Below the pieces are notes generated by a model. That model ran no database searches and had not been told where the DNA came from. It saw only the letters and a list, made by a program, of their open reading frames with translations. A stretch of DNA of 64,000 nt from Lobosporangium transversale (lineage: Eukaryota > Mortierellomycota > Mortierellomycetes > Mortierellales > Mortierellaceae), in NCBI RefSeq assembly GCF_002105155.1, contig NW_019029033.1:124001-188000 (forward strand), written 5' to 3'. Shown here in pieces: positions 1 to 64,000 of this stretch (positions are counted from its first letter, which is position 1; each line of letters starts with the position of its first letter). Made by a program: the position numbers and the translations under genes.

Positions 1-592
1 GAGTCTGAGGCTGGCGAAGGAGGACTTCCTTGCTTGTGTCTTCTACAAGGCCGTAGGTATAATGGAGGACAAGCCATGATTCCTCCAGTTTGGGTGTGAG
101 GCGTTGGAGGCGGCGGAATTTGGCAGTGTATTCCGCTACTGAGGATTTACCTTGTTTTAATTGAACCAGTGCTTTCTGGGCTGAAGAAGCCGTGTCAGGG
201 GGTGTGAAGTTTTCGATGAATTTACTTCGGAAAGTGTCCCATGGTGTATCAATTGTCATTTCCGAGTCTCGCCACCATGCCTTGGCGTCTCCTTTCAGGT
301 TGACAACGGTATATCGGACCCAACGGGAGTGGTTAAGCTCCATGATCTCGAAGTACTCTTCTTGGTTCTCCAAGAAGTTGAGGACCGCGACAGCGTCGAC
401 ATTTCCCTCGTATGGTTCTGGTTTGGTAGGTTTTATCACAGCAGCCACCGTGCGGACATGGTCATTAAAGGCGGCAGCGCTAGAAGCACTATCCTGTCGG
501 GATTCGAGGAAGGTTTGCACAGCGTTCTGCACGGATAGGCTGGTACTGGCATCAAGGTTAAGAGCTTTCAAGGAAGTGGTGAGGTTGTCCAT
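1..592 (-). CDS. Ty3/gypsy Gag polyprotein, N-terminal part (element A, runs off window)
   Basis: An open frame starts at an ATG at 592 and runs without a stop to the window edge, giving about 197 residues. It begins MDNLTTSLKALNLDAS. The central part has the Retrotrans_gag pattern: a PEPYEG entry, then a helix-rich block with KGDAKAWW and WDTFRSKFIENF, then a Y/F-rich block near the edge. Gag would form the cytoplasmic particle that packages element RNA. A primer-binding-like site (727-736) and an LTR (737 onward) lie directly upstream on the same strand, as expected for the 5' end of an LTR retrotransposon. The zinc knuckle and pol would lie outside the window. No stop is seen, so the element may be intact. 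Confidence 0.8.
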   Translation of the reverse strand, partial: MDNLTTSLKALNLDASTSLSVQNAVQTFLESRQDSASSAAAFNDHVRTVAAVIKPTKPEPYEGNVDAVAVLNFLENQEEYFEIMELNHSRWVRYTVVNLKGDAKAWWRDSEMTIDTPWDTFRSKFIENFTPPDTASSAQKALVQLKQGKSSVAEYTAKFRRLQRLTPKLEESWLVLHYTYGLVEDTSKEVLLRQPQT

Positions 593-736
593 GGCAAAAA
601 AAAAAAAAAAATCAAATGCAGGGGTAAATTTTTAAATTTTATCTAGGAAAATATCAGAGGGATCTAGGGAAAAATATCAGAGGGAAATATAAGCGGTTTT
701 TGGCGGGGTCGGTGGTTCGATGAACCTTTGCTACCA
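593..736 (-). promoter_or_regulatory. Element A leader with primer-binding site
   Basis: Between the gag start and the LTR is a short leader with an A/T tract (596-611). On the minus strand, TGGTAGCAAA (727-736) directly follows the LTR end TACA. TGG after an LTR ending in CA is the usual form of a tRNA primer-binding site. The same decamer is found beside elements B and C in this window. I cannot name the primer tRNA. Confidence 0.55.
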
Positions 737-941
737 TGTAAATAGTAACAATCAAAGGTGATCTTAGGTGGAATCGAAGGTCAAAGGATACTTTATTTGG
801 CTATAACGTAGTGGACTATTTATACTGATAATTAATAGGGTTGGGGCTTGGTGTCTTGGCACTTGGGCTTGGCGTCTTGGCGCCTGGGGTGCGCGTGATA
901 GTTGAGCCCTCCTCAAAGGTTTGAGTCAGTATTGTATAACA
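737..941 (-). repeat. 5' LTR of gypsy element A
   Basis: On the minus strand the segment reads TGTTATACAA at its start and ATTTACA at its end, the TG...CA form of an LTR, and it abuts the primer-binding-like site. The outer boundary is tentative: a second TG occurs 8 bp further out (949). The other LTR and the target duplication lie outside the window. The sequence is unlike the LTR of element B. Confidence 0.5.
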
Positions 942-957
942 CGTTTGCAGTATAACC

Positions 958-1294
958 CAGTGCTCCTATTCGATTCGAACGGATCGAATTCGAATAGCTT
1001 CGAATGCATTCGATTCGAATAAGCCATATCCTGGTTCGATTCGAATGGTTCGAATGGTTCGAATAGGACCTCTGGTTACGCGTAGCGAAAGTATGGTCCT
1101 TGTACTTTACACCCAATCAAAAAAAATGTTTAAAATTATCATTTACTATTGTGCCAATAGTTCGAATAAATCGAAGGCTCGAATCATTCGACTTTTGTTA
1201 TCTAATCGAATTCGAATCGAATTTGAGCTTACCTCATTCGAATCGAATTCGATATCAGTGAAATTCGATTCGAATGGTTCGAATAGGAGCACTG
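958..1294. mobile_element. hAT-like MITE with TTCGAA-rich, nearly palindromic body
   Basis: The ends are perfect inverted repeats, CAGTGCTCCTATTCGA and its complement TCGAATAGGAGCACTG. The body is a maze of TTCGAA/GATTCGAATGG repeats that can fold back on itself, and it has no coding capacity. Two relatives with the same ends occur at 17,854 and 45,577, where 8-bp target duplications are visible, which points to the hAT superfamily. The 8-bp flanks here (gtataacc and atacatat) do not match, so a flank was probably lost when element A and this LTR were rearranged. Confidence 0.8.
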
Positions 1295-1555
1295 ATACAT
1301 ATAATACTATACAAGTAACTAGTGCTGAGATGAATGAGGTTGCATACCTGAAGTGTTGTACCAAGATAAAGGTAAGGAACACTTCAGGGACGGAGAGTCC
1401 ACTATTTATTATAGCGGGGAGGATCGGGTGGCTGAGCTCACGTCCAGGCAGGACGGGGTGGGTTTGAGGGCACCACTATAGGTATACCTCTGGTCCTACC
1501 TACCATGACGTCGCTTGTTATAGGACGTGAGCTTAAGTTGCCTCGATTTAGGACA
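1295..1555 (-). repeat. 3' LTR of gypsy element B, truncated at its U5 end
   Basis: This stretch matches 10,172-10,208 followed by 10,954-11,177, the U3 part of the upstream LTR. On the minus strand it starts TGTCCTAAATCGAGG at 1555, after a G-rich tract (GTGGGGAG) that can act as polypurine tract. The last ~135 bp of the LTR (U5) are missing, because the MITE begins at the break. The pol reading frame continues into the LTR and stops at 1438. Confidence 0.8.
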
Positions 1556-2326
1556 GACTCCCCACGAGAAATCCAAGCCGCCCCTGCGGCGTCAATCTTT
1601 GGATTGGGCCTTGAGAGGGAACGTGGTGGTCGCGCAGGAGGGGGCGATGCGGTAGCTGCGGGCCTTGCTGATGATGATGGGGCCGTTGTACGCGATGAAC
1701 CTTCGAGGGGTATGGGTTGCACTGCTGTACCTACTTCTGGCTCCGACTGAGGCCCTCGCTCGTCTTCTTCTTGAATGGTCTCCATGGGGATGGTGAGTTC
1801 ATCGCGACTGTTGCGGGTTTTATACCATGCGCGCGTCGGTTCTGGACTACCCGCGGGTAGATTCACTGGTTTCAGACGGTCTTTATGCACAAGGTCCATT
1901 TTCGCTTTTCCATCGGGCCAGATAAGCTTGTAGGCGCCAAAAGGGGTAATCGTCTCGACACGCAATGGTCCATACCAAGGGTATTCAAATTTCCTTTTCG
2001 CTATGTTTTTTACTAAAACCCAGTCGCCAGTCTCGTACACTTGCCTCGGAGCTTCGGGGTCGATGTTATGTCTCTCATTATACCTTTCCTCCATGAGCCT
2101 TGCGGCTTCCTGTTGCCGCTCCTCGTTTGATAGCCTCTCAAGTCTCAATCTTTCAAGCTCGGCCTCTCTCGCGGCTTGAACCTCTGTAAAAACCGCTCCA
2201 TCGAATACATAAGGACGAGTGAGGTCGCCAGGTATCGTGGGCTCGATTCCATAGACTAGGTAGAATGGTGACTTCTTAGATACGCTATGTATTCTGGTGC
2301 GGCAGGCGAAAAGTGCCTGATCTATA

Positions 2327-3923
2327 GTGCGTGCCAAAACTGATGCAATAAATTGCATTTTTCAACATTCATTCCTCATTCTCCTTCTTCCTCTTTATGA
2401 TCTTCCCTGCCACCACCGTTTCTCATTCTCATTTGTCTCACCTCCATGGAGTCTCATCGTCATCGCCATCAGTGGCCTAATTAGCATTTAATTGCAATTT
2501 GCTTTCAGCATCTCATTGCATCTATTATGGCAATTAACAACTTCTTGTTTTTATTTATTCCTGTTACTTCTCCTTTCCCCTAACGATGTTCCCTCCTTTA
2601 GCCTTATATAACTCTCTCACCCTCTTCGGCATACCGCAGTATAGTTTGTGTAAGAATTCAGGAGGGATATGTGTCCATACGTCTTGGACTCTCTCCCAGA
2701 GATCCTCCATATTCTTTGCCTTGTCTGGATAATGATCCAACTGCACCTTCATGTATGCCCATATGTTTTCTATTGGGTTGATGTCAGGAGAGTTTGCTGG
2801 CCATTCCATGAGAGGTATCTTAGACTTTTGGATATAGGTCATTGCTATTCTTCCGGTATGAATCCTAGCATTGTCCTGCTGAAATATAAATTTGTCCTTA
2901 TCCATCAAGTAGTAATCCCTGGACTTAAAGATATAATCCTTGAGAACGTCGACGTATGTTACCGAATCCACCTTCTCTTGGAGCCAGCAGCCATCGCCTG
3001 GTCCGTAGTAAGTTATACAACCCCAGAACATCATTTTGCCTCCACCGCCTTGCCTTGTCTTTTTGATATGATGTGCTCGTAGAGCTTTATCCCATCGATG
3101 CTTGTAGTAGTACTTTCTTCCGCAGGACCCAACTCTGCTAAAGATGGTCTCATCTGAGAACATGACGTTCTTCCAGTCTTCTAGAGTCCAGTCCAAGTGA
3201 TCCTTTGCAAAATTATATCGAGCATAGATTTGCTTCTTCGTCAGATCAGGCTGCTTCTGTTTTACATATGCCCCCATATCATCCTGCATAAGGAACCTCC
3301 TGATGCTCGATTTACTAACCTGCACTCCTTCCCTCAATTGAACAAGTTGTTGGCCATCTTTTAGGGTCTCCAATACACCCATGTCAAAAAATCTTGATAA
3401 AAGCTGTTTCGTTTTCTTAGTAACTTTGCAGGGTCGGCCCCCTCTCAGCACTGGAATACTTTCTTTGCCTCTTTTCCTAATCCTTTGAGCTGAGGTAACA
3501 GATATCCCTAAACTCTTTGACACTTCTCTGGAAGACTTTCCCTGATGAGGTAGAGCAGTTGCATTTTGGATAGTTGATTTGGATAATGATTTCATGTTAT
3601 GATAAAGATATGGCAGATATGTAGAGTGTCGCTTGGTGTATCAGTGGTGATGGTGCTATAAAGAAAGAATAAAGAATAAGAAAGAAGTAAGGGATGGACA
3701 AACCTGACATGTACTTTTTACCAAAACTGATGCAATGAGACATGACTATACAAATGGCGATTATTCGCTAATTGCGTCATTGATGAGAACAGCGATGACA
3801 GTCTACGAAGGTGAGACAAATGAGAATGAGAAGCGGTGATGGTAGGGAAGATCATTAGAAAGGAAAAGGAGAATGAGGAATGAATGTTAAAAAATGCAAA
3901 TTATTGCATCAGTTTTGGCACCA
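2327..3923 (-). mobile_element. Tc1/mariner-type DNA transposon, family 1, copy 1
   Basis: A 1,597-bp element sits in the integrase of gypsy B between TA duplications (2325-2326 and 3924-3925). Its ends share GTGCCAAAACTGATGCAATAA as inverted repeats; the left end reads GTGCGTGCC and the right end TGGTGCC. Terminal similarity extends more loosely about 200 bp inward, and an inverted second copy of the AAAACTGATGCAAT motif lies at the inner edge of the right repeat (about 3722-3737). It carries one transposase gene. A second copy lies at 15,271. Confidence 0.9.
2564..3595 (-). CDS. Tc1/mariner-family transposase (343 aa), copy 1
   Basis: The frame opens with an ATG at 3595 and is intact for 343 residues, the usual length for Tc1/mariner transposases. 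The N-terminal third is a paired helix-turn-helix (KSSREVSKSLGISVTSAQRI, then a GRPCK AT-hook-like link). The catalytic part has the DDE/D layout: MFSDETIF, then IFQQDNARIHTG, then NSPDINPIENIWA. It cuts and rejoins the element at TA sites in the nucleus. The protein is the same as that at 15,508-16,539. No frameshift or missing catalytic residue is seen, so the enzyme may be active. Confidence 0.93.
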   Translation of the reverse strand: MKSLSKSTIQNATALPHQGKSSREVSKSLGISVTSAQRIRKRGKESIPVLRGGRPCKVTKKTKQLLSRFFDMGVLETLKDGQQLVQLREGVQVSKSSIRRFLMQDDMGAYVKQKQPDLTKKQIYARYNFAKDHLDWTLEDWKNVMFSDETIFSRVGSCGRKYYYKHRWDKALRAHHIKKTRQGGGGKMMFWGCITYYGPGDGCWLQEKVDSVTYVDVLKDYIFKSRDYYLMDKDKFIFQQDNARIHTGRIAMTYIQKSKIPLMEWPANSPDINPIENIWAYMKVQLDHYPDKAKNMEDLWERVQDVWTHIPPEFLHKLYCGMPKRVRELYKAKGGNIVRGKEK

Positions 3924-6900
3924 TAGATAGAAAGAGGTCCCACTTGTGCTTCATCTTATCACCGACGTATTTTGTTAATGCGGCGCCGAGGATGCCATTA
4001 GTGCGTTCGGTTTTGCCATTTGTGCGCGGGTGATACGCGGAGGTGAGCCGGTGTTTAACTTTCATCTTCTTAAGATATTCTCGCAGGACCTCTGACATGA
4101 ACTGACTGCCTCTATCGGAAATCAGCTCTGCGGGGCAACCAAAGTTCATGACAATTTCCTCATAAATGAAATTTGAGACTGTCTCGGCAGTGGCGTCAGG
4201 CGTAGCTTTGGCTATTGTCCAGCTAGTGGCGTAATCTACAGCGACTATTATCCACATGTTTCCATTCTTAGTCTTGGGACAGCGTCCGATGAAATCGATA
4301 CCCCAGCGTTGGAAGGGTTTAGCCACCGAGAAAGTGTGGAGAGGTTCGGTGACCGTTGCTCCTCCGCGAGTCAGCTGGCATTCCTTGCAAGTACGGCATG
4401 CTTCTTGAATGCTCTCACGCATACGAGGCCACCAATATCTAGGCTGGATGCGTTCAAATAAGCCTTGCGTACCGGGGTGTCCCATACTTTCATGCATTTT
4501 GGCCATGTAATCTGCGCGCCGAGCGAAATTTAAAAATTCTACTTGCGTATCACCCATCACTCTAAACACTTTCCCGTCTTCCACCACAAAATTATCCTCT
4601 TCCTCCCTCATTAAACCTAGGAAGTCCTGGTGTGCGGGGTCAGCGAGGGTGCCCGTTTCCTTATACTCGACCATTAATAGAGGCCAATCCATATCTTCCA
4701 GTGTCTCGTCAAACTCTGCCTCTTCCATGGCCATCAATAATGCCTCCTCGAACGCCTCAACACCTGCGTCGTGGTTACTCTCTTTTATTCCGAGCTCCCC
4801 GTTGGCGAGTTCCATGAAGTTGCAGGTGACGTCCTTGGTATTCTCCTCATTAGGCCTAGAAAGAGCATCGGCAACAGGATTATCCTTGCCCGGACGATAG
4901 ATGATAACATGATCTTGTTGCTCCATGTGTTGGCTCCATCCCGCCATGCGTCTGCTCATGCCTTTTTGTCGTTTTAAGAACACCAAACTGTGATTGTCGG
5001 TCAAGATGTTGACTGTTCTGCCCTGGATATAAGTATGCCATTCGTCGCAAGCGCGCACAATTGCATACAATTCGCGCTCATGTGTTGGCCATTTCTGCTG
5101 ACCCTCATCTAATTTCCTCGACATGAAAGCGATAGGGTGCATTTCCTTCCGGCCGTTTGAACCAAAGTCCTGACTCAGGACGGCACCAATGGCAGTGAGG
5201 GACGCATCAGTCTCGATGAAAAAGGGGCGAGAAAAATCGGCAAGGCGTAGAACGGGAGCTGAGGCGAGGGCTTGCTTGAGGTCGTCGAAGGCAGCTTGTT
5301 CTCTCTCGCCCCACGGCGAGGGGAGAGGTCTGGTCTTGATTTTGTTGTTGTCTTTTTCTTTTGTAAGATCTGTGAGGGGAGCGGCCCGAGAGGCATAATT
5401 TTTAATAAATTTGCGGTAGTAGCCAGCCATACCTAAAAATCGACGAACCTCTTGAACATTGGTGGGCGCCGTCAATGATTGGATGCTTTCTGTCTTTGAG
5501 GGGTCGACTTTCAAGCCTTCACCGCTCACAACGTGGCCTAAGAAGAGGAGTTCAGGCTTACCGAATTCGCATTTGGACATCTTGACCTTGAGTTGATATT
5601 TCGCCAGACGTTCAAGTACCCAACGCAAATGTTCCTTATGGTCCTCAGGGTTGCGACTGAATACTAGGATATCATCCATGAAGACTAAACAAAATTTATC
5701 TAGACCGCCTTGCAGAACTTCATTCATCATCCCCTGGAAGGACGCAGGTGCGTTAGTCAAACCAAAAGGCATCACCAAATATTCAAAGTGACCATAGCGG
5801 GTACCAAAAGCGGTCTTTTCCACGTCGCTGGGGTTAACTCGAATCTGATTGAAGCCTGATTGCAAATCGAGTTTAGAAAACTCGGTTGCACCTGAGAGTC
5901 GGTCGAAGAATTCATCAATGAGTGGCAGAGGGTACTTATTCTTGACGGTAATTGCATTGAGCGCGCGGTAGTCTACACACAGACGGAGGCTTCCGTCTTT
6001 CTTCCTAGCGAATACAACGGGCGCTGACCAAGGGGAAATACTGGGCCGAATGAAGCCTTTCTTCTGCAGCTCTTCTAATTGCTCCTTTAATGCATCCAGT
6101 TCCTCAGGCGACATCCTCCGCACCGGCATGGCGATAGGGAGGGCCGAGCCAGTCTCGATGCGATGATCAACGTGACGGTGTAGGGGAAGTTTGTTCAAGT
6201 CGGCGAAGACGGAGTCTGCGAATTCCTCTATCAGCGCGCGGTATCTCTCTGGGACCTTTTCTGCTCCCTCACCGGCGGCGTCAACGGAATTGACCACTAA
6301 CTCTACTTCGTCCCCACTGATAAAGCAAACTCCATAATCCTCTGTAGTATTCAGGATCTTCTTGAAATGCTTCACTCCGACGAGGCGAACGTCTGTACGG
6401 TTCTTGGCCTCATGCTCTGCAGAGGTTGAGATCAGATGATCTTTTTCTTTTTCTGTAGATTCCCCATTTTTTGTCTCCTCATTTGCTTTCACCATTTCTA
6501 CTTGCTCCATTCCATCGCTCTTCACATTTCCCATTGTTGCTTCCTCGCCCTCTCTTACTGTCGTATTCCACAATTCGTCTGTGTCTGCCACTGTCTCTGC
6601 GACACTTTTTATGACGTCTCCTTCCATTGTCCTTTCTGCAGTTTCCTTAACGCTCTTATTGTCGCTCGCCCCGGTAGATTCAATATTTGAAGCCAGCTGG
6701 CCATTATTTTCCTCCCTTACGCTGCGTATCGCCCGCCAACCTTTTCGACCTAGCCATTTGTATATTCCAGTACGCCAATTTACCTGCGGGTTCCACTTTC
6801 GCAGCCAGGGTTGCCCTAGGATGATATCGTATCTCAAATTATCAACGACGACTCCCGTTTCTCTCATTACCTCGTCGCCCATACTGAGAGCAAGAGTAGC

Positions 6901-8262
6901 CGTGGTTGACGAGACAGAGCTTTGGCCACGAGCCATCAGGATCCTGACTGGTTTAGGCAAGGGTAGTAAACGGTAGTCTTCCTTCTTGAGATCCCTTATG
7001 AATTCAGAGCAGACGAAGTTACCGGAAGCACCGGAGTCGATCAGCACGCGTGCCCCTAAGGTTCCGACCTTTGCGCGTACTTCGTGCACCGGCCGGTTCA
7101 ACTCTTTATAATTTTCTGGGGTATTGCCATTCTTTAGGTGATAGGACTGTAAAATATACGATGAAGAATTGCGACCTTTATTGCCAGGGCAGTACTCTAT
7201 TCTATGTCCAGGGATCCCACAGCCGTAGCATCGCGGCTTACTTCTATCTGGACAGTTTGCCTTGATATGGCCGTTCTTGCCGCAGTGGAAGCACTTTCGA
7301 CCCTCACTATGCTGGCGAGTCTGCATGGCCGCAACCTCAAGCTCTTCCTCCGTGAAACGCTGCCGGACATGGTCCAAATCCATGGACATGTCTGGCGCAC
7401 TTGGCACACTGGACCTGGGGGCGCCGGCATTAGTACTAGCGAAGGACTGCGACCTAAACCCAAGGTTACGACTGCCATGGACTGGGTTTCCCCCCGCATG
7501 GCCACTGGTGAGGGATCTGAAGGCCGACAGGTCTTGATCCTTCAAGGCAATCTTGTGAGTGAAGGTCTCGAGCGAATCCTCGGGCCTCATGATATCAACA
7601 AGTTTGTTTCGGATATATTGTGGGAGTTTTCTGGCTAACTCCAACTTCTTGTCCATTGTAGACTTGTCATGGATTTTGTTGGCTAACGCTACGTATCTGC
7701 TCATGAAGCTGATTAGGGCCTCGTCTTTCTCCATCTTTAGCCCGTCTAACTGGGCCCTCAGGTTCTGTGAAAGATGGGTCTGCGTCCATCTCTTAACGAA
7801 GTCTTCCTTGAACGCATCCCAACCGATGTCTTCGCCCTTGTCATCGATATATTGGAGGGCCCACGACAGAGCACCTCCCTTGAGGATGGTGACAAAACTG
7901 GGAACTTTCTTGTTGTCCGGCCACGTCTGACTCCGGAACTGCAGCTCGATGAACTTGAGCCAAGCATCAAGGTCGAAGGCGACTTCGTGCCCCGAGAAAG
8001 TAGAGGTCTGAGCGGCAAACTGCGGGGCTGGCCTGTGAGGGTCCAGCCATCGGCTTACTGCCGGGGGCGCTGGTGCTGAGGCCAATTGATTATTGGCGAA
8101 CTCGAGCTGCCTAGTGAGCTCCTCGACTCTTCGCGCGAGCTCCTCACTCGAGGCCTGCTGCAACTGTTGCTGACGCTGTGCAAATATCTCTGCTGCATCC
8201 ATTTCTGCCGTGGTATAACTTGATTCCGATTCTGTATCACTTGGTGGGCTAAAAACCACCAT

Positions 8263-8400
8263 AAACTATTTGTAAACTGTGTAACCGAATTACGGACAAA
8301 TAACTGTGGACAAATAAAACTGTTGACAAATAAAAACTGTGCGACCAAAAAAAACTGTGGACTGATCGTTGATTATTGGGCTCGTTAAGACCGTGGTGCC
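8263..8400 (-). other. Element B leader between primer-binding site and gag
   Basis: This is a short untranslated leader, A-rich on the plus strand, with a repeated aaactgtg(g/t)ac motif. It holds no gene. Confidence 0.5.
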
Positions 8401-8410
8401 TTTGCTACCA
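8401..8410 (-). promoter_or_regulatory. Primer-binding site of gypsy element B
   Basis: On the minus strand TGGTAGCAAA follows the LTR end (TTTTTTCA) after one spacer base. It is the same decamer as in elements A and C, so all three probably use one primer tRNA, whose 3' end would read TTTGCTACCA. Confidence 0.6.
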
Positions 8411-8450
8411 TTGAAAAAATCACTGTCTTAAGAACCGGGGGGTTACACTA

Positions 8451-10073
8451 TCATGCAAAACTGATTCAATAATTCATTCCCATGTGCATTTCTTTTTTTT
8501 CATTCCTAGAAACCGTATATGCATACACCACTCATACTTTGGTTTAATAAAGCTCCCGTCTTCTTCTACGTCATAGTGATGCGTTGTGACATTAGCTTGT
8601 CTCATTTGAATAGCTAATGACTTTTTTGTTCATGCAGGTCATTGAATCAGTTTCACATGTGCCCATTCGGTGGCCAAAGATCTTTATTCTTTTGTGAGGC
8701 ATAGCCTTACATCAATAGATAGTATTCCAACCATGGGCATCACTGACAGCTTGGAGTCTCTTATGGATACCTATGATGAGTTTGCGGCAGAAGCCCACTG
8801 GGATCCTGTACCATTCAACCGATATTCGCTCCCATAGTTCATCACAGCTCTTAGCTCGCTCCGGATACCTAGAGAGCCGCCTATCCAATTCTGCCCACAT
8901 GTGTTCAATAGGGTTGAGGTCAGGGGATTGTGCTGGCCACTCTAGAAGTGTACCTTCCTCTTCTGTCAGATGTACTGACTCCAAATACTTCCTAACAATC
9001 TTCGCCGTGTGCTTCGAGTCATTGTCGTGCTGAAAGACGATATCGCTTTTAGTTAGGCCCCAGTCATCAAGCGACATCTGTAGATCCTCCTGCAGTAGTT
9101 TGATGTAAAGTTGTGCGTCCATATTATTGTCAATCTTTGCAATGTATCCAGGTCCGTACCATGAGAAGCATGACCACACTTTAACATTACCACCCCCAAA
9201 CTTGACAGTGCCTTGCACCGACCTGCGAGTGAGGCGTCCCGGATTGTCGTCCCAGATCCACTGCACGCCATCAGAGCAGATTCGGTTTATTTTCGATTCA
9301 TCTGACCAAATAACCTTTTTCCAATCTTCCAGAGTCCATTCCTTATACTTTTTGATAAAATGCAAACGAGCTTTAATATGCCGTCGACGTAAAGCTGGCT
9401 TATGTACACGCCTCTTTGCTGTCAATCCTAACTCCTTGAGCCGTCGTCTAACGGTGGTCTCAGAAACAGCCGCTGGTATGAGCTGGTTGGCTCTGACGGT
9501 GGCCTCAACTGCAGACTTGAGTGTACCTCGTTTCATGTTCACCTTAAGATACTGCATGATACCTCTAGGTACTTTCCTTGGTCGACCGCCTTTATTGACT
9601 GGCATGTACTCCTTATTATGTGCATAGATCCTGGTGGCCGTCGCTATTGATATACCAACACTAGCAGCAGTTTCTCTAGTAGACATGCCTCCCATCATTA
9701 ACCTCCTGGCTTCGTTGACTTTCCTTTGTGGAGTGGGTCTCATATTCTGTGAAGGTATAGTTAAGAGAGAGTTAAGCAAGTGTTCATAAAGGAAAGAGAG
9801 AAAAGCCCTTTTTTTACTGGCATTAAATGACGTCCAAAGTTGTCATGGGCAACATTTTAGACCACATGTGAAACTGATTCAATGACCTGCATGAACAAAA
9901 AAGTCATTAGCTATTCAAATGAGACAAGCTAATGTCACAACGCATCACTATGACGTAGAAGAAGACGGGAGCTTTATTAAACCAAAGTATGAGTGGTGTA
10001 TGCATATACGGTTTCTAGGAATGAAAAAAAAGAAATGCACATGGGAATGAATTATTGAATCAGTTTTGCATGA
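8451..10073 (-). mobile_element. Tc1/mariner-type DNA transposon, family 2
   Basis: This is a 1,623-bp element inside the LTR of gypsy B, flanked by TA (8449-8450 and 10074-10075). The inverted repeats are long, about 210 bp, and nearly perfect, starting TCATGCAAAACTGATTCAAT. Each repeat ends on its inner side with an inverted copy of the terminal motif (GAAACTGATTCAATGA). The element holds one transposase gene. The near-perfect repeats suggest a recent arrival. Confidence 0.93.
8712..9743 (-). CDS. Tc1/mariner-family transposase (343 aa), family 2
   Basis: I start at the ATG at 9743 (MRPTPQRKVNEARRLM); an upstream in-frame TTG at 9779 is less likely. The N-terminal helix-turn-helix pair is visible (MSTRETAASVGISIATATRI; GRPRK), followed by DDE motifs: VIWSDESKI, VFQHDNDSKHTA and SPDLNPIEHMWAEL. 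It is a different protein from the family 1 transposase although the terminal motifs differ by only one base (AAAACTGATTC versus AAAACTGATGC). No disruption is visible. Confidence 0.92.
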   Translation of the reverse strand: MRPTPQRKVNEARRLMMGGMSTRETAASVGISIATATRIYAHNKEYMPVNKGGRPRKVPRGIMQYLKVNMKRGTLKSAVEATVRANQLIPAAVSETTVRRRLKELGLTAKRRVHKPALRRRHIKARLHFIKKYKEWTLEDWKKVIWSDESKINRICSDGVQWIWDDNPGRLTRRSVQGTVKFGGGNVKVWSCFSWYGPGYIAKIDNNMDAQLYIKLLQEDLQMSLDDWGLTKSDIVFQHDNDSKHTAKIVRKYLESVHLTEEEGTLLEWPAQSPDLNPIEHMWAELDRRLSRYPERAKSCDELWERISVEWYRIPVGFCRKLIIGIHKRLQAVSDAHGWNTIY

Positions 10074-10204
10074 TAGTGTATACTGAGATGCCCTTAAAAA
10101 CCGCAACGAGACGCAAATACATAGAACACACTGAAGTGTTGTACCAAGATAAAGGTCTTTATTAGTTTATGATACATATAATACTATACAAGTAACTAGT
10201 GCTG

Positions 10205-10208
<4 letters not shown>

Positions 10209-10261
<53 letters not shown>

Positions 10262-10934
10262 TTTTTTTTCCTGTTAACAAGAACCCACAGAGGTGAGGAA
10301 TTTTATTTCATAATCTCGCTCTAAAGTAATGATATCGCCCTCAACTATGAAACAAGCGAAACTCTCAAAGTTCGCACGGGATGGCTGTGAAGAGCCAATT
10401 CGTATCCATGTTTTTCTCTACCAATGTACACCGTGATCGGTACTCGAAGTCCATCCTTCCGATGTGGCCTGTTGCGCCCGTGAAAAGCCGCGGAGGCTGG
10501 CGTGCCGACTCTAGCTAAGGACGACTTTTAATTTTTTTTTTTCTATTCGATCAAATCCACTGGCATGTGGACCCAAATCTTGCGGGATTGGTCTGAAATT
10601 TCTACTTTGGACTCCGTCAAACTTTGTGATCATCGCTGTCCTAGTCAAGTGGGTGGATGGGGGGATGTGCTGCCAGATGTACCGCTGGTTCGGCTGGGGG
10701 GTGGAATATATACCTAAGACATGTGGCCAGCCAGGCGACTTAGAGTAGTGCACCCACGATCTTAGCCTTAGCGGAGAACACTAGGCTGTCTCGGAGAGAA
10801 AGTATAAAAACTCAAGCAAATCCCTGACCTGGCACATGTTTGCTTCACTTTATGTGCCTTAACCAGGACTCGAACCCGGCCCCTGGGCTAGACAGGGGGG
10901 TGCCCTGACGAGTATACTACTCAGCCATTGGGCT
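10209..10934 (-). mobile_element. tRNA-derived SINE with poly(A) tail and 19-bp target duplication
   Basis: The insertion is flanked by a perfect 19-bp direct repeat, AAGTAACTAGTGCTGAGAT (10190-10208 and 10935-10953). Its left edge is a T tract of about 60 nt (10209-10269), the poly(A) tail on the minus strand. Its right edge, read on the minus strand, begins AGCCCAATGGCTGAGTAGTA and looks like a tRNA gene with Pol III box A (TGGCTGAGTAGTA) and a consensus box B (GGTTCGAGTCC). There is no reverse transcriptase frame, so it depends on a partner LINE. At 726 bp it is long for a SINE; the body after the tRNA-like head is of unknown origin. Confidence 0.85.
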
Positions 10935-11205
10935 AAGTAACTAGTGCTGAGATGAATGAGGTTGCATACCTGAAGTGTTGTACCAAGATAAAGGTAAGGA
11001 ACACTTCAGGGACGGAGAGTCCACTATTTATTATAGCGGGGAGGATCGGGTGGCTGAGCTCACGTCCAGGCAGGACGGGGTGGGTTTGAGGGCACCACTA
11101 TAGGTATACCTCTGGTCCTACCTACCATGACGTCGCTTGTTATAGGACGTGAGCTTAAGTTGCCTCGATTTAGGACATTTACGACACAAATAATTGCAAA
11201 TAAAA

Positions 11206-11279
11206 GCTCAAATGGTGTAGTTGGTTATCACATGCCTCTCACTAAGGCAAGGTCCCAGGTTCGAACCCTGGTTTGAGCA
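11206..11279 (+). tRNA. tRNA-Val (anticodon CAC)
   Basis: This 74-nt gene folds as a standard tRNA. The acceptor stem is GCTCAAA/TTTGAGC with discriminator A, and the anticodon stem is TGCCT/AGGCA with loop CTCACTA (CAC at 11240-11242). The T stem is CCAGG/CCTGG with loop TTCGAAC. Box A and box B are intact, and a TTTT Pol III stop follows at 11281-11284. There is no intron. It sits 28 bp from the outer end of gypsy B's LTR and 54 bp from the LTR of element C, so it is probably a preferred insertion landmark. Confidence 0.93.
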
Positions 11280-11333
11280 CTTTTGTGGCGCTTTGAAGCA
11301 TTACTACTTGGACCTTTTTAAGGATTAATCTAT

Positions 11334-11430
11334 TGTGACAGTATATAGCCTTAAGCCTATAAAAAGGCTTGTTTTAATAATTATAATAAAAACATCTTTT
11401 GTCTCTCTTAATTATTACATGGTAGCAAAG
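11334..11430 (+). repeat. Short LTR (86 bp) and primer-binding site of gypsy element C
   Basis: The LTR 11334-11419 starts TGTGACAGTATATAGCC and ends TTATTACA. The primer-binding site TGGTAGCAAAG follows at 11420-11430. A near-identical 86-bp LTR lies at 13550-13635. The LTR holds a TATA-like TATAAAAA and a small hairpin (AAGCCTATAAAAAGGCTT), which is enough for a minimal promoter and terminator. Confidence 0.65.
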
Positions 11431-11539
11431 CTACTCTGATCCCCGACCTTCATCCCTGTCCCCTGCCGCACCACCCTACCTCCTCGATTTTACTTTCAAC
11501 TTGCTCTCTGTGGAAGATTTAGCCCTAATCCTTGATTCC

Positions 11540-12231
11540 ATGACGCTTACTACCGATGCAAGCGAAATCACTATAATAATTTTGTGCAACATAGTATTTC
11601 GCCCATATTTCTAGAGCATTCCTTGCAACAGGACATTAACTAGTATAATTAGGTCTACTTTTCTATCTAGTTCTGTAGCATAGTTCCCCCTGAATAAAGA
11701 TACCTTTATTGCACCCTTAGATCCCCCTAGCACACTACCGTGACTTTTGCAACCGACAACCCTGTGATGACCCCCGCTTTCAAGTACCCCCAACCCGACA
11801 AGTTCGAGGGAAAGCGCGATGGCTTCTCAGCCAACACCTGGTTGCGCTCTATGCGTCGTTTCTTCGTTGGTGCCTCTGTTCCTGCTTCGGCACAGACGGT
11901 TGTAGCCATAGCCTTCCTTGGGCCTGACGCGGCCCGATGGTTTAACGGCGCAGGTATCTCTGACGATGCATCGTTCGACACCTTTGAAAAAGGGTTCCGG
12001 GATGCGTTCGTCCCCAATGATTTCTCTCAACTCATCCGATTTCGCCTGTCCTCCCTTAAGATGAGTACTACTGTCACCGATTACGTTGCCGAAGCCCGCG
12101 AACTCCTCACGGCACTCTTAGCTGATGAGCCTTCGGCAGGAGGACGCAAGGCAATCGAAGACTTCGCTTTCATCTGCTTCGTGCAAGGGTGTCCACCTGC
12201 CTTGAACCAACTCTTGCGTGCCTTCCAGGTC
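11540..12231 (+). pseudogene. Gag of gypsy element C, N-terminal part, split by a 195-bp repeat
   Basis: The frame begins with ATG at 11540 (MTLTTD), is interrupted by the insertion 11557-11751, and resumes in the same sense as NPVMTPAFKYPQPDKFEG. The remainder has the Retrotrans_gag pattern (NTWLRSMRRFF, ARWFNGAG, FRDAFVPNDF, RFRLSSLKMS). It ends at 12231, where an inverted copy of the same repeat begins. A related but not clearly contiguous C-terminal gag piece lies at 13,640. This is a dead remnant. Confidence 0.75.
11557..11751 (+). repeat. TGCAAGCG repeat, unit 1 (MITE or solo LTR)
   Basis: The unit is 195 bp, starts TGCAAGCGAAATC and ends GACTTTTGCA, and is flanked by a perfect 5-bp duplication ACCGA (11552-11556 and 11752-11756). 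The TG...CA ends, internal AATAAA and 5-bp duplication fit a solo LTR; short TGCAA/TTGCA inverted ends would also fit a MITE. Removing it joins the gag codons MTLTTD-NPV exactly. Confidence 0.75.
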
Positions 12232-12425
12232 TGCAAAAGTCAAGGTAGTGTTCTAGGGGGATCTAAGGGTGCAATAAAGGTATCTTTATTCAGGGGAACT
12301 ATGCTACAGAACTAGATAGAAAAGTAGACCTAATTATACTAGTTAATGTCCTGTTGCAAGGAATGCTCTAGAAATATGGGCGAAATACTATGTTGCACAA
12401 AATTATTATAGTGATTTCGCTTGCA
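12232..12425 (-). repeat. TGCAAGCG repeat, unit 2 (inverted)
   Basis: A 194-bp copy of unit 1 in opposite orientation, closely matching along its whole length. Its flanks (AGGTC and CATGG) differ, so it was probably joined to the neighbouring transposase fragment by rearrangement. Together with unit 1 it forms a ~195-bp inverted repeat around the gag fragment. Confidence 0.75.
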
Positions 12426-13452
12426 CATGGAATGGCCAGCAAACTCTCCTGACATCAACCTAACAGAAAAAGTATGGGCATATATGAAGATGAAGTTGGA
12501 TCAATATCCAGACAAGCCAAAGAATATGGATGTGTCACGAACAGCAAGCAATGTCTAGCTCATGAATTGATGAATGACTTTTGTCTGATTCGAATCTGAA
12601 AAAGATCACGTGTGCTTGATTAATTTGTTCCGCTCATTTCCTTCACTCATTCCTCCATGCATAGTTTGCCTGTCAAGCCAAGTCGCGTCTCCTAGTTTTC
12701 TAGCTCCGTGAATAGCTCCAAGGATTCTAGAAGAGCTATAAACCAATAACCAAGGCTTATAGTGCCAAGGAACCTTGAAATAAGATTGCACCAGATATCT
12801 TCCTCGGATCCTGTGTATTAAGTTAACTCAACACTTGAAGTTCCGCATATGGTAAAAGTCCTTAGGAAATATTTGAGTAAGCTTTATTTAGAGTTCTTGA
12901 AGCGCGTCTCCGCTTCAGTCAAACAAGTATAAATATGATAGATCTGTAACATAGTAAACCTCAGTCTGCAATAAAACTATTCGTGAATCCATTCTAGTTC
13001 TCAGCTCATTATCATTCTTGTTATTCATTCACTTACCTTTCCTTGCAAACCCTTTGTCAGTCCTTGACAGGATGACCTTTGGGATCGGGTTCAAGACGTA
13101 TGGGCACAAATCCCTCCTGAATTCTTGGAAAAGCTATATTGTGACATGCCAAAGAGGATGAGGGAGTTATATAAGGCAAAAGGAGGAAACATCATTAAGA
13201 CAGAATAGAAGTAACCGAAATAAAGAGAACAGGAAGTTAAAAATTAACTTAACAGATGCAATAAGGTATTGAAAGCAAATTGCGATTAAATGCTAATTGC
13301 GACATTGATGAGGATGGTGATGACAGTCCATGGAGGTGAGACAAATACAAATGAGAAACAGCGATGACATGGAAGATCATTAGAAAGAAAAAGGAGAATG
13401 AGGAATGAATGTCCAAAAGTGCAATTTATTGCATTAGTACTGAAATGCACCA
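12426..13452 (+). pseudogene. Dead Tc1/mariner (family 1-like) transposase fragment
   Basis: The plus-strand reading resembles the C-terminal third of the family 1 transposase: MEWPANSPDIN at 12427, then AYMKMKLDQYPDK, and after an insertion LWDRVQDVWAQIPPEF to a TAG at about 13209. It is diverged (IENIW has become TEKVW). The right inverted repeat follows and ends at 13452 beside TA. The N-terminal two thirds are missing. A solo LTR interrupts it at 12533-13069. Confidence 0.85.
12533..13069. repeat. Solo LTR (537 bp) with 5-bp target duplication
   Basis: It begins TGTCACGAAC and ends CCTTGACA, giving a 5-bp terminal inversion TGTCA/TGACA. The flanks are a perfect GGATG duplication (12528-12532 and 13070-13074), and removing one copy rejoins the transposase codons M-D-D-L-W. 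No internal retrotransposon sequence is left, so the two LTRs of the original element have recombined. It is not related to the other LTRs here. Confidence 0.9.
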
Positions 13453-13549
13453 TACTTGGCAACCACAAAGCACTCTTACCAACTGCACCAGGGTGCTTAA
13501 GAAGTACAAGAAAGCACATAGACTATAATTTTTTTTTAAAATGGGAAGG

Positions 13550-13635
13550 TGCAACAGTATATAGCCTTAAGCCTATAAAAAGGCTTGTTTTAATATTTAT
13601 AATAAAAACGCCTTTTGCCTTCACTACCTATTACA
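13550..13635 (+). repeat. Second copy of the 86-bp LTR of element C
   Basis: It starts TGCAACAGTATATAGCC and ends CTATTACA, with the same length and near-identical body as 11334-11419. No primer-binding site follows: it is joined directly to mid-gag sequence, so the leader and the gag N-terminus were deleted. Confidence 0.65.
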
Positions 13636-14150
13636 GTCTGTGACCAAGTACATTGAAGAGTTCACCCATTTGCAACTCAAGATCGATGACATGACCGAAG
13701 CTGAAAGCCTGAATGTCTTTTTGAAAGGACTCCGCCCGAAACTTCAAGAACATTTCGCTGGAAACCCTGACCTGATGACCGACCTTGACCAAGTCAAGTC
13801 CATCGCCGAGTCCCTTGATAACGTGAGAAAACGCCGACAGTTCTCATTCAACAACAATCGTAACCAACAATGAACCAGTGGTTTCCGCCGTCCTGACCAA
13901 AGCCCTGGCCAATGGAGCTTGATGCCATGACCTCAGCTCCTAATAATATGCGAAACCAACAAGCCAAGAATACCAACCGAAAACAAGATGACCTTCGCCG
14001 TGGCGCACGTTTCTATTGCCATGCTACCGGGCACCGCGCCGCCGAATGTCCCCAGAAAACCAATAACTCCCAGGGAAAGACAAGTCCCAGTAGAGCCTTC
14101 TGGAGCTCTACACGGGACAAGACCTACTCCAGAAACCGAGGACCTCTGTA
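13636..14150 (+). pseudogene. Gypsy gag C-terminal fragment with damaged zinc knuckle
   Basis: The reading VTKYIEEFTHLQLKIDDMTE continues through LRPKLQEHF to a stop at 13871-13873, then resumes in another frame (ELDAMTSAPNN...). The knuckle reads RFYCHATGHRAAEC, with Arg where the first zinc Cys (CxxC) would be. With a stop, a frame change and a lost Cys, this is decayed. It may be the missing C-terminal part of element C's gag. Confidence 0.7.
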
Positions 14151-14736
14151 ATAAAGTCAGACTAGAGGAAGACTAGGTAACTAACCAGTTGGTGTGCAAG
14201 GAATCGAGAGAGGTATGTGGACAAGGATGGAAGCAAGTATAGTAAAGATAAGGTGTTTATTGCTACTAATTTGATATGGTACTACTAGACTATTTATATG
14301 TTTTGGTTGAGGTGACAGAGTCATCCTCGTTTGATGATTGATTACTAATCGGAGTCTTGGCATCTGATAGGGTACTCTCTTCGTGCTTGTCTTCTGGAGT
14401 ATCACTGGTCAAGTTAGGGTCATGCGGATGAGTCATCTGGTCTTGCTGCGGATTGCGCAGCATTTGTTTGTTTGCGTTGGACACTCGATTACATTTAGAT
14501 TTGTCATAGACTCTTGGCGTAATGATGTCATTTATATATTTCCCAATCTCTGTTATCGGTCCAGTTGAGTAACCATTGTTTACATGGCTTGCACATTGGA
14601 TAGATGGAATTTCTAGAAGATGAGAACTCAGAGATTAGCTATCTCTGACAGCAGCCCTGGCGGAGGTAGCAGCATTCTTGGGGGCAGGGGCAGATGGTCG
14701 GTTGGCAAAGTTTTTATCAGGGGAGCGGGCATACTG
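14151..14736. other. LTR-retrotransposon debris
   Basis: Minus-strand 14290-14484 encodes a hydrophilic tail (LTSDTPEDKHEESTLSD...) of the kind seen at the end of pol, next to an A/T-rich LTR-like stretch containing AATAAACACC on the minus strand. Minus-strand 14640-14735 resembles an Ala/Pro-rich gag linker (ARSPDKNFANRPSAPAPK). No intact gene is present. Confidence 0.4.
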
Positions 14737-14897
14737 TGCAAGCGAAATTGCTAGAAATCAATTGTTACACCAACAATGCTTTGCCCATTTCTAGATTGTT
14801 CCTTGCAGTATCTTTGTAGTATAGCAAAACCCCCCAACGAATAATAAATCTATCAACTATATACCTAACCCCTCGACCCTTGACCAAGGCTTTTGCA
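14737..14897 (+). repeat. TGCAAGCG repeat, unit 3 (diverged)
   Basis: This 161-bp relative of units 1 and 2 starts TGCAAGCGAAATTGC and ends GGCTTTTGCA. It keeps an internal block like GCCCATTTCTAGA...TTCCTTGCA. No matching flanks were found. Confidence 0.6.
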
Positions 14898-15270
14898 AAG
14901 GATCTATCTTCTATTCCACCGAATGAGATTTGTCCGAGGTATCAATTCCTTCTTTTATTAACGGAAAAGATTCTTGTTACCAATAGAGTGCTTTCTACTA
15001 TCAGACGATTGATTGATCACTGAGCAATGGATTCTGGATCAGCTTTGGATCTGCAACAATCTGTTTTCGATTAACCTTAGAGTTGCTAACGCAATGACAC
15101 TTGGTTCGAATTGAAGTTACGAATTATGCAGTGAATGAATTCTATGCGTAGACGTACATAAATAAAGATACTGAGATGATCGCACCTTTCAGATGGTCTT
15201 TAACAGTTCTGGAGTGAGGGTGATACACAACCAATGAAGGATATGTATATCGGATAGATGTATTGATATA
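14898..15270. other. Sequence without recognised gene
   Basis: A/T-rich sequence between a repeat and the transposon. I see no open frame, RNA gene or repeat boundary here. Confidence 0.3.
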
Positions 15271-16856
15271 GTGCGTGCCAAAACTGATGCAATAAATTGC
15301 ATTTTTCAACATTCATTCCTCATTCTCCTTCTTCCTCTTTATGATCTTCCCTGCCACCACCGTTTCTCATTCTCATTTGTCTCACCTCCATGGAGTCTCA
15401 TCGTCATCGCCATCAGTGGCCTAATTAGCATTTAATTGCAATTTGCTTTCAGCATCTCATTGCATCTATTATGGCAATTAACAACTTCTTGTTTTTATTT
15501 ATTCCTGTTACTTCTCCTTTCCCCTAACGATGTTCCCTCCTTTAGCCTTATATAACTCTCTCACCCTCTTCGGCATACCGCAGTATAGTTTGTGTAAGAA
15601 TTCAGGAGGGATATGTGTCCATACGTCTTGGACTCTCTCCCAGAGATCCTCCATATTCTTTGCCTTGTCTGGATAATGATCCAACTGCACCTTCATGTAT
15701 GCCCATATGTTTTCTATTGGGTTGATGTCAGGAGAGTTTGCTGGCCATTCCATGAGAGGTATCTTAGACTTTTGGATATAGGTCATTGCTATTCTTCCGG
15801 TATGAATCCTAGCATTGTCCTGCTGAAATATAAATTTGTCCTTATCCATCAAGTAGTAATCCCTGGACTTAAAGATATAATCCTTGAGAACGTCGACGTA
15901 TGTTACCGAATCCACCTTCTCTTGGAGCCAGCAGCCATCGCCTGGTCCGTAGTAAGTTATACAACCCCAGAACATCATTTTGCCTCCACCGCCTTGCCTT
16001 GTCTTTTTGATATGATGTGCTCGTAGAGCTTTATCCCATCGATGCTTGTAGTAGTACTTTCTTCCGCAGGACCCAACTCTGCTAAAGATGGTCTCATCTG
16101 AGAACATGACGTTCTTCCAGTCTTCTAGAGTCCAGTCCAAGTGATCCTTTGCAAAATTATATCGAGCATAGATTTGCTTCTTCGTCAGATCAGGCTGCTT
16201 CTGTTTTACATATGCCCCCATATCATCCTGCATAAGGAACCTCCTGATGCTCGATTTACTAACCTGCACTCCTTCCCTCAATTGAACAAGTTGTTGGCCA
16301 TCTTTTAGGGTCTCCAATACACCCATGTCAAAAAATCTTGATAAAAGCTGTTTCGTTTTCTTAGTAACTTTGCAGGGTCGGCCCCCTCTCAGCACTGGAA
16401 TACTTTCTTTGCCTCTTTTCCTAATCCTTTGAGCTGAGGTAACAGATATCCCTAAACTCTTTGACACTTCTCTGGAAGACTTTCCCTGATGAGGTAGAGC
16501 AGTTGCATTTTGGATAGTTGATTTGGATAATGATTTCATGTTATGATAAAGATATGGCAGATATGTAGAGTGTCGCTTGGTGTATCAGTGGTGATGGTGC
16601 TATAAAGAAAGAATAAAGAATAAGAAAGAAGTAAGGGATGGACAAACCTGACATGTACTTTTTACCAAAACTGATGCAATGAGACATGACTATACAAATG
16701 GCGATTATTCGCTAATTGCGTCATTGATGAGAACAGCGATGACAGTCTACGAAGGTGAGACAAATGAGAATGAGAAGCGGTGATGGTAGGGAAGATCATT
16801 AGAAAGGAAAAGGAGAATGAGGAATGAATGTTAAAAAATGCAAATTATTGCATCAG
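15271..16856 (-). mobile_element. Tc1/mariner-type transposon, family 1, copy 2 (right end clipped)
   Basis: It follows TA (15269-15270) and matches copy 1 (2,327-3,912) with a constant offset of 12,944 bp and no difference that I noticed. The right inverted repeat stops at CATCAG, so the last 11 bp (TTTTGGCACCA) and the second TA are missing. Without that end this copy should not move by itself, though its transposase gene is whole. Confidence 0.9.
15508..16539 (-). CDS. Tc1/mariner-family transposase (343 aa), copy 2
   Basis: The protein is the same as that of copy 1 over all 343 residues, with the DDE-type motifs MFSDETIF, FQQDNARIHTG and NSPDINPIENIWA. Identity over the whole element suggests duplication too recent for substitutions, or gene conversion. 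The enzyme could act in trans on copy 1, whose ends are complete. Confidence 0.92.
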   Translation of the reverse strand: MKSLSKSTIQNATALPHQGKSSREVSKSLGISVTSAQRIRKRGKESIPVLRGGRPCKVTKKTKQLLSRFFDMGVLETLKDGQQLVQLREGVQVSKSSIRRFLMQDDMGAYVKQKQPDLTKKQIYARYNFAKDHLDWTLEDWKNVMFSDETIFSRVGSCGRKYYYKHRWDKALRAHHIKKTRQGGGGKMMFWGCITYYGPGDGCWLQEKVDSVTYVDVLKDYIFKSRDYYLMDKDKFIFQQDNARIHTGRIAMTYIQKSKIPLMEWPANSPDINPIENIWAYMKVQLDHYPDKAKNMEDLWERVQDVWTHIPPEFLHKLYCGMPKRVRELYKAKGGNIVRGKEK

Positions 16857-17182
16857 ATGGATGAATGGTTCCAAGTATCAAAGATCGGTCAAGAACTTAT
16901 TGAAAAAAATGCAATGTTTTAACCAATTATATTTATCTAAACTTACTATATGAGAATTAAGTTCAATAGGACAAAGAGAGGGATCTTTATTTTCAGGACA
17001 GACAACATCTTATATACTATAGATATTGTCTGTACCACGTGAGTAGTATTCTAAGTCATCGTATATGCTATATCTGTCTATATGGTGCAGTAGAAACAAT
17101 GGTAGCAATAAATTAATATTAACAATCAAAAACCACCACTTTATTGCAGTCTGATTTATGATCTCCAATCTGGCAATGCCAT
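16857..17182. other. Sequence without recognised gene, 3' flank of the nuclease-like gene
   Basis: A/T-rich, with a TGGTAGCAA motif at about 17100 like the retrotransposon primer-binding sites but with no LTR that I can define. The last part is probably the 3' untranslated region of the minus-strand gene that ends at 17183. Confidence 0.3.
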
Positions 17183-17853
17183 CTAGAACATGTTCTTTCG
17201 TGTACTTGGAGAAACCTTAGAGGGTCTTCCCTGGTCCTCCTGGGGTTCTATATCATCATATTCGATCCGGGGAGGTGTACGAGGCTGAACATTTGTGCTA
17301 GTTTGTTCAAGGTAAGCCTGGGGACAGAAAGAATTCCGTGTTAGTACACTGTTTTGCATGCTTCAAAATCTTAACATCCCACACATGCACTAGTCAACAC
17401 AAACATACCTCCAAACTTCGAAAGAGTCGGATGCAGCCCGCCATGTTCGAGTCAGATTGATCAAATGGGATATAGGCAGTACAGGTCCGACTCCAGTGGT
17501 ATAAACCATGGGAATATTCCATGGTGTACAAGCACAGTCGGTTTCCTATGTCAACACAAGGAATCGAACAGATAATCAGAAGGGGACAAAATAGCTAAGG
17601 CTGATCGTTCATGTGTCAGTTATGTAATGCTCTCTTACGGAAAAGTTGGACTCCGGCTGCCTTTGTGATGGGGACGCCTTGTTGCATTGGTGAAGTTTGC
17701 TAAATTCCAATAGTCCCATAGATACTCCTTGGCAGTATGGCTGTCGCCAGGTGGCTTAACCTCCAAGAATGCGATTTGTCGTCCATGCTTCTTGATACAA
17801 CCATCAGGGCGGTATCCATGACCATGACCACGTCGTTTCCCTGATCCGTGGGG

Positions 17854-17929
17854 CAGTGCTCAATTGATATTTATTTTTTTAATCTGAAACATCATAATTG
17901 ACAAAATTTCACTTCGAATAGGAGCACTG
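17854..17929. mobile_element. 76-bp hAT-like MITE inside an exon
   Basis: The ends CAGTGCTC and GGAGCACTG are flanked by a perfect 8-bp duplication CCGTGGGG (17846-17853 and 17930-17937), the hAT hallmark. MITE plus one duplication is 84 bp, a multiple of three, but the minus-strand reading meets TGA near the far end. A GTGAGC donor-like site lies just before the insertion and a TTTCAG acceptor-like site lies inside it. Confidence 0.88.
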
Positions 17930-18948
17930 CCGTGGGGCTCACCATTAGCCCAGTCGACATGATACTTGGTGGATCTTGCTGGGAAAAAGGAAGTGACCAA
18001 TGCGTCAATCACCTGGTGACAGTATGTATCCTCCAAACCTTTGGAAAAGAAGTCGTATTGTACTGGTAGCTTGAGTTTATTAACGAAAAGAGAGATACAG
18101 AAACAAAGAAAAGTTAGTCATCCTTGTTGTATTTCTACATTTCAAAACTCTCAACTACAACTTACATCATCTGATAAAGAATGACGATCTTGCGTAGTTC
18201 TGACGAACCCACCACCACTTGGATCTGTTCCCCCATTGCCAGCTGTTGATCGAGGTCTGCACAAAGATGTAAAGCGTCATCGTCAAGTTGCACAGATGGC
18301 CAAACATATGTCTGTCGAATGGTCTGGAGCACGTCTAGAGGCAGATCGGGTAGCTCTTCAAAGGTGGTAAAAATATAATTCATTACCCTAAGATGAAATG
18401 ATATAGAAGACAGCAGGTATCAACATCCTATAAACACGTACATCCTGGCACAGTCATATCTCATATCTAGGTCCTGTCATTTACATGCACTTACAGAAAT
18501 TTTGAGATGTTACTCGAGGTTGCGGTGATATCAAAGTTGTTAACAGTGGTGGCCGAATTTTCCTGAAACTTGTGGAAGAGCTGCCCAACATTGCAGTCTC
18601 CGATCTTATACTTGTGCACCTTAAACAGCACAGTGTCGATATATGGCTTGGAGACAACTTCACCAGTGGATATGCTTGAATTCCTACCCCTGTCGTACTT
18701 TGGTTTAGGGGCTACTGCAGGCGACACCAACATAGACAGCGAGGGTGTATCCAAATCGGATGCAAGGGTGTGAGTTTGCTGTGGTTTTGTTATTCGTATG
18801 CGAGCCTGCTGTGGTTTTGTTATTCGTGTACGAGCCTTGAGATCTTCTGTCAAATGATGAAAACAACACCAGCAAAAAAAAAAAAAAAAAAAAAAACATG
18901 AGTAGCTGGCGAGTTGAGCCCGCAGTCCTAATCGACTATTCCAATGTA

Positions 18949-20284
18949 CAGTCACCTGAAATAAAGTTTGGACAAAATGGATTTTCTTGATTTTTTTTTG
19001 AACAACCTGGACAAACAGCTCATATGCAACATACATAAAGACTTCATCAATACACATGAAATTTTACATGCTCACTAAAGAGGTCAATACTGTTATTTAT
19101 TGGGGTTTTGAAGACGGCATTGTTAGAGTAGCAAAAGTGCCATGTAGGTTCAATAGTGAGTGTTCCTACCATCGACCCCATTCACTTCTTCCAGCCTTTC
19201 GGGCATGGTAGCGACAAGGCTGGCCAGCCTCTCTTGCGGTAAATTATTCCACTCTTCGATAAGAGCCCGTGTGAGAGTGGGAAGATCTCTTGGCCCTTTA
19301 GCGCGCCTATCGAGTGCATCCGCAAGAAGTGACCATACATGTTCAATAGGGTTCAAATCTGGGGAGCATGAAGGCCAGTCTGGAATCCTCGGGATGCTGT
19401 TTTTTTCGCGCCATTCTTTTGCAATCTTACAAGTATGAACTGGAGCATTGTCCTCCATAAGTATGCCATCCTCTACCTCAGCCATAAATCTGGCTAGCTC
19501 GCCTTGATATACATCTTCCACGAAACACCGTCCATCTTTACGACCTCTTTCAAATACAACCAACCGAGACTTTCTGGTTGCTGTGAACGCCCCCCAGACC
19601 ATCAGAGTTGTTCTACCACTTTTGAAAGTGGGTGCGAGGCAATCATGATCGTACTTTTCCTCTACTTTACGCCAAACTCTTATTTGACGAAAATGCTCAC
19701 CAACTTCAAATGATGATTCGTCAGTCCAAACTACCCGATTCCAGTCTTCCATGGACCAACTCATATATTTTTTGACAAACTGCAGCCTCCTTTTTATATG
19801 TCCTTCTTTTAAGAATGGTTTTTTTACTGCAACCCGGCTGAAAATACCCAGTGAATGCAATGCCTTCGCAACTGTCCTCTCGCAAACTTTGTTCGGCAAT
19901 TGGTTAGTGATATCATTAAGAGTACACCTTCTATTCTGCTTAGTATGGCGAACGATGCTCCTGAGGTCCCGTTCACTTAGTACTTTGGGCCGTCCTGGGA
20001 TCGGAGTGCAAGCAGTGGTGCCTCTTTCTTGGTACACCCTGATAATATTAATAACAGAGGTTCGGGGTACACCGCGTTGCAATGCGATTTCCGCAGCCTT
20101 CATGCCCGCGAGGTGCATTCCAACGATGATACCTTTATTCTCAATGTCTAAGTGTCTCGCCATGGTGGTTTACTCAAGCTGTTTGTATGTGAAAAACAGG
20201 AAGGAAAGAGATTGAAGGAAACGCTTCCCTACGTAACTATTTCAATATTTTATTTTTTTGTCCAATCTTTGTTTCAGGTGACTG
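18949..20284 (-). mobile_element. Tc1-type DNA transposon, family 3, inside an intron
   Basis: A 1,336-bp element flanked by TA (18947-18948 and 20285-20286) with inverted ends CAGTCACCTGAAA(C/T)AAAG, the CAGT start typical of Tc1. It landed within the splice donor region: the host gene reads GTATG, then the element. The donor's GTATGTA is rebuilt by the target duplication, so the intron can still be recognised. Confidence 0.92.
19150..20163 (-). CDS. Tc1-family transposase (337 aa), family 3
   Basis: The intact frame starts MARHLDIENKG at 20163. A helix-turn-helix (MKAAEIALQRGVPRTSVINI) and GRPK linker precede the catalytic domain with DDE-type motifs VVWTDESSFE, ILMEDNAPVHTC and CSPDLNPIEHVWSLL. 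It is the enzyme of the surrounding CAGT-ended element. It is distinct from families 1 and 2. No damage is visible, so it may be active. Confidence 0.93.
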   Translation of the reverse strand: MARHLDIENKGIIVGMHLAGMKAAEIALQRGVPRTSVINIIRVYQERGTTACTPIPGRPKVLSERDLRSIVRHTKQNRRCTLNDITNQLPNKVCERTVAKALHSLGIFSRVAVKKPFLKEGHIKRRLQFVKKYMSWSMEDWNRVVWTDESSFEVGEHFRQIRVWRKVEEKYDHDCLAPTFKSGRTTLMVWGAFTATRKSRLVVFERGRKDGRCFVEDVYQGELARFMAEVEDGILMEDNAPVHTCKIAKEWREKNSIPRIPDWPSCSPDLNPIEHVWSLLADALDRRAKGPRDLPTLTRALIEEWNNLPQERLASLVATMPERLEEVNGVDGRNTHY

Positions 20285-20684
20285 TACATACCAACACGGC
20301 CTGATGAGGAGACATGAAGGTCAAAATGAGGACCTCTGTCAGCGGATTGGAATGAATATTCTTTCAAATCAGTAGATGCTCGTCCCTTATTTGATGGTCG
20401 AGTGCTTGTGCCTTCACCTGCACCACCAGAAGATAATGCCTTGGATGACCCTATTGTTGATGATATACAAATTCAGGAACATGTGCTTAGAAATTAGAGA
20501 AAATTCAAAACAACCTGTGCTGTAATAATAATAATCATACCTTCTCTATCAAATATCCATTCTTTGGACATGCTTGAGGTCGATACTGAAGACGAGGTGG
20601 CCAAAGCTTTAGGCATTGGTAGTGAGACAGTATTCATCGATGTTATTGATTTGGCGACTTTCATTTCTCCATCGATAACATCCA

Positions 20685-20745
<61 letters not shown>
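20685..20745. repeat. (AAT)n microsatellite
   Basis: About 20 units of AAT/ATT in an intron of the nuclease-like gene. Its expansion may explain why the acceptor of this intron cannot be placed. Confidence 0.95.
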
Positions 20746-21650
20746 GTTCCTAACATAAACTGTACCTTCACTTGCACTTTTTTTTGCATCTCAGAGTACC
20801 CTTTCTTGGAAAGAAATACTCGTATATCTTGTGCTATAACTCCATTCTCATTTGCTGTTGTTTGAGAACTGATTTCCAATTTTTTCTGAGATCTTTCCAG
20901 CCTGAGTTTAGTCCAAAGTTCTTCTTCATGATGCAGTTGAAAATATTCAAAAACATCCTGGAGTTTTTTTCGCCGTTGGATTCGTATCAGGTCTGAATAT
21001 ATAATACTCTTGAATATGTCAGTAGCGTGCCTCTGGTCAGTCAAGTTGAAATGCCTGACAAAGTTCTCCAATGACACATGCTCTTCCCCCGGAACTTTTT
21101 TAAGTATCCAATCTACGTGACAAGATAACGTCGTCATTGTTTCTTCCTATAATAAAAAAAAGATCAGTGATACAATCATAACTCATCAGCTCCAGTACAT
21201 GAGCTTTAACAAACAATAGTGTAATAGAACGTATGTCTCATGGATTCTAAATCTCTAACGTCGTAGCCACTTCCCCATTCGGCCGAGTCCCACGGCAGAG
21301 CCCGTAGTGTATCTGCTGGTGGTGTATCGACTGGAACATAAGAAGCGGGGCTACATATGACGAAGCTTTCAACTAAAGCAATGACCAAGCTCAATAAATC
21401 ATATTTTATTAAGCAAGGTATATCCTATTCACTTATTTTATTTTATCATTAAATTCAAGAGAGCTAAAGAAAAAGAAAAAGTGGAGTTAGAGTATAGTCA
21501 TGAAGAGCCCTGAGATGACAATCGCTGTTGCAGTAACTTCCCAGCCCGAAAAGGCTCACATTAAGTCTGTTAGACTGGAAGAAGTTTCCATTAATGACAA
21601 GAGGTTTCTGCATGTGAATGAAGGAGTCATAAATCGTACCTGCAAAGGAA

Positions 21651-21654
<4 letters not shown>

Positions 21655-21729
<75 letters not shown>
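21655..21729. repeat. (GA)n microsatellite
   Basis: About 36 uninterrupted GA units upstream of the nuclease-like gene. It creates meaningless Glu-Arg or Leu-Ser open frames on both strands. Confidence 0.97.
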
Positions 21730-21731
<2 letters not shown>

Positions 21732-22372
21732 GAGGAGTAAATTGTATGCAGATTAATGTGATGTGAGTTGTGGCGATTACTGGCAAGCAAAGGGTGCAAT
21801 GTCGTCGCGTCTTAATATAATTCAAATGATCGGATCGGATTGAGAAAACAGGTAAATCTTGATTGACGGTAGCAAAGAACAATAATAAAATAGTGGTGCA
21901 ATGAAGTAAAGTGTGCACAATGACAACAAAGGACAATAAAGAAGTGATTACACGACGACGATCAAGATTAAAAGTAGAGATGAAGAGTATTAGCGAACAG
22001 GTGGAAAAAAAAAAGTGGAGTAATTAAACAAATGCGAGATGCTGGATTCGAGCCTATACCAGCCCTAGGCTCGTTCCCAGCTCCTCCAGTAGGTAGCATC
22101 CAAAAATGGAAACGTTATGATAAATATGCACTTACGAAGGGGGCTGGGAACGAGCCTAGTTATTTTACCGATGTTTTACTCTTTTTTTACTGTAAAGCTC
22201 CATGTTCGTATGTTTAGTACATGTACATCAGTACGATATTCTGGTGTACGGGCTCGTGCAAATATCTTTTTCAATTAAAAAGTATATTTATATTTGTAAT
22301 GTCTACAATCAGTGGATTGTTGGTGCTCTAGTTTATTACGTGTGGATGTATCTACATGATGCTAATTTTATT
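21730..22372. other. Intergenic region with a 17-bp inverted repeat
   Basis: It lies between the 5' side of the nuclease-like gene and the 3' end of aconitase. CTAGGCTCGTTCCCAGC (from 22066) is repeated inverted, ending at 22159, with a loop of about 60 nt. The stem could fold in RNA or mark a small mobile remnant. No coding sequence is seen. Confidence 0.5.
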
Positions 22373-25300
22373 TTAACCGCGTGCTGCATTCAAGGCGCTT
22401 CCTTTCTTGAACCACTCGACTTGGTCTTTGCTCATGGTGTGCAAAGCCTTAATCTCGTACTTCTCCCCATTGGGACGGCGGACAATCAGAATGATCTCAC
22501 CACCTTCAGGCGTGTCGTTCTTTCCAGGGCGGCCAGCGATGAGGTCGGCCACACCTACGGTTGACTCTATCACATCACCTCCATGCATCTTTTCCCAATC
22601 AGCAGGATCAGCGAATGTGAGAGGCAGCACACCTTGTTTTTTGAGATTCGTTTGATGGATACGGGCGAATGAACGCGCTACGATCATGGGGCAGCCGAGG
22701 TAACGGACCTGAAGAGCAGCATGTTCGCGAGCAGACCCTTCGCCATAGTTGTGCTACACAAACATTCAATGAAAAAAAGTGACATGCGCTTTCTGATTAA
22801 CAAACTAATTTTAGGTAAGAGGCTATTTCCCTCTGTTTTTTAAAAAAGGAACAAAAGCAAAAAAAAAAGTGCTTACATCAGTAACGACAATCCATGGCTT
22901 CCCCAACTTTTGATATTGACGTCCAACTTCATGGATAGCTCCTTCTTCACCAGTAAAAACGTTCTTGACGACGTTGATTTTGTCGTTATCAGCATTCAAG
23001 GCACCGTTGAGAGTATTATGGGAGATGTTCTCAAGATGGCCTTTATATTTCAGCCAGGGCCCTGCGGCACTAATATGATCGGTGGTACATTTGCCCTTGA
23101 CCTTAAGCAACACCTGCAGATCCTCAAACTCGCCATTGGGTCCTGGCCCGAAGGGCTCTAACACCTGCAATCGATTCGACTTTGGGTCGACTTTGATTTC
23201 AACTGAAGGATTAGGCTGAATAGTATCACCAGGAGCATAGGAGAGATCGCCTGAAATGAAGCCTTCTTTAGGTAGGTTGTCGCCATATGGGGGCTGGAGC
23301 ATAAACTCTTTTCCAGTAGAGTCCAAAAGAGGATCCGTCATAGGATTGAAGGTAAGCTTGCCTGAGAGTGACATGGCGGTCACCAACTAAGATATATATA
23401 TCGGCAGCCAAAATCATTTTGAATATTTAGTTAACTCTTAATGATCCATTCTCTCCGGTTTTTTTTTGTTTTTTTTTTTTTTTTTTTTTTTGTTTTACCT
23501 CAGGGGAAGTCAAAAAGTTCATAGTAGTTGCGTTTCCGTCATTACGATTCTTGAAGTTACGGTTGAACGAAGTGAGAATGGCGTTTTCCTCCTTCTCGTT
23601 CAAGTCGTCACGTTTCCACTGTTTTTATGCATATTTGGGATTGAATGAGAGGAATAGTTAGAAATCAAGCCGGTGCATCCAAATAAAAAAAAAAAAAAAA
23701 AAAAGATCATTAAAGAAGTTCCTACTTGTCCAATGCAAGGCCCGCATGCATTCGCCAAAACAACACCTCCCACCTGTTCCATGATAGCAGTTTGGCCATC
23801 TCTTTCAATCGTTGCCCTGATCTGTTCAGAACCAGGGGTAATAAAGAATCCCGCCTTTGACTTGATACCCTTCTCGACTGCTTGTTTAGCCAAGCTGGTG
23901 ACACGATCCATATCTTCATAGCTGCTGTTGGTACAGCTTCCAATCAGCCCCACCTTTACCTCATCCTTCCAACCGTTCTTCTTGACAACCTCCGCAAACT
24001 TTGAGAGTGGCGTGGCCAAATCCGGAGTGAAAGGTCCATTGATGTGTGGTTCCAATGTTGACAGATTAATTTCGATCACTTTATCGTAAACAGCGCCCTC
24101 ATCCGCTCGAAGGAAATGGGCGTGTTGACGAGCAGCTTCCGCTACGGGACCCCGTCCTGTGGCATGAAGATATGCAGACATGCTGTTGACGAATGGGAAG
24201 ACCGAGGTTGTCGCACCTACCTCTGCACCCATGTTGCAGATGGTACCCATTCCTGTGCATGACAAAGTGTCAATGCCCGGGCCAAAGTACTCGACGATAT
24301 GGCCTGTTCCTCCCTAAGGAAAGAAACCACAATAGCGAGGTTAGCTTTTTCCAACAATAGTAAAAAAGGAATTAGCAAAAATCTAGATTAGGGAAAGGAC
24401 TGTCAAATCTTACCCGCACAGTCAGCTTGCCCACCAAATGAAGAATGACGTCTTTAGGTGAGGTCCATCCGTTGAGCTGGCCTGTCAGCTTGACACCAAT
24501 GACTTCAGGAGCCTTCAGCTCCCAAGGAATATTGGCCATGGCATCAACTGCATCAGCGCCACCGACACCGATGGCGATAGCTCCCAAGCCTCCTGCATTT
24601 GGAGTATGACTGTCCGTTCCCAGCATCAACAGACCAGGTGCTGCATAGTTTTCCAACACGATCTGATGGATAATACCGCTGCCTGGCTTCCAGAAGGCCA
24701 TGCCATATTTCTCTGCTGCAGACTGCAAAAAATTAAAGATCTCTTTGTTATTTTCAATTGAGTTGACCAAGTCCTGAGCTGCACCTTTATGACCAACGAT
24801 AAGATGGTCACAGTGAATAGAAGTTGGCACAGCAGTTGTAGGCATGCCTGCTAGCATGAACTGTAGAATTGCCATCTGGGCGGATGCATCTTTTTTAAAT
24901 CCATATTGATATTTGTTGATAAATATATATAAAAAGCGCACGTTTGATTAATAAACAAAAACTATAGAGTCTAGAATATAAATGGATACTGCTGGTGCAA
25001 GCATGGTTTCCTTACCCTGCATAGCAACACGATCTGTAGATAAGAATACGGACATATTCCCAGGAACAAATCCATAGAAGAATTATAAACAAAAGGCAAA
25101 GCATATGTTAACATCCACCTGAAGACAGTTATTATGATAGTAATGAGCATATTGGTGTAGTTTGTATGGCCTCGTCGAAAACTTATCAAATCTTAAGATA
25201 GATCAAATCAGAAAAGATGATCAGGCAGAACATCTTCCCTTATTCTGTGTAAATCCTGTCCACAGTGATTTCTCGCTCAATTTCAGGGTCAATTCATATC

Positions 25301-25606
25301 CAATCAATTTAACAAAATGCGAGTCACTCATTCACTCATTCATATTTGTCCCAAATTAAAATTACCTGGTGACAACTTTAAATATGTTTGACCACGGATA
25401 GGCTTGGCCTCCCCTGGATCGGCTAAGTGTGAGTATAGAATCTTCTCTGATAACGTCATGGGTCGGTGATCCAGCGCCCGCTTGACCTTCTCCAGATTCG
25501 AGACTAGCTTTTGATACGGTGGTGTAATCCGTGTACAGTCTTTGGGAGGGTGTGAAGAAGCTGTGGCCAATGTTCGTAGATGACCCCATGGTCGAGATGA
25601 CCGCAT
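22373..25606 (-). CDS. ACO1: Aconitate hydratase, mitochondrial
   Basis: Seven exons: 25606-25366, 25033-25016, 24889-24414, 24313-23726, 23618-23499, 23386-22877 and 22753-22373. They total 2,334 nt (777 aa), the normal length. It isomerises citrate to isocitrate in the TCA cycle using a 4Fe-4S cluster. Cluster and active-site segments are visible: [33 protein letters not shown] and the swivel-domain [14 protein letters not shown] and [10 protein letters not shown]. The start [17 protein letters not shown] is basic and Ser/Thr-rich like a mitochondrial presequence. Exon 2 is only 18 nt and encodes RVAMQ. An upstream exon (MVLPLLK at about 25,750) spliced to CCCGCAATG is an alternative start. 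No lesions. Confidence 0.95.
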
Positions 25607-27126
25607 TGCGGGCTGTTGTTAGATATCAAAAGTAGTAACAACTAAGTCAGCAATGTTGGGGTAGGAGTGAGGGTATCTAGAGTGAAAATTCCTTTAATTG
25701 CGGCTATGCATCAATGTACGAACCTTCAAAAGTGGTAAAACCATTTGGTGAATGTGAAGCAACTGTGAATGAGGGAAATAAAGGTAGATAGGAGTGGTAA
25801 GGCAAAAAAGAAAGAAAAAAGTCCAAGGAGCAACGTTAATGCTGAGGAGAGAGCAGAAGAGAGAAGAGAGGGAAGACCGGCGGCAGATCAGAAATGGTTA
25901 AGGCTCGGACATGTCATGCCTTTTATCGTCAGTTGTGACTGAGTTCTAGCCACATATCCGATATCAATCTACAAACCAGATTGGAGTTTGCAAGATGTGA
26001 TATCACGCTTGAACTCACAAATCAAATATAATCCTTGGCAAGAAATGCATTCTAATACAAAGAAGGCGTTGAGTAATTATTGCTAAAAACGGTGTTGTTT
26101 GGGAAAAGCAATGGAAGTCTATCCCAGTCTCCATCACCCTTAAACAGGGCCGTTACGAATACCCAGCTGGCATATCTGTGAACGCAGGAGTGCTGAAAGG
26201 CTGCACCATCTGCCAATTTTGCCCTAGCAATGGTCTGCAGGATCACAGCATCCTACAGATGCTGGCTTAAATGTTGCCCCACCTCAGCATCGGCCCCCAC
26301 AACCTCTCTCTTGGTAGTTCATCTTGTGTGACAACTTTTCTGACTTTTGGTTTTGATTGTCCTCGATAAAACCGCCATTCTTCGCAACAAAAACCTGGTA
26401 GTCCTAGATAGTGATGTTCATAAACTCGAAGAGCACATAGTTTATCAGTTTCTCCTTAGAACTGCATCGGTCTTCAGTATTTTAAGTATTTGAGGGCCTC
26501 AATAAAGTAAATGACTTCTAATCTTGCAGTTGGTATGGCCTTTTAGCTTTCCTAGTCTACCGCCCCAGCAAAGGTTGTAAATCACTCGGAGATCGATATC
26601 CTGAAATCATGACCAATACTCATTCAATAGCCGACTCTCAAGTTAGGCTTTGTTATAAGAATATAAATACACAAAAAAATTGAAAGAATGAAGGAGACGG
26701 TTGTTGCAAAATCGAATGAATCCGACCAACTGATCTCATTTCTAAAAACAAAACCCCATTTAAAAACTAAGTCCAAAATAACAAGAAAAACTTCATCGAA
26801 TAATAAGTCCAAAAAGTGCCAAATATGTAGTATACATTTCTAAACAAACTATTGTATTGAAACGATGCGCTCAAGTACTTAGAAGCCCCAAGAACGATCC
26901 ATTAGTCAGTCAACCGAGTTTTTGACCAAAAACACCACCAATCAATCAGCTATAATACAATGGAAACAAGAGCGTTGAAGCGATAATGGGTTTATTTGAA
27001 CTAGCTGTTGAATGACAAGTTAGGTGGCGACAAGTTTAGAGTCCTGCATCAATCATATAAAAGATGAATTCGCCAACTCAACCTTGATGTCGCCATCATG
27101 CTATGCAAATATCCTGTCAGCAACAT
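25607..27126. other. Intergenic region
   Basis: The first 250 bp are the probable aconitase promoter and leader. The rest, including a minus-strand open frame at 26052-26246 whose protein I do not recognise, shows no supported gene. A/T-rich sequence near 26,620-26,850 has only short frames. Confidence 0.4.
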
Positions 27127-28053
27127 TTAGTTCTTGCTCGACTCGGGGTTGACGTTCATCTGTAATTTCAAAGAAAAAGGAAAAAGTTACAAAAAAGTTA
27201 TTATTGGAACGCTTAGAAAGAGAGAAAAAAAAAATCATAAAAGAACCCAGCGATTTGATAACTTACGCGACGCTTGCCACCGGGAGCGTTGGTAATGTTA
27301 ACGAATCTGCGCTTGTAAGTCTCGCGCTTCTTAGCACGACCTAGATGATTTAAGATTGGAAAAACCATGCCGCAGTTCAGTTTAACTTTGCTTATCTGTG
27401 TCAACTATGAACTGATTGCTGAGTGGCAAAATAACGTAAAACATACCAGTGAGCTTCTTCTTCTTCTCCTGCTTGGCAACCTTAGGGGTTTGCGACTTGA
27501 CCTTACCGGCACGAGCCAGGGAACCGTGGACTTTACCCTGTAAACAAAATAATAATAAAAGTTGGTTGGTACAGAACACAGGGAGTTTCAATATGGGTCA
27601 TATCCTTGCTCTGAGTTAAAATGCGCCGTAGTCGTCGTCCCAATGTGTAATCACATCACAGCCGAATCAAAATCCTGAATCTAATGCCAAGAAAACATAG
27701 TTTTTGATGATATAATGCAGCTGGAAGTACTTAATGGTGCTGATCCTGATCACTCTTATAAGCAAAAGATTTTCATTCCCCACTGTAAAAGATAAAGTGC
27801 ATTGCACAAGACGGATTTATCAAGGGGTTTTCTCATAGACTGCTTTTCTTTTCTTGTTCGAGTAATGAGTAATAAATCCCATAAACTTTGGTATGCTGAG
27901 TAGCCCATGATATCCCTGGATATTCTGAGTACTATGTTGAGTTCTTTGTTGTTGTGTAGTTGGTATAGCAATGGATGGATCGATATGGTTGTGGATGTGC
28001 TATATCCTGCCGTTGACCAAAAAAGGCAAATAGTGCAAGTCATTATATACCAT
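27127..28053 (-). CDS. RPS30: 40S ribosomal protein eS30
   Basis: Three exons are clear: 27537-27447 ([20 protein letters not shown]), 27340-27267 ([15 protein letters not shown]) and 27159-27127 ([13 protein letters not shown]). Lys/Arg-rich, about 66 aa, it belongs to the small ribosomal subunit. Unlike animal FAU there is no ubiquitin-like fusion in the exons seen. The acceptor at 27538 leaves only the start codon to be supplied. The one nearby ATG directly followed by a donor is ATG|GTATAT at 28053-28051, implying a 513-nt intron; that first exon is tentative. Single-codon first exons are known in fungal ribosomal protein genes, which often have a long first intron. Confidence 0.85.
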
Positions 28054-28466
28054 GATGTGATACGAAAGTTAAAGGAGGAATCTGTCAATTTCGAACTACT
28101 GACACTCAAAAAAGTAAAATTTCTTTGTGGCTTGAAGGCGGCATAATTCCAAGTAGTCTTTAGCGCTTCAGGACGATCTGGAAATAAAGTTGTGGATCCT
28201 TGTTCTGGCAACTCTGATACCACGGCTGCCAAGATCTTTGAAACTCAACAATGATGGGGAAGATGGCCAACAGAAGAAATAGAGAAGGGCGGGAATGCGC
28301 GCTATTGTATTTTTTATCTTCATAAACTTATTTGATATTTATGTTTCCTTTGCTCGAGGATTCTGCTTTACTTTTGTTGCCGTTTTTTTTCTTTTCTTTT
28401 TTTTTTTTTTCTTTTTTTTTTTTTGTGTGCTCTCTCATAAAGCGTCAGTGGCATTCTTTCTGCATC

Positions 28467-31400
28467 ATGAGCAAGGAATCGCGCAAGGGAAAGGCTCCAG
28501 CCCCTGAGCGCAATCTTCCTGGTACAAATACATTTCATGATGCTGGAGACAACGTACCAGATGAGAATGAAGAGGGAGAAAAAGCAACTAATTGTTGTGC
28601 TTGTTTTTCAAAATTACCACCCTAGACTTAATCCCTCTTGGTATGTGATAACCAACTCAGTATCATAGAGGGCTGACAGTCCCGATAGAGTCCAAATATA
28701 AGCAAATATTCATTAACAAACGCCTACAATTGCTTACTGCAGGTAGGGTGCCAACAAGGCCTATTAAGTCTTCGACAAAGTTAGAGCTACAGGTGTCAAA
28801 GGGTCACTCAAGCGCATCAGGATCCTCGCCAACTGCCGTTGATTCAGTAGCACATAGCACACCAGATTTACCCATTGAGGCTATGCCAGGGCCTGTACAG
28901 AAAAGAGCGCGTATTGGGTCAACTTCGACTGGTAGCAGTAGTGCACCCTCTACACCTCCAAGAGTCAAAACGGAAGATTCAACAGTCAAGTCAACATTAA
29001 GAAAGATCCCAGCTCAGCAACAGGCAGCGCATAGCAGCCCACAGCAACAGTATCAACAGCAGGACGTCCCCAAGACTCTCTGGTCGCTCACAAGGGGTGT
29101 TAAAATCGAGCAGGAAGCGGGCCTGGCCAATCTGCGTCAAGTAGAGGAAGAAGGTACGATAGCTGTCTGAACGACCTGCTTGTTCGTTTCGATTGCCAAT
29201 TTACCTTCTGACTGGAAAAACACAAACTACCTTCATCCTTCTAGTTTATAATACTTTTACACAGGAGTCGTGGGAGGTCGCACCACCACTCCAGCATGTC
29301 CGGGCCGCTTTACAATACTTGAAGTATAATTCACTCAAGCCTGATCAGGTCATTACATCGGGCCTTCTTCGACTTGCTCAAGCTATGCCTGAATTGCTTA
29401 GAGACCAAACTGTTTCTGCCATCATGATCCAGATGCTTCGTCCTGAATTCACTCATAGTTTTAAGATTCGCACGAATGGTGCAGTGGTGTTTCTGATCTG
29501 CGCGCTATTGCACATAGCTTGGGATTCAATCGAGGACTGGCCTACTGATTTTGTTATGGCTTATCTGGAAGATGCATTGGGCGAACGATCATGGTGTGCG
29601 AATGCTGAGACGAAAACTTTTGTGGCCAATGTCTTAACCGCATTCAGAACAGATGATCCTGAGGACGACTCCGAGGAAACCAAATTTGATCCTGTCCGCT
29701 TAGATGAGAAGAGTAATACATCAGCTGTCATGGCAACAATTGACCTTCATCAATACACTGAGCCATTGAGTCTCAGAAAACGATTTCAAAATCAGGCCAT
29801 AAGGAGTAACATCAAGCACATTACCCTTCAGACTATGTCAGAGCATATACCTATGGCTGTAGGAGCTAGTGCTGTAGAGGCGTCAGTCCGAAGTTTAATC
29901 AAAGTCATGATGGTGACATGTCGTTGGGCAGAAGTTCGGCTAAAAGCCATGGGGTGTATGGAATGTAGGTTTAGCAGCGATATGTAGCTTGGATATTGTT
30001 ATTCATCCAGGATATCTCAGGACATGAGGACCTTGCAAAAATTCAAATCTATTTTTTTTTATTTTTTTCAATAGTCTGGCTTGGAAACTTTATGAAGAGC
30101 GCTAAACCGCTTCTAAGGGTTGTTCTTCGGCAAATCAGCTCACAATCATTCTTATCCAAGGACGATCTTGAAACATGGACAATGCTTCTGGATTTTCGAT
30201 ACAAAGGGCGCGCTCATCAAGTCGAAGCTGTTAAAGAAGAACTTCGTGTGGCGCTCATTAACCTTTCTGGACAAGAGCTTATCCGGACGGGACTGAACCA
30301 TATCATGGAAATAGAAATGAACCCAAATGAGCTCAAGAATCCTTATCACTTGGACCTTATGGAGTTACTTTTAGAGGCAATCCCAAGTAAGCCAGCGGTA
30401 GAGTTTGGGCAAATGATGCAGAGATGCGCCATTGAAGCTGCATTGCAGATGGAAGGTTCAACTATTAGTCCGCCTATGGCGCCGGTGGTTTTGGTTATTA
30501 AACGATGGATCAGGCATCTCGGCAAACGCAGTGCGTCCTGGACGACGGATGTAGTGTCTGGTCTGCTAAAAGAGGGATCTCATTTAGCACGACTCACACA
30601 GAAACAGGAGAATCACCCACAGTCGCATATCCCTCTGGGTGGGCGTAATACACCGACCCTTTGGCTGCTGATGGTGATAGAAATTGTGTGCAATGTCATG
30701 ATGGCAACTGCTATTGATGTTAAAGAGGCAAAAGACGTTAAGGCCAGTAAGTTTTCCATCGAACAGGTACATACATTTACCCTTCGATGGTTTCAGACAA
30801 TCAGCAGTACTGGTGGGCTTCCGACAACACCAAGTGAAGGGGATATTTGCAGGACGCCATTTGGACCTGTCCCTTTGGATGCACTAAGGATCTGTGTCGT
30901 GAGATTGCTTTTCTTGGATCCTCCGCAGTCGTACGCTATGGATACGGTACAGTGTACTTGTAATAGAAATATTGAAGACTAAATGTGGTGTCATAGGCAT
31001 ATGAACTATTAATAGCTAATTGCAATGGCATGGACATCTTCGTTGTAGACGTCGCAAGAATTCGATGGTGGTCTCATCTTCAAAGTGATCGAAAATGGAC
31101 TACCCTTAACTGAATCCGGGCTGATGGCTCTTCTGAGCATTCGTCTTCCTAACAAAATGCTACTTTCTGTAGTTGGAGAGTATGTCTCTCGAGCAACTGA
31201 TTTGTCACGGTTTGTAAGATTTACTGATGCAATGATTTTTGGAGCCACATGTTACTGGATTGATAACAATAATTGAACTATTCGGACTAAGTTTTTATGT
31301 ATATCGTTACTTGTTTATATCCGCATGTATACCATGAAGTACCCTGAAAGCTGCATTGTTAAAAATCCAGACATAATTGTCAAAATTTTTGAGCTTTCGC

Positions 31401-33676
31401 GTTTTTGTGAAACAGAGGACAGTCGGGTCTTAAAGCTTGCCAGTGATATTCCTCTAGCCTGGACTCTGTCCTTTTGGACATGCTGTCTTGTTGTTACGAT
31501 GCTTGCAAGCTGCAATCCAAGGTTAGTTTGTTTCCCGGGTGTTTATTTTATTTGCTTTAATATCTTTTATCTTTTTGCGCTCAATGAAATGACTTTTGAT
31601 ATGAAAACTCTGACAATTGTCTTCAAACCCTCTAAAGGATTCTAGCATTGGTTGTCTGGGACTCGATGCCTGTGATTCGGACGCTCTTGGAACTCTGTAT
31701 CTCTCAGCACTATTCATTCCCTCCACCTAACTATACCTCTCGCTCAGAGCCATCGTCTGAGCGTCTTTTGCGATTAGGGATGATGGCAGAACTAAAGGAT
31801 CGAGATTGTGTTCTTGCATGGGAAAAAGAAGCGCTTATTGTTCAAGGACTCTGGGGCGAGGATCGTGGCAACAATCCGTTGGAACCCAATCAAAGCGAAT
31901 ATGTTGGTTGGCTTATGCGGCTTGACTTTGGACCAACACAACCAGCGCGAGCACCCCCAATGGAAATCATGCAGCAATTGAGAGGAATGAATGAGCGATT
32001 CAGTCTGGGCATGAAGCTTGCGAGCTCCAGAGACCCTGATTATCTTGGAAGAATGGTTGGCAGCGATGATGATGCAGCCTGGGTTGACCAGTTACTGAGG
32101 GATGTGCCAGAGATCCTCAACGCTTTGCCAGCAGCAACGCTTTGTGCTAGATATTGCCGATCTGTTCTGTCTCAAAAGGTGACTCCGGGTGATAGCGCCG
32201 CCTCCACCACTGACAGTGGAATCGTTGACACGAGCATAAAAAAGAAGTTGGTTGGGTATTTGGAGAGTGTCATGGAACTGAGCTCAACCTCTGCGGCTCT
32301 TTATAGCAGTCAAACTCAAGATCCATCATCGCGATTCCAAGAAGCCCGAGATATCTTCGAGTATTTCCTGGTGCGTCTATGTCCATTAGCATCAGCATCA
32401 AGCTCAACCGATATGGAGACTGTAGTCTATGAGACTAAGGTAGCCATGGGTGCTCTATTTCATGGTGCACTACAATGGCCAAACGTACTCCTACAAACTA
32501 TCCAAAAAACTCCAGGAACAGGGTTTTTTGACAAAGCGTTGCAATGGATCGAAGATATTGTTAAAGTTGAAAATGATGTCAAGTGGATTGTCTCAAGTAT
32601 ACAGTTCCTGCTGAAGCTATGTACTGGGGCAGATATTGATAACTCATTGGAACAGAGTTTGTTGACAATCGCGAGGCTCTTGACTGGCCGACTCTTCATC
32701 TTTGACTGGCTTGTGCATGAACATGATGCTCTTATAAAATCGATCGCCAAGAAGGTCGACGAGCACCTTTCAAAAAGCGATAGCGTGATGGAGGATGTAG
32801 CTGGAAAAAAGGCAGACTATGCTGTATGGCGTACAACCGCACGAGCCAAAGTCGAAGTGAAGATGTCTGATGGAACGTTATTAAATATATACCCAGAAAT
32901 TTTGAGACTGGCACTTTTGATCCTCTCAGTTGGTGATGTTAATAAGCAAGGTATGGGGCACATTATTCTTTTTTTTTTTTTTTTTTACTTGGATGTCTTT
33001 AACGAATTCCAAATCGGTTTTTGTCTATTGATGTGATAGCTGGATCGACATGGAGTAGCTTGTTTGGAGACACCAGTGACGCTCAACACATGCCCAAGAG
33101 ACTTGCTGATGGACAGGCATTACTCAGCTGTGATCCATCTATGCCCAACGATATACAGTTTCGATTGCGTCTTGTTCAGTTTAGTCGAGAAGCAGAGGTT
33201 GTAAGAGTAGCAATGGATGGATTGAGCCTCATTCAAACCATCGACATCGCAAGGAACACATATGGGGTCAACGTCAAAATGGCTCAGATCATCCATGGGG
33301 CCTTATTAATGGCGTTGGAACAGGAGCGGGAGCGTTCTGTACCTGTTCACCTTGAGCAAGAATCTTTAAAGAGTAGGTACTCAGTTTCTATTTATCAAAC
33401 AAATATAGGAGTTGCAATGTAGTTGTTAAGACATCGAATGGTTATCTAAATTAGCAACAAAACAACATCTCTCCTTTTATTGGCCTCTTTAAACCCTTAG
33501 GACTTTTACTGTTAATCAAGTATTATGCAGATCACGGTGGCGAATTTAGTCAGCGAGCTCTAGAGTTTATTCGGAGCAGGTTCGCTCTCGATCCTTCAAT
33601 AACATCAATCTCAGCCCCGAGACCTCTTAAGGAGACAAATATTCGCCTCCCAGATTTTTTCCAGTTAGCTCTATAA
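28467..33676 (+). CDS. INTS1: Integrator complex subunit 1 (INTS1)
   Basis: Nine exons: 28467-28521, 28743-29153, 29245-29964, 30075-30946, 31049-31213, 31340-31521, 31638-32950, 33040-33372 and 33501-33676. They sum to 4,227 nt in phase (1,408 aa), shorter than the ~2,200 aa animal protein. INTS1 is the largest scaffold of Integrator, the nuclear complex that cleaves snRNA and attenuated Pol II transcripts. The DUF3677-type block is plain (VRAALQYLKYNS, YLEDALGERSWC, FVANVLTAF), and the C-terminal half has the alpha-solenoid run with PMEIMQQLRGMNERFSLG and DYLGRMV. The N-terminus is a disordered Ser/Pro/Gln tract. Its 3' end faces TYW3 82 bp away. Identification rests on family similarity in these blocks, without a search. 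Confidence 0.85.
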
Positions 33677-33758
33677 TAGTTAATGCTTGTGCCCATAAAA
33701 CTAAATGTTATAACCATGTAGCTTGCACTGTCTGAGGTGAACACATAAAAGAGATGCT

Positions 33759-35005
33759 TTATTGTTCTATTTGCTTGTCCTGTGGTGACGAAGGTATCGG
33801 TTGTTCAGTTAACATCTCTTCTTGTTTTGGTACTCTAGCTCTCGCCTTGGCAGCTTCCTGTTGCTTGAGGAGACCTTCTCTGCGTTTGCGTTCCCTCCGA
33901 GCATCTTTATCCTCCCATTCTCCCTGATCCCCCTTCTTTGCCGATTTGTCGCTCTCCTCTTTCAAGTGTTCTGTCAACCGCTTTTCAAACCGACTCATTT
34001 GAGCCGTATTCATGCGGAATTTGTCATTACTCATCTCGATCAGCAAACGTAGATACGATAATGAAACTATTAGATGGATCTTTGGTTCTGGCTCCACAAT
34101 AGTGTTCATTGATGTTAGCGTTGTCGTTGCAGCGTGTGCTGAAGACGCTGTGGAAGGTATATAGGCTATTGGGGCATCGATCTTGAGGGTACTGCGGATG
34201 GCCAGCATAGTTCGCTTCGCGGACGGAAGGATCCCAGAGTTCCGATAGCCTGAGAATAAGGAGTGGTTTAAAAATGTCTTTGCAGCTGTAGGTGTCGCCG
34301 CTTCAATATGGAGAATCTATACAATGCGCACCAACGTATAAGTTAGGATGGTTAGGCAAAAAAGTGCCTTCTTTTTCTAAAATGAATAACTGGTTATATC
34401 TATCGATAAGATCTTACCATCGGTTCAAACTTGAAGTATACCAACTGTGCCTTGGCCATATCAGCAGTCCTGTCACCCATGGCATCCTCCATTAAGACAA
34501 CTCTATGCGCTTCTGAGCCAAAGAGTGTGTCAATAATCCAGTGTTGATCCCTGGAGTCCTGCTCTGGTGTGATAACAATAGACTCATGACTGACATAAAG
34601 CCATTGCCCGCCTTTGGCCCGCTTGGCTGCTTCTACCGCAGCTAATGAAGTATTCTCTGCATATCCTGCAGCGATCTGCGCTTCCTCTTCCTCTTCCTCT
34701 TCCTCTTCCTCTTCCTCTTCCTCTTTGTCCTTGCTCCTCCTATCAGTATTATGATTGCTATCTTCTTGAGGTTCACTCCTCTGTTGTTGTTTGAGTTCGA
34801 TGGCACTGGATTCATTCAAGCCTTCAAGATAAGTGCAGATACGACCAGAGCACGATGATGTTGTCACATAGTCCTTGTGACTATTGACAAGCATAATCAA
34901 CGGCAACAGAGGTTCATCGACGTATCCTTTGGGGGACTTGTCTGGTGTGTCTGAATTGAGGGCAATTAGAATGGCCTTCTTGCGAAGTGTAAATCCGTCC
35001 GACAT
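33759..35005 (-). CDS. TYW3: tRNA wybutosine-synthesizing protein 3 (TYW3)
   Basis: Two exons, 35005-34418 and 34316-33759, give 381 aa in phase. TYW3 is the SAM-dependent methyltransferase that makes the N4-methyl of 4-demethylwyosine during wybutosine formation at G37 of tRNA-Phe. Family features: the start FTLRKKAILIALNSDTPDKSPKG, DYVTTSSCSGR, GGQWLYVSHE, YFKFEPMILH, and FSGYRNSGI before a RMN...RFEKRL helix. It is longer than bacterial-type homologues because of a Glu run (about 14 residues, coded by a CTTCCT-type repeat at 34681-34724 on the plus strand) and a charged C-terminal tail. Probably intact. Confidence 0.92.
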
Positions 35006-35689
35006 GGTTCAGTGAAACTTGAATGAGATTGAGACAGTTGGAGGCTTTTTTTTTTTTTTTTTTTTTTTTTTTTGAAAACAAAAGTCATTAAAGAAATTGG
35101 TGGCAAATCGTTTAACATCGAATCCATTCTAACCCCCGAACCAGTTTGTTTATTCTCCTCCTGATTCTGCTAATAATATATAATAATATCCTCTTTGTGC
35201 CAAAGAGCTTTTTCTAATTCCTTGCTCTATCAATCATAGTTTCGCGTGCCTCTGTAGATTTCCCTGGGCTGGTTCCTTGCTTTTTGCAGAAGTAAGATAT
35301 CAATAGAAAAATCAGATGACATTACTTTGAAAAGAATCAATATCTTTCAAAAGTAACTTACCGGTATGCTTACCAATTTTTTACATTTGTAAAGCTGATC
35401 AAAGTAACAATGATGACAATAAGTGAAGACATGACTGAATGAATTGAAATCAGCAACAGAATGAATAGCAGATTTACAAAGCATTAGATTTTGATCATTT
35501 GCAAGAAGATTCTCGAATGGTTGTTTTAAATATACAATGTGAGAGAATATATTTTTTTATACGCAAAAAAACTTTAATAAAACTACTGAAAGCTCCAAAT
35601 ATTGAATCCATGAACTGTGTCTTGAGCTATTCCTGCATGCATAAGCCTTGTGTGAAGCTTTGCACAATATCAACATACACACGCGAGAT
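35006..35689. other. Intergenic region
   Basis: It contains a T tract (35048-35073) just upstream of TYW3 and A/T-rich sequence, the probable TYW3 promoter and the 3' flank of the RRM gene. No gene seen. Confidence 0.5.
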
Positions 35690-38230
35690 TTAGACACGAT
35701 CATACATAATCTCCAAAGAACGACCACCATAGACGTATCCGTTGAATCTTGCTATTAACATGCCAGAAGAGTAAAGCTTGTGTCAGAAGCTTTTTTTTTC
35801 CAGGAATCCGGACACAAAAAGTCGACGAAAAATAACCATTTGAAATTTCCTTTCGCTCTCAACTCACCAACAGCTTTTTCAGCCGATTCGAACATCTCGA
35901 AACGCACGATACCGGAGCCCTTAGGACGGCCACTGCTCATTAGAATTTCCGCTCTTCGAATTGGCCCACAAGTCCTGAACAAATCTCTCAAATCCTGATC
36001 GGTGGTAGTTAACGGCAGCTAAATACAAGAAATGATGCCGGCCCATCGAACTCGCGCTGAGCGTATGCACTAATTATGCTATTTTTGATAACACTTATTT
36101 CCCAAACAATTACGATAAACTTACATTGCGGATATAGATCTGGTCACCAGAACCTGCAGCAGGTCCTGAAGGGATAGCTTCCATCGACATATCATTATAG
36201 CTACTGGAGTGGTGGTTTCGTGAAGTGCCATCGTACACGTCATGATGGCGACCAGAGCTACTGTCATGCCTATAGTCACTATGTCCACTGCTTCCATATC
36301 CATACGAATCGTTATAGCTGCTACTACGATGATTATCATATCTAGACGAGCCACGAGACGAACCGCCGGCAGGAGGACCGTATTTATCCTAAGCATTAAA
36401 ACATAAAAAGCAAAGGCATTATGGATATGAACAGTTAAGTTCCATTCTTTTATCCCGCATCCTTATTTCTCTCAATTGTCGCCTAGTGCATCATCAAAAA
36501 ATTAAAAAAAAAAAAAAAAAAAAAAGTGACCTACCTCCCGAACTTCAATACGACGGCCATGCCATTCGAATCCATTGAACATTGCTAGTAGCAATCCGAT
36601 CGAATTAGTGATTCGTGAGACATGAGTATTTCCGACGTTGATAGAATAAAAGCAAGCATTGGGGTAGCAACGAAGGGCGCGATGTAAGACAAGAAGGATA
36701 GACGCAGTTTAGTTTCATCAAATCCACCCAACGATCCAGTCTCGTCCTCGGCGTCAATCCCGATTTCCTCTCTCTCTACTCATCCTCTGCATCCGCTGAG
36801 CCATTCACATCCCCTGCAATCCTAATCCTATTCCGCTCAATCTTCCTATTTCTCATCCTTATTTCTTGAAAATTATCCAGTCGATAATGTTTCGTTGAAG
36901 TTCAAAAGGGTCGGGCTCATAAAAACGATTGTAGACCTTTCCCATCTCCAAAATGGGCAGAATCAAAAGTAGCTTTTAAGCTGCATCTTTTACGACTCAT
37001 TGTGCTCCATCTCGAATATTAAAGACATTGAAGGTCTCTGATTAGTTGCAAGTGTCATGACCCGAAGCCCGACCCTCGCCATCCCTTGTCCCCCATAAAA
37101 TTTGGCTTGCCAAAATGCTAGTTCTTTGATGATCCCTCCACCTCTGGCTAAAACATGTTACGTACAAACTGCTCGGGAGACATCGCTGATTCTATCAAAC
37201 GAAACGGTTCCTGAACCCTTGGATCGTCCGTCACTTGTGCTGAAAACGTCTGCTCTGTCTACGGGTCCTGCTCTCCTAAATAAGTCCTTCAGATCCTTCC
37301 AGTTGACTGAATAAGGGAGCTAATTCAGGCGTAAACCATATACGGATGTTGTCAGGGTTAATTTGTTCCCAAAGCTCCTCTTTGTTTTTTTCCTCCCCAA
37401 TCTCCTCACTTACATTCCCAACATAGATCTGACGGGTACCGGAATCGCTTCCCCTTGATGATGGTTGGAGCCCTCCACCACGTCCGCCTGAGAAGCCGAT
37501 TCTAGCTTCAGACTCACGGTCTTCTCGGACGAAAACAGGGCGACCCATCAAAACGACGTCGTTGAGTCTGCGGATAGCTTCTTTAGCATCCTCAGCACTC
37601 TGGAATTCGACCACACCGCACCCTTTCGAGCGGCCATCCGAGTTCAATAACACATCTGCATGTGCAACAGGTCCGACTGTTTTGTCCCACATCATGCAAG
37701 CATCGCATAACAACATGTAAAATATCAGTTATAACAAACATCAACTTAATGAGTAATAAAAAGAATGACATTCAAAGTGAAAAGGACGTACTCTCCCGCA
37801 TAAAGTCCTTAAGATTAGTCCACTTGACATCGTAAGATAAATTGCCGACATAAACGCGACGGTCACGCAAACTGGATGTAGAAGTTTGACGGGTGGGGCT
37901 TCTGGATCTGGATCGACCACGACCTCCACGACGCTGTTCTGAGTCATATTTCTCATCCCTATCGTGGTTACGCCCACTGCCTGAGCCGCCCATGTAGCTC
38001 CTCGATCGGTCTGGGCTGCGACTACGAGCGCGGTCTTCTCCTTCACGCGAATCTCGGCGGTCTCTACTACGACGATCATCATCGTCCTGGTAGCGGCGAT
38101 AATGAGGATCTTCGTGGCGAAAGGCCTCATCCATAGTGTCACTGTCGTTAGGCTTAAGGACGTCGACTGATTCGCTGGCTGGCACACCATTATTACCGCC
38201 ATTAGTGCCAAGGTTACTTTCGAAGTCCAT
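35690..38230 (-). CDS. Three-RRM SR/RGG-type mRNA-binding protein, Gbp2/Hrb1-like
   Basis: Seven exons, 38230-37792, 37676-37414, 37319-37166, 36584-36535, 36388-36125, 36018-35868 and 35751-35690, total 1,383 nt in phase (460 aa). An N-terminal Arg/Ser/Gly-rich stretch (DRRSRDRRDSREGEDRARSR) precedes three RRMs with RNP2/RNP1 pairs: RVYVGNLSYD/KGCGVVEF, QIYVGNLPYS/KGSGTVSF and QIYIRNLPLT/KGSGIVRF. Yeast Gbp2 and Hrb1 have this layout and escort spliced mRNA out of the nucleus; I infer the same role. The third intron is 581 nt, much longer than its neighbours. Without the splice joins it would look like two or three short RRM genes. Confidence 0.88.
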
Positions 38231-38324
38231 CTTGCTTTTTTCTAAATTGATATTCTGGTTCTTTTCTGATTGCAAATCACCATGAGTAGATGTTGAGATC
38301 AAGGGGCTACAGATGGCAAACCGG

Positions 38325-38355
<31 letters not shown>

Positions 38356-38644
38356 AGACATCCCATGCCAGTATCAAGTTCAATTGCAATTCTACTTCTA
38401 TATGGCGGGGCATTGGACATACCTAAAAGAATTTCGTCAGAGGTGGGCAATGTAGGGCAATGTAAAACGAAGAGAGATTGCAATTTTATGAACAAGTTTC
38501 TGTCAGATATGAGAACTAAGCCACCCTACAGAAACGAAAATTTTACATCTCTCATTTTATGCATTTTATTTATTTATTTATTTCAAATGGATGCATGTGG
38601 TGGAAAAAAAAAAAGACAAATAACAAAAGCTATGGTAGCACGCT

Positions 38645-40439
<1,795 letters not shown>

Positions 40440-42600
40440 TATACTCTCCAGCTTTCTCCGCAAGTCCATAAATCCTTCTTCGTACTCTTTCAACGCTCGG
40501 ACAGTGACCTCTTCTCTCTTTCTCTTCTTTTCCTCTCTATCTTTAGCTCTCATTTCATTCAGCTGGCGCAGTAAGGCTGGAGAGATAAAACTCTGAGAAG
40601 GGGCCCTAAGTCGAGGTCTATGTGCTTGTGCTGATGTTCAATGTGCAAAGGGGCAGCACCATACTGAACATCAAAGCCGTCGTAGACCCTTGACACCAGA
40701 TACATGTGCTTGCAAGGGATCCTCTGTCGGACATAGTCAGGACATGAACATGACTGAAGGAGGCCCCTTTCTACGTCCGTGGCAACGGAGTATTTTACTT
40801 CGGATTCTGTGAACGATTTTGCTACGAAATGTATGGAATGAAAGAACGATAAGAACCTCTACATATACAATCTAAGTTGTGGAATTGTCAATCCTCGACA
40901 CATACCTCTTTCTCGACCAAATTATCGCATACCATGGCCCTTGCGTCCATAGGGCTCACTGACATCGCTCTCGCCAACCTTTCTTAGTCGTACTGCGAAA
41001 GCACTGCAGGTTGAATTCCGTTTTTGACCTTGAAATACTACGTCCTGAAGTCCTGGTCAATAGGCCCCTGTAGCATGTAGATTAGGAAATCAATTCGTAA
41101 ACTGCGCTTCCCTTCCATTGCATGTGCCTTCAAAGCCTTGAACCAAGACTCCAGAGGGTTGTTTGTGTCTACGTGATGGTAGTCCTATTAAGTGGATTAG
41201 AATGTCAGGGAATAAGATTCATTGAAGCAGTCATTTAATACCGCCGTTTACCGCTGCTTTATCTTGTCTCTGACACATAAAGCACCCATTTTAGTCCCCT
41301 CCCTTTCGCGACCCAGTTCTCTTCCATATAGCGAAAGAAGGCTTTGGCTTGGCGGTTATCGGGGTTATAAAATTGGTTCTTTATACTACTCAATACTTTA
41401 TCTATATCTTCGTCAAACTCTGCAACGCGCATTTTTTAAGCAAAGCCTTCATTTGATCCCAGTATCGCTCCTAAGGAGTATGAATACGCGTTAAACCATT
41501 ATCGTCAAGATATCTTGATGTAGTGCCGACATGATGTACTTTGCCTTGAATCTGTTCCTCATGTGGTACTCCCATAACTTCTGCACATGGAGGTGGCAGA
41601 AGTAAATTGATGCGGAGGAAAACACTTCCTGAACGGCATCACTCTGCGTCAGTGGGCAGTCCACTATGAACTTTGACGCCTTGAAGTCGCAATCGGTTCC
41701 GAGCCACGATAACCATCTCTCTATGAGAAATCTGTCGTTGAACATAATGTAATGGTCTCAGCTTGGTAGACACCAATTTCACATCGTTGCTAGAATTTGC
41801 CAAACTTACGATGATTCTGAGCTGAAGAGTATATGGGCAACTGGGATGCCTTTTTTCAAACCCCGATACTTGACAAGGATTGTAAATAGGTAGACTGAAG
41901 AGTCACTATCCCTTTTGCCCTTGCCCTTTTCATTCCTCACAGACATAGCAACTCTCCGTGTGAAGTCCATGCAGGCTATCAAACTGTTATCCTCCATAAC
42001 TTGTTGAAAACAGTAACGAGGACCTTAAATAAGGTTATCACCATAGGGATTATATTATGAACCAGGGCGGATTCTTACTTTCAATTGGAATTTCGTATAC
42101 CAGGCAATTAGATAGTTTTGCGGATCGTTGGTACCAATTTCATTAGCAAGCCACCCTTTGCCCTGATTTCCTTGAATTCCCTTCATCCACCCCTCGACAC
42201 TAGTGACAACACTATCACCTCGGGTGAACTCCTTTATCTGTTTATGTTAGATTCCTGTACGTACATTATTGAAAGTGATAAGAAAGCTTGGAGGAGGACT
42301 TTGCACCCCTGCCTCAACCTGCAAATCATGAGATGTTAGCTATGATCTAAGCGAATGTAACAGTATCCAACACATGCTGAAATGGTCATTACCGATTGAA
42401 GGCCCTTTTCAGTTGGCCTCAATTCATTCTTGATACATTTCCAATCATGGCCACCGCAGATCATCGGCCGCATCCAATTGTGCTCGTTAGGCTCTAGAGG
42501 AAGATCGGCTCTAGACTGTGCTGAAATTCCATGGTTGTGGCATCTATAATACTCCACCATAATCCGATATTGCTCAATAAGTTCTTTGATTCTGATATAT
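40440..42600 (-). pseudogene. Mutator-like (MULE) transposase remnant with SWIM finger
   Basis: Several minus-strand frames line up as one decayed MULE transposase. In order: YYRCHNHGI (about 42,540), CMDFTRRVAMS with the first catalytic Asp and GIPVAHILFSSES (41,997-41,806), FIVDCPLTQSDAVQEVF with HLHVQKLW (41,745-41,491), TNNPLESWFKALK (about 41,150), a SWIM zinc finger CSCPDYVRQRIPCKHMYLVS (about 40,740), and a coiled C-terminus ending near 40,440. Stops and frame changes separate the pieces. The intact enzyme would move DNA by a DDE reaction. Terminal inverted repeats were not found. It sits left of the XPG/Fanzor-like locus. Confidence 0.8.
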
Positions 42601-43061
42601 ACCGAGCATTTGCTACCAATCGGTCAACTTTTCTTTCGAACCTTGGCGCCAACAGACGTATTTGACTGGCCAATTGGATTCACGTGGACGGCTGCGGCCA
42701 GGATATGCCTTACTGTACGTAGGAAGTGGTGTATCCAGGTTCCCTTTATGGGCAAGAATAAATCGAGAGTTATTCTCCGAGTACTCTGCCCATTGATATG
42801 TAGGCCTTTCTTAGCCCCAGAATTTTCGAAATGCACTGAACATGAAAACTGTAGTAAAAGGATTAGGTGCCTCCTTAGGAATAGGATAAGGGTCTACTGG
42901 TTCATGTGGATTAAAATTTGGCGAGTATGATAGGATATCCTTTATCGTCAAGCAGCCTATGCTGAGGTTGTGGTCCAGATTTCTCAAATAGAACAGGGAA
43001 GAAGAAGAAAAATGTACAACAAGCACGGGCAATTTTTTCGGTGCAACAACATCACCGGATA

Positions 43062-43099
<38 letters not shown>

Positions 43100-43523
43100 G
43101 ATAACGGCAATAGCACCAGGTGCTCCCGGCGCCCCTAAGTCTGATGTCCCACCGGTGTGTTCCAATGTTTGTGTCTAATTTTGTGTTAAACACCATGCGC
43201 TTCATACGTCGATATTAAGAAAAATTGGACTGATGCCACGTGAAACACCGTGTTGTCCATCCATATGGTCAGTGGTTCTTATATTTTTTGAATGTATTGA
43301 GAGCCAAGTATCTCCCTTGTTACAAGCTCGTCGCGTACGGTGAAATATCAAAATCAGCCACCAATGCAATCCAACCATCATTTTTTGAATAGAAAATATA
43401 AGAATCACTGGTCAAACGAGGAGTATAAGAATTCACACGTTTTTCTTTTTTTCCTCACCCAACATCTCTTTCTTTAACAGTTCCTCCGATATCCCGCTTC
43501 TATATTCATATCACCTCTTAACA
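42601..43523. other. Region between MULE remnant and XPG/Fanzor-like locus
   Basis: Minus-strand 42811-42990 (LTIKDILSYSPNFNPHEPVD) may be the N-terminal exon of the MULE or of another dead gene. A T tract fills 43063-43098. A possible small MITE lies at 43270-43410. Confidence 0.35.
43270..43410. mobile_element. Possible small MITE
   Basis: The 141-bp stretch starts CAGTGGTTCTTATATTTT and ends with the near-complement AAAATATAAGAATCACTG. The CAGTG ends resemble the hAT-like MITEs here, but no 8-bp duplication is visible, so this is tentative. Confidence 0.4.
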
Positions 43524-46271
43524 ATGGGTATCGAGGGCCTCTGGTCTTTTCTCCTAAAGAAGGGCTATGAGGCGAGTCTTCACTACCATTCGTCAATCTG
43601 CTCTACCTCCAATCCCTCCAACCCCTTGAATCACGACGCTTTCATAAGGTTTGATGTTTTAGGACCCTTGTATCCGACAATTCGAAACGCATACTCCAAT
43701 CATTCCCTCGATACAGCCCACAAGATCATGGAAAGGGCGCTGGAGAAATATGGAGCGTCGCGTCAGAAAATCTTATTCTGTATCTTGACGACGACGCTTG
43801 TGAGGAAAAAAGACTTACCCATATATGTCGAGAGCAAGTGCGAGCCAAGGCACTGATGGACGCCCAACGAGGGCTCGATGAGTTATACGAACGCGTACAA
43901 AGCAAGAGTCGAGTCCGAAAGAAACAATTCCTGACTGTAATTAAGGCGTTGGATATGGCCCTCCATTGGTCAAAAGAAGCACGAGGCTCGTTCGCGATCT
44001 ACATGCGGAGCAAGAATTGCCTTGTTCAAGAATGTCAATCCGAGGCAGACGTTGCTATCGCGACTGATTGCTAACTCGAGGATGTAGTTGTGTCCCGAGA
44101 CAGCGACATGTTCGCATACAGGAACATCTCAACGCTTTGGTGCCCTATCTCGAGAGGCCGCATTTTGGTGTATAAGCTTGCAGACGTACTCGCCGTCCTG
44201 TATATTACACGACTGCAGTTGACGGTACCGTGTATCGTGAGCAAGAACGATTACACTTGCAACATTTCCCGGCTTGGAAATATTACTAACTACAAAATCG
44301 TCAAGGAGCAGATTGGAGAAGGTAATGGCATACCGTAGAGTAGTAAGCTGTCTAAAAGGTTGATCTCACATCAAACCCTCTCTCTTCCTTTTTTTGCTTT
44401 TTCAAAAAAAGATCCCAAGAGCATGATCCAAGGTTACTTGAGTCACAATGAAGTGTGAGAAAGGAAGGTAGACTATGGATATTTTGAAAACTCCATAAGG
44501 GTTTTTGTAGATCTGCAACAGAGCAAATGTCTACCAGCTGCACTTCAGGCTTCCGTACAAGTCCCTTTGACTCATAAAATCTACTACAGAGACTGGCTTT
44601 AATCCGCGAACAACTAAAAAGGAATAAGAGTACAGGTAGAAGGCAATGTGCTCTGATCTAGCTCTTTATCCCTTTTTTACTCCATCTTCATTCAGCTAAC
44701 CCACTTTTGCAGCCTTAACATGGACATTGCCTCTGTTGACAGCTGTCCCAGACGAAAAGGTACTCGGATACATTCAACGTTTTTAGCTCTATCGATCGAG
44801 CACCTGCCCTATGGCCTCCTTCGCACGCTTCAGGACGGAAATATAAGTATCGAGAGCGGTATTCATTCAAGGCCCGTTCCCGAAAGCTCGAACATGCCTG
44901 TCCAGAGATCATGAAGAATACAAACAGAGAGAGCAGAAAGACAATCCCAATGCAAATACTCTTGGCTCTAATAAGCAGCAGAAGAAGCAGAAAGAAAAGA
45001 CGAAAAGGCCACAAAAACCGGTAGACGAAATGGATAAAAAAGACTTGGCCAGGGCTATGCAGTATAAACACCCAACTAGGCCTCTTGATATCGAGACTAT
45101 CAACGGCAACCTGAATAGAATACTGACTGATAAGCCCCAGTTGAGATCTAAGATTAAGACTTGCCTCCAACAAGCTGTTCGCTGTGCTTCGAAGACCAAG
45201 CGCACTTCCCGGAGAGCTATTGGCCAGTACATTGAGCAGCTTTCAGGTACCGGCGTCAGTGGCTGTATCTAGCAAGAGTGTGGCCAGTGATGAGGGTCCT
45301 GAAGGAGAGAAGATGCAGAGGACGATGAAAACGAAACAAAAGATACTAATACGATCTTTCTGTTCTCGTTCCTCGTATGCATCTACTACAAGAGGCCCCC
45401 AGTTAGCAAAGGAAAGGTCGCTCATGTGCTCAGCTTCATCCTGAAGGCCAAAGACTTTTTGCCTGCTATGGCTGATGCTGGCGCGATCAATAAAAGGATG
45501 CGCTATCCAGGGACTGCTGTTCTGTGATCAGTTGGCACACAACTCAAGATTGAGTTAAGGAATCATTACAAGGGAGCAGTACTCCTATTTGATCCGAACA
45601 TATCGAATTCAAATGGGTTCGAATGCATTCGAATCGAAAACGAACCATGGTAAGTTCGAATCTATTCGAATAGTTAATGATTCGAATGGCGCCATTCAAT
45701 TACAGATCTCTAGATAATTCGAGTCGTTCGATTACTTCGAGTATCGAATGGCTCGAATGGCTCGAATGGCTCGAATGGTTCTAATAGGAGCACTGTAAGG
45801 GAGGCACACAAGCGCTTTGCAGAAAGGCACATGTGTCAAGCTCTGATAGGCGCCATCATCCCATGTTGGATGGAGCAACGGAAGACAGCAGCGGCCTACA
45901 ATTCACAGTCCATCAGTGACATCGAGACCAGCCTGCCTTCTCTTCGTGGAGTCGATGCAAGTATAAAAAATTACATTGAGAGGCTCAGAGGCGTGGAGAA
46001 AGACCTTGATTCCTTCTATAGCAGCAACAATGTTATCAAGAAACATAGGTGGGATGCAAAGAGAGCTCGGGCTGAATAATACAAGAAGAATGCTAATAGT
46101 CTACTCAAGACGGTTGGCGGATCAATCGGAGCAAAAATAAATGAGGGAAACAAGGTGGTGATCGGGGTGGGCCTTGGTAAGTTCTCGTCAAACGCAAAGC
46201 TGTCATCTTTACACGAATCATTCCAGTCGTACTTCGTGAAAACGGTATGTACTCGCCCACTATTTTCTTTA

Positions 46272-46304
<33 letters not shown>

Positions 46305-46731
46305 TGATGGTCATATGGAATTAAGCAGTAGCGTCGGTCACTGCTTTTTATTGCCACTATTATCACATTGTAGCACTTATCTTGCATTTCTGTCCCATTA
46401 GGTCTGATCTCTCGGATACATCGTTGTAGGCGTAAACGAATACTATACCTCAAAAAAATGCTCGACGTGTCAAGGATTTGTTAGCCAGGTTGAGATCCGT
46501 TGGCTGTGCTGCAGCAGCTGCAAGGCATTCATGCACAGAGATATCATGGCAGGCCATAACATTTGCAATGTTGTTCAGGGCCATCTACTTTATCAAGAAC
46601 GACCATCCTATCTTGTGCCAAACCAAAATAAGATAACTTCCAGGGCGGAAGAGAGCGGTCAAGCGACAGCACCGCCCGAGCAAGAAGAGGAGCCCAGAAG
46701 CAGCAAGAGGATCCACCTTGAGAATTTGTAG
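43524..46731 (+). pseudogene. Degenerate gene with XPG/FEN1-like nuclease domain and Fanzor/TnpB-like C-terminus
   Basis: The ATG at 43524 opens MGIEGLWSFLLKKGYEASL, the XPG/FEN1 N-terminus. Acidic nuclease motifs follow: FDVLGPLY, YLDDDACEEKRLT, QECQSEADVAIA and VVSRDSDMFAY, then CIVSKNDY...ISRLG. Lesions include a frameshift near 43,775, a stop at about 44,070 (ATDC*LEDVV) and more frame changes to 45,530. A Lys-rich middle (KKQKEKTKRPQKPVDEMDKKD) leads to a C-terminal part with VIGVGLGKFSSNAKLSSLHESF (RuvC-II-like, 46,150-46,240), an A-tract intron, then GVNEYYTSKKCSTC...CCSSC...HRDIMAGHNICN (46,433-46,580), the four-Cys finger and RuvC-III Asp seen in TnpB and eukaryotic Fanzor. No RuvC-I segment was found. 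Two adjacent dead genes remain possible, but the pieces are collinear on one strand. Confidence 0.65.
45577..45795. mobile_element. hAT-like MITE (219 bp) inside the XPG/Fanzor-like locus
   Basis: The ends CAGTACTCC and AGGAGCACTG and the TTCGAA-rich body match the MITE at 958. The flanks CAAGGGAG (45569-45576) and TAAGGGAG (45796-45803) are an 8-bp duplication with one difference. It falls between the middle region and the RuvC-like part, in coding sequence. Confidence 0.88.
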
Positions 46732-46929
46732 TTCAATTAGATTTACATAATTTAGACAATATATGCGTGTCAGCAAATACGCTAGTCTAGTGCTGGGTGC
46801 GGGCGTTGAGAGGCTACTGCGTGTCTGTTTTCAGTGATGCAATAGGGCCAAGATCGTGCTGTACCCAAAGGGATCAGCTGGTTTATTGTTCTTTCTGGTT
46901 CCTATCAAAAAAAAAAAACTCAGATCTGC
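46732..46929. other. 3' flank of the XPG/Fanzor-like locus
   Basis: It follows the last stop (TAG at about 46729). In TnpB/Fanzor loci a guide RNA overlaps or follows the 3' end. I see no convincing hairpin or conserved block to support one. Confidence 0.3.
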
Positions 46930-47280
46930 TACTGCTTGCATATCCTTCAATGTGCACTTTCTTTTTTGCCTATTATATGCTATACGGCCCAACTCCTTCT
47001 GCAGAACCATAAGCTCTTCCTTGCACTTTTCGAACTCTTGGACGGCGACTTATTCCCTCTCTTTGGCTCAGGCATAAGGATGGGTGGGTCCTCAATACCG
47101 TAGGCTGAATTTGTGTACTGCGTAATACTCATCAGTAGAAGGGCCTGACCTTGTCTCCAGTTGTAGCAATTCTTCGCGATCAATTATCTTGGGCTCTGAT
47201 ACTCCTGTATGCTGACCTGAAGTAGGGTAGCTGTCCTCTGTTTCAGACATTCAAAGCCTTAAGGCCCTTGGGCTGATCAG
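46930..47280 (-). pseudogene. Second MULE transposase C-terminal fragment
   Basis: Read on the minus strand, 47060-46930 gives VQEFEKCKEELMVLQKELG and KRKCTLKDMQ, matching the C-terminal coiled part of the remnant at 40,440-40,520 (EYEEGFMDLRRKLES, KCTLKDIQ). The preceding part, from an ATG near 47250 (MSETEDSYPTSGQ), is acidic and unrecognised. The two fragments bracket the XPG/Fanzor-like locus in the same orientation. Confidence 0.6.
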
Positions 47281-47724
47281 GTATCCCGACAACTCTGCAG
47301 CCAGTTTGAACCATTTGAGTACTAAAATGCTAAATAAAATCATTTGATGGGTGCTTTTTTATCAGTGCATTAATGAATATTGTATAGTAAATGCCACCAG
47401 CGCCATGCTTCACTCCAGAATCTCGCCTTACCCTCATGTGAAACGGAAAGCCATTCGTATCCAGAGTACATCCCTTGTTTTGAACCTCTTGGCTACAAAG
47501 ATACTTGACTATTTCGTCCTGTGTTGTTGAAAGGATGTTTGTCGAATTACTGATATAAACAAGGTTGATAAGCATTGTATGAGCTATGATGTTTTGTTTT
47601 CTCCTTTATTATGGCAGCATCTTTTTTTAACAATTATTCTTTGAAAAAGAGGCCCATGCCCCTCCTTTCAAACCAGGCTATGAAGTGATAATAAATAATA
47701 TTAATATTTATCCCCTTACTTTCA
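47281..47724. other. Intergenic region
   Basis: A minus-strand frame (47330-47575; CTLDTNGFPFHMRVRRDSG) is unrecognised and may be a relic. Otherwise A/T-rich 3' flank of the F-box gene. Confidence 0.35.
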
Positions 47725-49296
47725 CTAGAAATAATCCGAAAGTTCCGAAAAACCTACTACAATTCCGCGCTTTTCGAATATGCTATCCACTAATTCCTCA
47801 GTATCAGGATCTTGAGCCGCAATGTCTCCATAGAATTCGACGTCTGGCCAATTGTTTATAACCCACAACGCATCCTCAGATTGCATCTGCTGATGGTTAT
47901 CACCTTGGAAGGATAGTGATCTTAGACGCTTCAAGTTGACTAGCTCATCCAGACCTGCTCTTAACCTCAAGTCCAGTGTCCGGATTTTCTGAGATAATGA
48001 AGTCTGTTCTGTCAAATCAAGGTAGTTTAGTCGAGTCAACTTGCCTAGCTGCTTAAACGCAATACGCTGCTTCTGCATGCCTTCTGCAGTCTCTTGATCA
48101 ACATCGGCTTCAAGACGGATACTCAGTATAGTCAGCTCAGTGCTAACCCACTCTGCACCATCGACAATCTCTGTCACTCTGATTTTGGATCCCACTAGCT
48201 TCTTCAGACGTGGACAATTAGACAACACTGCTTGAACAGCGCCACCAGATATGTGACTTTCTGTATTGATTTCCAATACCTCAACTGCATCGCAGAGCCT
48301 CTGTTCTCTTGCTTTCCGTACTATCTGTCCATCATCCAACATCTCCTGTTCGTTTGCTAACAATTCCCGAATAGAAAGTGGGCCGAACTCACAGTGTGGA
48401 GCAACCAGCTGTCTTAGTTCGGTCATCAATCTAAGAAGTGCCGCCATATCCTCGTCCTTTAAATCCATCTTTGAAAAGTGTAGATCCGATAGGTTTTTCA
48501 ACGCATAAGGTCGATGAAGTAGTGCTGTCTTATAGAAAACATTAGGTGAAGTTCGATCGTCATCTCCGTGTCCATTGAAGCTCAATGTGTATAATCCTGG
48601 ACATCTCCTAGTCAACATGGCGAGGCAATATGGCGATGTGTGCGGATGTGGAGGATTGACTATTTTGACCTTATGAAGATGTAATGTGCTCAGATTTGGG
48701 AAAGTGAATGTGTCGGTGGCATCGTTCAGGAAATCGGAAGGTAGCCGACTGATGTTTACTCTAGATATGGTCAAGATCCTGACTTTCTTACAGGCTTGAA
48801 AGAACAGATCGACTTCATCTTTGAGTATAACTATCTCTTGGATCATCAAGGTTTCAAGACGAGTGCATCCCAACAGCGCTTTCCATATCTCTCGTAAAGT
48901 TGGACAATAGAACGTTAGCTTGGTGATTGTGGAGCTGTGGGCCTTGATGAGATTGGAAAGATCACTCCGAGCAGTTGGGTTCAGAGGCGGTGAGCCTCCA
49001 TAGTACTCAATATGTTTAAGGTTCTTACAACCTTGCAATGATCCGAATTCCTCTGGGAAGTTATAATAAAATCCAAGCTCTTCAATATATTCCTTGTAGG
49101 TCTGCAGTGCTTCAGCGGTAGGATATCTTGAAGGACTGTTAATTTTAGTCTTTTTCCAAATAGCTTTGACAAGTGTGTCGTGGAATGTCTTGGAAACACG
49201 AATGCAACAAAAAAGACTTTTTTCATCGAGGTGTTCGCCAACAAGCGAAATAATTTCTGGAATATCCAAGGGATGCAAATCGGGGTTGCCCATCAT
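47725..49296 (-). CDS. F-box / leucine-rich-repeat protein
   Basis: I start at the ATG at 49296 (MMGNPDLHPLDIPEIISLVG), which gives 523 aa in one exon; the 79 extra codons upstream lack similarity and include a Cys-rich run. Residues 8-50 form an F-box (LDIPEIISLVGEHLDEKSLFCCIRVSKTFH). The rest is a run of irregular leucine-rich repeats (LTFYCPTLREIWKALLGCTRLETL, FPNLSTLHLHKVKIV, LTRLNYLDLTEQTSL). Such proteins recruit substrates to SCF ubiquitin ligases through Skp1. Mortierella-type fungi, as I recall, have many genes of this layout. The substrate is unknown. The frame is intact. Confidence 0.85.
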   Translation of the reverse strand: MMGNPDLHPLDIPEIISLVGEHLDEKSLFCCIRVSKTFHDTLVKAIWKKTKINSPSRYPTAEALQTYKEYIEELGFYYNFPEEFGSLQGCKNLKHIEYYGGSPPLNPTARSDLSNLIKAHSSTITKLTFYCPTLREIWKALLGCTRLETLMIQEIVILKDEVDLFFQACKKVRILTISRVNISRLPSDFLNDATDTFTFPNLSTLHLHKVKIVNPPHPHTSPYCLAMLTRRCPGLYTLSFNGHGDDDRTSPNVFYKTALLHRPYALKNLSDLHFSKMDLKDEDMAALLRLMTELRQLVAPHCEFGPLSIRELLANEQEMLDDGQIVRKAREQRLCDAVEVLEINTESHISGGAVQAVLSNCPRLKKLVGSKIRVTEIVDGAEWVSTELTILSIRLEADVDQETAEGMQKQRIAFKQLGKLTRLNYLDLTEQTSLSQKIRTLDLRLRAGLDELVNLKRLRSLSFQGDNHQQMQSEDALWVINNWPDVEFYGDIAAQDPDTEELVDSIFEKRGIVVGFSELSDYF

Positions 49297-50319
49297 GCGA
49301 AGAAGAGAAGAGGAATGATGGAGCGTGATCGAATCTACAATGGCAATCGCGTTTCTTACAAAGAAGTTTAAATATTGCTGTTGCATATTTCGTATTTGAT
49401 CACACGTACAAAACACACATGTACAAAAGGATTGCATTCTTTCCACTGCAGCCCTCCAGCCTGCATAAATAGGAGATCCCAATTTTACAATTAATAAATA
49501 CCCGGACAATGTGGTGCTGCAATCCACATTCAATTCTCACTTATCTTTCAACTTTCGATCATTATTTTGCATTTGCTCTAGCACAAAGAGATAATTAGCC
49601 AGTACGGATCTAAGAATCTGGTTTCTCTTTCTTTCTCTCTCTCGCCGGTCCAATTTGAGTACTAGATAAGGCTTGAATTGACTTTGTAGAGCACATGATT
49701 GCTTTTGAAGATCTTGTAGTTTCAATTTCCCTCTTTGAAGACTTGTTTGGAAAGGTGCCCAGAGAGGCGGGGGGGATTTCAGAATGATTGAGCTTACCAC
49801 CTGTAAAACAAGGCCTATTAAAGAGAATTTCGCAGGTCGATGACCTACAAATGCTGATGGGTATGAAACATTGAAGCTATTTGATATAAAAAAAATAAAA
49901 AAAAAATAAAATAAAAAAAAAAGTATGGATACGGAGTGCAGTTGACTATCACGCTATGTTGAAAGAATAAAGAGTAGATTTTTCCAAGTGTATCTTCAGA
50001 GTGAGAGTTGGGATGAGAGAGTGGGTGGGTATAATATCAAGACTAGAGACAAAGGTGAACGCGTTGCTCTTCCTAGGCTTTAAGTTCTAGGATCTAGCAT
50101 GAAAATGGCCTAGAAGCCAAGTACCTGGACCAATCAATGCATTGTATAGTTTTTCATATAATTTGTCTAACGTAAGCTAGGATTTTCGGCATTGTCAAGA
50201 TCCAACCAAATTCAAGTTACACGCGTTCCCAGCTGTCCTATCCTGTCTTTTGTGCAGAACATGAATTAAAGAGCGGAGGCGGTGCGGTGTCAACTTCCGA
50301 GGAAAGTATGCAAGGCGGA

Positions 50320-50352
<33 letters not shown>

Positions 50353-51157
50353 CACTCCTCCGCACATTGCCTGGGGCATAATACCAAAGAGAGTGATCAT
50401 AATCATATATACAGAGTCGAGAGAAAGTAAAGTAAAGTAAAGAAAAAAATAGAGCAACCAATCATTTGTCTTTTTCTCTTCACTTCAGGCCCGGGTTCCG
50501 AACCACCACCACAATGTCTGAAAATACTTGATGCTAGTGCTACATGTGTCATCACACTAAGCGGTAACTTTCTTTCTCCAAGACCGCGAGCAGAAATAAA
50601 AAAAAAAAAAAAAAAGGATTCGCCTTGGGAGGAGTTTTTTTTTGTTATCATAATATATATGTATATATTATATTTAATAGAGGACAATGTCAAGGAGGCA
50701 TCGGAAGGAAAGAGTAGGGGAGCAATGAAGTCTATACTTTGTTGCTTAAAAATAGTCAGTGCGCTAATGTGTTTGAATGTCTCGCATTATGGCGCGGGAT
50801 TTCAGCCTCTTCAACGGACAAGGAGGAAAAGTCCAAGGAAAAAGGTTCTGTTACTGTATTCAATTACAGGGTTGAATCCATGCTCTCATGGCTCTTGTTG
50901 CACAATGATTGGTCACTTTGGTCTAAGATCTTATTTCCTCTTGTGTGGCTAAATGTCCACAAAAGAAAAAATTCATCAGCCATCAAATGAGATGTCAGAA
51001 AACCGTATTTTCGGTATTTGTCTACTTGAACCATACAAAATAAAGAAAAAAAAAAGTGCGCATGTTATTCATGCATTAGGCCATTAGGCCATGTTTTTCT
51101 TATTACCCTTGTCTTGTCTTTTGATCTCGCCCGAGCGTTGCTTCTTTTAAAAGAAAC

Positions 51158-51192
<35 letters not shown>

Positions 51193-52038
51193 GGTTTTAA
51201 CAATCAAATAGGAACGTGAGCAACGATGCCCCGACTCACTTTTCTCTTGTTTCTTTGTAACAGATTGGATCAGCAAATAATGAGGATCGGGTTATTTCCT
51301 TCACTGTTCTGAGGCGTAAACTTTACACATAATGTCATATCCATATATCTTTTAAAAGTATTTTATACAATGGCATATAGACATGTATATCACACTTACA
51401 ACACGACATGGTGGGAATAAAAACCTTAAAAAAAAGGGTTATTCATTACTCCTAGAAAACTCTTTTTTTTTTTTTTTTTTTTTTTTCCTTCTTTATCAAC
51501 CGTAGTGAATGTACAGTAGATGTTATATATATATATACATATATCTGTGATTCCTTTCAAAGATTAGGGCTTCGTCTACTGCAAGCCATCCACATCCTCA
51601 TCCTACATCCTTCACTCTGCGGTTAAGGGTGAAGAGTAAAAAAGAGGAAGCAAAGGAGGGGGGTGGAGGGAGACAGAGATGCGCGGTTGTGCAAGGTGAC
51701 GCAGGATTGCGTCCCTTGTTTTCTTTTCTTGACATGTTCTCCTTATTTACTCTGTCACATCCTTTTCACTCAAAGTATATATATACTATAAACATCTAAA
51801 AAAACAATAATCGGTAATGCCTGATGTTGAGCTCATGGACGGGATGATGCGTGGATGATGGCTTTGTTTCAGGAACAAAGGAAACAATGCTCTTTAACTA
51901 TTTAGTATTGTTACTCCTTTTATGTATTGTAATTGTATACTTTGCACATGCAAACATGTACATGTACTCTTACATATTCAACAGACTCACCATGCCGCCA
52001 TTTTGTCCCGTTCTACTGTCACACAACACCGTCGCTAA

Positions 52039-52073
<35 letters not shown>

Positions 52074-52863
52074 CAGACGATGTAGGCGTGGTATTGAAAA
52101 GGAATAAGATCTTCAAGCCGGCACTATTTTTTTTTTTTCAATTCAATTGCCAGACCTCGTCTATCATTACGTCCTGCATCAATCGTCATAGCTCACCCCA
52201 AGCGCAACTGTTTTCCAAGACAGAAATAGACGCTTGGTAGATGATCAATCAGGGAAAATAGTATTATAAAACGCGTGCAGTTTCTAGTACACTTGAACGA
52301 AAAGGGGTAGCCCGAAGGTGGAAAAGAAAAAAAAGGGAGAGGGTAGATCACGAAGACTTTTTGTGCTCAATTTAGGATTGGATTTTTTCAAATGTCCATT
52401 CAATTTGACTTCTTTGATAGCTCTGTAATTTGCATAAAACTAGGTGCCAGCTCAAATGATTGATGAGCAAAGTATATATATTTACATTTTTTTTTTTTTT
52501 TTTTTTTTTCGTCTAGAGAAAAAGAGAATAAGGGGAGAAGGAGAGGAAGTAAAGAGTTCTTTGTGCGGAGTAAAATGCATGTCGGTGTGTTTGTATTCAG
52601 TGGTAAATGTTGTGCCTGCATTGAAGATCGGTCCTTTTTTTTTTTTCGTGAAGATGGTATCAGTCCAAGCACGACAGTTGCCAAAGGATTTTCTATTTTA
52701 GCCATTCAGTGGTACTTTACGGCTATTTTAGTATCAATATTCATAGCCTACACCGGTCGGCGACTCGTCGACATTGGAAACGGAAATCGTGTCGTGTCGG
52801 AGAAGAAGAAAAGGCCTTGACAATTGTTATGTTGTTGTTCTATGGTAAACATTGAAGAAAAGG

Positions 52864-52895
<32 letters not shown>

Positions 52896-53730
52896 AGTAA
52901 TGGATTAGTAAGAACTGTGCATTTAATGAGTTACTTACTGTGCAGGGTTTTTTTTTTAAAAAAGCACCGCAACGATCATTCATCTTGTCTGTGATAGGTC
53001 CATGCTAGTTCGAGGTTTGACCTAAGAGCATCCCTCCTGGGCTTTGTGACACTGTCACACACGATCAGGGTCTGGATCCCTGCTCACTAAATGAATAGGG
53101 TCAAAACAAAAAAAAAAAAAGGATGCACTGAAGTTATCGGAGGATAAAGGGAACTCGAGTCAAGGAGACGCATACGGGGCAATTCTACGCATTGTTAGTT
53201 GATCTTCTCATAGTTTTCTAGGTTGACCGTTGTAAAAACAAAAAAACAAAAAAAAGATGTAATTATAACACAGACAGTCCGCCCTAGCCATGATGTGGAT
53301 GTTGTGCCTGGGAAGTTGAAGTTTGAATATGCTGTGGGCGTGGGCTCAGACAAACAGACAAACAAGGAACAAAAAAAGAAGACAAACGGGCAATTGTCGA
53401 TGGCCATGCTGTCTGTTCAGGTGATGGTAGGAAAAGCAACTTTTTGGGGAAGAGGAAAGGATGGAAGGGAGGAAGGGAACGAGATGGAGAGAGGGGGGGG
53501 GGGGGGAGAACAACAAGTTCATTGCGGTTTTTTTTATTTTTTTTTTTTTTTTTACAACAAAAGGAAATACGCGTGAACAAGAGCATGCCGTGCACAAGAG
53601 ATCACATCGGATCACAACCATTTTGAATTGTATCTCATGGTATTGAAGAGCATCGCATGAGAGACGGAGAGAAAGAGCTCATCGATTTTTACATGGCAAG
53701 GATTCAAAGATTTATTATTAAATGTGATAT

Positions 53731-53763
<33 letters not shown>

Positions 53764-54840
53764 AAAACCATCGCCTCTTTCTTCCCGTTTTTGTGAATGT
53801 GAATGAGGATGTACGTGCAGTAATAGATGGTGTCTACTCGGGTTTATATTTAAACAATAGTTATATTTATATTGTGGATATATTGTTATTTTTTGAATAG
53901 CAAAATATTGAGAATGAATATCCAAAACTCTCTCTTTCGGTAAAAAAAGATCCTCTTCCCATTCCACATCCATTTAAAACGCTCATAAAAGTCATCAACA
54001 CACAACACCTACTACCACTGATTTTTTTTTTTTTTTTTTGATATATAAGCAAAAGCAACACCCGACCATTAAGAGGGAGGAAGCATCTTTTAGCTTCCAC
54101 CCATTCACCCCAGTTCAAAGCTGCACAGTTCGCTTCTTTTGAAATACAACCCTTCTTTCCAAAACACACTCATTCTATTCGACAGCCTTGTCCCTTTTCA
54201 GCATCAAACGTTAGTCCATATTGCCAGATTGAATACACCTATCAAAGAACGTTTGTTGTCAATATCATTATCAATATCAGACCAACTCTCTCTTAATTAC
54301 CCTTTGTAATCATAGTAAAGTTTTTATTTTTATTTTTATTTTTTATCTTCATCATTGCTATATCATCATTTATAATTTATTTTTCCATAACAGAGTTCAC
54401 AGGTATGTCACTATGTTCATGTATTTTGCTTCTTGGTCAAGATACCTTGATTTACTTGTCGATTGAGCTGGGATTGATTGCATTGACCTTATTACCCTGG
54501 ATATTGGATATTGGATATTGGATATTGGATATTGGATATTGAATAAATTGGATATCGGATATCGGATATCGGATGTCAGATACATCACAATATTTTTTTT
54601 TATTTTATTTTATTTTTTTTATTTGGATTCGATCAAGTATATATTAAAAATATGCAATTGTCTTTTTTTTTTTTTCTTTCTTTTCATCTTATTCCATCTC
54701 TCTCTCTCTTTTTCTCTCTCACGATCATTATCTTTTTCTTCCTTCCATTCCTTCTATTCTCTCTTCATTATTAACATCTTTTTATCTTTTTTATCTTCTT
54801 TACTTGCATCATTAATAATCTTCATTCACTCATATACTCA

Positions 54841-54889
<49 letters not shown>

Positions 54890-55241
54890 CTATTCCTTCC
54901 ACTCCAGTGCAGCTTTTACAACTATATCTCCTATCCTCAAACAAACTTAACTCTCTGCATATTCTCTTCTCTCTTCTCTCTTCTCTTCGCCTCTTCCCTG
55001 TTCCCTGTTCCCTTTTTTCTTTTCCCTTTTTATCTTATTCCTCCAATCGAAGTATTCTTGCCCCATCCTTTTTTTTTTTTTTTGTTTTATTCTATCCAAA
55101 TTCAAGATTGGAACACAAACACAGATTCAGACACAGACATTGACACAACAGGCACAAGCACAGGCACGCAGATACAAACAAACAAAAATAAAAAATAAAA
55201 AAAAATAACAGGCACACTCCTTCACTGACCAGGCACATACG
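49297..55241. other. Long sparse region with A/T tracts and pyrimidine-rich leader
   Basis: Nearly 6 kb without a supported gene. The first part is the F-box gene promoter. Homopolymer tracts lie at 50321-50352, 51163-51190, 52040-52071, 52866-52893 and 53733-53761. From about 54,680 to 55,080 the plus strand is almost pure C/T, with (CT)n and TTTC repeats, followed by a CACA-rich stretch, probably the promoter and leader of the gene at 55242. A minus-strand frame at 49537-49800 has no ATG. Confidence 0.5.
54499..54574. repeat. GGATAT(T/C) minisatellite
   Basis: Five units of GGATATT, a short break, then three units of GGATATC and a diverged one. It looks like a 7-bp tandem array that changed by one base midway. 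Confidence 0.9.
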
Positions 55242-56294
55242 ATGGCGTCTGCTGCCCTTCCTCGTGCAAACAACACCGCCTTCAATGCCAAGGTGATCAA
55301 GACCATTCCTTCGCCTGTCATACCCATCAGCACTCTCAGTCATCAGTCAAATCCAAATTCAAATTCAAATTCAAATTCAAATCAGCGCCGATCTATTACC
55401 AATATCAGCAGCAATATCAACATCAACATCAACAGCAATAAAATCAATTCCGTTTCCAAAAAGTCTACTCCAAAGAGTTCTACCAGCCTTGGCTCAAGTC
55501 CCACAAACTTTTCACTTTCACATCCTCCATCCATGTCCACAGCACCAACAGGCACAAGCGGCCCCAATAAGCTTCACGCTCACTCGCTCTCAGCTTCAAG
55601 TACAATCTCCTATCCTCATCCCTCGCTTCATCCGCCACTGCGTCTCCTGACGACCGCAACATGTCCAGACACAGTTACTTGTCTAGTCTCTGCTCAGTCA
55701 CCGCCCCATTCGCCCACTTTTACCACCATCACTTTACCACCAAAATCAAGTTCCTCTGCTAATTCTGGAGCAAGCTCAGGAAGCCGTGCAAACTCGATTC
55801 TCGATGGCATTCAGACCGCATTAGGCGTCACCTCCTCTTCACCCCCATCCTCCTCAGCATCCACTTATTCGGCTGCAAAAGAAAGTCTCGCAGACTTTTC
55901 CATCCCGCCTTCAAAACGTTTCGGCGGTCGACAAAGCAAAGTGGGCAAAAAGGGAAAAGAGGCCAGCACCAACGGTGTGCTTCGTTCCCGAAGCAACTAT
56001 TTCAGTTTCCCCAACTTTGATGAAGTTGACTTTGTTGACGTGGCGATGGTAGAGGATAATGAAGAGGATGATGACGATGACCATTCAGGTTGGTCTAGTC
56101 CCGATTCTCCACCTGAAGGTCAAAGACCGACGATCATGGATGAAAAAATGATGCGGACTGCTACGACCTCTCAACTGTTACACCATCAGGGTCTTCGGAA
56201 AGGTCTGAGCATGCCTTCAAGTCCAAGTCAGCATTGGCTTCTACAACTCGAGACTTATCATGAGCTGCGCGGTCTTGAAGGGGTTCAAGTCTAG
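55242..56294 (+). CDS. Disordered Ser/Asn/Pro-rich protein of unknown function (350 aa)
   Basis: One exon from ATG at 55242 (MASAALPRANNTAFNAKVIK) to TAG at 56294. I do not recognise a family. Residues 30-75 are Asn/Ser/Ile repeats coded by TCAAAT and AACATC-type units, and residues 75-220 are Ser/Pro/Thr-rich. A basic patch (KRFGGRQSKVGKKGKE) comes before RSRSNYFSFPNFDEVDFVDV and an Asp/Glu run (EDNEEDDDDD). The C-terminus (HQGLRKGLSMPSSPSQHWLL) is more regular. The mix of phosphorylation-like Ser-Pro sites and a basic patch suggests a regulatory or nuclear protein, but that is a guess. The long pyrimidine-rich leader supports a real transcript. Confidence 0.65.
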   Translation: MASAALPRANNTAFNAKVIKTIPSPVIPISTLSHQSNPNSNSNSNSNQRRSITNISSNINININSNKINSVSKKSTPKSSTSLGSSPTNFSLSHPPSMSTAPTGTSGPNKLHAHSLSASSTISYPHPSLHPPLRLLTTATCPDTVTCLVSAQSPPHSPTFTTITLPPKSSSSANSGASSGSRANSILDGIQTALGVTSSSPPSSSASTYSAAKESLADFSIPPSKRFGGRQSKVGKKGKEASTNGVLRSRSNYFSFPNFDEVDFVDVAMVEDNEEDDDDDHSGWSSPDSPPEGQRPTIMDEKMMRTATTSQLLHHQGLRKGLSMPSSPSQHWLLQLETYHELRGLEGVQV

Positions 56295-56838
56295 ACTTTC
56301 AATCTCCTGAGGCGGTGGTGTACAACATGTACACATGTCCTACAAAAGCTAGTGATGCGCTGGACCTGTCCCATTTTTAGACTCTTTGATCTTTCCACCC
56401 CTTTCTGGGCTGGCAAAGCAAAAAAAAAAAAAAAAAAAAAAAAAAAGCTCCTGAAAAGTGAAGCCCTTCGTTTCTATAATGGTTAATCCATTACTCAAGG
56501 ACAATGTCAAAATGAGGGCAACTTTTCAACCACATACAAAAAAAAAAAGCGTAGGCCTGTTCGGAAGCACTGGCCACGCATTGTACACAGTGTAAAATAG
56601 TTGTATGAACAGTTTGGTTTAGTCATAATAAAAAAAAAATAAATAAAAAAAAAAAGAGCATTATTAAACACACGCTGCGGCGTCAATGTAACCACACATA
56701 CACATGAAAAAAATGAAATGAAAAATAGTTTGTTGCCCACAGCCAAAACATCAACATTAGCATGCACGTACGCACGTTTTGCACGCGCAATGGACAAATT
56801 CGGACATCCATCCCCTGTGTTTGTCTGCCTGCAAGTGA

Positions 56839-56869
<31 letters not shown>

Positions 56870-57292
56870 CTTTAATCACAACAACGATGTATGAAATGGA
56901 AGAGCGATCCATTCTAGAATGTACATGCAGATACAAACCTGATATCTCGACCTCTTCTCCCCAAAGTGGGTCCACTTTGCAGTCCCCACAAGTCTTAGTT
57001 TTGTTTCTTCTCTCGGTAAGCCCCACCCTTTGGATGCTATGTGACATTAAACACGGTTCATCACAGTGTTTTACATCAAAGACATCGTTATCATTTGCCT
57101 CTGTCCTAACAGACTCTTGTCCACAAAATCCTGTCTGGACAACAAAAAGTTTTTTTTTTTTTTTTTTGATTTCAGGGTCTCATAATCACGTGCCATTTCG
57201 GCAATATGTTTTTTTTGTTTTCCCATGTCCGACATTTTATAAACCCATTCACCTTGTTTTGGATTTCAAAGGAGTAGTTTACTGCATATACA
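56295..57292. other. Intergenic region between the disordered-protein gene and the Kelch gene
   Basis: It has A tracts at 56422-56446 and 56630-56655 and a T tract at 56841-56869. No gene is supported. The right part is the Kelch gene promoter. Confidence 0.5.
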
Positions 57293-57331
57293 ATGGGCAA
57301 AAAGGATGTAATGTCTCGCTTGCTCGTGGAC

Positions 57332-57363
<32 letters not shown>

Positions 57364-58118
57364 CATACGGCGCTTGGAATAATAGATCTTTTTTTTTTGT
57401 CTAGACGAGTCAAACTAAGCGACAGCTTTTTTTTTTTTTTTTTTTTTTTTTTCTTTCTTTTGACTGACAACAATAGAAAAAGAAAAAGTCAAAAGAGCAC
57501 AAGGCCAAGGTTGCAGAGAAGGTCGGTTGATAGTTGCTACCTTTAAATACATATATTTATATATTTCTCTCGTGATCATGGATGGAGAAGATCAAAAGGA
57601 AAAAAAAAAAAAAAAAAAAAAAGCGGGACAAAAGAATCGTTTTTTAATATTTCTTCACTTTACTAATCTATGAATTTGTATATATACATTATATGCGTGT
57701 TTTTTTTTTGTTTTTGTTTTTTTGATCTTCATTTATTAAACCCTGTACAAGTATAGCAAGATCGCAAGCAAGCTAAAAAAGAAAAGAAAACCAAGGCGAA
57801 AAATGTAGAAGAACAAGAGGAAGATATCGAAACTATTCTTGCCAATTTCAAGAAGGAGGTAAAAAAAAAAAAAAAAAGGAGTTGTAACTGCCATTTAGAA
57901 CTAGGTGGACGAATTTATTCAAACATCTTGTAAATGATTTTACTTATTGTCTTTTGATCCAACTTGAATAGCAAGAGGAGAGAGTCAAGATTATTGAAGA
58001 AGTTTGGAGCGGTCCACCCAGGTAAAGATTTTACAGATTATATAGACATTTATATTCTTAAAAAACTTCAAGTTGGTTGTCATTATTACTGAAGAAAGTT
58101 CTAACAATTGTACTTCGT

Positions 58119-58153
<35 letters not shown>

Positions 58154-60833
58154 GTCGCCGTGCCAATGCTACTTTGACAGCCAACCCTCTGAACCAAAAC
58201 GAGTTAATTTTCTTTGGAGGGGAGTTTTATGATGGAGTTAAATGGTAAATAGGAGAATATGAGAACAAGATATAGTTGTTATCGAAATGAGCTTTTTTTT
58301 TTTTTTTTCCTTTACCTTTTCTATGAAAACTAGACTGTCTGACAGATTATACATATATGTGTATATTTATAAGTGCTTTCTACAACGATCTGTATCGATA
58401 CAACATTGAAAAGGATGAATGGCGTAGGATTACCTCTCCCAATTCTCCTGGTCCTCGTTCGTCTCATCAGATTGTCATCACCGCCGCTGGGACCTTATTC
58501 TTATTCGGCGGCGAATTTGCCTCTCCTAATGAGACCCAGTTCTTTCATTACAAGGTAGGCATAACTCCTTTTTATTTTTTATTTTTTTATATCTGTATTT
58601 AGTTTTAAGAGGAACTTTTGACGTGCTGTTCAACTGATGAAACCTTAAACCATCTGCAGGATTTCTGGTCAATGGATATGAAAACCAATGCGTGGGAAAA
58701 ACTCGACATTAAACCAAAACCAGCAGCTCGATCAGGCCATCGCATGGTGCTCTGGAAACACATCATCGTCATGTTTGGAGGATTCTATGACAACTATGTT
58801 GACACGCGGTACTACGATGACCTTTGGGTCTTCGATACACTAGACTATAAATGGACCAAAGTTGAATTGCCGGACCAAATGATCCGACCTTCAGCTCGTT
58901 CAGGCTTCTCATTTATCCCTTGTAACGATGGCGTAATTCTCTATGGTGGCTACTGTAAGGAATATACAAAGGGTCAACGACCCAAAGGTGTTGTTCATAC
59001 AGATACCTGGTTACTCAAGATGAATACAGACCCTAAATTGATCCGATGGGAGAAGAAGAAGAAATCTGGATCGGCTCCTAGCCCGCGTTCTGGGTGTGCT
59101 ATGGCCCCTTACAAGAATCGGGCTGTCTTGTTCGGAGGTGTGTACGACGACGATGTGACTGAAGAAACGTTGGAGAGCACGTTCTACAATGACCTTTACA
59201 CATATCAGATTGATACTGGGCGTTGGTTCCCAATGAACCTAAAGAAGCCAAAAACTACAAAGAAGAAGAAATCAAAGAAGGCTAATAAACAGGGAACTGG
59301 AACAGGCCGATCAGGTGCTGATGATGATGATGAGGGAGCAGGAAAGAGAGAAAAGATGAAATGGGAAGAAAGTACTGATGATGAGTTTGACTATGGCGAT
59401 TTCGAAGACAGTGAAGACGATGACAATGCAGGAGCAGAGACACTCAAGGAGGATGTTTCTGGACCAACTGTGCCTTCTCAGGACCAACTGCCACTTGAAG
59501 CAAAGGCCGATAATGGTGATAGCTCCGAGGCTAAGCAGGATGAGCCAGCACAGACGTCTACCAAAGAAGCACTCGCGGCAGCTGCACTGGCAGCAGCCGG
59601 TATTCTGCCAAAAGCGTCTCAGGCATCTGAACCGGTCGCAGAAAGTACAGAGCTCAATAAGCAGTCTAAATCCGCAGGAAAATCTTCGGGCAAGGCCAAG
59701 GACAACGATAACGACAATGATGCTGACGAAGATGAAGAACCATTGATGCCTTGTCCCCGGTATAATCCCATGTTGGCAGTTCAGAAGAGTACTCTGTTTA
59801 TCTTTGGAGGTATTTTAGAAGTGAAAGATCGCGAATACACCCTCGACGACTTTTTCTCACTCAATCTGGATAAGATGACAGAGTATGTGTGTTTGCGTGA
59901 GTCTCAGTTTGAGTCACAGCTGTGGCTTGGTGAGGAATCTGACGATGACGAGGATGACCAGGAAGAGGAAGATGACGACGATGACGACGATGACGACAAC
60001 GAAGGCGAGGACGAAGAAGTTGGTGATGACGACGAGAAGGAGGATGAAAGTGAGTCTGAAGACGAGGTCATTGAAGAGTCTAGTAAGAAGGATAAGAAGG
60101 CCAAGAAAGAGAGTAAAGAAAAAAAGGAAATGAAGGTAGAGAAGGAGGGCAAATCGAAAGAAAAGAAGGAGAAAAAGGAGAAGAAAGAGAAGAAGGAGAA
60201 GGAGAAGGAGAAAGCGACTGCAGAATCAATCTTGAGTGGTGATGCTGAAACCCCTGCTGCTGGCGATGGAACTGAGGAGATCAAGGTTGCTGGTGGTGGG
60301 ACCTCTACTGAAGGAGGAGAGACTGTAGCTGCTCCGGAAGTTGTGCCTTCGCAATTGAGCGGAGTGGACCTTGCAGCACGTCTCGCCATGACAGAAGAGG
60401 AGGCTGCCTCCACGCCAACTATTGGTGAAACTCTGCGCGAATTTTATGGACGCACAAGTAAGGACAGTATATATTTGCGTGTTGAGACACCTTCCAAAGC
60501 ATCTTACTATTTCTCTTGGATAGTTATTTTTTTTTTTTTTTTCTTCTTTTTTTTTAAAAAAAAAAAACTCCATTAGCTGAATATTGGGTTATGAAGGCGT
60601 TTGAGGACAGTACCAAGACAGGCAAGGCTCTTCGTCATGATGGCTTCCTGCTGGCGGAAGCCAAGTACAATGAATGGCAACCTATTCTAGCCCAGATGGC
60701 TCAGATGCGTTTAGAGGCTGGTTTGGATGACGATGATGATGATGAGGCTGGACGTATGGGTAGTGGGCGTAGTGGTAAAGTCCTCAACATGGGTGAGGTC
60801 TATAATAAGTTGATGTCAAGACATAGACGATAA
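57293..60833 (+). CDS. Kelch-repeat protein, KLHDC4/Kel3-like
   Basis: Eight exons: 57293-57307, 57477-57521, 57757-57858, 57972-58021, 58155-58244, 58374-58554, 58660-60457 and 60577-60833; total 2,538 nt in phase (845 aa). The first exon is 15 nt (MGKKD); the second uses a GTCGGT donor. A Lys-rich start precedes Kelch blades with the usual GG and Y/W pattern: ELIFFGGEFYDG, NDLYRYNIEKDEW, TLFLFGGEFASPN, IIVMFGGFYDN, DDLWVFDTLDYKW, VILYGGY, RAVLFGGVYDD, NDLYTYQIDTGRW and LFIFGGILEV. A long acidic/Ala-rich insert and a Lys/Glu-rich stretch interrupt and follow the last blades. KLHDC4 and yeast Kel3 share this plan; their function is poorly known. The end LMSRHRR faces RTG2 122 bp away. Confidence 0.9.
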
Positions 60834-60955
60834 AAAAGCGACAACGCATAATAGAGATTTACCAATCACTAGAACGTTTATTAATTTAAAGTAAAAAAAA
60901 AAAAAAAAAAAAAAAAGCCTTAAGCTGATCTAATCTCACATCTTGACATCTATTC

Positions 60956-63310
60956 TTATTCAAGATGGGTATTCTTATCCTTGTCCTTGCCTTTGCCCTT
61001 GCCACCCTTACCCTTGCCCTTGCCCTTGCCCTTGCCCTTGCCCTCGTCATCGCTTGACTCGTCATCGAAAAGCGATTTAGTAAAGCCATGGGTGCTGGCT
61101 GCAGCCTCGGCCAAGGCTTTGACTGCCGCTTGGACATTGGGTGCCATCAATAATGGATGTCCCTTGGAAGTCTTGTCTATACGAAGCGCTACCTGTCCAT
61201 GAGCAATGCCTCCTGAGGGGAGCAGACCTGCTGCTAGGACTACAACCTTCTCTTCATCTTCAGGTCCTTGCTCGTCCTCAGATGGCTCCCCTTCAACGCG
61301 CGTCTTTTCATTGTCCCGTCGGTTTCTACGGCCGCCGTTACTCTGCTCAGGAACTTGTTCAAATAGGATACCACCGCCATGTCTCGGTGCCCCACCGCCA
61401 CCGAGCAATAGTGTGGCTATACCAGGCAGAGGCGAACAAAGACCGGCTAGATCCAGTATCTTGCCGAGGTACTTGGCAGCCTGACGAGCGACTTTACCGC
61501 CTGGGATCAGTTTCTTGACGACATTGGCCGTATCTGGGTCCGCAAGATCACCATCATGACGTTCTGCAAGGACTGTAGCCAAGATGGCACGATCACTATG
61601 AGTCAATCCATAACAATTCGCAAGCGCTCCTCCAGGTAAAAACAGCCGCCATGCGGCTGTGGATCTGGCTTCTTTAGGCATCTGATTGTAACAGTTCAAT
61701 ACCATGACCAAAAGAGGGACAAGGCGCTCGAGACTGTTGATAAAGACTTGAAGCCCCGCTGCATCTTTATCTGGTAATCCCTTGTGCTTATCCGATCCAG
61801 AAGAGGAAGAGGAAAAAGAAGAGGCTGAACGGCAGCATTCCGCAAAATCTGCAGGCAGGGCCGAGGATACGAAGGAAGTTAAGGCTTGCACGTCTGGCAT
61901 ATGCAGTGGTGGTTGTCCTCCATTGGTTTTAACAAAACTCTGGACGGTCTCAAAGGCTGGGTCTTTGTTCTGGATCTCTGGAGGTAAAACTTCAAAGCAT
62001 CCACCTTGACGGACACCGCCCTCTGAAAATAACACTTCCTTGATGGGAATCGCCTTCATGGCCGCAGCCATCAAGGTCGCACAGGCGGGAATCAGCTTGG
62101 CGCGACGTTTCGAGACTCGGAAGCTTTTTTGGACCTCATCTGGATCCAAGTACCGATATTCTTCTACGATTTCAGCTAGTTCCTTCGCAGAGGCCATGTA
62201 TCCGTTGATGATGGGGATGGGATATCTTCTATTAGCATGGTCTTCCTTGTTATCTTTCACCTTTCGGGCCATCAGCAAGTATCCTAGAGCACGGAATCCC
62301 CCCCCAGAGAGGTACATTCTATATCCGCCCTCACTGTCTTCTTTAATCTCGGGAGCAATGTTAATGTCCTCGAGCCCTTGTTTGAATGCTTGGACCATTT
62401 CATCATAGATGGCTTGTCGTGCAGCCTGATTCTTGCCACAGTTATTCAGTCGTCTTGAAAGGGCAGCTGCGCCATATGGCCAAGATTGAGCATTGGGGCT
62501 ACTCTCTCCGTGACCATCCTTGGGACCTCGAATGATGTAGTTAAGTTGGACAGATCCGCCACCGAGGTCCATGAACAAACCCTTGACAGTATGGTATGAG
62601 GCTATTACACCAAGAGCACCAATATTGGCCTCCTGTGCCTTGGTTAGCAATTGGACGGTCCAACCAGTGGCATTATAGATCCTCTTTTGAAATTGTTCAG
62701 AGTTGGGGGCCGTTCTTGTGGCTTCAGTGGCAATGACGCGTACGGTTTCAACATTGGCTTGATGACACAATGCCTGCCAGCGCTTAAATGTTCTCTCGAC
62801 CTCATCCATGACCTCTTCACTAATCGGCTGTCTCTCTGATGGTTTTCCAGAATCTTCTTTGATCATCACTTCATTGTCTCTAGTCTCGACCAATGTTCTC
62901 GCCAGAGCCTCCCTTTCCTCTTTAGAACGCTTTACTGCTGTAGACTTGTCGAAAGAAGAGCCTTCTTGGTGATCTTTTGTGCCATTTGTTGGTGGTGCTA
63001 CAGCTAATGGTTCAAAATCTAGATCCTCAGTATCCTTATTGCCGAACTGTGCTTCATACAATGAAATCGACGCTCTTTCCTCATACAGTACTGGTAAATG
63101 GCGATCCATTGAGGCAATAATTCCGAAACGAATACCATTGCTGCCCATATCGACGATTGCTAAAGGGGCTTGAATCCCTGAAGAGGTGCCTGAGATGGAT
63201 GATCCATCGATAGAGGATGTAGAAGAACCATTGTTGTTATTGTGGACATCATTAATATGACCTGGTGAAAACAGACCCCTGAAGGTATCGAAACATCCAG
63301 CAGACGGCAT
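60956..63310 (-). CDS. RTG2: Rtg2-like Ppx/GppA family protein
   Basis: I start at the ATG at 63310 (MPSAGCFDTFRG), giving 784 aa; upstream in-frame sequence has only a GTG. An actin-like ATPase fold of the exopolyphosphatase/GppA family is shown by LAIVDMGSNGIRFGI (phosphate 1), VRVIATEATRTA, GLFMDLGGGSVQLNYI (phosphate 2) and LSGGGFRALG. Yeast Rtg2 senses mitochondrial dysfunction and releases Rtg1/3 by binding Mks1; I infer a similar signalling role. It is longer than yeast Rtg2 (588 aa) through an acidic segment and a Lys/Gly tail (GKGKGKGKGK...KDKDKN) coded by a GCCCTT-type repeat at 60,990-61,045 on the plus strand. No intron is needed. Confidence 0.9.
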   Translation of the reverse strand: MPSAGCFDTFRGLFSPGHINDVHNNNNGSSTSSIDGSSISGTSSGIQAPLAIVDMGSNGIRFGIIASMDRHLPVLYEERASISLYEAQFGNKDTEDLDFEPLAVAPPTNGTKDHQEGSSFDKSTAVKRSKEEREALARTLVETRDNEVMIKEDSGKPSERQPISEEVMDEVERTFKRWQALCHQANVETVRVIATEATRTAPNSEQFQKRIYNATGWTVQLLTKAQEANIGALGVIASYHTVKGLFMDLGGGSVQLNYIIRGPKDGHGESSPNAQSWPYGAAALSRRLNNCGKNQAARQAIYDEMVQAFKQGLEDINIAPEIKEDSEGGYRMYLSGGGFRALGYLLMARKVKDNKEDHANRRYPIPIINGYMASAKELAEIVEEYRYLDPDEVQKSFRVSKRRAKLIPACATLMAAAMKAIPIKEVLFSEGGVRQGGCFEVLPPEIQNKDPAFETVQSFVKTNGGQPPLHMPDVQALTSFVSSALPADFAECCRSASSFSSSSSGSDKHKGLPDKDAAGLQVFINSLERLVPLLVMVLNCYNQMPKEARSTAAWRLFLPGGALANCYGLTHSDRAILATVLAERHDGDLADPDTANVVKKLIPGGKVARQAAKYLGKILDLAGLCSPLPGIATLLLGGGGAPRHGGGILFEQVPEQSNGGRRNRRDNEKTRVEGEPSEDEQGPEDEEKVVVLAAGLLPSGGIAHGQVALRIDKTSKGHPLLMAPNVQAAVKALAEAAASTHGFTKSLFDDESSDDEGKGKGKGKGKGKGGKGKGKDKDKNTHLE

Positions 63311-64000
63311 GGCACAGATTTTTGTCCTGGTCACTAGCTCAGAGAATAAACACCTTGGTGGTGGTGAAGAAAATTTATTATTTTTATTTTTATTTTTTTT
63401 TGAAGGTGGGATGAAAAATCAGAATGAGCAAGAGAATGAAGTAAATGAGAATGAAGAGAAGATCTGGTCAAAAGAAAATAGAAAGAGAGCATATATATTC
63501 AGCGGTAGAATAAACGAATAAGCATGATCCTGGCTGACTGGATGGCGGAGGAGAGAAGCCAATTTTAATATCAGAAGATCATGCATCTTTTCCCACTCAG
63601 GCCCACACAGACGGTTGATGCAATCTTTCTCTTTGGGCGTACATGTAACATGTACGTACATGTTTGTACTGTACAATCCACATGTACACGGTTTTTTGCT
63701 TACGACGAACACAAACATGTCAGACGACTGAAAACTTTTGCACCATCGCATCAAATAAAAAAATAAAAATAAAATATAAAAGCATAAGCATTATGCTGTA
63801 ATTTCTTCCTGTTCCTTTAGTTCAGTCTTTCTAAGTATCGTAAGCCTATTCAATAAAAAGTTCATATGGGTAACTTCCTGATAGGTTTTATATTGATAGC
63901 AAGGGCTTATGATGTATGGCTATAGTTGGTCTGACTTTTAAATTTAGAGATGTCTTGATTCAGACGTTTCTCAGTTGAGAAAATGAGAACGAGGAGTAGT
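63311..64000. other. Upstream region of RTG2
   Basis: Probable promoter. It contains a cluster of GTACATGT-type palindromic motifs (63,640-63,690). No gene seen. Confidence 0.5.

Follow-up and report, generated by a model that had tools for sequence, protein, structure and literature searches.

A probable fusion of an XPG/FEN1-type nuclease with a Fanzor1-type nuclease in transposons of Lobosporangium transversale

Transposons in the genome of Lobosporangium transversale carry a multi-exon gene in which an XPG/FEN1-type nuclease domain precedes a Fanzor1-type nuclease, and sequence comparison of three families of copies makes it very probable that the XPG and Fanzor parts are encoded as a single fused gene. 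On balance, we favour the reading that one protein, consisting of the XPG/FEN1-type nuclease, a lysine/glutamate-rich linker and a Fanzor1-type REC/WED/RuvC/zinc-finger nuclease, serves homing or retention of the element. All positions below are those of the window, namely the whole 64-kb stretch of DNA that was analysed (bases 124001-188000 of contig C79).

The window holds a decayed copy

The copy in the window is a pseudogene with frameshifts and stops, and its RuvC-I part is gone. The decayed XPG nuclease domain lies on the + strand at 43524-44317, with a frameshift near 43.77 kb and one in-frame TAA, and its catalytic acids could be aligned via relatives. The C-terminal part of the XPG coding part (44420-44643, + strand) lies 3' of an intron seen in the window family. 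It is followed on the same strand by a basic linker and middle part (44746-45572), which tblastn located when queried with pieces of the protein from the relative C13, by a TTCGAATGG-rich and poorly alignable stretch (45573-45866), by the RuvC-II segment together with the part behind RuvC-I (45867-46238; 85% identity to C13 over 124 amino acids), and by an exon with the alternative Glu, the C4 zinc finger and the last RuvC Asp (46408-46731).

A sequence-only reading of this DNA had reported an XPG block and a zinc finger on one strand, collinear and bridged by decayed coding sequence. Both parts were found where it had placed them: in tblastn searches of the window with the C13 pieces, the XPG match covers 43527-44317 and continues to 44643, and the finger match covers 46408-46728. 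The order XPG, linker and middle part, RuvC-II and finger, all on the + strand, agrees with the collinearity it described. The bridging sequence was recovered for the linker, the middle part and RuvC-II, but not for the REC/WED/RuvC-I piece of C13, which had no match anywhere in the window. Relatives have REC/WED and RuvC-I (about 1 kb in C13) at the place of the TTCGAATGG-rich stretch; in the window, the region at about 45,561-45,860 reaches just 42-60% alignment identity to C13 and is full of TTCGAATGG-like words. The RuvC-I Asp that had been expected between 45,530 and 45,803 is absent. As for domain identity, the finger exon was confirmed by Pfam as PF07282 (Cas12f1-like TNB, 2.1e-11), but the window XPG piece by itself gave a weak match to PF00867 (0.14).

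XPG and finger parts are paired across the genome

Searches of the same genome (42.7 Mb, 127 contigs) returned at least 111 matches to the window finger and at least 78 to the window XPG part, including better-preserved paralogs, of the kind that the sequence-only reading had proposed to seek in related genomes. Among the matches listed, a same-strand finger follows downstream within 6 kb at 48 of 72 merged XPG places, with a spacing of 2.6-3.3 kb in 38 of these 48 pairs; no partner was seen for the other 24 merged XPG places, nor for 60 of the 108 merged finger places. Given that only 3 neighbours lay on the wrong strand or in the wrong order, against 48 correct pairs, the pairing is not due to chance. 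Paralogs in which XPG and RuvC are always separate genes, an outcome that would have spoken against a fusion, were not seen in this genome.

Three families could be told apart, namely W (the window copy, C13 and C59), A, and B (L060-L063). The window copy shares 78-83% DNA identity with C13 and C59 over the longer aligned parts; identity is 97-99% for most pairs within A over the main 4-kb block and 87-96% in the longer blocks of B. In family A, the XPG exon is followed by a same-strand finger exon at 3.0-4.0 kb in all 15 near-full-length copies, with no wrong-side neighbour. In family B, 28 of 34 listed places show a same-strand finger 2.2-3.3 kb downstream, and there are 3 wrong-side neighbours. 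These counts for A and B rest on 15 of the 105 matches to the A query, 34 of the 120 to the B query and 89 of the 136 to the finger. We also considered a separate Fanzor family devoid of XPG, and rejected it for the three XPG-less A copies examined (out of 136 finger matches), which are deletion derivatives that lack RuvC-I too.

Elsewhere in the genome, strong PF00867 matches in C76, C1, C95 and C55 represent other loci, of which C76 appears Rad2-like and C95 EXO1-like by eye. The C76 match looks like a Rad2-type host gene and was rejected as a part of the element; a nearby fragment of a finger seems to be left over from an element.

Introns join the two parts in one reading frame

In family A, exon 1 encodes the XPG part in 341 codons; GTAAGC marks its end, CTAATTAG serves as the acceptor, and two more GT-AG introns follow. 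Once its three GT-AG introns are removed, the A copy in C51 has an uninterrupted frame of 1,209 codons from the XPG ATG through RuvC-III. Seven A copies were joined in this manner: two are without the RuvC-II region, and among the other five, which have all splice sites, C51 is the one fully open copy. The others of these five contain frameshifts or stops, two of them within an A-rich tract. The tail of C51 is not typical, because the codons right after the RuvC-III part are shifted relative to the sister copies. The first intron of family B (GTAAGA) has phase 2 as well; its second and third introns have phase 0 and lie where those of A do. C13 of family W has the same intron set plus one extra intron within XPG. 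Intron positions and phases (2,0,0) agree across A, B and W, with those of B and W read by eye. Reading frames interrupted by GT-AG introns also mark the genome as eukaryotic.

An XPG-type nuclease and a Fanzor might also be two neighbouring genes of one transposon that are translated apart, a reading for which one can point to the stop after the XPG exon in unspliced DNA and to the early ATG in exon 2 of the window family. We regard separate translation as most improbable, because the GT-AG introns of A, B and W join the exons in frame, the first of them in phase 2, and because exon 2 of C51 has no early ATG, its first Met lying 149 residues past the exon start. Furthermore, the first protein block conserved between A and B (FYIPKRAKPNRYRP and FYIAKGSHRNQFRP) stands directly behind the acceptor, just past the splice junction, and a deletion spanning the intron in the B copy L063 has left a single 512-codon frame that runs from XPG into the middle part. 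The idea that the intact parent was a fusion of a 5' nuclease with an RNA-guided nuclease has thus largely stood up, in that families about 30% identical in XPG keep both parts in one multi-exon gene, which is open in C51.

Catalytic residues and selection in both halves

In an alignment of the XPG exons of A, B and C13, identity to A is 31% for B and 29% for C13. Seven acidic residues (D36, D85, E171, D173, D190, D192 and D243) are invariant across the three families, and we take them to be the seven metal-binding acids of FEN1. The three-row profile matched solved structures of FEN1 (2e-8), ERCC5 (4.6e-6), RAD2 (4.8e-6) and EXO1 (0.02). As single sequences, all three rows matched PF00867 with a best value of 6.1e-5, the A row (0.076) falling below the Pfam cut-off. 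In the genome search, two family members, C117 and C13, were over the PF00867 cut-off, and the whole spliced C51 protein matched PF07282 (4.3e-7) with no XPG match in Pfam. A scan of viral contigs with the XPG alignment gave 23 pattern matches and one with the C-terminal alignment gave 58, none of which was confirmed.

In the C-terminal part, identity to A is 42% for B and 28% for C13. All three families keep the RuvC-I Asp, the Glu preceding the finger, the TS pair, the four Cys and the RD without change; these residues are Fanzor marks as defined in the available parts of PMC10711439 and PMC3627910. The pattern D-X(125,275)-[TS][TS]xx-C4-X(5,50)-RD is present in family A as D266, T490 and S491, C494, C499, C513 and C516, and R522 and D523. 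The alternative Glu is E487 in alignment numbering, with six residues between it and C494, and this Glu is present in the window. The RuvC-I motif reads DPG in A and B and DLG in the window family, the Asp being kept in all three, and an upstream motif, probably within the WED domain, reads TDG in the window family and TNG in A and B. The three-row C-terminal profile matched solved structures of Cas12f1 (0.003), LaTranC (0.044) and C-terminal domain chains of IS605 OrfB (0.17), and no solved Fanzor structure was among its matches. When the A C-terminal part was searched against the PDB as a single sequence, the only matches were trypsins, at 0.17 or worse, which were discarded as unrelated. 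Both active centres are probably functional in intact copies.

Between the window copy and C13, dS ranges from 0.33 to 0.62, and dN/dS is 0.24 and 0.27 for the XPG pieces, 0.26 for exon 2, 0.13 for RuvC-II and 0.21 for the finger, the REC/RuvC-I piece, which is missing from the window, being excluded. These values of 0.13-0.27 indicate that both halves were kept by purifying selection in the window lineage before it decayed. C13 and C59 differ by too few changes for dN/dS. Comparisons of A with C46, C72 and C44 gave dN/dS of 0.12-0.71 over twelve domain comparisons, a spread in which constraint and decay are mixed and which would follow from drift of many copies. It could be argued that the XPG half is an inert passenger or a mere DNA-binding platform, since identity between A and B drops from 42% in the C-terminal part to 31% in the XPG part. 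We consider this very unlikely, as the full set of seven catalytic acids is shared by families with about 30% identity, dN/dS is about 0.25 in the XPG pieces of the window family, and the XPG exons are stop-free in 15 of 15 family A copies.

Mobile elements carrying the fusion

The sequence-only reading had suggested looking for fixed ends around copies, and such ends were found: terminal inverted repeats and a target-site duplication in the window, and ends readable in several copies of A and B. The window element (40271-46866, 6.6 kb) is Mutator-like. Its left terminal inverted repeat of 22 bp (40271-40292, + strand) matches the right repeat (46845-46866, − strand) at 19 of 22 positions, and the element is flanked by an 8-bp target-site duplication, the 8-mer at 40263-40270 recurring at 46867-46874. 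A decayed FAR1/MULE/SWIM-type transposase (40425-42679) occupies the − strand, opposite to the fusion gene. Its frame at 40562-40858 matches SWIM (PF04434, 8.6e-7), over the Pfam cut-off; homologous pieces of C59 match MULE (1.8e-4) and FAR1 (0.0016), both below the Pfam cut-offs, and the window's own MULE-like frame at 41494-41757 has no MULE match in Pfam. The element is classed as Mutator-like on its terminal inverted repeats, a target-site duplication within 8-11 bp and a MULE transposase that is decayed and whose MULE match comes from C59. A spermidine synthase gene adjoins the element.

Family A elements have the ends TAGCCCGTTCCATT...AATGGGACGGACTA, and of the 11 copies readable at both ends, 9 are flanked by TA on either side. 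For family B, three left and four right ends gave TATCCCTT...CAACAGATA, and TA flanks the element on either side in 3 of 3 copies. Since the W ends differ from those of A and B, the fusion is found between transposon ends of at least two kinds. According to the available part of PMC3627910, Fanzor1 is generally carried by several kinds of transposon. By eye, no further gene or transposase was recognised in the C51 A element, where the + strand frames of at least 100 codons are fusion-gene exons or its tail. Of the 21 frames listed for the 5' regions of the two families, 10 were scanned with Pfam, and none of these gave a match. The A and B elements have TA flanks but no recognised transposase, which leaves them outside Tc1/mariner as defined, and they could be non-autonomous. 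A Tc1 transposase in C53 was rejected as a gene of the element, being a nested insertion instead. The genome also contains a Tc1-type element, recognised by eye, whose frame has 339 codons.

Readable left ends of A number 13 (12 of the 14 copies examined, plus one solo end); none was readable in C1 and in one C73 copy. A count by eye showed G ahead of the terminal TA position at 13 of 13 left ends and AG at 10 of 13, and no pattern matching this left-flank G/AG was seen at the right ends. Such a left-only motif is what the adjacent motif of an RNA-guided nuclease would leave, although the G may be an element-internal base.

The right end of the window element (46784-46866, + strand) can fold into a long hairpin, which is a weak candidate for a guide-RNA scaffold. 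Rfam gave no match above the gathering score in 40200-47000. Four right-end folds had z-scores of −0.76, −1.31, −1.67 and −2.72. Across three aligned rows, 94.7% of the cells are paired, against 26-44% with the partner slid, for a structure derived from one row of the three; pair counts at least as high as those observed arise in 341 of 500 shuffles. Because of this derivation and these shuffles, the hairpin is a candidate only and is not statistically convincing as a scaffold.

Discussion

XPG/FEN1-type nucleases cut junctions between single- and double-stranded DNA and remove 5' flaps, and in the model for TnpB, a cut at the element-free site allows the element to be copied back during repair. 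Junctions and 5' flaps are what an R-loop and a staggered cut should present. We read the protein as a Fanzor1 homing nuclease carrying a built-in end processor, and we infer both its RNA guidance and the role of its XPG half. The Fanzor half would bind an RNA read off the right end of the element, in line with the description of Fanzors, in the available parts of PMC10432273 and PMC10711439, as RNA-guided cutters with an RNA from that end. It would then cut the element-free site on the sister or allele. The XPG half would act on the resulting junctions or 5' ends (the R-loop junction, a 5' flap or an overhang) and trim them, and trimming would steer repair to homologous recombination from the element-bearing copy, by which the element would be restored or spread. 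In the window family, the MULE transposase would account for transposition, and the fusion protein for homing or retention. That the XPG half processes ends so as to favour copying repair is our tentative proposal for its exact role.

The XPG half could instead serve transposition itself by acting on flaps or hairpins at the element ends, with the RNA-guided half picking or re-cutting sites and with A and B moving by the fusion alone. This would fit the C51 A element, whose + strand frames of at least 100 codons all come from the fusion gene or its tail, the lack of Pfam matches in the 10 of 21 listed 5'-region frames of A and B, and the 97-99% identity of A copies over the main 4-kb block, which makes them recent. 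However, the window family has its own MULE transposase, the A and B ends are flanked by TA as in Tc1-like elements mobilised in trans, and the Tc1-type element with the frame of 339 codons, recognised by eye, exists in the genome; we therefore judge this reading unlikely. Quite unlikely, too, is that the fusion alone moved or maintained the A and B elements, as a self-sufficient mobilisation or homing machine with (A)GTA as its left-flank recognition motif in A.

A natural fusion to a flap nuclease that has been repeatedly kept suggests that the ends left by RNA-guided cutting are worth processing, and it points to a homing or repair role for Fanzors in their transposons. The fusion would also be a case from nature of an RNA-guided nuclease that carries its own end processor, a combination otherwise known from engineered proteins. 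No description of an XPG-Fanzor fusion was found in the open-access literature searched (subscription papers and most preprints lie outside this scope), in agreement with the sequence-only reading, which knew of none. The term 'XPG' is absent from the main text of PMC3627910, and the available part of PMC6446971 does not describe the fusion. One paper, in the part available, terms viral Fanzors 'flap endonuclease homologs'.

Like XPG/Rad2/FEN1 nucleases, the fusion has the MG start, the seven catalytic acids and the I-region. Unlike them, its XPG domain is part of a transposon protein rather than a host repair gene, is only about 30% identical between families and matches solved relatives weakly. 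With regard to the elements, MuDR-like ends around a Fanzor1 are shared with ROr-4, PBl-3 and MCi-4 of Mucoromycota; these are described in the available part of PMC3627910 without a MuDR transposase and with 9-bp target-site duplications, whereas the window element has a decayed MULE transposase and an 8-bp duplication.

The closest comparison is with Fanzor1 itself, for which we relied on the available parts of Bao & Jurka 2013 (PMC3627910), Saito 2023 (PMC10432273), Yoon 2023 (PMC10711439) and Xu 2024 (PMC11423790). The fusion shares with Fanzor1 the alternative Glu before the C4 finger, the TS motif and the RD; its RuvC-I DxG and the T(N/D)G in the presumed WED domain resemble the DPG and TDG of Fanzor1, and it too resides in transposons, as does Fanzor1 in diverse eukaryotic transposons including the MuDR and Tc1/mariner types (PMC3627910). 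It differs in its N-terminal XPG nuclease and basic linker, in the DLG that replaces DPG in the window family, and in its length of about 1,160-1,200 residues, against 600-800 for Fanzor1 (PMC11423790, PMC10711439). An extra domain in a Mucorales Fanzor is also known from PpFz1, as described in the available part of PMC11423790; there, however, the FRI domain is a cyclophilin-binding insertion of about 100 residues within RuvC, whereas the addition in the fusion is an N-terminal nuclease.

Flanking bases and terminal structure

The left flanks of the A elements, one of the two families of TA-flanked fusion elements in this genome, share a short sequence pattern across extracted loci L055-L059, L067-L075 and L080. 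A G preceded the terminal TA position at all 13 readable left ends, and AG at 10 of the 13, while no counterpart to this pattern was found on the right side. The left-flank G/AG is possibly a target-adjacent motif of the Fanzor half, for which we regard it as a candidate.

Folding of the Mutator-like element's right end predicted a single long hairpin at 46,784-46,866 of the window and at the same place in its relatives on contigs C13 and C59. Across the three copies, 71 of 75 pair cells were kept and one pair was compensated, a level of pair support that does not beat shuffles.

Degraded, nested and stray copies

In the window copy, TTCGAATGG-type repeats occupy 45,573-45,866, where the missing RuvC-I segment would otherwise lie. 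Three A-family copies, L064 (C79:187800-193800), L065 and L066, lack both the full XPG exon and RuvC-I and are deletion derivatives of family A; L064 lies on the same contig as the window, just past the window's right end, and a Tc1-type element with a 339-codon frame is nested in L065 (contig C53) at 2,114-3,753.

Stray fragments were also seen. In the 5' leader region of family A, seen in the initial 2 kb of the C51 element, the minus strand carries antisense pieces similar to the RuvC-I and TNG motifs of family B. A host Rad2/XPG-like gene is followed, approximately 2 kb downstream, by a zinc-finger fragment of the type found in the window's family (L024, C76:131964-132188). At L080 (C37:47290-47840), an A right end is directly adjoined by B-type left-end sequence and then by a solo A left end; elements of families A and B thus nest at one another's ends.
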